Shown: positions 1-40,826 of the stretch, one piece after another
How positions within the stretch are numbered: the stretch's first letter is position 1
Layout of the letters: each line of letters opens with the position of its first letter
Virus record (IMG/VR): IMGVR_UViG_3300034159_000029
Span: 1-40,826 of that record
Source of the DNA: a virus
Direction: 5' to 3' (one strand)
DNA: 40,826 bases
Notes under the pieces: model-generated
The model's database searches: none
Told to the model about the DNA's origin: nothing
Seen by the model: the letters and a program-made list of their open reading frames with translations, nothing else
Program-made: the position numbers and the translations under genes

Positions 1-31
1 TTACCGCCTGGACTGTTTACCCGTCGGGTTT
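1..31. repeat. terminal redundancy, left copy
   Basis: Bases 1-31 match 40796-40826 at 30 of 31 positions; the single difference is T at 14 against G at 40809. The reading frame of the gene starting at 40679 passes through the repeat and ends at 84, which shows that the two contig ends join in nature. The repeat may be an assembly overlap of a circular or permuted genome; the mismatch changes Leu to Arg. Confidence 0.85.
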
Positions 32-84
32 TACTTAACGCGATTGCAAAGCCTTTGGAAGATATCAAAGAGGCTGGGCTATGA
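1..84 (+). CDS. C-terminal part of small ribbon-helix-helix-like protein (starts at 40679)
   Basis: Frame 1 is open from base 1 to TGA 82-84 and encodes the last 27 residues of a protein of about 66 residues whose start is ATG 40679 at the other end. The segment ends in LLNAIAKPLEDIKEAGL, following a region rich in short helices. It has no start of its own here. The TGA overlaps the next ATG (ATGA), as between many genes of this genome. See the entry at 40679-40826 for function. Confidence 0.7.
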   Translation, partial: LPPGLFTRRVLLNAIAKPLEDIKEAGL

Positions 85-353
85 GCATTATTAATGATTT
101 TGAAATAAACAAAATAAAGGACCAATCGGGAGGGGAATACTACAACTCAATATTTGTGGAAGCCCTGCTTGTCCATGCTCGCGCCCTTGAAACACTGCTA
201 AAGAAGCATGAGTTTGGTGATCATGCCTATCTTGAAGGTCGCTGCTTAGAATGTGGTGCTGATTCCTGTGATGATTGGAAACACGAACATGACTGTGAGC
301 TGGCCAAACTCCTGGAGGGTGTCGATGCTAATCCACAAACTAACCAGGGATAA
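81..353 (+). CDS. hypothetical protein with C-terminal Cys/His cluster
   Basis: A 90-residue acidic protein that I do not recognise. The N-terminal half is probably helical. Residues about 55-73 hold CLECGADSC followed by HEHDC, a Cys/His pattern that could bind zinc. ATG 81 overlaps the upstream TGA, which supports translational coupling. The 3' end overlaps the next gene by 29 bp in another frame. Confidence 0.6.
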   Translation: MSIINDFEINKIKDQSGGEYYNSIFVEALLVHARALETLLKKHEFGDHAYLEGRCLECGADSCDDWKHEHDCELAKLLEGVDANPQTNQG

Positions 354-525
354 AAAAGCCGCTTGCGGAACTACCGGCGTATGGACCGGGACCACCTGCA
401 AAAATGACGTAACGTGTGGGCGATGCCTTCAAAAAATGGGACGCGAAGTCGAGAAAAAACCGGACTTAAAAGCTGGTTTATTTATTCCACGGAATCCAAG
501 CAAACAGGGGTCTAACGCATCATGA
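325..525 (+). CDS. hypothetical small cysteine-containing protein
   Basis: A 66-residue basic protein of unknown function. ATG 325 was preferred to the upstream in-frame ATG 253 because a GGAGG lies about 8 nt before it and because it limits the overlap with the preceding gene. It carries four cysteines (one near residue 14, then a C-x8-C-x2-C spacing), suggesting a small metal-binding knuckle. Its TGA overlaps the next ATG (522-525). Confidence 0.5.
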   Translation: MLIHKLTRDKKAACGTTGVWTGTTCKNDVTCGRCLQKMGREVEKKPDLKAGLFIPRNPSKQGSNAS

Positions 526-980
526 GCAAAAGATATGCTGAAGGCACAACGGTAAGCGTAGAAAAGTCACAATCTGAAGTGACTGCTATTCTCCGAAAAT
601 ATGGCGCCAATCGGTTTGGAACTATGGAAGATGAATCGACCGCTTTTTTAATGTTTGAATTCAAAGGGCTTTCTGTTCAGATCGCCGTACCATTGCCTGA
701 TATTTCCGAATATTCAAAAACCGAAACCGGAAGAATTCGGGCAACTTCAGCCGCCGAAGAAGCAAGAAACCAGGCAATCAAGCAGCGTTGGCGGGCTTTG
801 GTATTGGCGGTAAAAGCAAAACTCGAAGCGGTGGAAATTGGAATCTCTACCGTCGAAAAGGAGTTTCTTGCTTTTGTTATGATGCCAGACGGTCGCCAAC
901 TATCGGAACACTTGATTCCAAAACTGCAAGAAATTGTCGCGTCTGGGAATATGCCAAAACTTTTAGGCGGCCCAAAATGA
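522..980 (+). CDS. conserved phage hypothetical protein
   Basis: A 152-residue protein. The central segment (WRALVLAVKAKLEAVEIGIS) and the following EFLAFVMMPDGR resemble a small family commonly seen in early or replication regions of phages, where the pattern is a lysine-rich helix, then EFLA, then PDG. No enzymatic role is known to me. It sits directly before a VRR-NUC nuclease with an ATGA overlap, so the two are probably co-translated. No catalytic motif is visible. Confidence 0.7.
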   Translation: MSKRYAEGTTVSVEKSQSEVTAILRKYGANRFGTMEDESTAFLMFEFKGLSVQIAVPLPDISEYSKTETGRIRATSAAEEARNQAIKQRWRALVLAVKAKLEAVEIGISTVEKEFLAFVMMPDGRQLSEHLIPKLQEIVASGNMPKLLGGPK

Positions 981-1354
981 CCAGAAAAACACCAAGACCA
1001 GGAGCACCAATTCTACCAATGCGCGAAACCGATTTGAAGCTTTCAATAGTCGATTACCTTTTAATACTTGGCTATATGGCATGGGTCAATAATGTCGGCG
1101 CTTTTAAGCTACAGAATTCCCACGGCAAGGACCGTTTTGTCCGATTTGGTAAAACTGGCCAATCTGACATTTTTTGTGTTCTAAACCCTCACGGTAGGCT
1201 TTTAGTGGTAGAAACCAAGAAGATCGGGAACAAAGCCACCCAGGCACAAATTGACTTTATGGCCGACGTAGAAAAGCGCGGAGGCATTGCAATACTGGCC
1301 TATTCGCTTGATGACGTGGACAGTCGGTTACGGAAGGAAGGTTATATAAAATGA
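977..1354 (+). CDS. VRR-NUC domain nuclease
   Basis: A 125-residue stand-alone VRR-NUC protein of the PD-(D/E)xK nuclease superfamily. The motifs in order are SDIF (about 64-67, metal-binding Asp), VVETKK (about 79-84, the E-x-K core) and a glutamine helix (TQAQIDF, about 89-95) followed by GGIAILAYSLDD. The length fits the phage version of the family, which acts as a structure-specific DNA nuclease, for example on branched DNA. ATG 977 overlaps the upstream TGA; the longer open frame from 788 lies inside the preceding gene and is not needed. It probably belongs with the helicase and SbcCD fusion. Confidence 0.85.
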   Translation: MTRKTPRPGAPILPMRETDLKLSIVDYLLILGYMAWVNNVGAFKLQNSHGKDRFVRFGKTGQSDIFCVLNPHGRLLVVETKKIGNKATQAQIDFMADVEKRGGIAILAYSLDDVDSRLRKEGYIK

Positions 1355-1572
1355 GTGATAGAATATTTTCATATACGGTAATTCTTGACGGTACATACAA
1401 AGATGAGGAAGCCAGACAAATCCATGATGCTATAGAAATGATCAAGGGAGTCGGGCGAGTTATTCCGCTGGTAGCCGATGCCAACGTTTATTTTGCTGCC
1501 GATCAGGCAAAGCAAAGATTAGGACAGAAGATAATTGACCTTATTAATAATTTTGAAGGTACAGAACCATGA
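1351..1572 (+). CDS. hypothetical protein
   Basis: A 73-residue protein that I do not recognise. Predicted pattern is strand (FSYTVIL), helix (DEEARQIHDAIEMI), strand (RVIPL), helix (AADQAKQRLGQKIIDLI), an alpha/beta arrangement like small nucleic-acid or regulatory proteins. It overlaps the nuclease stop and the next ATG by 4 bp on each side, so it is part of the same polycistron. Confidence 0.6.
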   Translation: MSDRIFSYTVILDGTYKDEEARQIHDAIEMIKGVGRVIPLVADANVYFAADQAKQRLGQKIIDLINNFEGTEP

Positions 1573-1742
1573 AAAACCAATGGAATCAGCAACTTCCTGT
1601 CGAGTGGAAAATAGGATTCAATCACATAACCATGGGGCCGTTCTGGTTTCCAGTAGTACTTGTACAGCCGCCGCCTATGCCAGAATATGTATTTATGTGT
1701 CGATGCGAATTGACGCCAATAATAAAATCAGGTGAACAATGA
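1569..1742 (+). CDS. hypothetical small protein (57 aa)
   Basis: A short gene that fills the space exactly between its neighbours: ATG 1569 overlaps the previous TGA and TGA 1740-1742 overlaps the next ATG. The 57-residue product is rich in Trp, Pro and Phe (GPFWFPVVLVQPPPMPEY) and ends with a CRC motif. The double ATGA coupling is the main evidence for translation. No family recognised. Confidence 0.55.
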   Translation: MKNQWNQQLPVEWKIGFNHITMGPFWFPVVLVQPPPMPEYVFMCRCELTPIIKSGEQ

Positions 1743-1930
1743 AAAACCACCTTCCCCAACTAATCTCCAACCTCCCGGATCTAGAGAAAAAAATAATAGT
1801 CCTGGTATTCCATGAAAAACTGAACTCGGCAGAAATTGCCGTGGCTTTGGGTATAACGATTTATGAAGTCATTCGCTTGTATTCGAAGGCGGTTGTGCAT
1901 TTAAGGATTAATTTGAGGAAGCCGGCATGA
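1739..1930 (+). CDS. sigma-70 region 4-like HTH protein
   Basis: A 63-residue protein that resembles the isolated C-terminal region 4 of FliA/sigma-28-type sigma factors: LPDLEKKIIVLVFHEKLNSA, then EIAVALGITIYEVIRLYSKA and a final VHLR. The pattern is helix-turn-helix with the usual 'E-I-A-x-x-L-G' turn. Regions 1-3 are absent, so it is not a full sigma factor; it could act as a promoter-specific activator, an anti-sigma-type decoy, or a modifier of host RNA polymerase. Coupled to both neighbours by ATGA overlaps. Confidence 0.7.
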   Translation: MKNHLPQLISNLPDLEKKIIVLVFHEKLNSAEIAVALGITIYEVIRLYSKAVVHLRINLRKPA

Positions 1931-2205
1931 AAGTATTAATAATGGCGATCAAGCGTGAATGGTTTGAAAAAATAGAATCTGGTGAAAAAAATATTGAATA
2001 TCGTGAGGCCAAACCTTATTGGGAAAAAAGATTGCGGTGTGGGATAGATGAAATAATTTTAAGGAATGGGTATTCATCAAATTCACCAGCTATCCACGCA
2101 AGAGTTAAAAGAGTTGAATGGAAAAAAACCGGAAAGGATACGGATCTTAAAATAGATAGACCAGTGTATGCCATTCATTTATCAGAAGTTACGCGTATAA
2201 AATGA
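1927..2205 (+). CDS. ASCH-domain-like protein
   Basis: A 92-residue protein of the ASCH/PUA-like beta-barrel type. The characteristic opening is VLIMAIKREWFEKIESGEKN followed by EYREAKPYWEKR, matching the small phage ASCH proteins in which a basic residue and the 'YR' lie at the putative RNA or nucleotide-binding cleft. Function in phages is unknown; roles in RNA binding or modified-nucleotide handling have been suggested for the fold. It directly precedes the cytosine methyltransferase with an ATGA overlap. Confidence 0.7.
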   Translation: MKVLIMAIKREWFEKIESGEKNIEYREAKPYWEKRLRCGIDEIILRNGYSSNSPAIHARVKRVEWKKTGKDTDLKIDRPVYAIHLSEVTRIK

Positions 2206-2954
2206 CAAATTATCTTGACCTATTTTCCGGTATCGGCGGATTTGCTCTTGGCGCGTATTGGGCTGGCCTTCGCTTTGACAATCATTATTTTTCGGAGGTT
2301 GAACCGTATGCAGTTTCACTCTATCAGCGAAGATTCCCTGACAGTATCGGACTCGGAGACATTACCAAAATCGACACAGGAAGTTTACCGCCTGGCGAAT
2401 GGATCATTTCAGGAGGTTTCCCCTGCCAGGATATTTCCGTCGTTGGTAAAGGCGCTGGGATGGACGGTGCACGATCAGGACTTTGGTTCACTTATGCAGA
2501 AATCATTGGCAAGTTACGACCACGATTTGCAATTATGGAAAACGTTGGAGCACTCACTTTTCGAGGACTTACCGATGTTTTGGGATCGCTTGCCGAAATC
2601 GGGTATGATGCGGAATGGCAAGATATACGAGCTTCCGATGTCGGAGCGCCCCACCGAAGGGAACGAATCTGGATTGTTGCCTACCCCATGTTCAAGGGAT
2701 TGGAAGGAACAGACTTTGTCGATGAGTTTAGCAAAAATCGCCAACAGATCAGAAAAAAGCGCGCAACTTCCAAGGTATTTAAGCAAAATGTATCCATATC
2801 TTCATGGTCAAAGATTAAGCCCGGAATATGTGGAATGGATCATGGGATACCCTCTCGGGTGGACCGAATCAAAGGACTCGGCAACGCCATTGTCCATCAA
2901 ATCGCAGAAATGATTTTCAGACAATCGGCTTTTGATGAGTGGCGAGAATGTTGA
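2202..2954 (+). CDS. C5 cytosine-specific DNA methyltransferase
   Basis: A 250-residue DNA (cytosine-5) methyltransferase. Motif I DLFSGIGG (6-13, SAM binding), motif IV GGFPCQDIS with catalytic Cys75, motif VI ENV (113-115), motif VIII RRERIW (152-157) and motif X GLGNAIV (225-231) are all present in order. The target-recognition region between motifs VIII and X is very short (about 60 residues), hence the small size. It would transfer a methyl group from SAM to C5 of cytosine, most likely to protect phage DNA from host restriction; the target cannot be read from the sequence. A second long frame overlaps most of this gene. Confidence 0.9.
   Translation: MTNYLDLFSGIGGFALGAYWAGLRFDNHYFSEVEPYAVSLYQRRFPDSIGLGDITKIDTGSLPPGEWIISGGFPCQDISVVGKGAGMDGARSGLWFTYAEIIGKLRPRFAIMENVGALTFRGLTDVLGSLAEIGYDAEWQDIRASDVGAPHRRERIWIVAYPMFKGLEGTDFVDEFSKNRQQIRKKRATSKVFKQNVSISSWSKIKPGICGMDHGIPSRVDRIKGLGNAIVHQIAEMIFRQSAFDEWREC
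2308..2913 (+). CDS. overlapping-frame phage protein inside the methyltransferase gene
   Basis: In the alternative frame relative to the methyltransferase an uninterrupted 201-residue frame starts at ATG 2308, with GGAGG 10 nt upstream. It resembles a known type of phage protein found within or beside C5-methyltransferase genes: an SPARIF start, a W-K-T...L segment, LPKSGMMRNGKIYELP, GLLPTPCSRDWK, and the C-terminal RLSPEYVEWIMGYPLGWT. These motifs are not what a random shadow frame would produce. Whether it is translated separately is unproven. It could be a companion of the enzyme, or an old methyltransferase segment decoded in another frame. Confidence 0.5.
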   Translation: MQFHSISEDSLTVSDSETLPKSTQEVYRLANGSFQEVSPARIFPSLVKALGWTVHDQDFGSLMQKSLASYDHDLQLWKTLEHSLFEDLPMFWDRLPKSGMMRNGKIYELPMSERPTEGNESGLLPTPCSRDWKEQTLSMSLAKIANRSEKSAQLPRYLSKMYPYLHGQRLSPEYVEWIMGYPLGWTESKDSATPLSIKSQK

Positions 2955-4501
2955 CACTACGCCCGCCCCAAGCCATTCTACAAGCCACCTGTTTAGATAT
3001 CCTAAACGGTAGCAACTTAAATAAAATAATCGCCGACGTTGCCCCAGGCGGGGGAAAGTCTAAGCTCCCGGTTATTCTGGCAAGTCTTTTAATACCAAAA
3101 TTTGCAGACCGCCTACTATGGATTGTCCCCCGCAATTCCCTAAAGTACCAGGGCGAAGCCGAATTTCTTGACCCGAGAATGCCAACAGATCGAAGGATGA
3201 GGGCGGCCAATGGAAACGAAACCGACCCAGGCAGAGGCACAGACGGATATATTACCACCTATCAAGCAGTTGGAATGCTTCCGGAAATCCACCAGGACAG
3301 GGTATGCAAACGGCGCACGATTCTATTCCTTGATGAGCCACACCATGCCGCCGACGATTCAAGCTGGGGGGATGCTTTGGCCCCGATGATTGACGCCGCC
3401 GCCTTGGTAGTTTTCGCCTCGGGTACTTTTAGCCGGCATGATGGGGCTAAAATTCACGGCCTCGATTATAACGGCGCCTATGTCGATTTACGAAACCGCC
3501 CAGGTACTAAAGTAATCCGGTATAGCCGAAGCCAAGCCCTTGCCGATGGGTCTATTTTACCCGTAGAACTTCGGACAATAGACGGCGCTGCCGAATGGAT
3601 AAGCAAGGAAGGCGTAAAGCGAAAAATTGATTCCCTGCACAAGTCCGGGACTGACCGATCAGACGCCCTATTTTCTATGCTTCGTACCGAATACGCTTTT
3701 CAATTACTCGCCGCCTGCTTAGAACACTGGCAGAACCATCGTAAAGAATACCCAGCCGCTAAACTGCTTGTAGTCGCCCCGGATATCGAAACGGCAAAGG
3801 AATACCAGGGAAGGCTTGCAGGCAGGATCTTGTCAGAAATAGCCACCAGCGACGACGGGCCAGGAGCGCGGCGGGCAATAGCCGACTTCAAGCGCGGGGC
3901 CTTCCCGGCTTTGGTAACTGTCGGAATGGCCTACGAAGGTCTTAGCGTTCCCGAAATTACCCATATAGCCTGTCTAACCCAGATCAGATCCAAAGAATGG
4001 CTTGAACAAATGCAGGCCAGAGCTAACCGGGTAGCGCCTGGAAAACGGCAAGGCTGGTGTTTTGCTCCCAAAGATAGGGCTTTCTTAGACGCATGGGCGA
4101 AAATCGAAAGGGAGGCACTAACGCCGCTGGCCGACGATATGGGAGGCTTTGACTTTGGACCAAGCGCTGGCCCAGACAGTACGCCCCCGGAAGGCTTCGG
4201 CTTTGGCTTATCAGGAATCGAGCCGCTTTGGTCTTCGGCCCATGGTATAACGTCGGAACTTTCGGCGGTCCAGGCCCCGATACTTACAGCCTCCCAGTCT
4301 GAAAAAATACTTCTGGAAAATATCCGGGCAATCTATAACCGGGTAGTACTGGGCGCCCGTCCCGGATCTGGTCAGGCATGCATGACGATATACTCCCGGG
4401 CCTGTCGGTCAATACGGGACGTGTCACTAGAGGAATTAAACACCGAAGAATTGACAGCTGTTTGGATGAAACTACGCGAAGTTTTCGGAAAAAGATTGTA
4501 A
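2948..4501 (+). CDS. SF2 DEAD-like helicase/ATPase
   Basis: A 517-residue superfamily 2 helicase. Counting from ATG 2948: Walker A GGGKS (34-38), motif II DEPHH (129-133), motif III SGT (158-160), motif V-like VGMAYEGLSVP (325-335) and motif VI QMQARANRV (354-362) with arginine fingers. The N-terminal RPPQ acts like a Q motif. A GTG at 2939 would add three residues. The fold fits the DEAD-like restriction/recombination helicases found in phage replication regions. The C-terminal 130 residues are unassigned and may bind DNA. Overlaps the methyltransferase stop. Codon use is notably richer in GCC and CCG than the small genes after it. Confidence 0.85.
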   Translation: MLTLRPPQAILQATCLDILNGSNLNKIIADVAPGGGKSKLPVILASLLIPKFADRLLWIVPRNSLKYQGEAEFLDPRMPTDRRMRAANGNETDPGRGTDGYITTYQAVGMLPEIHQDRVCKRRTILFLDEPHHAADDSSWGDALAPMIDAAALVVFASGTFSRHDGAKIHGLDYNGAYVDLRNRPGTKVIRYSRSQALADGSILPVELRTIDGAAEWISKEGVKRKIDSLHKSGTDRSDALFSMLRTEYAFQLLAACLEHWQNHRKEYPAAKLLVVAPDIETAKEYQGRLAGRILSEIATSDDGPGARRAIADFKRGAFPALVTVGMAYEGLSVPEITHIACLTQIRSKEWLEQMQARANRVAPGKRQGWCFAPKDRAFLDAWAKIEREALTPLADDMGGFDFGPSAGPDSTPPEGFGFGLSGIEPLWSSAHGITSELSAVQAPILTASQSEKILLENIRAIYNRVVLGARPGSGQACMTIYSRACRSIRDVSLEELNTEELTAVWMKLREVFGKRL

Positions 4502-4509
4502 CTACCCCC

Positions 4510-4546
4510 TTGCATAATTTCTAATATAGGGTACAATTGGGTACAA
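4510..4546 (+). promoter_or_regulatory. sigma-70-like promoter with GGGTACAA direct repeat
   Basis: TTGCAT (4510-4515), 16 nt, TACAAT (4532-4537) lies in the 58-nt gap after the helicase gene. Two copies of GGGTACAA (4529-4536 and 4539-4546) are spaced by 10 bp, one helical turn, over the -10 element, as expected for an operator. The same octamer occurs in the promoter at 39482. Confidence 0.55.
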
Positions 4547-4559
4547 GAGGTAAACAGAA

Positions 4560-4757
4560 ATGAAAACCGAAATTCAAGCACCTGTTTATAGAATCCGTAA
4601 AAGTCAAGGCGAAAACCTTTTTTTTAAGGCATGGGACGGCCCATACGCCATTTTTGTAAGAATGGTTTTCGGTTCATATTCGCCAGTATTTACCCTGGAC
4701 GAAGCGGAACAGATTTCCGGACGCTTTCCCGGCTCGATTGTGGAGGCTGTAAACTAA
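4560..4757 (+). CDS. hypothetical protein
   Basis: A 65-residue protein, first gene after the promoter at 4510. It looks like a small beta-rich domain (VYRIRKS..., FFKAWDGPYAIFVRMVF, SPVFTLDEAEQIS) followed by a short helix. Such 'deal with one sheet and one helix' proteins are common early phage accessory proteins. AGAGG lies about 10 nt before the ATG. Function unknown. Confidence 0.6.
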   Translation: MKTEIQAPVYRIRKSQGENLFFKAWDGPYAIFVRMVFGSYSPVFTLDEAEQISGRFPGSIVEAVN

Positions 4758-4921
4758 TGCGCTATAGTGACTTAAAAAAATCTTTCATGCAGTATCATTT
4801 TTTACGGTCAATTCTTCCCTATCAAATGGGGAAGCTTGAATTCAAATATTGGAATCGTAACGCCAAGCGGGAAATTGCGGCATTAATTGCGATTTGGCAG
4901 AACAGTGGAGGCTTACTATGA
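4757..4921 (+). CDS. hypothetical small basic protein (54 aa)
   Basis: ATG 4757 shares its A with the previous stop (TAATG), and GGAGG lies 10 nt upstream. The product is basic and aromatic (SFMQYHFLRSILPYQ, FKYWNRNAKREIAALIA), probably helical. No family recognised. The stop overlaps the next ATG, so three or four small genes here are translationally chained. Confidence 0.55.
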   Translation: MRYSDLKKSFMQYHFLRSILPYQMGKLEFKYWNRNAKREIAALIAIWQNSGGLL

Positions 4922-5118
4922 GCGAATTGCGCACTGAAATAACTATCTACATAATGCAAAACTTTAGGAATGCAATGTCAAAGGCATGGAACAAGCGACA
5001 CCAAAACTGGAATGTTGTTTCAAAACTTACTGGGCATGGATCGGGTAGTTCTTACCGACTATGCGAATCACTCAATGTAGACCCGGACGGTTACGAGTTC
5101 ATAGAGGTTAAACCATGA
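4918..5118 (+). CDS. hypothetical protein (66 aa)
   Basis: ATG 4918 has GGAGG 8 nt upstream and overlaps the previous stop. The product has an N-terminal helix (SELRTEITIYIMQNFRNAMS) followed by WNKRHQNWNVVSKLTGHGSG, which could be a small helix-turn-helix-like DNA-binding unit; this is only a guess. The C-terminus is YEFIEVKP. Function unknown. Confidence 0.55.
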   Translation: MSELRTEITIYIMQNFRNAMSKAWNKRHQNWNVVSKLTGHGSGSSYRLCESLNVDPDGYEFIEVKP

Positions 5119-5234
5119 AACAAGATAATGACAAATTTGAGCAGTTTGTTTTTACTGTAGCGTTTATCGGCGGTACGGCGTTTGGAGTATTGGCAACACT
5201 ACTGTTTATTAAAATGGTTTTGAGGTTACTATAA
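5115..5234 (+). CDS. single-pass membrane microprotein (39 aa)
   Basis: A very short gene coupled to its upstream neighbour by ATGA. After ten polar residues the product is one continuous hydrophobic stretch (about residues 11-38: FVFTVAFIGGTAFGVLATLL and on), a clear transmembrane helix ending with a basic residue. It lies in the early small-gene block, far from the lysis genes, so a role in host takeover or superinfection exclusion is possible but unproven. Confidence 0.5.
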   Translation: MKQDNDKFEQFVFTVAFIGGTAFGVLATLLFIKMVLRLL

Positions 5235-5248
5235 ATGGAGCAAAAGAA

Positions 5249-5440
5249 ATGACAGTAGAAGAATATGTCGAATCAAGAAAATATTGTAGGCCGTCTGATC
5301 GTACATCTTTCATGAACGGAATTGAAGAGGGCAAGCGGCAAAGTGAACCTAATTTATCGGCATACCGATCTTACATAAGATTAACCATTGGAGTAGAGGA
5401 AGGTAATAAACTTATCGCTGACATAGAAGGTGGAAAATAA
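5249..5440 (+). CDS. hypothetical protein (63 aa)
   Basis: A charged, helical protein of unknown function with GGAG 10 nt before the ATG. The sequence EYVESRKYCRPSDRTSF followed by GIEEGKRQ shows no known motif. Its TAA shares its last A with the next ATG (TAATG). Confidence 0.5.
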   Translation: MTVEEYVESRKYCRPSDRTSFMNGIEEGKRQSEPNLSAYRSYIRLTIGVEEGNKLIADIEGGK

Positions 5441-5844
5441 TGGAAGAAAACAAGGCACTGACAGCGGATATTGAATCGAGATTTGAAGAGATTGAAAATA
5501 TCACTTATAACAATTCATTTACCAATGAAAAGGTAACAGACTTGAAAAATCTTGTTATGCCCGCCCTACCACCCGAATCCGAAAAAGACGCCAGGATTAA
5601 AGAGCTGGAAGCTGAAAATGGATGCCTTGCATTTGAATTGGGGAGTGAGCAATTAGAGTTAATACTCATAAATCGAAAAATCGCCACCCAAGCCGACTAT
5701 ATCGCAGAGCTAAGGGAAGCTTTGAAATCCCAGCACAAGCAATTAGTTCTAAAGTTAAATGATTCACATTCAGCTAATCCAAGTTGGAATGAACATATAA
5801 ATCATTGCGGGACTTGTGAACTACTCGCCAAGCAAAAGGAATAA
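5440..5844 (+). CDS. coiled-coil hypothetical protein with His/Cys tail
   Basis: A 134-residue acidic protein. Residues about 49-105 show heptad-like leucine and isoleucine spacing (ARIKELEAENG..., YIAELREALKSQHKQL), so a coiled coil is likely. The C-terminus HINHCGTC could bind a metal. Starts at TAATG overlap with the preceding gene. No known family. Confidence 0.55.
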   Translation: MEENKALTADIESRFEEIENITYNNSFTNEKVTDLKNLVMPALPPESEKDARIKELEAENGCLAFELGSEQLELILINRKIATQADYIAELREALKSQHKQLVLKLNDSHSANPSWNEHINHCGTCELLAKQKE

Positions 5845-5846
5845 CT

Positions 5847-6056
5847 ATGCCAGAATTAACCGTAACCATAATTTTATTAGTAGTCTTGATTTTATTTTTC
5901 GCACGTTGGGAAATCAAGCAAGAAAAGCGTTTCACTGGCAATCAATTAAATTTGTTGATTGGTCAAAGGAAATTTTTGGAAACCGATATTTTTATCGCTC
6001 ATTGGAATAAACGAATTTTACACAATATCGTTACCGATGAAATAATTAAGTTGTAA
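5847..6056 (+). CDS. membrane-anchored hypothetical protein (69 aa)
   Basis: The N-terminus is a transmembrane helix (residues about 5-20, VTIILLVVLILFFARW) followed by a basic, helical tail. AAGGA lies 7 nt before the ATG. It is the last gene before the promoter at 6063. Function unknown. Confidence 0.5.
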   Translation: MPELTVTIILLVVLILFFARWEIKQEKRFTGNQLNLLIGQRKFLETDIFIAHWNKRILHNIVTDEIIKL

Positions 6057-6062
6057 TTTCAT

Positions 6063-6099
6063 TTGACACTATTTGTAATCTAAGGTTACAATGATTACA
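6063..6099 (+). promoter_or_regulatory. sigma-70 promoter with palindromic operator
   Basis: A perfect TTGACA (6063-6068), 18-nt spacer and TACAAT (6087-6092) precede the TTG-start gene. Between and over them lies an imperfect palindrome at 6074-6090 with arms TGTAA and TTACA, and a third half-site TTACA at 6095-6099. Because the first gene downstream encodes a ribbon-helix-helix protein, this is a likely autoregulated operator. Confidence 0.65.
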
Positions 6100-6116
6100 G
6101 AATAAGGGGGTATAAA

Positions 6117-6290
6117 TTGACTAAACCGTACAGCGTTCGCCTTGAAAATGGCGACGGGCCAGAAGTTGACCGAATCGCCAAGGAAGAAAAGCGAAAGCCT
6201 GCCGAGGTTATTCGGCTATTAACTCATGAGGCACTGAAAGCGCGAGAGCTTAAAAACTTAACCAACTTTACAGTCAAGGCCAAACCATGA
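6117..6290 (+). CDS. ribbon-helix-helix DNA-binding protein (TTG start)
   Basis: A 57-residue product from TTG 6117, which has a strong AAGGGGG 6 nt upstream; there is no ATG alternative. The pattern YSVRLENGD (beta strand), DRIAKEEKRKPAEVIRLLTH (helix-turn-helix of the RHH fold) and EALKAREL fits CopG/Arc-type repressors, which bind palindromes as dimers of dimers through the strand. The palindromic operator just upstream makes it a likely autorepressor that also controls the membrane gene behind it (ATGA overlap). Confidence 0.7.
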   Translation: MTKPYSVRLENGDGPEVDRIAKEEKRKPAEVIRLLTHEALKARELKNLTNFTVKAKP

Positions 6291-7120
6291 GCGCCCGCGA
6301 GTTTTTCAAGAAATATTTAAGCCTTGACTTTCTGACTGACCGCGTTGCCATGATCGCGGCAATTATTGTAAGCCTTGGGACCATTACCCTTATGTTTGTG
6401 GTAATCACTCCAGACATTTTGATTTTTCAAATCGTCATGGGATCAATGGGCGCTATCCTTGTCCTGTTCAGCCCCCGCGCACTGGCTAAAAGAAAATTCG
6501 GGCTTTGGCGTTGGATTGCCTGCCTTATCGTATTTGCTGAAGTTTCGACGGTTTTGACCATGACCGACACACGAAGCCAGGAGGCGACGACTACGGAAGC
6601 GGTTACGGTAGACCCTGTTTGGAAAGCGTACCAGGATGCTACAAAAACCGCTCAGGACAATTTGACCGACTTGATAGGCCAACAACACGCGGCGACTACT
6701 AAAGATTTTCTTGAAACATTAAAAGGCCAAATAGCGATAGCTACAGTAATTTATCAAACGGCATTCGCTGCCCAAGCATCATACAGGTCGGCGGGGCCAG
6801 CGCAAGTTGGTATAGACCCTAACAAGCTTTTTATGGCGATACCTTCAGCGATAGCCAGCGGACAGCTTGCTCGGTACATGACGCTGGTTTTCTCGATTAT
6901 AGTCGCCATAGTTTTCCAGGCCGTAATATTTGCAACCGTTACCAACACGGTCAAGCAGATCAGGCGGGCAGATAGCGAAAAAGCTGGAGCTAAAAAGCCA
7001 AAGAAACCGAGAAAACCGCCAAAGCCAAAACCAGCCGAGGCAGAACAGGAGGAGCCAAAGCCGATTACTGAAGACGATTTTATTCAGGAAACGGAACCGC
7101 CAAGCATGCTTGACGTATAA
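6287..7120 (+). CDS. multi-pass membrane protein with proline/lysine-rich tail
   Basis: A 277-residue integral membrane protein I do not recognise. Hydrophobic segments lie at about 20-41, 45-62, 74-91 and 198-220, with a polar alpha-helical domain of about 100 residues between the third and fourth. The last 55 residues are first very basic and proline-rich (KKPKKPRKPPKPKP) and then acidic. It is co-transcribed with the RHH gene and lies far from the holin region, so host-membrane takeover or exclusion is more likely than lysis; this is inference. Confidence 0.65.
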   Translation: MSAREFFKKYLSLDFLTDRVAMIAAIIVSLGTITLMFVVITPDILIFQIVMGSMGAILVLFSPRALAKRKFGLWRWIACLIVFAEVSTVLTMTDTRSQEATTTEAVTVDPVWKAYQDATKTAQDNLTDLIGQQHAATTKDFLETLKGQIAIATVIYQTAFAAQASYRSAGPAQVGIDPNKLFMAIPSAIASGQLARYMTLVFSIIVAIVFQAVIFATVTNTVKQIRRADSEKAGAKKPKKPRKPPKPKPAEAEQEEPKPITEDDFIQETEPPSMLDV

Positions 7121-7123
7121 AAA

Positions 7124-7145
7124 AGGCCCCGCGCTAACGGGGCCT
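7124..7145 (-). terminator. GC-rich hairpin; terminator-like on the minus strand
   Basis: AGGCCCCG (7124-7131), loop of 6, CGGGGCCT (7138-7145) forms a perfect 8-bp stem. The A-tract lies 5' of it (7119-7124), so a T-tract follows only when read on the minus strand. On the plus strand the stem is followed directly by AAAAGGAGG, the ribosome site of the next gene. It could block minus-strand transcription or affect processing or translation of the next gene. Confidence 0.5.
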
Positions 7146-7158
7146 AAAAGGAGGAATC

Positions 7159-7425
7159 GTGTCAGAGACAAATACACCCCCTATAGGTGCGGTGTCAAAT
7201 GGCGATGAGCCAGCAGCCCCATGTAATATATTTAGTGGGTATGATACCAGCCAGTACACCGGCTTCACCAAGCGGGAAGTTATCGCCAAGGATTGCTTGG
7301 TTGGTATTTTATCAAATACCACTCCGACGCAATCGCAAGAGCAGCTAGATCGAATTTTCAAGATCGTTCCTATAATCGCTGTCAAACTCGCCGACGCCCT
7401 ACTATCCGCACTCGCCAAACCATAA
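7159..7425 (+). CDS. hypothetical protein (GTG start)
   Basis: An 88-residue protein starting at GTG 7159 with GGAGG 6 nt upstream. The first 45 residues are low in structure and rich in Pro, Gly and Ser; the rest is amphipathic helix (QLDRIFKIVPIIAVKLADAL). The TAA is followed by GGAG for the next gene. Because it precedes the recombination genes it may be an accessory to them. No family recognised. Confidence 0.55.
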   Translation: MSETNTPPIGAVSNGDEPAAPCNIFSGYDTSQYTGFTKREVIAKDCLVGILSNTTPTQSQEQLDRIFKIVPIIAVKLADALLSALAKP

Positions 7426-7438
7426 GGAGAATAAAACC

Positions 7439-8404
7439 ATGAACAGAGAACAAGCCCTAAAATTCAAGGCCGACTATATCGCCAAGGGGGCGCGGGATTT
7501 TACCAACCCAGCCCACTATGAGCTTGACCCAGTCGGTTTTTTTGAACCCCATGTCGAGGTAGTTATAATCACCCGCGAAGATATCCACGAACTAAAAGGT
7601 GGAACCCTTTCGCTAAAAAAGGAAACTGTTGATAAAATCGCCAGGGCCTCCGGTGTAAGTTTCCGGGATCTTCCAGCGGAAAAACACAATCGGGGGGAAC
7701 CTTTCATCGGGCGATGCCAGCCAATTATTCAGGGTCCAGACGGGCAACCAGTTACGGGAGACGTGGCAGTATATGAATTTGACCCGGAATTGCGGGCCGA
7801 AGAAGATATCTTGAAAGCCCAAGAAAAGGCAGAAAAAGACGGGCAAAAATATGTAATAACCCCAAACCAACGGCGCCTAAAGGTTTTGGACTATGAAAAA
7901 TCAGGACACCAGCGGGCAAACACTGGCGCCCGGAGTCGCGCCACTATCGCCGCTGTCGGTATGCAGACCGGGTTTAAGGATTTATTTCGGAAAGGCCCAA
8001 CCGAATATTTCCTTTTCTCTCGGGTAATTATCAACGTCAAAAACAAAATGGTAGCCGAAATGCAGCTAAGCGCCATAAGCGGCAATGTTCGCAACCTGTA
8101 CGGACCCAAGCAAATCGAAAGCAGCCCAGGCGATGTAACCGCCCATTATGAGGTACAGGAAGAATCCGAACCCATAAGCCGCGACGCCTTCACACCGGAC
8201 GCACCAGAGCCAACAATCGAGGCGTTACGAATGGCTACACTCCAAGACCTTTTGGATAAGTACGAAAAAAAGCTTAACCCCGAAGGCGTCCGAATTTCTC
8301 GGGAGGCAATCGCACAGCAACACAACGCCCATATTCAAGATTGCCTGGAGGCTATCAAGCAGGCGTTGGCTAAGCAAAATATAATTTTAGGCGGTGGTGT
8401 ATGA
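7439..8404 (+). CDS. putative recombination / ssDNA-annealing-type protein
   Basis: A 321-residue protein, tentatively assigned. The N-terminal half holds VEVVIITREDIHELK and LKKETVDKIARASGVSF; the middle has NTGARSRATIAAVGM, recalling the 'A-x-T-x-A-x-x-R-A' helix seen in many phage annealing proteins (RecT, Erf and Sak-like groups). It overlaps the SbcCD fusion by ATGA, and annealing proteins are normally encoded beside their exonuclease. On that basis it would bind resected ssDNA and promote annealing. I cannot place it in a named family; a ssDNA-binding role without annealing is an alternative. Confidence 0.4.
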   Translation: MNREQALKFKADYIAKGARDFTNPAHYELDPVGFFEPHVEVVIITREDIHELKGGTLSLKKETVDKIARASGVSFRDLPAEKHNRGEPFIGRCQPIIQGPDGQPVTGDVAVYEFDPELRAEEDILKAQEKAEKDGQKYVITPNQRRLKVLDYEKSGHQRANTGARSRATIAAVGMQTGFKDLFRKGPTEYFLFSRVIINVKNKMVAEMQLSAISGNVRNLYGPKQIESSPGDVTAHYEVQEESEPISRDAFTPDAPEPTIEALRMATLQDLLDKYEKKLNPEGVRISREAIAQQHNAHIQDCLEAIKQALAKQNIILGGGV

Positions 8405-11400
8405 ACTTAAAACTATTACACCTTGCGGACCTACACGCCAAGCCAGAACGAGCCGACGAGCTTTTGCAGTCGATAGCAGCCGCCAAGAAGGAATCTACAG
8501 GCGTTGACCTTATAGTCGTATCAGGAGACGTTTGGGACGGAGTAATAAGAAACACCAGGGGAAGCCGGTTCCCGGAACTCCTGGAGGCTATCCGAAGCCT
8601 GGCCGATGTTGCGCCTGTTGCCATGATCTATGGAACGCCTACCCATGACGCCGAGGGTAGCCTTGACGTTTTCCCGACGCTTGATTCAAAATTTGGAATC
8701 ACCATTTTGGAACCGGGGAAGGCTTATTTCTATCATAAAGACAGATCCGATCCAGCGCGGATTAGTATTGACGGCGGGGAATATGCCGACGCTATCCTTT
8801 TCGGCGTCCCCGAACCATCCAAGAAATTCCTTTCCGAATATTTTGACAACGCCAAAGAAACCGACCAGGCAGTTCGCGACGGCCTTCGTGGCCTGTTTGG
8901 TGCCCTTGGTGCCACTCGTCGCCAGTATCCCGGGTTACCTTGTGTCATGCTTTACCATGGCCAAGTAGGCGGCGCACGCCTGCAAAACGGCGACGTCTTA
9001 GACAATGGCTCCGGTATTAGACCAAGCATTGACGATTTAGCAGCTGTTGGGGCCGACTATATCGCAATGGGTGATATTCACGAACCGCAACAAGTAGGAA
9101 GCCTGCCAGCATATTACCCCGGCAGCGCCTACCCAAAAGACTTTGGCGAGACTCACGAGGCGGGGGGGAATCTGGTCGAGATATTCCCGGGGTACGATGA
9201 AAACCCGGAGGGGGTACTTTTCGGGGACGGTACTTTTGACTGCAATATTGACCGAGTTCCCTTTGGCCACCCTGTAAACCAGACAATCAAGGTTACCTTA
9301 GATCCGTTTCATTCAAAACCCCCTGTCGTGCTTCCAGGAATTATGTTTGAACCAGGGCGCAGAATCAAACTAGAAATCAGGTACAGCAAAGAGGATGGGT
9401 CCATTGATACCGATGCCTGGTTGTCTAAACTCTTGTCTGAGGGCGCTGCCACCGGTTCCATCGTCAAGCCAGACCCGATCCTCACCGAAACCGTCCGCGC
9501 CGAAAAAATAACCACTGCCCAGACTTTGGTCGATAAGGCCGCTGTATGGATGGTAAGCTCCGGTAAACTATATTCAAATTCGATTCGCGCCAAGATCCGC
9601 CAAATTGAAACCGAAACCACGCAAGCCAACGACCAAGGGCCGGAACGCCGATTTCGCAACGTTTCAACCCTAATTCGTGGGTCAAAAGGCTTTTGGAAGA
9701 ACCAGAAAAAAGACGAGGTTTTTCTTGACTGGGAATCATACGGCCCCGGAGTTGTCGCCTACATTGGCCCCAATGGCTACGGAAAAACCACAAGTTTTGA
9801 CTTTTCAAAACCCTGGCCTGTTCCTGTAAGCCGACCGCCTAAGACCATCAAGAACCATTTCAGGCTTCGGGATTCCTTAATCGAAAATATCTATCTGGAC
9901 GAAGTTTCCGGGGTTAGGTACAAGTCGAAAATCACGATTGACGCCGGCATAGCTTCGGGTAAAACGGAATACTATTTATCCCGCGATATCGGCGACGGAA
10001 AAGGATTCCAGACATTGCCAGGAATCGAAGGCCGTTTGGATGGATACGAACAGGCCGTCGAAAGTATTTTCGGTTCCATGGATATTTACTTGCGGACTGC
10101 CTACGCCACCCAAAAACCAACCAAAGACCGTCCCGACATATCGGAGGCCACCCAGGGCGAAAAGAAGACCCTAATTGCTGAACTCGCCGGAAAGGATGGT
10201 TTTGCAGTCTACCAGGCAGCGGCGAAGATAATCGGGGATACTGCCGAGAAATCACTGATTCCGAAGATCACCGAAATTTCAACGCTGGAAAGCCGATCGC
10301 CCGACGAAGTAAAACTATTAAACGACATTGAAATTGCCAACAGTGACCGGGAAGCAGCCCGCCAAAACATGGTAGTCATTTTGGAAAAAGTAAAGGAAGC
10401 AAGCAACAAAGTAGAAACTCTTGGAATACGTGCGGCAGCGAACAGACAAACTGCCGAACAAATTACCCGGGCCGATAACTTGGTTTTTGTTTCCAATGGC
10501 AAAATCAGTGCAATTGCAACACAGATTCAGCTCGACCAGGACACATTAGGGCGCAAGGAGGGAGCAGAACGAACGGTTCAGGAATTCGACGCACTGACCA
10601 AGGCAGTGGCAGATCAGGACACGGTATATCAAAAGCACCTAGAAGCGATGCAGGAACACCAAAAAACCGTGGACTATGCTCGAAGAATATTTGACGATAG
10701 CCAACGCGCTGACCGTTTGATATTCGATCAAATGCGCCAAGAGCACCAAGGTAAAGTCGGAGACTTGCGCACCAGGGAATATGAAGCGCAACGGTACCTT
10801 GATAATGACCGCGCCGAACTCCGAAGCTGCCAAGCCGAAGCCAAACGCCTGGAAGATATACTTTCTGCACCTATCGCCGACCATTGCCCGACCTGTCGTC
10901 AAATGCTACCAGCCGAAGCCATGGCCCATGTTCAATCTGAACGTAAAAACACCCAACAAGAACTTGACGAGGTAAAGAAGGACATAGCAACCGCTGAAAA
11001 ATGCATTATCGAGGCAGTAAAAAACCTTAAGGCTATTACAGCAATGGTCAAACACACGGAATACAATGCACCGAAATCACCAGAATTTCCCGAATTCATC
11101 CCGCCAGTATCAACGGTTACAGCATGGAATGACGCCAACCGCCAGACATTGAAAACACAATTATCGTTTTGCAATATTGGAATGGCCCGCGAAATAATCC
11201 AAAAGGCAGCGCAATCCCAGGTCAGAATTGACGAGCTGGCCAAGCAGCTTGCCGACCTTCAGGCAACGGTAACCAGGGAACGTAAACAGACCGATGAATT
11301 ACGCTTACAGCTTAATCCCTCCATAGATTCAGATTTTGCCCAGGCTCAAGCCGAATACCAGACATTGCAGAATCAATACCGAGAGGCCCAGGGAATGGAA

Positions 11401-12030
11401 TCCAAAGCCCAGGCTATGCTTGACCAGGCAACACTTAGGATGAAAGGTGCCGAAAGGGAACGCATCGAGATTGCTGGACTCAAGGCAGCACTCTTCGGCC
11501 TACAAGCCGATATAGCCGAATGGCGATATGTTGAGAACGTAATCGAAGGTATTCGGGATCTAGAACTTGACGCCCTGGCCCCGCACATTGCATCTGTAGC
11601 TACCAAGATACTGGCAAGTTCAGGACGTCCCGGAGTCATTCGAATCGACACAACCCGATTGTCAAGCGAAGGTGGGAAGCGTGCGCGGCAGATCGAAGAT
11701 TTCAAAATTATGTATGTCGGCGACGACGGGGAAGAACAAGATATCGCCACGTGCTCAGGCGGTGAAATGGTCTGGCAGCGAAAGGCGCTATACGATGCCT
11801 TTGCGGTCATTAGGTCCAGGAATTCTCGGATCCGGTTCACTACTGGTTTGCTTGATGAAACCGACGGCGCATTGTTTCCCGAGGACAGGGTAAACTATTT
11901 TAGGATGCTGGAAGCTGGACACATTGAAAGCGGGCGATTCCAGACCATTTTGATTACCCAGGCTCCCGAGATTGCCGAAATGGCACAGACGGTGATTGAT
12001 GTGAGGGAATTGAAGGGAAGGGAATCATGA
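8401..12030 (+). CDS. SbcD-SbcC (Mre11-Rad50) single-chain fusion nuclease/ATPase
   Basis: One uninterrupted 1209-residue frame joins both subunits. Residues 1 to about 290 are a metallophosphoesterase: DLH (10-12), GDVWD (42-46), a variant GTPTHD (78-83), YHG (185-187) and GDIHEP (224-229). A linker with a probable capping region follows. From about 430 the Rad50/SbcC ATPase begins: Walker [10 protein letters not shown] (about 456-464), long coiled coils broken by a zinc hook CPTC (about 828-831), signature SGGE (about 1118) and Walker B ending LLDE (about 1149-1152). It would open DNA hairpins or resect ends under ATP control. In T4 and T5 these are two genes. Overlaps the preceding gene by ATGA. 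Confidence 0.88.
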
Positions 12031-12133
12031 AAGAGCCATTGATGCTTATCAGGCTCTTTGGGAATCAATAAACGGACCAGGATCATGGGAAGCTAATCCA
12101 TGGGTATGGGTAGTCGAATTCAAGAAAGTATAA
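12014..12133 (+). pseudogene. 3' remnant of a phage ASCH/'morphogenetic'-type gene
   Basis: A frame open from 12014 to TAA 12131-12133 without ATG, GTG or TTG start reads [20 protein letters not shown] then [11 protein letters not shown]. This is the typical C-terminus of a common phage family (W-E-S-I-N-G-x-G-S-W, N-P-W-V-W-V). The N-terminal part is absent because the SbcCD fusion gene occupies the space. I read it as a gene fossil left by recombination; translation from the ATT at 12038 is possible but unlikely. Confidence 0.5.
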
Positions 12134-12137
12134 ACGC

Positions 12138-12156
12138 TCCGGGCAACGTTCCCGGA
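12138..12156 (+). promoter_or_regulatory. hairpin upstream of a ribosome-binding site
   Basis: TCCGGG (12138-12143), 7-nt loop, CCCGGA (12151-12156), followed by AAAAAGGAG and the ATG at 12171. Its place just before the Shine-Dalgarno matches the hairpin at 7124, so a role in mRNA 5'-end protection or processing is possible. There is no U-run after it, so it is not a normal terminator. Confidence 0.4.
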
Positions 12157-12170
12157 AAAAGGAGAAATCT

Positions 12171-12731
12171 ATGGACATACCAGGAATGGCAATCAATGAG
12201 ATTATCATTCGGACATTGCACGAATCGGCGCAGTGTAAGGACAAACTGGAAACCGAAGAGTCTGGCCGAGAAGTCGCCAGGCTTCAAGGTTCGGTAGCAG
12301 GGTATCGAATGTTTCTAAGTTTTCTTGCCGCCGAATTTCACCTTCCCCAGTCGGTATTGGAATATACTGGGGATGAGGGATTCGAGGCGCCAAAGCTTGG
12401 CGATGATCAATTGATTTCGTACCGGATCGACATAGCGGACCTGAAGCTTTCCGACGCATGGGTCAAGGTTCTGGCGCGTATCGAAGAAAACACCTTGAAG
12501 TTGAAAAACTTCCTGCTATTCTCTGCCGAAAAATCTAGGGATCTGGACTATTCTCAAGGTCAATTCAAGGCGACGGTTTTCTATGAAAACTTTTTCACCG
12601 CGATTGAAAACGAAACGGCACGGCGTGAAAAGGAAGCCGCCGAACGAGCGAAAAGTCCCGGACTTTTTGACGACGAATCCAATATAACGGTTTTCAAAAA
12701 GCCGGAAATCAACCGGGAGGCAATGCAATGA
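12171..12731 (+). CDS. hypothetical protein
   Basis: A 186-residue acidic protein of unknown function with AAAGGAG 7 nt before its ATG. It is mostly helical: an N-terminal helix (GMAINEIIIRTLHESAQ), a middle region (LLFSAEKSRDLDYSQGQF) and a charged C-terminal helix (NETARREKEAAERAK) ending in GLFDDESNITVF. The position between SbcCD and the SSB-like gene suggests a recombination or replication accessory. Overlaps the next gene by ATGA. Confidence 0.55.
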   Translation: MDIPGMAINEIIIRTLHESAQCKDKLETEESGREVARLQGSVAGYRMFLSFLAAEFHLPQSVLEYTGDEGFEAPKLGDDQLISYRIDIADLKLSDAWVKVLARIEENTLKLKNFLLFSAEKSRDLDYSQGQFKATVFYENFFTAIENETARREKEAAERAKSPGLFDDESNITVFKKPEINREAMQ

Positions 12732-12913
12732 GCGAAAACCCAGTCGGACGAACCCGTATGAATCTAAGCCAAGGCGCAAAAGGTACCTGGCAAATCGACG
12801 TGACCGCCGAGTATGAAACCCCCGAATTGACGGCTATTCATCTTAGTAGGGCGATTGATCAAGTCAAGAAAATCGTCGAAGAGAAAAAACTTCCCTTGGT
12901 GCAGGTCGTCTAA
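12728..12913 (+). CDS. hypothetical small protein (61 aa)
   Basis: The product has a beta strand (TWQIDVTAEYET) followed by a helix (PELTAIHLSRAIDQVKKIVEE). The pattern 'strand, acidic turn, A-I-D-x-V-K' resembles small proteins often seen next to SSB-like genes in phages. No function known. ATGA overlap with the upstream gene and a GGGAGG about 9 nt before the ATG. Confidence 0.55.
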   Translation: MSENPVGRTRMNLSQGAKGTWQIDVTAEYETPELTAIHLSRAIDQVKKIVEEKKLPLVQVV

Positions 12914-12914
12914 A

Positions 12915-13049
12915 ATGAAGCGGGCACTTTTGCGCTATGCCTTACGCATAGCCCGAGAATGCAAAAAACAAAAACCCCTGGATATCAGGCAGGCCAAGCA
13001 GACGCTTGCGCTTGCCGTTATCCGGGAAATATTCAGATCAAAGGAATAA
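12915..13049 (+). CDS. hypothetical small basic protein (44 aa)
   Basis: ATG 12915 follows the previous stop by two bases. The product is strongly basic and helical (KRALLRYALRIARECKKQK and LALAVIREIFRSKE). No good Shine-Dalgarno is visible, so translation probably depends on re-initiation. A longer in-frame start at 12855 lies inside the previous gene. Nucleic-acid binding is plausible from the charge alone. Confidence 0.45.
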   Translation: MKRALLRYALRIARECKKQKPLDIRQAKQTLALAVIREIFRSKE

Positions 13050-13050
13050 C

Positions 13051-13317
13051 ATGGCAACCAAGAAAGTCTACGACCTGGCCGTCGCCGTCGGTAAATATAC
13101 CAGCGAAGGCAAGGAAAAGAACCGCTACCAGAATATAGGCGTCATGCTGGAAAGGGACGATGGCGGGCGTTTTATGATTCTTGAAACTTGGTTTAACCCC
13201 GCTGGAATTCCGCACGAACCAGGAAAGGGTATAATGGTTTCGATGTTTGAACCACGGCAGCGTGAGGTCGGGAAGGCTGGCCCCGATGATCATTTTGAAG
13301 ACGACATACCATTCTAA
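13051..13317 (+). CDS. SSB-like single-stranded DNA-binding protein
   Basis: An 88-residue protein. The core (KVYDLAVAVGKYTSEGKEKN, then RYQNIGVMLERDDGGRFMIL) is beta-rich and fits a compact OB-type fold, and the C-terminus HFEDDIPF closely matches the acidic tip of bacterial SSB (DDDIPF), which recruits replication and repair partners. Similar small phage proteins occur in replication modules. It would coat ssDNA made by the SbcCD fusion and the helicases. ATG 13051 was chosen over the 13006 start because AAGGA lies 7 nt upstream and the overlap disappears. Confidence 0.65.
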   Translation: MATKKVYDLAVAVGKYTSEGKEKNRYQNIGVMLERDDGGRFMILETWFNPAGIPHEPGKGIMVSMFEPRQREVGKAGPDDHFEDDIPF

Positions 13318-13504
13318 GGCGCTGACAAAAGAAGAATATCCGGGGGCCGACTGGGAATTTATGATTTCAAGGGGTTTTACGGCGTTTAGGATTACCAAAA
13401 AAATAATCATGTGGTCGCAGGTAAAACCCGTATATAAACAGGGTGAGCTTTTCCAAAACACTCAAGACCAAATAGCTTGTGACCGAACCAAACCCGGTAT
13501 ATAA
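13286..13504 (+). CDS. hypothetical protein (72 aa)
   Basis: A basic, beta-rich product (MIILKTTYHSKALTKEEYPG, FTAFRITKKIIMWSQVKPVY) of unknown function. ATG 13286 lies inside the end of the SSB-like gene in another frame and has GGAAGG 11 nt upstream. Its 3' end contains the promoter of the structured RNA at 13512. It could be a genuine small gene or a chance frame; the ordered amino-acid composition favours a gene. Confidence 0.45.
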   Translation: MIILKTTYHSKALTKEEYPGADWEFMISRGFTAFRITKKIIMWSQVKPVYKQGELFQNTQDQIACDRTKPGI

Positions 13505-13505
13505 T
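13477..13505 (+). promoter_or_regulatory. strong sigma-70 promoter for structured leader/sRNA
   Basis: TTGTGA (13477-13482), a 17-nt spacer and a perfect TATAAT (13500-13505). The expected start site near 13512 coincides with the first base of a chain of RNA helices, and a U-run terminator ends that chain at 13627. This spacing makes a discrete transcript of about 115 nt very likely. Confidence 0.7.
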
Positions 13506-13511
13506 ACCAGC

Positions 13512-13627
13512 GTCGGATTAGCCACCCGATGAATAGACCAGCTAAAACCGTAGAACCCTACGGGAGCCGTTTACACGTTATAGCTGGCGTGTACCCCTTG
13601 GCCGGGGCGGTTCCCATAGGGTTTTTT
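13512..13627 (+). ncRNA. structured RNA with three-way junction, pseudoknot and terminator (riboswitch/attenuator-like)
   Basis: The non-coding gap holds nested helices: P0 13511-13516/13526-13531; a long closing stem 13554-13569/13608-13623 (15 of 16 paired, one G-U) directly before T6 (13622-13627); inside it hairpins 13572-13577/13588-13593 and 13594-13597/13604-13607, making a three-way junction. CCAGCTA (13538-13544) is fully complementary to TAGCTGG (13581-13587) in a hairpin loop, a 7-bp pseudoknot. CCGTAG/CTACGG (13548-13553/13558-13563) is an alternative hairpin that would break the terminator stem. This is the anatomy of an attenuator or riboswitch ahead of the replication operon; a free small RNA is the alternative. 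I do not recognise the class. Confidence 0.65.
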
Positions 13628-13640
13628 ATTTGGAGTATTT

Positions 13641-13760
13641 ATGTTCAAATTCATTTTCAGATTATTCAAGCCCGGAAAATATCGATGCGATTTTTGGCCA
13701 GTGATCACAATAAAAGGCATTAAATATCAAGGACCAAACAAAAAGAAGGTGCCATTATGA
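13641..13760 (+). CDS. hypothetical small basic protein (39 aa)
   Basis: The first gene after the RNA terminator. GGAG lies 6 nt before ATG 13641 and the TGA overlaps the ATG of the replisome organizer. The product is very basic (FKFIFRLFKPGKYRCDFW..., GPNKKKVPL). It may serve as a coupling or leader gene for the replication operon. Function unknown. Confidence 0.5.
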   Translation: MFKFIFRLFKPGKYRCDFWPVITIKGIKYQGPNKKKVPL

Positions 13761-14644
13761 AATGGTTTGAGCACGACACTAACGCATCAAACGACAAGAA
13801 AATTAAACACCTAATCATGCGACATGGAGCGGTTGGTTATGCGGTTTATTTTCATTGTTTGGAGCTTATAGCGGGCGACGTATGCGAAAATAATATAACA
13901 TTTGAACTCGAACACGATAGTATAATCATAGCCGACGACCTAAAAATCAATGGAGATGGGAAACTTTCCGGTTGCGATACGGTGCAGCAAATCATGATGA
14001 CATGCATAGAATTGAACCTTTTTCAGACAGCTGGTGGTCGAGTCTTCTGTTTTACCATGGCTAAGCGTGTCAACAAGTCTCAAATCAAAAACCCAAGACT
14101 TAGAGCAGTTCAGGATCAAATACGCTCTGGAAAACTCCAATCTCTAATGGACGAGTCGGAAAAACTCCATTTTTCACTGAAAATCACTGAAAATCAAGGA
14201 AAAGTGCTGGTACCAGACCAGACCAGACCAGACCAGACAATAAAAGAAAATGCTATGTCCATTAATTTTTCACCGGATCTTGAAATCACCGAAGATGATT
14301 TTATGCCAGAACCAACAAAACGATTCAAAAAGCCCACCCTTTCCGAAGTGATTACCTACTGCCAAGAACGCCAGAACAAAGTCAATCCTCAAAAGTGGTT
14401 TGCCCATTACGAATCGAATGGGTACAGGATAGGAAAAACTAAAATGGTTGACTGGAAAAAATCCATTCAATACTGGGAACTTTCAGAATTTGACATCAAA
14501 GACAAACCATCAACGAAACAAACATCAAAGAGAATATGCAGGGCTTGCGGTTCGGATATTCCAGGGACTATGGGATCATGCCCTGATTGTGGCCAAGATG
14601 CATTTGCACCAATGGAGGAAACCGATGCAACGGGAACTTACTAA
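13757..14644 (+). CDS. DUF4373-type replisome organizer / helicase loader
   Basis: A 295-residue protein. Residues 1 to about 100 match the Lin1244/Lin1753 N-terminal (DUF4373) domain: KWFEHDTNASNDKKIKHLI, YAVYFHCLELIAGDV, ITFELEHD. A repeat-encoded linker (PDQTRPDQT, about 154-162) follows, then WFAHYESNGYRIGKTKMVDW typical of the family's C-terminal part, and a zinc ribbon (CRACG...CPDCG, about 264-279). Family members sit next to DnaB and are thought to bind the origin and load the helicase. The nucleotide repeats inside the gene may be the origin itself. Overlaps dnaB by 20 bp. Confidence 0.8.
   Translation: MKWFEHDTNASNDKKIKHLIMRHGAVGYAVYFHCLELIAGDVCENNITFELEHDSIIIADDLKINGDGKLSGCDTVQQIMMTCIELNLFQTAGGRVFCFTMAKRVNKSQIKNPRLRAVQDQIRSGKLQSLMDESEKLHFSLKITENQGKVLVPDQTRPDQTIKENAMSINFSPDLEITEDDFMPEPTKRFKKPTLSEVITYCQERQNKVNPQKWFAHYESNGYRIGKTKMVDWKKSIQYWELSEFDIKDKPSTKQTSKRICRACGSDIPGTMGSCPDCGQDAFAPMEETDATGTY
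14174..14237 (+). repeat. tandem repeats in the replisome-organizer gene (possible origin iterons)
   Basis: Two adjacent copies of TCACTGAAAA (14174-14193) are followed by five perfect tandem copies of CCAGA (14213-14237). The pentamer is not a multiple of three, so gain or loss of one unit would shift the reading frame. Placement inside the initiator gene mirrors the origin inside lambda gene O. Confidence 0.7.
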
Positions 14645-16028
14645 CCAGGAGTGGGAAGAGGCTTTGATTGGCTCTCTGCTTCTCGACAATACGGTATCAG
14701 AACGAATCAGTCTAACTGAAGATTGCGTAACCACTGAGCATCGACGCTTTGTATACCTGACAACCTTGCGAATGATTCGATCAGGAAAACAGGCTAATAT
14801 TTTAACTGTACTCGACGAATGCCGATCATTGATAGCAAACCATCCGCCGGCAATGTGGCATGATTATATTACTGGTTCTTGGCTTTCAGAAATTACCGCA
14901 AGTTTCCCCAGTGGAAGCAATGCTGGATTCTATGCTGAAAAATTAACAGAACTTTCACGACTAAGAAAACTTCACGGAATTTCACGGCTCATCGATGAAT
15001 CGATTTACGATATGAGCATATCGGCTGATTCTTTGATGGTAAGGGTAGAAGCCGCGTTGACCGAAATAGCGTTAAATAAAACAACCGGGTATCAAAAAAT
15101 CAGCGAAGTATTGCCACCGACCATTAACGCCATTGAAGAAGCATTCAAGACAAGGGGAACCCTACAAGGCATATCATCAGGATTCCAAGGTCTTGACCGA
15201 TTGACTGGGGGATTCCAACGCCAGGAAGTTACCATCATAGGCGCACGACCAGGAGCAGGAAAAACAAGCATCGCTCTAAACATGGCCGAGGCAGCCTTCA
15301 TAGCTGGAAAAAAAGTTGGGATGTATTCATGCGAAATGCATAGCCAGTTACTTTGTAAGCGCCTGATTAGTGCAATGGCCAGAATCGATGCGCGTAAACT
15401 TTCAAGCGGATTTCTGACTGACAGAGATTTTACCGAAATGTCAGACACATTTGGATTTCTTCATGCGGCTGGATTCTGGATTGACGATACCCCAAATATT
15501 AACTGGCGCGATTTGGTAAGCGGGGCCAAGAAAATGCGCCGAGTCGAGGGGATCGAGCTGTTAATCGTTGACTACCTTGGATTGATATCTAACACAGAAA
15601 ACAGCCGAATGATGCGGCACGATCAAGTAGCATTCCTTTCGAAAGGACTCAAGGCCCTATCCAGAGAGCTTGATATCCCGATTGTGGTACTTTCACAGTT
15701 GAGCCGGGAAGCCCACGGACTACGCCCAAACCTCGCACAACTCCGGGAGTCGGGATCTGTTGAACAGGACGCCGACGTGGTAATCCTGCTTTGGAACCAA
15801 GGATGGGCCGACGATGCCCACGAAATGCTTAATGTTACCATGATTGTTGAAAAGAACCGTAACGGGGCCACTGGAGACGTCGCCATGGCATTCAAGCCAG
15901 CAATAACCAGATTCAGGGAGTCAGAATACCACAGCAACCAAGTTAAAACCTACGAGAAGGCACCAAGGATGGATTCAAAGCCTAAAAGTGGTACCGCAAG
16001 TCAAAATAGCGATGAAGAGTTGTTCTAA
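14625..16028 (+). CDS. dnaB: replicative DNA helicase, DnaB family
   Basis: A 467-residue DnaB-type hexameric helicase. The N-terminal domain (1 to about 120) has the DnaB helical pattern; the RecA-like core follows with GISSGFQGLDRLTGG, Walker A GARPGAGKTS (206-215), SCEM (235-238), Walker B IVDY (314-317), the SQLSR motif (about 351) and LRESGSVEQDADVV (about 368-381). It would unwind the fork 5' to 3'. ATG 14625 has GGAGGA 6 nt upstream; an earlier in-frame start at 14448 lies inside the organizer gene. No phage polymerase or primase is seen, so host enzymes are probably recruited. Confidence 0.92.
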   Translation: MQRELTNQEWEEALIGSLLLDNTVSERISLTEDCVTTEHRRFVYLTTLRMIRSGKQANILTVLDECRSLIANHPPAMWHDYITGSWLSEITASFPSGSNAGFYAEKLTELSRLRKLHGISRLIDESIYDMSISADSLMVRVEAALTEIALNKTTGYQKISEVLPPTINAIEEAFKTRGTLQGISSGFQGLDRLTGGFQRQEVTIIGARPGAGKTSIALNMAEAAFIAGKKVGMYSCEMHSQLLCKRLISAMARIDARKLSSGFLTDRDFTEMSDTFGFLHAAGFWIDDTPNINWRDLVSGAKKMRRVEGIELLIVDYLGLISNTENSRMMRHDQVAFLSKGLKALSRELDIPIVVLSQLSREAHGLRPNLAQLRESGSVEQDADVVILLWNQGWADDAHEMLNVTMIVEKNRNGATGDVAMAFKPAITRFRESEYHSNQVKTYEKAPRMDSKPKSGTASQNSDEELF

Positions 16029-16068
16029 TCGAATCCTCAAGCCTTGGAAACTTCCGGTTTTCGGGCAT

Positions 16069-16097
16069 TCGACAGAATCAAAAAAAAGGGGTACAGT
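16069..16097 (+). promoter_or_regulatory. possible late promoter before the terminase genes
   Basis: TCGACA (16069-16074), 17 nt, TACAGT (16092-16097) lies in the 75-nt gap between dnaB and terS. The expected start falls at or next to ATG 16104, so the transcript would be nearly leaderless; this lowers confidence. Confidence 0.3.
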
Positions 16098-16103
16098 TAC
16101 GGA

Positions 16104-16625
16104 ATGGCTAAAAAAGGACAGTTGACACTAAAGCAAAAACTCTTCGTCGAGTATTATACTTCTAACGGTTTCAACGCCACGAAGGCCGCAAGGGATGCCG
16201 GGTACGCTGAAAAATCGGCGCAAATTATCGGATTTGAGAACCTAACGAAACCAATTATAGCCGAAGCAATAAAGAAAGCCTGTGATGCAATAATGACCGA
16301 CGTCGAAAAATTAAAGGTAAAATGGCTAAAAGAGGTCAATGCTATTGCTTTTTCCGACTTCCGAAAGGTGGCAAAGTTTAACGGAAAAGGCGTTGAATTA
16401 GAAGACTCTGATGTAATGGACGACGACACAGCGCGGGCTATTGAATCAATAGAGTCAATAACTGCTTACGATAAACAAGGTAACGAAATTGTAACCAAAA
16501 AGGTTAAGCTTTATTCCAAGACAAAAGGGCTTGATACACTGGGTAAATTCCTTGGTATCTTGAAAGAGGAACAAGCGGCCGGCGTTACTATTATTATTAA
16601 TGGCGATGAGGCAAAACTGGGGTGA
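16104..16625 (+). CDS. terminase small subunit
   Basis: A 173-residue TerS of the Terminase_2 type: LTLKQKLFVEYYTSNGFNAT, KAARDAGYAEKSA and the following helix form the N-terminal DNA-binding HTH domain that recognises the packaging site. The rest holds a coiled part (KLKVKWLKEVNAIAFSD) and a strand-rich C-terminus (GVTIIINGDE) that may contact the large subunit. ATG 16104 begins the conserved part; an upstream ATG at 16044 would add 20 residues without family resemblance. Confidence 0.85.
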   Translation: MAKKGQLTLKQKLFVEYYTSNGFNATKAARDAGYAEKSAQIIGFENLTKPIIAEAIKKACDAIMTDVEKLKVKWLKEVNAIAFSDFRKVAKFNGKGVELEDSDVMDDDTARAIESIESITAYDKQGNEIVTKKVKLYSKTKGLDTLGKFLGILKEEQAAGVTIIINGDEAKLG

Positions 16626-16629
16626 AGTT

Positions 16630-16824
16630 ATGAAATATACAGTAGAAGAAGCGAAAAGGGTTTGCCTTGATTTTTTCTATACTTCGGTTAATATTATTAA
16701 TCCAACGGAAGTTAAAGAATATATTTATAATATTGGTTCGGCATTAATTAAAACACGCCTTGAACTTGAACAGGCCAATCTGGAAATAGAACGCTTGCGC
16801 AATTGCTTAAAGGAACCCGATTGA
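16630..16824 (+). CDS. hypothetical protein between TerS and TerL (64 aa)
   Basis: A helical protein with a leucine-rich, coiled-coil-like C-terminus (TRLELEQANLEIERLRNCL). GGGGTGA lies 7 nt before ATG 16630. Its TGA overlaps the TTG start of terL. A role in packaging is suggested only by position. Confidence 0.55.
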   Translation: MKYTVEEAKRVCLDFFYTSVNIINPTEVKEYIYNIGSALIKTRLELEQANLEIERLRNCLKEPD

Positions 16825-18086
16825 TTTCGGAATTCAGGCTTGAGCCAAAACAGATAGAACAGCAAAAGCTTATTGTCGAAAATCAATTCGTATTGGCCGA
16901 AGGCGGTAGCCGAAGCGGTAAGACGTTTGGCTTCACGAATGCAGTGTTCATACGGTCATGCTTGAAACCGTCGGACCACCTTATATGCCGCCTTCGGTTT
17001 GCTCACGTCAAGCGTGCAGTATGCTACCAGACCATGCCGCGCCTTTTGCGGGCGCGTGGGATACCACCTAATGCAATCACCCTTAATAAAACAGATTGGT
17101 TCTATGAGTTGCCAAACGGTTCCAAAATTTGGATTGCTGGACTGGACGAAGGCCCGCGCCTGGAAAAAGTATTAGGAAATGACTTCGCAACGATTTACAT
17201 TAATGAGGCTTCCGAAGTCGCTTATGAATCTTTCGATATACTCTTAAGCCGATTACTTCCCCCGCCTGGCCTACGCGGTAAAATGTTTATTGACTATAAC
17301 CCGCCAAGCAGGAATCACTGGGGATGCAAGGTTTTTCATGATCGAGTTTTCCCCGATGGTACGCCGGTTCCTGATGATGACTTTGCCTACATCCAAATGA
17401 ATCCAGAACACAATAGCCACCTACCTCCCGAGTACTTCAAAACCCTTAGTATGATGAGCTTGGCCAAGCAAAAACGCTTTAGGTTTGGCGAGTACTCCGA
17501 CGATCAAGGAACGTTATGGAAGCGCGAATACTTCAAGCGGTCAACCGATATAGAAAACCTTATACGGATCGTAGTAGGTGTTGACCCGTCCGGAACGGTC
17601 GAAGGCGACGAAATTGGAATCATCGTTGCCGCCATGACTGGGCTTGTTGATTCAAACGGCCTTGAACTTTTTATAGTCTTGGATGATTATTCACTACACG
17701 GAACACCCCGAGAATGGGCTAACGCTGTAAATGAAGCCTATACAAAATGGGGCGCTGACCTGGTAGTGGCAGAAAAGAACTTCGGCGGTGATATGGTCGA
17801 GGATGTAATCAAACGGAACCATCGAAATATGAACGTGAAACTGATTACCTCCAGCCGGTCAAAGGTAGTACGTGCAGAGCCAATATCAGCCCTTTACGAA
17901 ACTGGCAGGGTGGCCCATTATATACAAGCAGGACCAGCGGGAACCATGAACCCATTTCAAACGCTGGAAGATGAGCTTTGCCAGTATGAGCCGGGGAAGT
18001 CTAAAAGCCCGAACCGGCTTGATGCCTTGGTTTTTACCTTGTCTGAATTGTCGGGCGATGGGCCAAGTATGTTTGACGTTTTTTAA
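16821..18086 (+). CDS. terminase large subunit (TTG start)
   Basis: A 421-residue packaging motor. TTG 16821 has AAAGGA 6 nt upstream and overlaps the previous TGA; no ATG is available near. Walker A GGSRSGKT (28-35), Walker B YINEASE (about 126-132), and the RNase H-like nuclease acidic residues in VGVDPSG (about 253-259), the KNFGGD region and NRLDALVF near the C-terminus are visible. It would translocate DNA into proheads and cut concatemers. The ends of the contig suggest permuted or circular DNA, but the packaging mode cannot be fixed from this protein alone. Confidence 0.92.
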   Translation: MISEFRLEPKQIEQQKLIVENQFVLAEGGSRSGKTFGFTNAVFIRSCLKPSDHLICRLRFAHVKRAVCYQTMPRLLRARGIPPNAITLNKTDWFYELPNGSKIWIAGLDEGPRLEKVLGNDFATIYINEASEVAYESFDILLSRLLPPPGLRGKMFIDYNPPSRNHWGCKVFHDRVFPDGTPVPDDDFAYIQMNPEHNSHLPPEYFKTLSMMSLAKQKRFRFGEYSDDQGTLWKREYFKRSTDIENLIRIVVGVDPSGTVEGDEIGIIVAAMTGLVDSNGLELFIVLDDYSLHGTPREWANAVNEAYTKWGADLVVAEKNFGGDMVEDVIKRNHRNMNVKLITSSRSKVVRAEPISALYETGRVAHYIQAGPAGTMNPFQTLEDELCQYEPGKSKSPNRLDALVFTLSELSGDGPSMFDVF

Positions 18087-18098
18087 GGAGATTTAGCT

Positions 18099-19481
18099 AT
18101 GTCCAGACGCCACCCTGTCCCAAAACAACGCTTTACAAATGGTTTAGGGGATCTAGTTACTATGGTATCAGCCGGATCATTACTGACTGGCGGCAGTCAA
18201 TTGTCGGCATACAATACAATGGCACATTCAAATAATTACAGCTTAATAACCCTTAATCGTATTGTGTTGACTTACCTTTTCACATCCAATGGATTATTTC
18301 AGACCGCTTTACAACTTCCAATACAGGATGCAATAAGCCGTGGTGTAGAGTTGGAAAGTAACGAGCTAAGCGCTTCCGACATTGACACGGTATTGGAATT
18401 CTGGGACGACGAGGGAATCTGGGATACGATTCTGCACGCCGCCACCTGGTCAAGGCTTTACGGAGGCGGGGGTGTTCTGATAAATACAAACCAAGATCCC
18501 GAGACCCCGCTAAGACTTCGGGGAATTGGCCGTTCCCCCCTTGAGTTATACGATATCGAGCGTTGGCAGTTAGATTCTAATTTTCCCTATACCGAAGAAT
18601 TCCAAATAGACCAGCGGTCGAGTGAATTCATGTACCTACTCGGTAAAAAGATTCACGAAAGCCGATTTATCCTAATGAAGGGTAAGCGGGCGCCTTCTTA
18701 TGTTCGTCGGCAGTTGAGAGGATGGGGAATGTCAGAAGGCGAAAAGATGATTCGTGAGCTTAATATATACCTTAAGACTCAAGACGTTTTATACGAAATA
18801 CTCGATGAGTCTAAAATCGATGTTTACCACATAAAGGGCCTTGCTCAAAAACTCATGACTGCCCAAGGTACCGCCCAGGTTGCCGCCCGCGTGCAGGCAG
18901 CTAATGAAATTAAAAACTATGTAAATGCCTTAATGCTTGATAGTGAAGAAAACTTTGAACAGAAAACCATGGCATTTACTGGGCTTGCTGAAGTATCCAG
19001 GGAAAACCGGATAGGCGTAGCTGCTGCCCTTCGTATGCCTGTAACCAAGCTTTTTGGAATGTCCGCCGCTGGATTCAATTCCGGAGAAGATGATCTTGAG
19101 TCATACAATCAAATGGTCGAGTCTGAAATTCGTCGCCCCCTTAATCGTATGGTTAAGGCAATGTTTGATTTAAGCTTTGCTTACCTGTTTGACTATGTAC
19201 CAAAGTTCCGCTTCCGCTGGCCAACTATGCGCGTACTTACTGAAGTCGAACACCAAGAAGTTTTGGACAAAGAAACTAACCGACTGCTATCGTTTTACGA
19301 TCGTGGGCTTATTGGTACTAAGGCAGTAGAGGAACAAGCAAAGAAGGCTGGAATATTTACCCACGATATGAACATGGTCCAGAACCCGGTACCTCCGAAT
19401 GGACCCAGTACGGTTGCGCCGTTTGCCACACCAGCGCCAGCGGTTACGAATTCCAAGGGTAAAGGTAAGCCGCGCAAGTGA
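18099..19481 (+). CDS. portal protein (DUF1073 family)
   Basis: A 460-residue portal of the DUF1073/phage_portal type. Diagnostic stretches are the N-terminal YSLITLNRIVLTYLFTSNG, WSRLYGGGGVLI, and RMPVTKLFGMSAAGFNSGED followed by DLESYNQMVE. It forms the dodecameric vertex for DNA entry and tail joining. GGAG lies 11 nt before ATG 18099. The C-terminal 30 residues are Pro/Ala-rich and end in GKGKPRK, probably disordered. Overlaps the next gene at GTGA. Confidence 0.9.
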   Translation: MSRRHPVPKQRFTNGLGDLVTMVSAGSLLTGGSQLSAYNTMAHSNNYSLITLNRIVLTYLFTSNGLFQTALQLPIQDAISRGVELESNELSASDIDTVLEFWDDEGIWDTILHAATWSRLYGGGGVLINTNQDPETPLRLRGIGRSPLELYDIERWQLDSNFPYTEEFQIDQRSSEFMYLLGKKIHESRFILMKGKRAPSYVRRQLRGWGMSEGEKMIRELNIYLKTQDVLYEILDESKIDVYHIKGLAQKLMTAQGTAQVAARVQAANEIKNYVNALMLDSEENFEQKTMAFTGLAEVSRENRIGVAAALRMPVTKLFGMSAAGFNSGEDDLESYNQMVESEIRRPLNRMVKAMFDLSFAYLFDYVPKFRFRWPTMRVLTEVEHQEVLDKETNRLLSFYDRGLIGTKAVEEQAKKAGIFTHDMNMVQNPVPPNGPSTVAPFATPAPAVTNSKGKGKPRK

Positions 19482-20434
19482 TTATTCTTAAAGAATCGTA
19501 TTGGCAACCAATACAATCTGAGATTCAAAACTTTCTTTGGCTACAATTCTTTGACCCTATTTTCGATATCCTGGACATTAAAAAACCTTTTCAGAACTCA
19601 GGGACGCCTTCAAGTTATCTACAGTCAGCAATCAAAGAGGGCCGGATAAACTACCAAAACGGCGTATTCTCGGGAGTATACGATATCCGGTCAGTCAAGG
19701 AACTTTCCGAATTTGCCGTTTTTGATAAGCGATCCCACACGTGGGTAGGCATGCCACCCCCAGAAATTGCCGCAACCGCTGCCCGAGTCAAGTTTGAAGC
19801 CAAGGCAATAAATGACAAAATAAGTGGCTTGCTGCCAAAGTTTCAAGCCAATTTTGACCGAGTAATCAAAACGCTTGGATTCCCGATCTGGCCGGTGATT
19901 AACTCAATAACTGGTGACTTGCAGAATTCCCTAAATGACATGGCGGTATTGCCTGAACTAACTCCCGATGCCTACAAAAAATTGATTGACTTCTACAATG
20001 ACCAGCAACGCCTTAACATTGTGAACTGGCAACCCGAGCAAATGACCAGGCTAAGGCAGGTTATAGAACAGAACGTAAAGAGCGGTTACAACCTGAAAGA
20101 GCTTGAAAACTTGATCAAGCAGGAGTGGGACGTTTCGGCAAATAAAGCCAAATTCCTGGCCCGTCAAGAAACTTCGCTTTTCGTTTCCCGGTTCCGCGAT
20201 GAGCGCTACCAATCTGCAGGCGTAGAAGAATATATTTGGTTTAGTTCAAACGATGCACGCTGCCGCGATGCAAACAAATACGGTGGGCCTTCACATGGAC
20301 CAGGCGGACCATTACACGGCAAGAAGTTTCGTTTTGACAGCCCACCGGCAAGCGGTACCCATGGGGAGCATCAAAACCCAGGCATTCCGTTTGGATGCCG
20401 TTGCATAGCTAAGCCAGTACTACCAAAGGCATAA
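19478..20434 (+). CDS. Mu F-like head morphogenesis protein (GTG start)
   Basis: A 318-residue minor head protein of the Phage_Mu_F/SPP1 gp7 type. The family signature is near the C-terminus: LARQETSLFVSRFRDERYQS, WFSSNDARCRD, LHGKKF and GIPFGCRCIAKP. The N-terminal 160 residues are probably helical and contact the portal. It starts at GTG 19478, overlapping the portal stop (GTGA). These proteins enter the head in few copies and may be ejected with DNA. Confidence 0.88.
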   Translation: MIILKESYWQPIQSEIQNFLWLQFFDPIFDILDIKKPFQNSGTPSSYLQSAIKEGRINYQNGVFSGVYDIRSVKELSEFAVFDKRSHTWVGMPPPEIAATAARVKFEAKAINDKISGLLPKFQANFDRVIKTLGFPIWPVINSITGDLQNSLNDMAVLPELTPDAYKKLIDFYNDQQRLNIVNWQPEQMTRLRQVIEQNVKSGYNLKELENLIKQEWDVSANKAKFLARQETSLFVSRFRDERYQSAGVEEYIWFSSNDARCRDANKYGGPSHGPGGPLHGKKFRFDSPPASGTHGEHQNPGIPFGCRCIAKPVLPKA

Positions 20435-20435
20435 C

Positions 20436-20465
20436 TTGACAGCAACCATAAAAATGGTTTTTACT
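20436..20465 (+). promoter_or_regulatory. weak terminator hairpin overlapping a possible promoter
   Basis: In the 69-nt gap before the protease gene, TTGACA (20436-20441) is followed after 18 nt by TTTACT (20460-20465). Within it AACCAT (20444-20449), AAAA, ATGGTT (20454-20459) forms a 6-bp A/T-rich hairpin running into five T. Either reading (partial termination or a secondary head-gene promoter) is possible. Confidence 0.3.
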
Positions 20466-20503
20466 TTAACCCTGAAAGATAGCCTTGGACATTAGGGGAT
20501 AAA

Positions 20504-21556
20504 ATGGGAATCGATCCAAAACGTTACCGCGCCCGCTTTATCGAGCCTGGGGTTATTTCCTATGATGACATAGGGATGGGCCTTGTCATGGTCGGGCGAA
20601 ACGCCCTTGACCGCATGCGTCCTTCCTTTGTCGGTATGCCTGTTTTTAATTTTGTTCACAAAGAAATTGAGGCCGACGAGGCTTTCGATTTCGAGAATGC
20701 GACAAAAGAAACGGCGGCAGTCGGAATCATATCGGGAGTAGGCACCGAGGACGATGGCTGGGACTGGGCCGACATGATGATCTGGGACGAAGAAACCCAG
20801 AAAAACATTGACGAGAAAGGCTTTACGGTTTCCTGCGCTTATGACACTTTGGAGTCTGGCCCACCCGGTAAACACAACGGAATTGAGTTTGACGAAGAAG
20901 TCCTGAACGGTAAATATGTTCATATGGCAATCGTAGACAACCCCCGATATGAAGGGAGTACAGTAGTACGAAACGCAAAACCCAAAGGAGATTTGACCAT
21001 GGGTGAAAAGACTAAAAAGAGTTGGTTTATCAGTCGTCGGAACTCTGAACCAACCGAAGAAGAAAAAAAGAACGCTGCCGCCGCTGAAGAAGCCAAGAAG
21101 GCCGAAGAAGCTAAGGAAAACGCCGAAGAAGGTTTGCAAGCCGACGAGGGCGCTTTTATGTTAATCGACGGCCAGAAAGTACCGCTGCAAGAATTGGTAG
21201 AATCCTATTTAGGCAAGCAGAACGCTGGCGGCGCAGGCATTGCACCAGAGGACGAAGTAACTTTGCCCGACGGTACCAAAGTCACTGGCGCTGATTTGCT
21301 GAAAGCCTACCAAGGAAACGGCGGCGCACAAGTAGAAAATTCCGAAGGCGAAGAAGTAGAAACCGAAGTCGCCAGCGGTGACAAAAAAATGAACTCGGCA
21401 GGCGAAAAGGAAAAACCAAACGCCAATTTCTTGGCCGTTAAGAAAAACGCCCAGCAAGCTGCCGAGGCAGTCGCCCCAAGTATTACAACCAAGGCCGACC
21501 GTTACGCCGCTGGTAAAGAGCGATACGGTTCTGCCGTCCCCGCAGGAGGTAAATAA
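20504..21556 (+). CDS. DUF2213 prohead protease fused to scaffold
   Basis: A 350-residue protein. Residues 1 to about 160 are the DUF2213 head-protease domain: GMPVFNFVHKEI, VGIISGV, GFTVSCAYD (the probable nucleophile is the Ser in this stretch) and YVHMAIVDNPRYEG. The rest is an acidic, Ala/Glu/Lys-rich coiled-coil region (about 180-215) and a low-complexity tail ending KADRYAAGKERYG, typical of a scaffold. The protease would cleave the scaffold and itself during maturation. AGGGGA lies 6 nt before ATG 20504. Confidence 0.8.
   Translation: MGIDPKRYRARFIEPGVISYDDIGMGLVMVGRNALDRMRPSFVGMPVFNFVHKEIEADEAFDFENATKETAAVGIISGVGTEDDGWDWADMMIWDEETQKNIDEKGFTVSCAYDTLESGPPGKHNGIEFDEEVLNGKYVHMAIVDNPRYEGSTVVRNAKPKGDLTMGEKTKKSWFISRRNSEPTEEEKKNAAAAEEAKKAEEAKENAEEGLQADEGAFMLIDGQKVPLQELVESYLGKQNAGGAGIAPEDEVTLPDGTKVTGADLLKAYQGNGGAQVENSEGEEVETEVASGDKKMNSAGEKEKPNANFLAVKKNAQQAAEAVAPSITTKADRYAAGKERYGSAVPAGGK
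20999..21556 (+). CDS. nested in-frame scaffold protein
   Basis: An in-frame ATG at 20999 within the protease-scaffold gene is preceded by AAAGGAG at an ideal 8-nt distance, right at the boundary between the DUF2213 domain and the acidic coiled-coil tail. It would yield a free scaffold of 185 residues (starting MGEKTKKSW). The arrangement is that of lambda C and Nu3, where the scaffold is made in excess from a nested start. Inferred from sequence, not shown. Confidence 0.6.
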   Translation: MGEKTKKSWFISRRNSEPTEEEKKNAAAAEEAKKAEEAKENAEEGLQADEGAFMLIDGQKVPLQELVESYLGKQNAGGAGIAPEDEVTLPDGTKVTGADLLKAYQGNGGAQVENSEGEEVETEVASGDKKMNSAGEKEKPNANFLAVKKNAQQAAEAVAPSITTKADRYAAGKERYGSAVPAGGK

Positions 21557-21558
21557 TT

Positions 21559-22086
21559 ATGGCATTCACTTCATACGCTGCCGGGGCTAACAACCCCAAT
21601 CAATTTAACATGTCGGCCATGCCCGGTAGTTTAGATTTGCAATCGAATCCTAACCCCGAAATCATGACCTGTCGCCTCAATCCCGGCTCGACCTATACCG
21701 ACGGTATTCCCGGTGCTATTCCCTTAAAACTGGTCGATCTTGGCTCAACCGATACCGACGGCGTGCCTGTCGTAGACGTTGCCGACGCCCTAACCGATCA
21801 AACCATCGGTGTTTCGGTTTTAAGTACCAAAATCGGCTTGACTCTGCCTGGTGACACTATCCAGGTAGCTTGCCAGGGTGCAATCGTGCGAATGCAGGCC
21901 AAGGCAGCAATCAATCGTGGTTTGCAAGTTATCACCGACGCCGCCGTCGGCGGTATGGTGCAAACTATCGTCGGTAAAACCGGTAAGGTTTTAGGCTTGA
22001 CCATGGACAAAGCCACGGCGTCAAACCAGATCATAAGGATTAAAATCCTGTGCGATGGTACCACCTTGCGGAGCGTATCGTCATGA
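21559..22086 (+). CDS. capsid cement/decoration protein (Gp24-like)
   Basis: A 175-residue beta-rich protein. The region NPEIMTCRLNPGSTYTDGIP, GVPVVDVAD and TDQTIGVSV is the usual layout of structural cement proteins found between the DUF2213 protease and the DUF2184 capsid gene. It would bind the expanded capsid surface and stabilise it. AGGAGG lies 11 nt before ATG 21559. Overlaps the capsid gene by ATGA. Confidence 0.7.
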   Translation: MAFTSYAAGANNPNQFNMSAMPGSLDLQSNPNPEIMTCRLNPGSTYTDGIPGAIPLKLVDLGSTDTDGVPVVDVADALTDQTIGVSVLSTKIGLTLPGDTIQVACQGAIVRMQAKAAINRGLQVITDAAVGGMVQTIVGKTGKVLGLTMDKATASNQIIRIKILCDGTTLRSVSS

Positions 22087-23312
22087 AAAAGTATTTTGCG
22101 ATTCTGTTCGCTGCCATGCTTGGATTTTTTGCCAGCATTGGTAAGGCCGTCTACGATGCCGGTCAGATTCTTCGGGTCAATACTCCAATTGACGATTTTC
22201 AATACCATAACCGCGAATCCCGTCGGGATGCTGGCTGGACCCCGCGCTTGCCGGGCGTTCGCCTGTTGAATGCTAAACCAGGCGGCGGCGGTGTAGGCCG
22301 TAGTCTTGGCCTGCCTTCGTATATTCATAACCATAGGCTGTTAAACGCCAATGGTGACATTGACGTAACCGGCACCGGATTTCAATACATTATTGACAAC
22401 CTGTCGTATATTCGGGCCGCCGTGATCAAGCAGAAATTCTATAAAATTCCTGTTGCGGACTTTATGCCTGTTGACGTAGGAGAGGCCCCCTGGGCCAGCG
22501 AAGTCATTCAGAACTTAACTTTCCAGAATGGTGGCGACTTCTACGATGGCGACATGAACCAGGGCCAGGGAGGTCAGCGATTAGCGTCTGTTGATGTTAG
22601 TTTAGGCAAAGTAAAAATGCCTACCCAGATTTGGGCAAAAATGACCCCTTGGACCATCATGGAAATTGCGCAAGCCGCTGCCGCTTCCAAGTGGGACGTA
22701 GTAAGCGATAAACTGGAAGCGCTCAAGACTAACTGGGATCTAGGTATTCAGCGGACTGGCTTTTTAGGCCATAAGCAGATTTCCAAAATCACCGGTTTGC
22801 TGAACAATGGTGATGTAACTATTAATACCAGTCTGTTGCCCACTACCTTGTCAAAGATGACCAGCGCCCAGTTGGCTACCTTTATCGGGACTGCCTTAGC
22901 GACTTACTTCAGCAATAGCAACAGTACTGAAGCCGCCCCTAACCGCCTTGTATTGCCTATGAGCGACTACTTAGGCTTGCTCCAGCCGTTCGCTTCCGGT
23001 TTCCCAGTCAATAGCCGCCTGGAATACCTGTTGAACGCATTCAAGGCCGCTTGTGGTCCTGACTTTGAAATTAAGGGCCTGGCATACGGTCAAGCCGCCC
23101 AGAACCTTGACGCCGGAATCGGCAAGCAACGTGCGGTATTGTACAAGGACGATCCCGAGGTATTGAAGTTTACTATTCCCGTAGACTTCACTCTTTTGGA
23201 AGCCGCCAGCTATAACAAGATTAACTGGGAGCAGGACGCCTACGGCCAGTACTCTGGCGTATTGGTTACTCGCCCCCGCGAAGTGTTATACATGGACGTT
23301 CAAACGAGCTAA
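22083..23312 (+). CDS. major capsid protein (DUF2184 family)
   Basis: A 409-residue capsid protein of the DUF2184 type, HK97-like fold. Family-typical segments include FQYIIDNLSYIRAAVIKQKF, VADFMPVDVGEAPWA, KMTPWTIMEIAQAA, and near the C-terminus WEQDAYGQYSGVLVTRPREV. ATG 22083 has GGAG 8 nt upstream. Unusually the first 22 residues (KKYFAILFAAMLGFFASIGK) look like a signal peptide or membrane anchor, which capsid proteins do not normally carry. Coupled to the cement gene by ATGA. Confidence 0.85.
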   Translation: MKKYFAILFAAMLGFFASIGKAVYDAGQILRVNTPIDDFQYHNRESRRDAGWTPRLPGVRLLNAKPGGGGVGRSLGLPSYIHNHRLLNANGDIDVTGTGFQYIIDNLSYIRAAVIKQKFYKIPVADFMPVDVGEAPWASEVIQNLTFQNGGDFYDGDMNQGQGGQRLASVDVSLGKVKMPTQIWAKMTPWTIMEIAQAAAASKWDVVSDKLEALKTNWDLGIQRTGFLGHKQISKITGLLNNGDVTINTSLLPTTLSKMTSAQLATFIGTALATYFSNSNSTEAAPNRLVLPMSDYLGLLQPFASGFPVNSRLEYLLNAFKAACGPDFEIKGLAYGQAAQNLDAGIGKQRAVLYKDDPEVLKFTIPVDFTLLEAASYNKINWEQDAYGQYSGVLVTRPREVLYMDVQTS

Positions 23313-23824
23313 TGATGAAAAAACTTTCTCTTGTCGGAAAAGGACCAGGGTGGGAACGAGCCTACATAGATCAAAAGGACGACCGAGAAATCTGGTGCGT
23401 TTCCACGATCTTTGCAGAGTTGCAAACCGTAGAAGTCCAACCCTCCAGGGTGTTCCAGCTCCATGAGAGAAAGCTTTTTGAATCATGGATTGAAAAAGAA
23501 CAAAGCCGGGTCGTGATAATGGAAGCAGACCCGGTATTTCCTAATGCAAAAGTTTTACCAGTTAAGGAACTTATGGGCGTATTCGGCGCCCGGTTTTCTT
23601 CGTCGTTTGCATGGATGCTTGGTCTGGCAATGCTTGAAGGTTATATTGATATAAGTATCAGGGGAATTCATCTTGCACACCAAACCGAATACTATGATCA
23701 GCGCGACGGGTTCTTTTGGTTTGTGGGCTTAGCCCAGGGCCGGGGAATAAAAATCAATATCGATGAAGATTCGGGCGTATTTATTGCGAACCGAGCCTAT
23801 GGAGTTAGAAATGGCCAAATCTGA
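23312..23824 (+). CDS. conserved phage protein next to capsid gene (possible transferase-like fold)
   Basis: A 170-residue protein of a type often seen close to capsid genes: the N-terminal LVGKGPGWE, EIWCVSTIF, then ARFSSSFAWMLGLAMLEGY, HQTEYYDQRDGFFWF and GLAQGRGIKINI. The Rossmann-like pattern (GKGPG near the N-terminus) suggests nucleotide or nucleotide-sugar binding, so capsid glycosylation has been a natural guess; nothing proves it. TAATG overlap with the capsid gene. Confidence 0.6.
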   Translation: MMKKLSLVGKGPGWERAYIDQKDDREIWCVSTIFAELQTVEVQPSRVFQLHERKLFESWIEKEQSRVVIMEADPVFPNAKVLPVKELMGVFGARFSSSFAWMLGLAMLEGYIDISIRGIHLAHQTEYYDQRDGFFWFVGLAQGRGIKINIDEDSGVFIANRAYGVRNGQI

Positions 23825-24317
23825 AAAAATTGACGTACATAATCGGGGTAGCAGAACCTATACCACCCCAAGCGGCGTACATATTCAAGGCGGTACTACC
23901 GTTCAATTAGATCGTGAAGAGGGTGAGGCTTTATTGAAGGGATACCCCCGCGATTTGATCAGCCCCGACTCTTTGCGGTCATCGCCTTCGGTCCAATCGA
24001 ATGCTGACCAGCATAATAAAATTGTAGAATTGCAGGCCAAAGTCACTGAGCTTGAAAAGTCTGGCGTTACCGACCCCAAGGGAACCAAAAGGATTGCCGA
24101 GCTGGAAGCTTCGATTCTTGACATTGCTACAAAATCAACCGAAACAATTGGAGAGTTAACCGAAAAAAGCAACGGTTATTCCGCCGCCCTTGAAACTGCC
24201 TTATTGAAAAACGAAGAATTAACTAAGGCCCTAGAGGAAGCCAAGAAACTGGCCGAGGATGCTTTTAAGCAGATTGACGAACTAAAAAACAACAATAAGG
24301 ACAAGGCGCCCGAATGA
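23811..24317 (+). CDS. hypothetical head-region protein with coiled coil
   Basis: A 168-residue protein. The N-terminal 45 residues are beta-like (SRTYTTPSGVHIQGGTTVQL), and residues about 66-165 are predicted coiled coil (KIVELQAKVTELEKS, ALLKNEELTKALEEAKKLAE). GGAG lies 6 nt before ATG 23811, which was preferred to 23763. It sits between capsid and connector genes, where small head-completion proteins are usual. Confidence 0.6.
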   Translation: MAKSEKIDVHNRGSRTYTTPSGVHIQGGTTVQLDREEGEALLKGYPRDLISPDSLRSSPSVQSNADQHNKIVELQAKVTELEKSGVTDPKGTKRIAELEASILDIATKSTETIGELTEKSNGYSAALETALLKNEELTKALEEAKKLAEDAFKQIDELKNNNKDKAPE

Positions 24318-24733
24318 TTCAAATCACGGCGGCAACATTTAAAACATACTTCGCACGCGGTCAATTCACCTATGGCACGGTATTGCCTGCCGTCCTCGAT
24401 TCGGATATTGACCAGGCAATAGTCGAGGCGTCCGCCGTGTTTAACTTTTCCCTTTACCCGAGTGATGCAATAGGCAATATGGCGCTGGCTTATCTGACAG
24501 CGCATTTTCTTCAGCTCACCCTTGATTCTACCGACTCCCAGGGTCAATCTGCCGGAATACAATCGGGACGAGGTGCCAATGGTGTGAACGAGTCAATCGC
24601 AGTGCCACCTTGGATGCTTGAAGGTGAATACGCCTTTTATGCTACTACTGAGTACGGGCTCCGCTGGATGCTCCAGACGATGCCATACCTGGGCGGGAAC
24701 GTGTACGCTGTCGGTGGCGGTACGCAACCGTGA
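24314..24733 (+). CDS. head-tail connector protein (DUF4054)
   Basis: A 139-residue DUF4054-type adaptor. The typical pattern is DSDIDQAIVEASAVFN near residue 30, LAYLTAHFLQLTL, and WMLEGEYAFYATTEYGLRWM followed by a glycine-rich end. It would bind below the portal as the first connector ring. ATGA overlaps on both sides support the same operon. Confidence 0.8.
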   Translation: MIQITAATFKTYFARGQFTYGTVLPAVLDSDIDQAIVEASAVFNFSLYPSDAIGNMALAYLTAHFLQLTLDSTDSQGQSAGIQSGRGANGVNESIAVPPWMLEGEYAFYATTEYGLRWMLQTMPYLGGNVYAVGGGTQP

Positions 24734-25215
24734 GCCGTGAAACCTTCGGTGATTCCTATATCGAGGCCGATTTTTCGGCCCTCGATAAACTGGTTGAAAA
24801 CCTCGGGAAAAAACACTATGTCGATGTAGGTATTCTTGGGGAAAATGCGGGGAAAACCGACGAAGGCGGCGCTACAATCGGAATGATTGGCGCTGTTCAG
24901 GAATTCGGAAAATTAGACGGAAAGATACCCAAGCGGTCATTTATCCTAATGCCATTGCAAACCCACCAATCGGAAATACAAAAACAAGTCGAACCACGTA
25001 TGCAAAAGCATATGGAGACCGGCGACATTAAAGGGATTTTTACCGACATTGGAATCGCTGCCGAAGGCGTTATACAGGACGCTTTCGATACACGAGGATT
25101 CGGAACCTGGAAGTCGAACGCCGAAAGCACAATCGAGCAAAAGGGTTCAGACTCCCCGAATATTGATAAGGGGCTACTCAGAAAATCAATTTCGTCCAAG
25201 GTAGGCCAGGCATGA
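24730..25215 (+). CDS. tail-completion/neck protein (HK97 gp10 or Mu G-like; GTG start)
   Basis: A 161-residue protein starting at GTG 24730. The signature YVDVGILGENAGK, IGMIGAVQEFG and IPKRSFILMPL is shared by virion-morphogenesis and gp10-like proteins that mature the head-tail interface. The C-terminal DKGLLRKSISSKV is also usual. Coupled to DUF4054 and the next gene by 4-bp overlaps. Confidence 0.75.
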   Translation: MSRETFGDSYIEADFSALDKLVENLGKKHYVDVGILGENAGKTDEGGATIGMIGAVQEFGKLDGKIPKRSFILMPLQTHQSEIQKQVEPRMQKHMETGDIKGIFTDIGIAAEGVIQDAFDTRGFGTWKSNAESTIEQKGSDSPNIDKGLLRKSISSKVGQA

Positions 25216-25583
25216 GAGTACCGTATTTAGGAAACGCGATAAAAGGCTGGACTAAGCCCATAGCGTGCCTTGTCGTAGTTAAAACCGTAGTAGACCATGA
25301 AGTGGTAGAAACACCTTCGGAAATCACGCTTAACATAAACTATCAGCCGATGCCGTCTGTACAGGTATCACGTAAACCAGAGGAACAACGGACCTGGAAA
25401 TGGTGGACGTTTATCATAAAAAACCCGACCATTCAATTAAAAATTGACGATGTAGTTACCATCGGGTCGTTGACATTTCGTGTTCAATCAGGATTATCGG
25501 ACTGGACAACCAGCGGATTCTCGACTTGCGAGGCAATAGAGGATTTCACCCCGCCGCCAGTAGTACCGGTGCCGTCAACATGA
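25212..25583 (+). CDS. putative head-closure / neck protein
   Basis: A 123-residue beta-rich protein (SEITLNINYQPMPSVQVS, WKWWTFIIKNPTIQLKIDD, GSLTFRVQSG). The content and position between the gp10-like protein and the tail terminator fit a head-closure (stopper) protein. The C-terminus is Pro-rich. Sequence resemblance alone does not identify it. Confidence 0.5.
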   Translation: MRVPYLGNAIKGWTKPIACLVVVKTVVDHEVVETPSEITLNINYQPMPSVQVSRKPEEQRTWKWWTFIIKNPTIQLKIDDVVTIGSLTFRVQSGLSDWTTSGFSTCEAIEDFTPPPVVPVPST

Positions 25584-26086
25584 GCATAACATTTAAGGAA
25601 CCAGACAAGATCCTGGCCGATATAATTACGGTATTTATGGGGATCGATGCTACTCGCGTTGTCCTTTACGATGAAAACTGGAGTCCGCCGAAGGACCAAG
25701 GCATATATATTACCATTCAAACCGACCCTACCGACATAACCGGAGTATCACAGAAATACAACAAAGACACCGGGGCCAATGAGTCAAGCCTGTCGGCATT
25801 CCAGCGCCTATCGGTCAATATTACCAGCCGGGACAGAACGGCATTACAGCGTAAAGAAGAAGTCGTTATGGCCCTTACCTCGATATATTCCCAGCAACAG
25901 CAAGAGTTGCAACAGGTCCGTATTTTCCGTGAAGGGCCTATACTTGACCTCTCATTTATTGAAGGAGCAAAAGCCTTGCACCGATACCAGATACCAGTTA
26001 AAATTACATTCGTTAAAAGAATAGTAACAGCGGGCGTGCCGGTCATAGTGCCGACAAATAACCCAGAATATTTGGAGGAAGCTTAA
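25580..26086 (+). CDS. tail (neck) terminator protein, LIC_12616-like
   Basis: A 168-residue protein of the neck-terminator type. The regions VLYDENWSPPKDQGIYITIQ, LSVNITSRDRTALQRKEE and ALHRYQIPVKITF are typical: a curled sheet with one helix, forming the ring that ends the tail tube and joins the neck. ATG 25580 overlaps the previous TGA. It directly precedes the sheath, as in other contractile phages of this group. Confidence 0.65.
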   Translation: MSITFKEPDKILADIITVFMGIDATRVVLYDENWSPPKDQGIYITIQTDPTDITGVSQKYNKDTGANESSLSAFQRLSVNITSRDRTALQRKEEVVMALTSIYSQQQQELQQVRIFREGPILDLSFIEGAKALHRYQIPVKITFVKRIVTAGVPVIVPTNNPEYLEEA

Positions 26087-27571
26087 ATGGCGCAAATATC
26101 CATTAACCGAGTTATTTCGGTGTCCCTGACCGCCGCATTGCAAGGTCTGGCAAATGCCAATACGTCCGCCCTTGCGCTGATAACCGACGAGGTACCGATT
26201 GCAGGCGCTGCCTATGGCAATTTTGGTATTTATTACAGCCCTGGAGCGGTAGCCGCTGACTGGGGTAGCAATTCCAAGACTTACGCGCTGGCCGTGGGAG
26301 TTTTCAGTCAGAACCCCAACATTCTAAGCGCTGGCGGTTACCTGATTATCATACCCCGGATTGCAGCAAATACCGCACAGCCAGCGGTAATGATTTCAAG
26401 CGGTCCAGTCGATTTCACCCAGTTGACCGGGGCCGATTATAAAATCAATCTGGCCATAAGCGGAGCCGCCGCTGCCGATCTTGAGATCGGGCCAATTCCA
26501 ACAGGCGGGACGTTATTACAGATTCAAGCTGCTTTGAACTCTACGGCAGTAGCCGCCGCTGGTGTGGTGTTTAGTCTTTCGGGAACACCTCAATCTGCTA
26601 ACGTAAAGCTTGCCACTACAGCAACCGGAGCAACTGAAGAAATAGAGGTCGGATCTTCAGTAGCGGCTGGCCTGAATATAGCGCCTTTAATTAACCTTTC
26701 TGGTGACGTAAACGGTACTGCTTTAGGGGTAGAATCTATCCGCGATTGTGTACTAAGGACCTATACCCTGGTTTACTACTTTGGGGTAATTCTTGACGCA
26801 ATCCCGACCGATACAGAACTGCCAGCCCTGGCCGGCTTAATTCAGTCAATCGACAAGATTTTATTCTATGCCGAGTTTGACACCACTAAAGTGGCCGGAA
26901 TTATGACAACCCTAATGTCAAGCGGTTATAGCCAGACAAGGGGCCTTTTGTATACCACTCCCGGAACCTTAGCCGCTGCCACGGCCTTTGCTGCCGCTTA
27001 TGCCTCTCGCGCTCTTTCAACAGACTTCACCGGAGACGGTACTGCGTCAACTATGCACCTTAAGGACTTGGTAGGATTCCCCGCTGATGCTGGACTGACC
27101 GAGACTATAGTCACTGCCTGCCAGAATGCTGGCGTTGACGTATATGCTGATTTCGGTGTTCCCAAGGTGTTTACCAGCGGCGCCAATAAGTTCTTTGACG
27201 ATGTTTACATCGGGCTTGCCTTAAAACTGGCTATACGGGTAGCAGGGTTTAACACTTTGGCCACTACTAACACCAAAATTCCACAGACAGAGCAAGGAAT
27301 GAACGGGTTAAAGTCGGCATATCGGCAGGTTATCAAGCAGTTTGTTGCCAATGGTGCATTTGCTCCAGGATCTTGGAATGGTGCAACTTTTGGTGATCCG
27401 GCTGACTTTGTGCGTAATATTGCCGACAATGGGTTTTATATCTTCAGTTCACCAATTGCCAACCAAACCCAAACCCAGCGGGCTAGCCGAATCGCCCCGC
27501 TTATTCAAATTGCCTGCAAGTCAGCCGGTGCAATTCACAGCTCAAACGTCATGCTTGAAATTCAAGCGTAA
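26087..27571 (+). CDS. tail sheath protein (DUF3383)
   Basis: A 494-residue contractile sheath of the DUF3383 family. The N-terminal ISINRVISVSLTAA, the middle FDTTKVAGIMTTLMSSGYSQ, and the C-terminal SGANKFFDDVYIGLALKL, NGLKSAYRQVIKQF are typical. Sheath subunits surround the tube and contract on binding. GGAGG lies 9 nt before ATG 26087. It identifies the virus as a myovirus type. Confidence 0.9.
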   Translation: MAQISINRVISVSLTAALQGLANANTSALALITDEVPIAGAAYGNFGIYYSPGAVAADWGSNSKTYALAVGVFSQNPNILSAGGYLIIIPRIAANTAQPAVMISSGPVDFTQLTGADYKINLAISGAAAADLEIGPIPTGGTLLQIQAALNSTAVAAAGVVFSLSGTPQSANVKLATTATGATEEIEVGSSVAAGLNIAPLINLSGDVNGTALGVESIRDCVLRTYTLVYYFGVILDAIPTDTELPALAGLIQSIDKILFYAEFDTTKVAGIMTTLMSSGYSQTRGLLYTTPGTLAAATAFAAAYASRALSTDFTGDGTASTMHLKDLVGFPADAGLTETIVTACQNAGVDVYADFGVPKVFTSGANKFFDDVYIGLALKLAIRVAGFNTLATTNTKIPQTEQGMNGLKSAYRQVIKQFVANGAFAPGSWNGATFGDPADFVRNIADNGFYIFSSPIANQTQTQRASRIAPLIQIACKSAGAIHSSNVMLEIQA

Positions 27572-27581
27572 GGGGTAAATC

Positions 27582-28037
27582 ATGAGCCAAGTATCCTTAA
27601 CTGGTAACGATACCGTAATAATTAACGGTATAATCCTGAACTCTTTTGCTGAAGGTGATAGCGCAAGTTTTACCTTCCCTAATAAGTTGGTCGAAGCAAA
27701 AGTTGGTAAAAATGGGAATTCAATTTTTGCCTTTAATGCGTCCGGGCAAATTTGCGAAGCTACACTTCGCGTCATTCGCGGATCGATTGACGACAAACTT
27801 TTTAACAGTTTACAAAAAACGTACTTGAATGACCCAGCCGCGTTTGTCCTTTTAACCGGGGAATTCATCAAACGCGCAGGCGATGGCCAAGGAAATGTTA
27901 CCAATGATAGCTATTCTTTTGCCGGTGGTGTTTTGCCAAACCTTCCCGAGACTAAAGAAAATGTCGCCGGTGAAACTGAACAGGCTGTAACTGTTTGGAA
28001 AATCACCTTTACCAACACTGACAGGAGCATGGGTTAA
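27582..28037 (+). CDS. tail tube protein (DUF3277-like)
   Basis: A 151-residue tube protein. The pattern DTVIINGIILNSFAEGDSAS, KVGKNGNSIFAFN and TVWKITFTNTDRSMG matches the small tube proteins that follow DUF3383 sheaths. It forms hexameric rings that DNA passes through. GGGG lies 8 nt before ATG; the stop overlaps the chaperone start (TAATG). Confidence 0.85.
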   Translation: MSQVSLTGNDTVIINGIILNSFAEGDSASFTFPNKLVEAKVGKNGNSIFAFNASGQICEATLRVIRGSIDDKLFNSLQKTYLNDPAAFVLLTGEFIKRAGDGQGNVTNDSYSFAGGVLPNLPETKENVAGETEQAVTVWKITFTNTDRSMG

Positions 28038-28480
28038 TGGAACTCAACGGAAAGCGCTTTATTGTACAGCCAGCCGGTTTTGAGGATGCGATGGAACTGC
28101 AAGAGGCCGTAGCCGAAGCCCTGAAAGGGGCCAAGCTCGACCTTGCTGGCTTAACCGATGCCGCAAAATCGGGTAATATACTTGATACTGACATAACCGA
28201 ATTATCGGGGCCTTTAGAAACCATTATAGGTATGTCTTTATCCGTCATAACCTCCAAGCGTGTTAAGGTTGCATTATTCAAGTGTTGCGAAAAGGTTTTG
28301 CTTGGCGAAGACAAGGTGAACCGAGAATTCTTTGAGACCCCAGAAAATCGGGAACTTTACTATCCAATTATGTTGGAGGTGGTAAAGGTAAACTTGGTCC
28401 CTTTTTTCAAGAAGATCGGTTTATTGTTCGGGGGCCAAGGGAATCTGTTGGCAAACTTCCTGAAGTCGAAATCAACGTAA
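28037..28480 (+). CDS. tail assembly chaperone (gpG-like, zero-frame product)
   Basis: A 147-residue soluble, helical protein between tube and tape-measure genes, the standard position of tail assembly chaperones. It starts LNGKRFIVQPAGFEDAMELQ and ends with the zero-frame reading after a T TTT TTC heptamer at 28402-28408. Chaperones of this kind coat the tape measure and recruit tube subunits. The short form is expected to be the more abundant product. Confidence 0.75.
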   Translation: MELNGKRFIVQPAGFEDAMELQEAVAEALKGAKLDLAGLTDAAKSGNILDTDITELSGPLETIIGMSLSVITSKRVKVALFKCCEKVLLGEDKVNREFFETPENRELYYPIMLEVVKVNLVPFFKKIGLLFGGQGNLLANFLKSKST

Positions 28481-28644
28481 CTTCCCTTGAATTAACCTGC
28501 CTTAGAGTCGCCAAGGCAGGTTTTTTCGGGGGGGATCCTGACAAGGTAAGGATTGCCCGAGTCGATACTGTGTTGAACATAATTGCCTATTCTGAATTCT
28601 TGAATGAGGTTGAATCGGTAACGCGGGAAATAAATAAGGCTTAA
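28037..28644 (+). CDS. tail assembly chaperone, -1 frameshift product (gpGT-like)
   Basis: Joins 28037-28408 to 28408-28644 by a -1 slip, giving about 202 residues. The -1 frame is open from the slip site to TAA 28642-28644 and has no ATG in it, so it needs the shift to be translated. Its product after the slip includes INVTSLELTCLRVAKAGFFG and ARVDTVLNIIAYSEFLNEVE, a natural protein sequence. A 5-bp stem (GCCAA/TTGGC) begins about 25 nt after the heptamer, farther than usual for a stimulator. Lambda G-GT is the model. Confidence 0.75.
28402..28408 (+). promoter_or_regulatory. -1 ribosomal frameshift heptamer
   Basis: T TTT TTC in the zero frame of the chaperone gene (codons ending CCT-TTT-TTC). 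It fits the X XXY YYZ rule, and both tRNAs can re-pair after slipping one base back. Confidence 0.75.
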
Positions 28645-28657
28645 ATGAGGTTTATTA

Positions 28658-30238
28658 ATGAATGTCGCCACATTATTTGCCAGAATAGGGATTAAAGCCG
28701 ATACCGAAAAAGCCAAGGAATTCTCCGAGGCAATGAAGGAAGTTTCTAAAGGTCTTAAAACAGCCGCAATAGGAGCAGCAGCCCTTACTACTGCCATAGT
28801 CGCTTCAATGAAAGGGGCGATGGATACCGCAAAGACTATGCGGGACTTTCAAAACGAAACCGGAGCATCTACAGACGAATTGCAGCGCTGGCAGGCAGTA
28901 GCAGGCGGGGCAAACGTAAGCACCCAGGATTTAGCCGATTCAGTAAAATCACTGGCCCAAAACCGTGAAAAAATCAAACTTGGTCAAGGAAATATGTCCG
29001 GGTTCGCCTTCCTTGGTATTAATCCAATGGACGACCCGTTTTCAATTCTTGATCAGCTACGGACAAAAACCGCTGGTCTACCCCAGGCCATGAAGGCGAA
29101 TCTACTTGCCCAAATGGGGGTTTCGTCTCAATTCCTCGAAATATTAAACCTAACCAATGATGAATTTGACCGCATGAAAGGCGGCGCTTTCGTTATACCG
29201 TCCTCGGCATTTGCCGCAATGAATCAATTGCAAGGAAGCCTTAATGGACTAGGGAAAATGTTTCAATGGTTTCAATCCTTGCTTGCTGAAAAATTAGCCC
29301 CGATTATCGACAAGGTAGTTAAGCAGATTATGGTTTGGGTCCAGCAAAATAAGAATGGACTTATCGATGGAATCGTCAAGGGTACTCAATTAATCCTGAA
29401 GTTTATCGAAGCAATAATAAACGTTGCAACCTGGATAGTAAAAATAGTAAACAGCACCGTAGGCTGGAAAAACGCTATAGTAGCTTTCGGGCTTGTGTGG
29501 GCAGTGTTTAATCGCCAGCTTTTAATGTCTCCCATTGCCTGGATTGTGGGTGGGATAATCCTTTTAATTGCTGTACTCGATGATTTACATGCTGCCCTAC
29601 ATGTTGACGGCGATAATCGGAAAAGCTTTTTCGGAGACATGCTGGAAAAGAATCCAGCGTTAAATAAGTTTTTGCAAAGTTTCGTCAAAGCAATTGGTGA
29701 CGTCCTAAAAATGCTTAAAGAGTTGACCTCGGGCAATATCGGCGGTGTGAAAAATATTCTTGACCAATGGGGGGAAGTGGGGACGTTTTTTAATACCCTG
29801 TTATTAACTATAGGAACTATTAAGCAGGCGCTTTATGATCTTTCAATTGGTGACTTTAAGGGGTTTATTGACCATCTTACTGTTGACACGGCAACAAAAA
29901 AGCAGGCTGATTTGGCCAGCCGTGAAAAAGCTATTGAAATAGCTAAGAATGCGCCTGAACCGAGCGCCGAGGAAAGGCGAAAATCGGAAGAGAAAAAGAA
30001 AAAAGACGAGGCTCTTCGGAAATCCTTGTCTGGAAAAATGCCTACCAGTACTAGCGGATTAGATTCCGAGACTAAAAAAGCCGCCGATGATTTCGCAAAA
30101 TTCAAGCAGGGGTCAACAAACGTGAACGTAAACATAGAAAACAAATCACAGACCCCTATACAAACGAATGTCAAAACAAATCCACCGGTGAATAACCAAA
30201 CAAAAAATACACAGGCAAATAGGCCAACAGGGGGATGA
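28658..30238 (+). CDS. tape measure protein
   Basis: A 526-residue protein. The N-terminus is LFARIGIKADTEKAKEFSEA with an alanine-rich hydrophobic segment (AAIGAAALTTAIVA); the middle has several membrane-prone helices (about 238-310, including WIVGGIILLIAVLDDL); the C-terminus is charged, then Asn/Gln/Thr-rich and probably disordered. This fits a short tape measure, which sets tail length and may insert into the host membrane during ejection. By the usual 1.5 angstrom per residue the tail would be short, under 80 nm; this is inference. GAGG lies 9 nt before the ATG. Confidence 0.85.
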   Translation: MNVATLFARIGIKADTEKAKEFSEAMKEVSKGLKTAAIGAAALTTAIVASMKGAMDTAKTMRDFQNETGASTDELQRWQAVAGGANVSTQDLADSVKSLAQNREKIKLGQGNMSGFAFLGINPMDDPFSILDQLRTKTAGLPQAMKANLLAQMGVSSQFLEILNLTNDEFDRMKGGAFVIPSSAFAAMNQLQGSLNGLGKMFQWFQSLLAEKLAPIIDKVVKQIMVWVQQNKNGLIDGIVKGTQLILKFIEAIINVATWIVKIVNSTVGWKNAIVAFGLVWAVFNRQLLMSPIAWIVGGIILLIAVLDDLHAALHVDGDNRKSFFGDMLEKNPALNKFLQSFVKAIGDVLKMLKELTSGNIGGVKNILDQWGEVGTFFNTLLLTIGTIKQALYDLSIGDFKGFIDHLTVDTATKKQADLASREKAIEIAKNAPEPSAEERRKSEEKKKKDEALRKSLSGKMPTSTSGLDSETKKAADDFAKFKQGSTNVNVNIENKSQTPIQTNVKTNPPVNNQTKNTQANRPTGG

Positions 30239-30239
30239 T

Positions 30240-31094
30240 TTGAGCGATGTTTTATCTATTGCCTCCCAGGGGTCAAGCAATCTTCAAGAATTATTGAATG
30301 GTAGTACTCAAGCTATACTTAGGCCAAATTCTCGGCTTAATCCTTTGGTAATAGATCCCGAACGCCCCGGATTTGTCTTTGATATTCCGATCGGTGAATC
30401 AATAGACGAAGAGTCGGACATAACGGACCACTACACAGAAAATAATTCGTATTTGAATGACCATATTGTCAATAAGCCGCTAAAAATTACGCTTGGAGGC
30501 TATATTGGTGAACTTGTGTATAAAATCCCTAAAGGGGGCTTTGTAGGCGGATTGCGCCAGGTATCGGCGCGTCTAGGTAGTCTATCTGCATTAGGGGGGA
30601 ACTATACCCCCGGATTTGTCCACACAGTCGAAAAACTACTTGCTAAGGCCCAGGCCATGGCGAACCTTGAGAATCAAATAGCCCAGCAAATACAAAGCGC
30701 TGCCGGTGCGATATCATCTTTTTATGGTCTAAAAATTACCTCACAGAGGCAGGCATATAATACATTATTCGGGCTTTGGAATAATAAAACCATCTTCACA
30801 GTGACAACGCCATGGGCCGACATTTCCCCAGTAGCAATTACAGCGATGAGATTCAGTCAAGATCAGGACTCAAGCGAATATTCTACAATTAGTGTCACCT
30901 TAAAATTAATTCGTATGGCCAGTACTGGCCTGATAATTTTGAACGCTAATGATGTAGATAAGGACGTAACTGGAGTACAGGCGGCGCCAGGTACAGCCCA
31001 AGGAAACGCCGGAACCAATAACGAAACGGCGTTATACCAGTTTAGCGGCGGCGTTAAAAACGTATTGGCTGGATTTTTAGGCGGTACCCCATGA
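30240..31094 (+). CDS. Dit-like tail/baseplate protein (TTG start)
   Basis: A 284-residue protein starting at TTG 30240 with GGGGGA 8 nt upstream. The region VIDPERPGFVFDIPIGESID, HYTENNSYLNDHIVNKPLKI is typical of Dit-like N-terminal domains in contractile phages, and the C-terminal half holds WADISPVAITAMRFSQD. It would form the ring linking tube and baseplate hub. The last 40 residues are Gly/Thr-rich. Confidence 0.7.
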   Translation: MSDVLSIASQGSSNLQELLNGSTQAILRPNSRLNPLVIDPERPGFVFDIPIGESIDEESDITDHYTENNSYLNDHIVNKPLKITLGGYIGELVYKIPKGGFVGGLRQVSARLGSLSALGGNYTPGFVHTVEKLLAKAQAMANLENQIAQQIQSAAGAISSFYGLKITSQRQAYNTLFGLWNNKTIFTVTTPWADISPVAITAMRFSQDQDSSEYSTISVTLKLIRMASTGLIILNANDVDKDVTGVQAAPGTAQGNAGTNNETALYQFSGGVKNVLAGFLGGTP

Positions 31095-31432
31095 TCAGAA
31101 TTACTAGTATTTTGGCTACCCCGTCCCAAACTTTTCAAACTCCATTGGCAGATGGTTCTATGCTTCGGTTTGAATTAATATTCCGCCCAAGAATACCAGC
31201 ATTTTATGTCAATATCACTTACGGTGATTTTACGATCAACGGGTTAAAACTTTGCAATAGCGTCAATCTTCTATGGCAATTTAGAAATCTTCCTTTCGGT
31301 CTTTGCATTTCCTTAAACGATGGAACTGAACCATATTTTATAGATGACTTTTCGACTGGTCGGGCCGATTTTATGATATTAGAAAAAGACGACCTTGATT
31401 ATGTCAAAAGCATAGCCGGGGGGCTTGATTGA
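31091..31432 (+). CDS. baseplate plug-like protein
   Basis: A 113-residue beta-rich protein: SQTFQTPLADGSMLRFELIF, INGLKLCNSVNLLWQF and FDDFSTGRADFMILEKDDL-type ending. It resembles the small plug proteins encoded between Dit-like and hub genes in contractile phages. ATGA overlap upstream; its stop overlaps the TTG start of the hub gene. Confidence 0.65.
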   Translation: MIRITSILATPSQTFQTPLADGSMLRFELIFRPRIPAFYVNITYGDFTINGLKLCNSVNLLWQFRNLPFGLCISLNDGTEPYFIDDFSTGRADFMILEKDDLDYVKSIAGGLD

Positions 31433-32298
31433 AATTTGGGCGGAACTATAAATTAATTATAACCAATCCACAAAAAGAACAGATCACAGTCGAGCCACCT
31501 TTTACTATTCACTTTACTGTCGAAAGGAATAGCCTTGCAACCGCTAACACCGGGTCAATTGAACTCGTAAATCTTGGCCCGTCAACCAGAAATCGGATTT
31601 ATAAAGACAGGTTTGAGAATTCAATCATATGGAAAATTGAACTATGGGCGGGATATGGTGACGGTCTATTTGTAGTACTTAAAGGAAATATCAAAGAAGC
31701 ATTTTCCTGGAAGGACGGGCCGAACTGGAAAACAAAAATAGAAGTATTCGACGGTGCCGACGCTTTTAAGGAAGGTTTCGTGGCATTGTCTTATGGGGCC
31801 AAAACCGATAAGCAGGATATTGTCAAAAGGACCATAGAAACGCTTCCAGGAATACAAACAGGGTTTCTTGGCCAATACTCCCAGGGAGAGGCCCCAAAGC
31901 GCGGGGTCGTGGTTTTTGGGCCTACTAGAAAGGTTTTGCACTATCTTACCGAGGGTCATTTTTTCATTGATAATGAAGTGTGCCACGTTATGTCTGATTT
32001 TGAATATGACGGAACCGATACGCTAGACCTTGACGCCAGCCAATTGCTTCAGTCACCACAAAGAAGTGATGCAACACTAAACGTATCAATTTTATTTTAT
32101 CCACAGGCCAAAGTGAAGGCCCAAGCAGTACTCAAAAGCCTTTACCCGATATATAATGGGAAATATATCATATGCGGATTTAAGCATGATGTAATGATAT
32201 CGGAATCTGAAAATGGAAACGCTACCACCGATCTTAATCTATTACTAATCAAACCGAACGGCGATGCTGCCGGAACAATTTTTAAGGCGCTAACATGA
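31429..32298 (+). CDS. baseplate hub protein (TTG start)
   Basis: A 289-residue protein starting at TTG 31429, overlapping the previous stop; GGGGGG lies about 7 nt upstream. The features FTVERNSLATANTGSIELVN, IWKIELWAGYGD, GNIKEAFSW and DGADAFKEGFV are typical of gpD/gp27-like hub proteins. It would form the trimeric channel above the spike. Confidence 0.75.
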   Translation: MKFGRNYKLIITNPQKEQITVEPPFTIHFTVERNSLATANTGSIELVNLGPSTRNRIYKDRFENSIIWKIELWAGYGDGLFVVLKGNIKEAFSWKDGPNWKTKIEVFDGADAFKEGFVALSYGAKTDKQDIVKRTIETLPGIQTGFLGQYSQGEAPKRGVVVFGPTRKVLHYLTEGHFFIDNEVCHVMSDFEYDGTDTLDLDASQLLQSPQRSDATLNVSILFYPQAKVKAQAVLKSLYPIYNGKYIICGFKHDVMISESENGNATTDLNLLLIKPNGDAAGTIFKALT

Positions 32299-33008
32299 GC
32301 AACGATAGAATTTTACCGCCAGAGCTTAACGATATACTAGACGATTTTAAGAATGAAATATTCAGGGATTTCAATTGCATAAAAATAGGTGCGATTAAAT
32401 CATATGATAAGGTAACCGCCAGCGCTGAAGTCCAGATAAAAATTAAGGAATGGACTGATTATGCGAACGATAAAAGCATTGGGTACCCAGTGATTCAGGA
32501 CGTCCCTATCATGGTTTTACAGGGCGGAGGATCTTGGCTTGAATTCCCTATTGCTGAAGGTGACCCCTGCCTATTGTTGTTCAATGACCGAGATATAGAT
32601 AACTGGTGGATTTCGGGAAACGAAACAACGCCAAATAGCTTAAGAAAACATGAGCTTTCCGACTGCCTGGCGATTGTTGGAATTAACCCAAAGGCAAACG
32701 CTTTGGCATTGAACGGAAAGCTTCGTCTGTTCGGTGGGCCGCATAAGATGGATTTTGTAAATGATAACCAAGGAATGGCCGATTTAACCGGCCAGCTTTT
32801 CTCGAATATCGATGATTTGTTTACCCAGATTACTGGGTTAATTTCGGATATATCATCTTTAGTAACTATAAATTGCGTTGTAGGTTCACCAGTTACGCTT
32901 AACCCTGCCACTATTGCGGCATTGACAACCAGGTCAGGGAATTTCACGACTGCCAAAACTAATTTTGATACACTAAAAACTAAATACACCCAATTATTAG
33001 GGAGCTGA
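32295..33008 (+). CDS. baseplate spike protein (Gp138 N-terminal-like)
   Basis: A 237-residue protein. The first 120 residues match the OB-fold N-terminal domain of Gp138-like spikes: VTASAEVQIKIKEWTDY, IQDVPIMVLQGGGSWLEFPI and GDPCLLLFNDRDIDNWW. A helical, Thr-rich C-terminus (LFTQITGLISDISSLV) follows. It forms the membrane-puncturing tip. Coupled to the hub gene by ATGA. Confidence 0.8.
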   Translation: MSNDRILPPELNDILDDFKNEIFRDFNCIKIGAIKSYDKVTASAEVQIKIKEWTDYANDKSIGYPVIQDVPIMVLQGGGSWLEFPIAEGDPCLLLFNDRDIDNWWISGNETTPNSLRKHELSDCLAIVGINPKANALALNGKLRLFGGPHKMDFVNDNQGMADLTGQLFSNIDDLFTQITGLISDISSLVTINCVVGSPVTLNPATIAALTTRSGNFTTAKTNFDTLKTKYTQLLGS

Positions 33009-33011
33009 ACT

Positions 33012-33359
33012 ATGACATTTAGAGCTTTAGACGCGAACGGGGATTGGACTTTTGGAAAGGGAATTTCCGGTTTTCTCATTGGTAAAGATGCGCTAACCGT
33101 CAATCTTGTAACCATAACCAAGGAATGGAAGGGCGAATGTTTTTTCGCTATGCAGGATGGCGTAGACTGGAATAATTACTTAGACATAGGTACTAAGACT
33201 TTACTTGATGCCGACCTACAGCGCAATTGGTTGAAGTCTTACGGGGTATTGCGTATAGATTCTTATTCCTCGTCTTTGGACACTAAAACCCGACAGTTGA
33301 CGGTTAAGGCTTCACTGTTTACAATCTACGGAAGCTTAACCCTTAGTGAGGTATTTTAA
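33012..33359 (+). CDS. baseplate wedge protein, gp25/gpW-like
   Basis: A 115-residue protein. The motifs WTFGKGISGF, VTITKEWKGECFFAMQDG, VDWNNYLD and LRIDSYSSSLDTKTRQ resemble short wedge proteins between spike and gpJ. It would anchor the sheath to the baseplate. GGGAG lies 7 nt before ATG 33012. Confidence 0.7.
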   Translation: MTFRALDANGDWTFGKGISGFLIGKDALTVNLVTITKEWKGECFFAMQDGVDWNNYLDIGTKTLLDADLQRNWLKSYGVLRIDSYSSSLDTKTRQLTVKASLFTIYGSLTLSEVF

Positions 33360-34546
33360 TGCCTGATTCTTTTGATTCAAACGGCTTAAAAATAAAAAGC
33401 CTCGATGAGCTAAAAGCGGAATTAATCGCGGGCTTGCAGGTTATTTATGGTTCTGATATTAACGTTGATTCGAATAGCCCAGACGGTCAGTTGCTTGGGC
33501 TTATTTCTCAAGAAGCCGTAGACCTCCGCGAATTGCTTTTGAATATTAATTCAGGATTTGACCCAGACCAGGCCGAAGGTAATACCCTTGATCAGCGGTG
33601 TGCACTGGTAGGAGTAAAGCGCGGCAGCGGTACATTCACAACCGTACAGATTGACGTTGTAACCACTAAGGCGCTTAACCTTGTGGGACTTGACACTGAA
33701 TCTGGAATTATCAACCCCCAAGTAATTAACCTTTATACGATCAAGGATGACGCTGGAAACCTTTGGTATTTGCTTTCCTCACAGTTCCCATCCGGATCTG
33801 GTACTTATACTTATACATTTCAATCGGCAGCAATTGGCGCGGTCCAGGTAGTAGCCAATACGATTACTACGCCAGTCACCATTATCGACGGCGTTTCAAC
33901 AGTAAATAATCCGTCGGGGGCCTTATACCAAGGAATAGACGAGGAAACAGACGCTAATTTGAGGGTAAGGTTTCACAAGGCCACAACTATAACGGCAGTC
34001 GGGTTTTCCGATTCCCTGCAGTCACTTTTGGAAAATCTTCCGACGGTTGATAGTGCACAGGTATGGGATAATGACACGCCCACAACCGACACTTACGGAA
34101 CGCCAGCCAATTCTATTTGGTGTATCGTGGAAGGTGGATACCCTGCCGATATAGCCCAGGCAATTTACAGCAAAAAGGGAGCCGGTGCCGGGATGCGTGG
34201 GGCTATTACTCACAATGTAACCAGACCGAATGGTCAGGTTTTCGTTGCTAAATGGGACGTTCCAAATAATGTAAACTTATGGATAAAATTCTCAGTAAAT
34301 CTTCCAGGCGGCGGAGTTGACCGAACGGCAATGAAAACAACAATCGCCGATGGTTTGTTTTGGGATGTTGGCGGCGATGCGGTGGGGGATGTTGTTACTG
34401 AATTTGTCAGAAAAATAAACCCACTTTACCGAGTCACAGGAATGTTATTGTCTGAAGATAATATAACGTATACCGAAATACGCCTAAGCGCGTCCCCGAT
34501 TAATCGCTTTGTAAATGCCACTACAAGGATGACTATAAGCTCATGA
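33359..34546 (+). CDS. baseplate protein J
   Basis: A 395-residue gpJ/gp6-like wedge protein. Diagnostic are LKAELIAGLQVIYGSDINVD, SPDGQLLGLISQEAVDLREL, FDPDQAEGNTLDQRCALVGV and the gpJ core ETDANLRVRFHKATT. It forms the wedge ring of the contractile baseplate. TAATG overlap with the upstream gene, ATGA with the downstream gene. Confidence 0.88.
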   Translation: MPDSFDSNGLKIKSLDELKAELIAGLQVIYGSDINVDSNSPDGQLLGLISQEAVDLRELLLNINSGFDPDQAEGNTLDQRCALVGVKRGSGTFTTVQIDVVTTKALNLVGLDTESGIINPQVINLYTIKDDAGNLWYLLSSQFPSGSGTYTYTFQSAAIGAVQVVANTITTPVTIIDGVSTVNNPSGALYQGIDEETDANLRVRFHKATTITAVGFSDSLQSLLENLPTVDSAQVWDNDTPTTDTYGTPANSIWCIVEGGYPADIAQAIYSKKGAGAGMRGAITHNVTRPNGQVFVAKWDVPNNVNLWIKFSVNLPGGGVDRTAMKTTIADGLFWDVGGDAVGDVVTEFVRKINPLYRVTGMLLSEDNITYTEIRLSASPINRFVNATTRMTISS

Positions 34547-35169
34547 GTGAAAACAATGCTTTGATTGATACATATTCAAAGTCTCTAATAATGCAATATG
34601 TAAACAAACCAAAAGCATTCGCAACAATCAAGGCATTTATTACCGCTTTAATGATTTACGATCTATCAATAGCGGTAAGAGACGGGTACAACCCGGCTAC
34701 TGTAGTAGGCGCACAGGCAGACGTTTTAGGGAAATATCTAGGGATACTTCGTGTAGTCAAGGGGTTTATACTTCAATCATCAAATTTTAGTTATTTATTA
34801 TATGGTCAGACACCACCAATCGCAGGACACCAACCGTACAACCGTTACGGCAACCCGATGGACGGGCATTTTCTATCATATAATGACGGAAAAGCCACTT
34901 ATACTATGACGGATGAGGAATTTCAGACTTGCATAGCAATGGCTATTATGAGACACCACGGAAACGGTTCATTAAAAAATATTGACGATATACTATTTCC
35001 CGTCTTTGGCGCTTCAGGATATTTGGCGGTAGAAACACCAATGGGGATAAATTATTTTATACAGGCAAATTATGAACGGATTGCCGAAATGTTGAACGGC
35101 CTGGGGTTTTTCCCTCGTCCTATGTCTGTTAAGGACACTATAGAAGTGAAGTTGGTTTTAAGTTCATAA
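34543..35169 (+). CDS. DUF2612 baseplate protein (gpI-like)
   Basis: A 208-residue DUF2612 protein. The segments ALMIYDLSIAVRDGYNPATV, GAQADVLGKYLGI and the later DEEFQTCIAMAIMRHHGNGS match the family, which takes the gpI role next to gpJ and often carries the tail fibre. The end (FPRPMSVKDTIEVKLVL) is also usual. Confidence 0.78.
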   Translation: MSENNALIDTYSKSLIMQYVNKPKAFATIKAFITALMIYDLSIAVRDGYNPATVVGAQADVLGKYLGILRVVKGFILQSSNFSYLLYGQTPPIAGHQPYNRYGNPMDGHFLSYNDGKATYTMTDEEFQTCIAMAIMRHHGNGSLKNIDDILFPVFGASGYLAVETPMGINYFIQANYERIAEMLNGLGFFPRPMSVKDTIEVKLVLSS

Positions 35170-35179
35170 TGGGGGGATC

Positions 35180-36679
35180 ATGGCAATTTTAACGAGAGTC
35201 GTACAAAAAATATTTGGATCAACCGGGGCAGCGTCAAACTTTGGGCAGATTGGGAGCCAGACCGCTGGAAGCCCCGTTAATACAAAGGATCTAGACACGA
35301 TCCAGGCCCTTGCTGCATACCTTGCCGGATTGCAGGCGATTACAAACTCTAATGAGCCTTATCTTGAAGATATCAACGCCCTTTATTTGCTGATTACTTC
35401 CCAAATAAAATACCTATTTCAGAACGGAATTCCCGAATGGTCTACCGATGAGCCATATTACAATCTAATTTCATTTGTGCAAGTTAATGGCGTGGTTTAT
35501 CAGTCAATAGATGGAACCTCCGGGACTCCTAACTCTGGAAACGCTCCAGCATCCAGCCCAACCAAATGGCGTAACGTTGACCCATACACTATCGGAGCTG
35601 CCCTGACTTCCGAAATATCTAGGGCTACTACAGCCGAGGGGTTACTTGCTCCGAAAGCCAATCCTACATTTACCGGTCATGTAACTGTTCCAACTCCGAC
35701 CAATACAGGAGATGCAGCTACTAAAAACTATGTTGATACTGCAGTAAACACGTCAAATCCACAGGCTCAACAAGCAGTTGAAGACGCTGGCATAACCTGG
35801 GACCCATCGGATAATTATATGCTGAGTAAAGCCATAATTGCTGATTCTCACCCAGTCGGCGCATTGGTAGAATCTGAAATAGAATTGACTCCCGTTATAT
35901 TATCGGCGGCAAGGTCTACCGCCCACCCGGCCTACCCTAAGTATTTACCAGTTATTAAACGGTATGATGCAGACCATACAATCACTAGTGCCATGGCTTC
36001 AAAACTGGTAACGGCTTACCGGGCCGAACTTACGCAGATTAATGTTGCCGGTGTAATAAAGTCATCCTGGACCGGGACAGTATCGGGGTCGGTAATTACC
36101 TTCGCCGCCAATGCTTCAAACCTTGCATTGGTGACAATGTTTGCCAATAATGCGCTTGCTAATGGATTTATTCAAACTCAAGATCCGAACTTTACTGCCT
36201 TATTCACTGGAGCCACCAAAACTATAAATGTCAATGGGACTGACTATACCGTAGTAGGAGCCAACCCAGGGGCCTATACCTTAACCGTTACCGGATCACC
36301 TACTACCGGAAGTCAAACATGTCAAGTATTTACATATCGAATCTCCGGTTCTACTGATTCAATTATGCTTGGCCGAATTCCCGGTTTCGTAAATGTTACC
36401 GCTTGGGATTATGACGGTGAAATTGTAGCCGGATGGCTGAAGATGGATAGGGGGCAGCGTCATTATCACGCCTCTTTATCATCAAACTTTGCTACGGCAG
36501 CGTCAATTGTCCCACTTGCTGGGGGAGCCGTTAACGTTTATTGTGGCGCCGGTGCCTCTGCTACTACAGGCGCACAAACTTCGGACGGATTAAACGGAGC
36601 AACCAGAACAGGGAAAACCAACGATGCAAGGTCATACGGTAAATTCCAATATACCTGGGCGGGAGTCCTAGAAGCTTAA
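35180..36679 (+). CDS. tail fibre protein
   Basis: A 499-residue fibre. The N-terminal 90 residues are helical and may attach to the baseplate; a carbohydrate-binding-like short segment (WSTDEPYYNLISFVQVNGVV) follows. The NPTFTGHVTVPTPTNTGDAA repeat unit and TKNYVD are the common tail-fibre shaft motif. The C-terminal 150 residues, with DRGQRHYHASLSSNF and a Gly/Ala/Thr-rich end, probably form the receptor-binding tip. GGGGGG lies 8 nt before the ATG. Confidence 0.8.
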   Translation: MAILTRVVQKIFGSTGAASNFGQIGSQTAGSPVNTKDLDTIQALAAYLAGLQAITNSNEPYLEDINALYLLITSQIKYLFQNGIPEWSTDEPYYNLISFVQVNGVVYQSIDGTSGTPNSGNAPASSPTKWRNVDPYTIGAALTSEISRATTAEGLLAPKANPTFTGHVTVPTPTNTGDAATKNYVDTAVNTSNPQAQQAVEDAGITWDPSDNYMLSKAIIADSHPVGALVESEIELTPVILSAARSTAHPAYPKYLPVIKRYDADHTITSAMASKLVTAYRAELTQINVAGVIKSSWTGTVSGSVITFAANASNLALVTMFANNALANGFIQTQDPNFTALFTGATKTINVNGTDYTVVGANPGAYTLTVTGSPTTGSQTCQVFTYRISGSTDSIMLGRIPGFVNVTAWDYDGEIVAGWLKMDRGQRHYHASLSSNFATAASIVPLAGGAVNVYCGAGASATTGAQTSDGLNGATRTGKTNDARSYGKFQYTWAGVLEA

Positions 36680-36888
36680 TGCAATACATAGGGGTATACA
36701 GTGGAACATACAACGAATTCCTTTACGCTGAAATGTGGCCGCTTGGCACCCCATCCGAATTGTCTTGGATGCTCAAAATGGTAAACCGTGTTGAATTAAC
36801 AGCGGAACTATTTCGACCGGAAGTATGGGCCGTTTACTCATCAGACTCACCTTCTAACTGGCTAAACGCGGATGGTCCAATAACATGA
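36679..36888 (+). CDS. small fibre-associated protein, paralogue of 37443 gene
   Basis: A 69-residue protein of unknown function. Its C-terminal half NRVELTAELFRPEVWAVYSS then SPSNW is clearly related to the gene at 37443 (DRLELQCLMNRPAKWAVYMS then KFEW). TAATG overlap with the fibre gene suggests a fibre chaperone or adaptor. The stop overlaps the SGNH gene. Confidence 0.6.
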   Translation: MQYIGVYSGTYNEFLYAEMWPLGTPSELSWMLKMVNRVELTAELFRPEVWAVYSSDSPSNWLNADGPIT

Positions 36889-37427
36889 GCATTCCAGCGG
36901 ATGGACCAGACCCCGACCCTGTAATCTGGCCACGATACGAACCAAAAGTAGCTTTTATGGGCGACAGCCGGGGGTTTCTTGCTTATGACTTCCCATATAT
37001 TAAAAATACACTCTATAACATGGGAATTGGATCATCGACCACGCGGAGTATATTAAAAAGGCTATATAGACTAGATTCTATAATGCCAAAGTATGTTTTT
37101 ATATTTACTGGGATTAATGATTATCAGATCCCAACAAGTGAATTTCAAGCAAACCTTATAGCCATTGCGAAATATATTTCTGACTTGGGGATTCAGTGCA
37201 TAATTACTGAGCAAGGAGCGCATCCTCAAATAATCCAGACATTCCCGCAAATAGCAACGATTGGCCAAATTATGATGACAATACCAAATTCTTATTATCT
37301 AAATGTGGGTTACAATCCATATGTTGACTTCACCGATACGATCGGTCATTTCAATGTATACGGGTATATCAAATTGGCTAATGCTATGATTGCAAAATTT
37401 CATGGCCATAAGTCGGTTACGGTCTAA
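36885..37427 (+). CDS. SGNH/GDSL-type hydrolase
   Basis: A 180-residue serine esterase of the SGNH fold. Block I FMGDSRG gives nucleophile Ser28, block II MGIGSS gives Gly47, block III GIND gives Asn78, and block V DTIGHFN gives Asp151 and His155 (one residue longer than the usual D-x-x-H). No signal peptide. Placed directly after the tail fibre, it most likely trims acyl or acetyl groups of host surface polysaccharide or peptidoglycan during infection. Overlaps the preceding small gene by ATGA. Confidence 0.78.
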   Translation: MSIPADGPDPDPVIWPRYEPKVAFMGDSRGFLAYDFPYIKNTLYNMGIGSSTTRSILKRLYRLDSIMPKYVFIFTGINDYQIPTSEFQANLIAIAKYISDLGIQCIITEQGAHPQIIQTFPQIATIGQIMMTIPNSYYLNVGYNPYVDFTDTIGHFNVYGYIKLANAMIAKFHGHKSVTV

Positions 37428-37442
37428 AAGGGAGTATTGATA

Positions 37443-37697
37443 ATGAAAAGTAAAGCTAAGTCTAAAGTAATTGCACCAGTAAAAACATTATACATTTGCA
37501 TGTTCAGCGATGATTTACACCAAATCTTACACGAAGAAGAATACCCGGTAAATAATCAAGAAGAAATCGACTGGGCAAATAAAAATATAGACCGTCTTGA
37601 GCTTCAATGCCTCATGAACAGGCCCGCAAAATGGGCGGTATATATGAGCGATGAAAAAAAGTTCGAATGGCCAGTTGTGGAAGTCAAAAAACGCTAA
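37443..37697 (+). CDS. small fibre-associated protein, paralogue of 36679 gene
   Basis: An 84-residue protein with a lysine-rich N-terminus (KSKAKSKV). The C-terminal NIDRLELQCLMNRPAKWAVY aligns with the gene at 36679. GGGAG lies 8 nt before ATG 37443, while the in-frame TTG 37437 is too close to it. Probably a tail-associated accessory that duplicated around the SGNH gene. Function unknown. Confidence 0.6.
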   Translation: MKSKAKSKVIAPVKTLYICMFSDDLHQILHEEEYPVNNQEEIDWANKNIDRLELQCLMNRPAKWAVYMSDEKKFEWPVVEVKKR

Positions 37698-37716
37698 AAC
37701 AATGGGGGAAAAATCA

Positions 37717-38064
37717 ATGGATATAATGAACCTTATCGGCGGTCCAATACTCGGGATTTTAACGGCTATTGTCATGACGCAACGATGGGCATTAAAACAG
37801 GCTAAAAAAGAAGGTGTCAGAGAAGAACGCGAAAAAACCCAACTAGCACACGTTGACGCCGCCCATACAAAAATTAGGGGGGTTACTATGCGCGTAGAAG
37901 AATTAGAAAAAAATCAGGCTAAGGACGAGGAAAGGCATGCAACCTTTACGAAATCCCAAGATACAATGGCCGCCGATATCAAGGCGATACTGCAAACAGT
38001 ACAAAACGTTCTACAATCAGTAAGCCACCTTCAAGGAAAAGTCGAAGGAAGTAGCGGGAAATGA
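37717..38064 (+). CDS. membrane-anchored coiled-coil protein, holin candidate
   Basis: A 115-residue protein with one N-terminal transmembrane helix (about 5-22, LIGGPILGILTAIVMTQRW) and a long charged coiled coil (VEELEKNQAKDEERHATFTK). GGGGGAA lies 7 nt before ATG 37717. It overlaps the putative endolysin by ATGA. It could be a class III-like holin, antiholin or spanin-related factor; topology alone cannot decide. Confidence 0.5.
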   Translation: MDIMNLIGGPILGILTAIVMTQRWALKQAKKEGVREEREKTQLAHVDAAHTKIRGVTMRVEELEKNQAKDEERHATFTKSQDTMAADIKAILQTVQNVLQSVSHLQGKVEGSSGK

Positions 38065-38723
38065 GTATTATCCTAGTTAATAATTCTGTCGGCAAACCGA
38101 ACTGGACGCAATTAAAAGACCGTATTGAGCCGTTAGCATCTTGCAATGTCGCCGCATTTATTAACGCTGCCCAGGCTTCCGGTGAAGATGTTATGGCAGC
38201 GCGTAAAATGGGCGAGGAACGTCCTGCAGATGATTTAATGTCATTTATCAGGGCAGACCCCGATTGTCTTGCCCTATATGCCACAAAGCCAGCGGCAGAC
38301 CGGAAAAAATACCCGCCTAATCAATACATGGACATTCTGGCCCTTGGTGGCGCCAAGTGGCTTGGTTATTCAAAAGCGTTCAAATTCGACAATAACGCCA
38401 ACCCTTTAATCATGTCGCAATGGATTATAGCGGGCGGGAATTTGATTGTATCGGGTAGATATCCGGTAATTCATGCAGACGGTTCAGCGGGATTTATTGA
38501 CCACATAACAGCACTGGTTGGGCTTGGTTATATCAATGAAGGTGGGGGGCGGCTTGTCGTGCAGTTCTGGCTAATGGATGATAGCTACGGCGACCACAGA
38601 ACGAAATACACAACCAGATTAGGAGACAATATAGTCATGTCCCAAAAAGATTTTGACGATTATCTGAAGGAAAACGGAAGCACTACAAAGCGGTGTATTT
38701 TTGTACCAAAAAAAGGAGAGTGA
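38061..38723 (+). CDS. C39-like putative endolysin
   Basis: A 220-residue protein with a papain-like/C39-type triad layout: Cys28 in LASCNVAAF, His148 in GFIDHITALVG, and Asp173/174 in WLMDDSYGDH. Such proteases cleave peptide bonds and in this position, between holin-like genes, it is the best candidate to cut cell-wall cross-bridges. No signal peptide is seen, so release would depend on a holin. The usual lysozyme or amidase motifs are absent. Confidence 0.6.
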   Translation: MSIILVNNSVGKPNWTQLKDRIEPLASCNVAAFINAAQASGEDVMAARKMGEERPADDLMSFIRADPDCLALYATKPAADRKKYPPNQYMDILALGGAKWLGYSKAFKFDNNANPLIMSQWIIAGGNLIVSGRYPVIHADGSAGFIDHITALVGLGYINEGGGRLVVQFWLMDDSYGDHRTKYTTRLGDNIVMSQKDFDDYLKENGSTTKRCIFVPKKGE

Positions 38724-38725
38724 AT

Positions 38726-39049
38726 ATGTTTGCAAAAATTGTGGCTTTTATAAAGTCAGTATTTATCAAAGCATGGGCAGTAATCAAAGCGGTTTCCCAT
38801 CAAGTATGGGCGCTTATAACCGATAAAGACTGGGATCTAGACCCACAGAAATTGATCGGGTTTATAGTAGCTGGATCTGGCGCCGTTATATTCGTAGTAG
38901 TAGCAATAAGGTACGCAATCGGCGGGCCAATTGATTCTACGGCGGCAGGCATAGGGATTGGCGCTATCGCGGCAGGCGGTGGGCTTCTTGGCTGGCGCAA
39001 CCATACTGATACAAATACAAGCGATTGTATTACTGGACCGGGGGCGTAA
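38726..39049 (+). CDS. putative holin with two hydrophobic segments
   Basis: A 107-residue protein. An amphipathic basic N-terminus (FAKIVAFIKSVFIKAWAVIK) is followed by two hydrophobic segments at about 46-65 (GFIVAGSGAVIFVVVAIRYA) and 72-88 (Gly/Ala/Ile-rich). Small size, two membrane segments and position between endolysin and spanin-like genes support a holin. AAAGGAG lies 7 nt before ATG 38726. Confidence 0.6.
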   Translation: MFAKIVAFIKSVFIKAWAVIKAVSHQVWALITDKDWDLDPQKLIGFIVAGSGAVIFVVVAIRYAIGGPIDSTAAGIGIGAIAAGGGLLGWRNHTDTNTSDCITGPGA

Positions 39050-39414
39050 TGTGTCAACATGGATTAAAAATCACGTTCTTATTTGTTTGCTTGTCTCTTT
39101 TGGCATTGGGTTTATCGGCGCAGGAAGTATTGCCGCCAAACTCTACTTTGACGCCGAAAGAACAAGCTCTGCAATTATTGGACAACTTAGAGCAGAACAA
39201 CAACGAAGCGGAGAGCTACTCAATTCAATCGGTAGAGGAATTGCAAACTGTCTTGAACGAGAAAAGCGAGCTAAAGGGATCTTTGAAAAAAACCGCGTTA
39301 TACTCGGACAGCTTAGAGAAATCGTTGAATCTCTCCCAGACAATAAATAAAGTGGCTGTACCAGTAACTATTGTAGCAATCGTTACCGCTGTATTAATCG
39401 CCATTTTCAAGTAA
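39049..39414 (+). CDS. spanin-like protein with signal peptide and C-terminal membrane helix
   Basis: A 121-residue protein. The N-terminus LKITFLFVCLSLLALGLSAQ is a signal peptide; the middle is helical and Glu/Gln/Leu-rich (KEQALQLLDNLEQN, EELQTVLNEKSELKG); the end (VAVPVTIVAIVTAVLIAIF) is a transmembrane helix. This is the topology of a periplasm-spanning protein. GGGGGC lies about 5 nt before the ATG. A second frame, offset by two bases, runs inside it. Confidence 0.55.
   Translation: MCQHGLKITFLFVCLSLLALGLSAQEVLPPNSTLTPKEQALQLLDNLEQNNNEAESYSIQSVEELQTVLNEKSELKGSLKKTALYSDSLEKSLNLSQTINKVAVPVTIVAIVTAVLIAIFK
39051..39350 (+). CDS. overlapping-frame membrane coiled-coil protein (i-spanin-like; GTG start)
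   Basis: A 99-residue protein from GTG 39051, two bases after the ATG of its host gene (ATGTG). It has one N-terminal transmembrane helix (about 9-28, VLICLLVSFGIGFIGAGSIA) and a charged helical remainder (QLRAEQQRSGELLNS, REKRAKGIFEKNRVILGQLR), like Rz-type inner-membrane spanins. It lies wholly inside the other gene. Both frames show natural amino-acid composition. I infer an embedded spanin pair; only one may be real. Confidence 0.5.
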   Translation: MSTWIKNHVLICLLVSFGIGFIGAGSIAAKLYFDAERTSSAIIGQLRAEQQRSGELLNSIGRGIANCLEREKRAKGIFEKNRVILGQLREIVESLPDNK

Positions 39415-39435
39415 TAGACCAAAAAAACCCGAACG

Positions 39436-39466
39436 AAACCCGGCCAATTTAATCGCCGGGTTTTTT
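39436..39466 (+). terminator. intrinsic terminator ending the late operon
   Basis: AAACCCGGC (39436-39444), 10-nt loop, GCCGGGTTT (39455-39463) with a T-run through 39466. It is the strongest terminator in the window and lies 22 nt after the lysis genes. Confidence 0.9.
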
Positions 39467-39481
39467 ATTTGCATAAACCTC

Positions 39482-39510
39482 TTGACAATGGGTACAAGTG
39501 GACCCATACT
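39482..39510 (+). promoter_or_regulatory. sigma-70 promoter with inverted-repeat operator
   Basis: TTGACA (39482-39487), 17 nt, CATACT (39505-39510). Between them lies TGGGT...ACCCA (39489-39493 and 39502-39506) and the octamer GGGTACAA (39490-39497) shared with the promoter at 4510. Expected start near 39517, at the beginning of the structured RNA/tRNA region. Confidence 0.65.
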
Positions 39511-39673
39511 GCCATTGTTCTGTCGGGAATAGAAGAAGCGAAAGGAGGTTACTATGGTGCCCCACGGCCTGCGATACCGGCAGGCCAGCCCGAGTGGTAG
39601 CTAAGGGAAAAGGGACTGTATTTTAATGCTGAATAAAATGTTGTAAGTCCCCAGGAGCTCTGGGGACTCTTTC

Positions 39674-39801
39674 GGGGGCGTATTAGCTGAGACACTACGC
39701 GGGTGTTATGGGCAAGCTATGAAAGCAGAAATGCGAAGTCGAGGGCGTATCGCGTTGCCCGAGGTAATGGCGTACCGCAGGTTCGAATCCTGCCGCCTCC
39801 A
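39674..39801 (+). ncRNA. tRNA-like element with enlarged central domain
   Basis: GGGGGCG (39674-39680) pairs in all seven positions (one G-U) with CGCCTCC (39794-39800). A canonical T arm, GCAGG-TTCGAAT-CCTGC (39777-39793), stacks directly on it, and A39801 is in discriminator position. In a tRNA 41 to about 60 nt separate the 5' acceptor strand and T arm; here it is 96 nt, with its own helices (TAGCT/AGCTA, ACAC/GTGT, a GAAA tetraloop at 39725-39734, GGTA/TACC). No anticodon arm is evident. Either an intron-bearing tRNA, a tRNA mimic, or part of the larger RNA. Confidence 0.5.
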
Positions 39802-40189
39802 TCTATGCGCGACATCCCCTTTATGGGTAGCGTTTGCTGGCTAATGATGTCAATGCCAGACGGGTAGGGCATCACCTTGTAGAGATTGGCCGGAACTATC
39901 CATGGCTGACTAAGATTGTCTAAACGTTAAATAGTTGGGAGTGAGGCCGCAAGGGTAAGGCGGCAGACAAGTTTAAGCGATCAACGCCGTCCAAGTACGT
40001 TAAAAGATCGCCTCCGGGTCAACGCCGGACACTTCCAAGTAGCCTAATCGCTTAATGCAATGGAAAAGCAGCCGAATAGCGCGATAGACTGCCGGAAATT
40101 GTTGTTAGTTGATTTTTGACGAAGGTGCAAGAAATCGTCCAAATGTAGCCGACGGGTAAGCATTCAGCCGGTTCAAGTCCGGCTTCGTG

Positions 40190-40262
40190 GTGGTTGTCGC
40201 CCAGTTGGTAGGGCGCTTGATTGTGAATCAAGTTGTCGCGGGTTCGATTCCCGCCAACCACA
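40190..40262 (+). tRNA. tRNA-His (GTG anticodon)
   Basis: A complete cloverleaf: acceptor GTGGTTG/CAACCAC, D arm around GCCC...GGGC, anticodon stem CTTGA/TCAAG with loop TTGTGAA (anticodon GTG), T arm GCGGG-TTCGATT-CCCGC. G at 40189 can serve as the extra G-1 of tRNA-His. CCA is not encoded. It lies inside a longer structured non-coding region. Confidence 0.93.
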
Positions 40263-40364
40263 AAAACCGTGGATCGGTTAAATACTGAAAAACGCTTGAT
40301 AAAATCAAGGCAGTTCAGTTCGTAATGTAAGCCCGTATTAAGCCGGTACGGAACCCGGCAATCT

Positions 40365-40436
40365 TGGGGTATAGCACAGTGGTAGTGCAGGGGCCTCATA
40401 AGCCCTTGGTCATAGGTTCAAATCCTATTACCCCGA
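40365..40436 (+). tRNA. tRNA with CAT anticodon (Met-type)
   Basis: Acceptor TGGGGTA/TACCCCG (first pair U-G), D arm GCAC-AGTGGTA-GTGC, anticodon stem GGGGC/GCCCT with loop CTCATAA (anticodon CAT), T arm ATAGG-TTCAAAT-CCTAT. The anticodon can be elongator Met, initiator Met or Ile2 (lysidine). The mismatched or wobble first pair is a feature of bacterial initiators, but three G-C pairs above the anticodon are lacking. CCA is not encoded. Confidence 0.9.
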
Positions 40437-40512
40437 ATCCTTGCCCGTATGGGCTGGAACGCATGGACAATCGCCAGGTCAGAAATGGCCGGGCACTTTT
40501 GAGGCCGAAATC

Positions 40513-40707
40513 ATGCTTTCAAAATATTACGAACTTGGAATTCAGATTGACATTAACCTGCATAAATTAAAAAAAATGGACCCGACGATATTAGCCAGCC
40601 AATTGCTTTTGGAAACTTCAGACCTTTTGCTGGAACGTTACAAAGTATCCAATCAAGGAATAAAGGAAGGTGGTATCCATGTCTTTGAATATTCCCCCCA
40701 GAGTTGA
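40513..40707 (+). CDS. hypothetical protein (64 aa)
   Basis: A helical protein (LGIQIDINLHKLKKMDPTIL, ASQLLLETSDLLLERYK) of unknown function. ATG 40513 has GAGG 10 nt upstream; earlier in-frame starts lie in the tRNA-flanking hairpins. It overlaps the next gene by 29 bp. It is the first gene after the RNA region and probably shares the promoter at 39482. Confidence 0.55.
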   Translation: MLSKYYELGIQIDINLHKLKKMDPTILASQLLLETSDLLLERYKVSNQGIKEGGIHVFEYSPQS

Positions 40708-40826
40708 AAAACCAAAGAAGCCGGACTATAAAATCCGTCCCGGTTTTACCGATGACGAGCTGGAAGATTTTCAGGCGTTCTGTATTAAACACGATTTACC
40801 GCCTGGACGGTTTACCCGTCGGGTTT
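40679..40826 (+). CDS. N-terminal part of ribbon-helix-helix-like protein crossing the contig junction
   Basis: ATG 40679 follows GGAAGG at 10 nt. The frame runs off the end at 40826 and continues at bases 1-84, giving about 66 residues. The start is Pro/Lys-rich (IPPRVEKPKKPDYKIRPGF); then TDDELEDFQAFCIKHDLPPG and FTRRVLLNAI form a helix-turn-helix that resembles small RHH or relaxosome-type DNA-binding proteins. It could be an early regulator at the head of the 81-4501 operon. The two copies of the junction differ at one residue (Arg in this copy, Leu at the left end). Confidence 0.65.
   Translation, partial: MSLNIPPRVEKPKKPDYKIRPGFTDDELEDFQAFCIKHDLPPGRFTRRV
40796..40826. repeat. terminal redundancy, right copy
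   Basis: Matches 1-31 with one mismatch (G40809 against T14). See the left copy. Confidence 0.85.

Follow-up and report, generated by a model that had tools for sequence, protein, structure and literature searches.

Positions 39482-40440 of the phage genome studied here are non-coding, with a tRNA-His and a tRNA-Met inside, and the question raised by this locus is what kind of RNA, or RNAs, it specifies. An initial annotation read it as a large ornate phage RNA with the tRNA-His embedded in it and likened it to GOLLD and ROOL. The window, i.e., the whole stretch of DNA that was analyzed, is a virus record of 40,826 bp. Its ends (positions 1-31 and 40796-40826) form a 31-nt near-repeat with one mismatch, so that the genome is probably circular and complete; a 66-aa reading frame runs across the joined ends. 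The genome encodes a terminase, a portal, a DUF3383 protein, a tape measure protein, a replicative helicase, a ResIII helicase and a large calcineurin-like phosphoesterase, which we take to be SbcC-like. The locus is situated 3' of the terminator that ends the last of the rightward late genes, and ahead of the early genes. Its features, read from the sequence and all on the plus strand, are the following:

39436-39466, plus strand: intrinsic terminator with a 9-bp stem (39436-39444/39455-39463), a 10-nt loop and a T-run, which closes the upstream lysis/late genes.
39482-39510, plus strand: putative sigma-70-type promoter TTGACA-17-CATACT, a consensus match at 10 of 12 positions with a 17-nt spacer.
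39541-39604, plus strand: Shine-Dalgarno sequence AAAGGAGG followed by a 16-codon ORF (MVPHGLRYRQASPSGS; ORF at 39554-39604).
39646-39668, plus strand: perfect 9-bp hairpin AGTCCCCAG-GAGCT-CTGGGGACT just 5' of module A, with a pairing probability of 0.86-1.0.
39674-39801, plus strand: tRNA-like module A, 128 nt, with acceptor GGGGGCG/CGCCTCC (39674-39680 with 39794-39800) and T-arm at 39777-39793 (GCAGGTTCGAATCCTGC).
39973-40055, plus strand: perfect 9-bp helix TTAAGCGAT/ATCGCTTAA (39973-39981/40047-40055) enclosing 65 nt with a small hairpin TCCGG-GTCAACG-CCGGA.
40117-40191, plus strand: tRNA-like module B with a perfect T-arm at 40167-40183 (GCCGGTTCAAGTCCGGC), abutting and overlapping the 5' end of tRNA-His.
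40190-40262, plus strand: canonical tRNA-His (GTG), 73.4 bits, with G at -1 (40189) and A73.
40364-40437, plus strand: canonical tRNA-Met (CAT), 69.3 bits.

The terminator, the promoter, the embedded tRNA-His and the two 9-bp helices had all been described in the initial annotation and are found here, the helices exactly where they had been placed. Its statement that the stretch contains no credible gene also holds, since between 39415 and 40440 there is no supported ORF except the 16-codon one. This short ORF, located just 3' of the promoter and preceded by a strong Shine-Dalgarno sequence, possibly encodes a leader peptide, and transcription is expected to start near 39517. The tRNA-His has the G at -1, but its position 73 is an A, where C73 is usual in bacteria. 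No CCA is encoded.

In our reading, to which we give a probability of about one half, this is a phage tRNA locus in which tRNA-His and tRNA-Met are accompanied by A and B, two tRNA-like modules that do not decode and that may act as decoys for tRNA factors or as parts of regulatory RNA. The modules came from a scan of the whole 40,826-nt genome, on both strands, for T-arms adjoining a possible acceptor stem. The scan yields exactly four T-arms, those of A, B, His and Met, all in the locus and all on the plus strand; the remaining 39.5 kb and the minus strand contain no strict T-arm. The T-loop motifs noticed earlier are therefore real: two strict T-arms besides those of the tRNAs stand against 0.00047 expected in 671 nt. 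Neither ARAGORN nor the RF00005 model calls A or B as a cloverleaf, both returning His and Met only, and the same two tRNAs are all that Rfam reports at gathering thresholds.

The acceptor of module A consists of seven pairs, including one G.U, and its T-arm, like that of B, is perfect with a consensus loop, while the interior in the predicted fold contains extra hairpins and no recognizable D or anticodon arm. The pair G3.U70 and A73 are both present; G3.U70 with A73 constitutes the alanine identity, and the module might receive alanine although it has no anticodon. When 39600-39900 is folded locally, the acceptor and T-stem have a probability of 0.93-1.0, but it drops to ~0.01 when 39519-40190 is folded whole because these stems are outcompeted, so that A should fold as drawn only if it is formed locally or excised. 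The 5' acceptor partner of A is suggestive only (chance p=0.11). The 5' partner of B, TGACGAA, makes six of seven pairs, no better than chance (p=0.86); the 20-nt T-arm segment of B is 95% identical in two other phages, G042 and G044.

When Rfam was searched with permissive filters, module A alone stood out among the non-tRNA parts, through a sub-threshold match to the tmRNA model RF00023 (29.2 bits against the curated cut-off of 47). The likeness consists in an acceptor and T-arm without an anticodon arm and in the presence of G3.U70 and A73, the determinants of charging with alanine. However, only the acceptor and T-arm align, the mRNA-like domain is absent from the match, A has 128 nt against ~370 model positions of which ~330 are deleted in the match, and no tag reading frame is recognized in A. 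A tmRNA identity was rejected on these grounds.

Relatives of the genome carry comparable elements. In phages that share the ResIII helicase there are ~40 strict T-arms against 1.6 expected; in nearly every member of the genome's own group they lie on the helicase strand, and about half of the ~40 have no tRNA call. Oversized modules with 6-7 acceptor pairs are found in G042 (157 nt, 7/7 pairs), L195 (118 nt, 7/7 pairs, and a second one of 94 nt), L104 (116 nt), L171 (139 nt), L167 (101 nt), G040 (102 nt) and G036 (82 nt). Some of them retain a normal D arm and a 12-30-nt anticodon loop (30 nt in the 94-nt module of L195); in others both the D and anticodon arms are replaced. Over all orphan T-arms the combined p for acceptor partners is ~0.002. 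The idea that every orphan T-arm has a significant partner was abandoned, as only some do individually. For the locus as such, searches by exact patterns and via the neighboring lysis protein gave no close relative, the SbcC-like protein reached at best 43%, and blastn against 50,697 phages, run with the whole region and with A by itself, returned T-arm/tRNA matches only. The nearest relatives by terminase (76%) are contigs of 5-8 kb that lack the tRNA-module locus.

Orphan T-arms also occur in four tRNA arrays of control phages, where they make up 3/22, 5/27, 2/15 and 0/20 of the T-arms (0-19%), and hence the phenomenon is not confined to the lineage of the genome. Three groups of phages illustrate it. 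The T5-like Klebsiella phages of the genus Sugarlandvirus contain an unannotated 132-nt tRNA-like module that is shared by 72 records, Proteus phage PM135 among them (positions 23473-23604 of L199, Klebsiella phage SEL21; alignment A2). It consists of an acceptor, a D-arm with an inserted hairpin, an enlarged anticodon arm and a T-arm. In an alignment of only six sequences, double changes are seen at 9 of its 38 pairs, compared with 3.1 in shuffles (0/500) and 0-1 in slid controls, and this module is clearly kept by selection. Streptomyces phages contain a 150-nt orphan T-arm element (positions 21094-21243 of L200, Streptomyces phage Annadreamy, with its neighbors; alignment A3) that is conserved at ~75%; these elements have a repeated motif GGGTCGGATG...GGTTATCT in common and are conserved among Stanwilliamsviridae. 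In most records the orphan T-arm elements of these phages lie outside annotated features. In streptococcal prophages (L217, L218, L221-L227) a mosaic non-coding locus of 360-910 nt follows an ArpU-like gene (often annotated FIG01114733; the name ArpU occurs in one record). It contains one to four T-arms, which belong to canonical tRNAs, 101-nt modules and acceptor/T-arm minihelices of 42-47 nt whose linker carries a D-loop-like GG. The 5' part of the locus is conserved, a conserved terminator ends it in several phages, and all of it except a few tRNAs is unannotated. In the stems of the minihelices, 11 of 13 pairs have changed on both sides and pairing is maintained at 97%, and the minihelices are clearly kept by selection; as the eight sequences compared are partly paralogous, this covariation demonstrates a shared fold and not eight independent lineages.

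The main rival to our reading takes A and B to be tRNA genes in decay, i.e., insertion-ridden, functionless remnants of what were once normal phage tRNAs. Canonical tRNAs adjoin both modules, B has only a T-arm to show and overlaps the 5' end of tRNA-His, the orphan fraction of up to 19% in control arrays could be the residue of the same process, and the A-like interiors in the relatives have neither length nor sequence in common. Yet the replaced interior of A is still framed by a seven-pair acceptor that includes G3.U70 and by a perfect T-arm, and the comparable elements of other phages display compensatory change. The presence of degraded tRNA genes alone, which the initial annotation had named as a finding that would refute its view, is in this respect not shown. 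Decay is most plausible for B; for the two modules together we regard it as rather unlikely.

The reading that the initial annotation had put forward, one large non-coding RNA of 850-900 nt with embedded tRNAs and a GOLLD/ROOL-like function, appears improbable. Its size, its location in a phage, its tRNAs and its promoter all speak for it, and so does the excess of long helices: Watson-Crick helices of 9 bp or more within 120 nt number two, against a shuffle mean of 0.16, and none of 100 shuffles reaches two. The streptococcal prophage locus, with its modules, conserved 5' part and terminator, offers a comparable arrangement. GOLLD and ROOL themselves are found near phage tRNA islands, and tRNAs are found within the GOLLD linker (PMC12286853), so that the analogy of place, a large non-coding phage stretch beside tRNAs, is fair. 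Membership nevertheless fails. The covariance models of GOLLD, ROOL and group I/II introns, which the initial annotation had proposed to run together with that of tmRNA, give no match up to E=5 within 39400-40826. An ornate global fold is not supported either, as the minimum free energy of 39490-40189 (700 nt) has a z-score of -0.11 relative to shuffles, and pairing most of it is what any such sequence allows. By parts, the z-scores are -0.08 for the A-B spacer, -1.05 for the leader, -1.44 for module A and -3.88 for tRNA-His, and the 39973/40055 helix has a pairing probability of ~0 in the full-length predicted ensemble. Finally, the modules are separable by genes: in each of G042 and L195, two modules are set apart by a protein-coding ORF, so that the modules are independent units rather than domains of a single giant RNA. 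A VRR-NUC identity considered for the ORF of G042 was dropped after Pfam gave no confirmation. The initial annotation was thus largely right in its observation and not in its assignment of class.

A and B could also be decoding tRNAs with unusual insertions in the D loop, anticodon loop or variable arm, or with a mini-intron, a reading that we hold to be very improbable. Modules with a normal D arm, a 5-bp anticodon stem and a 12-30-nt loop do exist (L195_5203, G040), and A has the alanine identity pair; it could be drawn as tRNA-Ala(CGC), with G3.U70, A73 and a stem GGGCG/TGCCC around TATCGCGT. However, the predicted fold of A puts an 11-bp hairpin in place of the anticodon arm, its interior is ~50 nt too long, and no splicing signal or intron family was found; the tRNA-Ala(CGC) drawing was set aside. 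The remaining possibility, that the 3' halves formed by T-arm and acceptor represent attP sites, copied from a host tRNA gene at which the phage would integrate, is suggested by tRNA-like 3' ends beside the integrase gene in the relatives G037 and G039 but is rejected for this genome, since no integrase, resolvase or tyrosine/serine recombinase was found in its 40.8 kb and since A also has a 5' acceptor strand and the locus holds two modules together with two whole tRNAs. In the temperate relatives themselves (G037, and G039 with its 78-nt element), the tRNA 3' ends beside the integrase are probably attP. The element of G037 (L152, reverse complement, 3774-3853) resembles tRNA-Thr(CGT), has a poor D arm and lies between the lysis genes and the integrase gene.

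If the locus does carry non-decoding tRNA mimics, its expression can be pictured as follows. One promoter would give a single transcript containing tRNA-His, tRNA-Met, A and B together with a poorly structured leader and spacer. By analogy with His and Met, host RNase P and RNase Z would probably excise module A, to which CCA would then be added. A would copy the half of tRNA that is seen by tRNA enzymes, the acceptor stacked on the T-arm, with hairpins replacing the D and anticodon arms, whereas B would contribute a perfect T-arm only. In this way A may display the surface used by RNase P, the CCA enzyme, elongation factor Tu and acceptor-reading enzymes and would offer no recognizable anticodon arm to cut. 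The modules would then occupy host factors that bind or attack tRNA, without decoding codons, and may serve as decoys against tRNA-targeting defenses or as the tRNA-like part of a regulatory RNA.

Several known systems can be set beside the locus. The bacteriophage T4 tRNA cluster gives rise to unexplained stable non-tRNA species, RNA C and RNA D, which are processed from the cluster and would be comparable to the present modules if these yield stable products. Phage tRNAs that evade tRNA-cleaving defenses are documented (PMC10264068, PMC11555353) and, like His and Met here, belong to canonical tRNAs clustered on one strand, but those tRNAs decode and rely on anticodon-loop changes, whereas A and B have no recognizable anticodon arm. 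Acceptor minihelices are modified by FaRel2, one of the toxSAS toxins, a class that has been linked to immunity against phages (PMC11559606). An RNA resembling a minihelix could thus tie up an enzyme of this kind. In Bacillus cereus, a pseudo-tRNA, tRNA-Other, acts within a larger regulatory RNA (PMC3399842); it too is a non-decoding tRNA-like element present in longer transcripts and associated with a mobile element, but it is single and near-canonical, whereas here there are several modules, A is oversized, and the setting is a phage tRNA locus.

More broadly, and only tentatively, it may be proposed that unrelated phages carry widespread, unannotated non-decoding tRNA mimics, from minihelices of 42 nt to elements of ~160 nt with replaced interiors, in the niche of tRNA genes, that these are selected decoys or regulators directed at host factors acting on tRNA, and that this uncultured phage is one of the members. 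We found no description of such module arrays in the literature, of which our coverage was partial, and this absence speaks only weakly for novelty. The reason why phages carry tRNAs has long been sought, and the answers current today concern decoding tRNAs. Codon supply cannot explain acceptor/T-arm modules without a recognizable anticodon arm, and such modules would be missed by tRNA finders and gene callers alike. They point to RNA decoys of tRNA-targeting immunity as a testable idea, and the streptococcal and Klebsiella/Proteus examples are open to tests in cultured phages.
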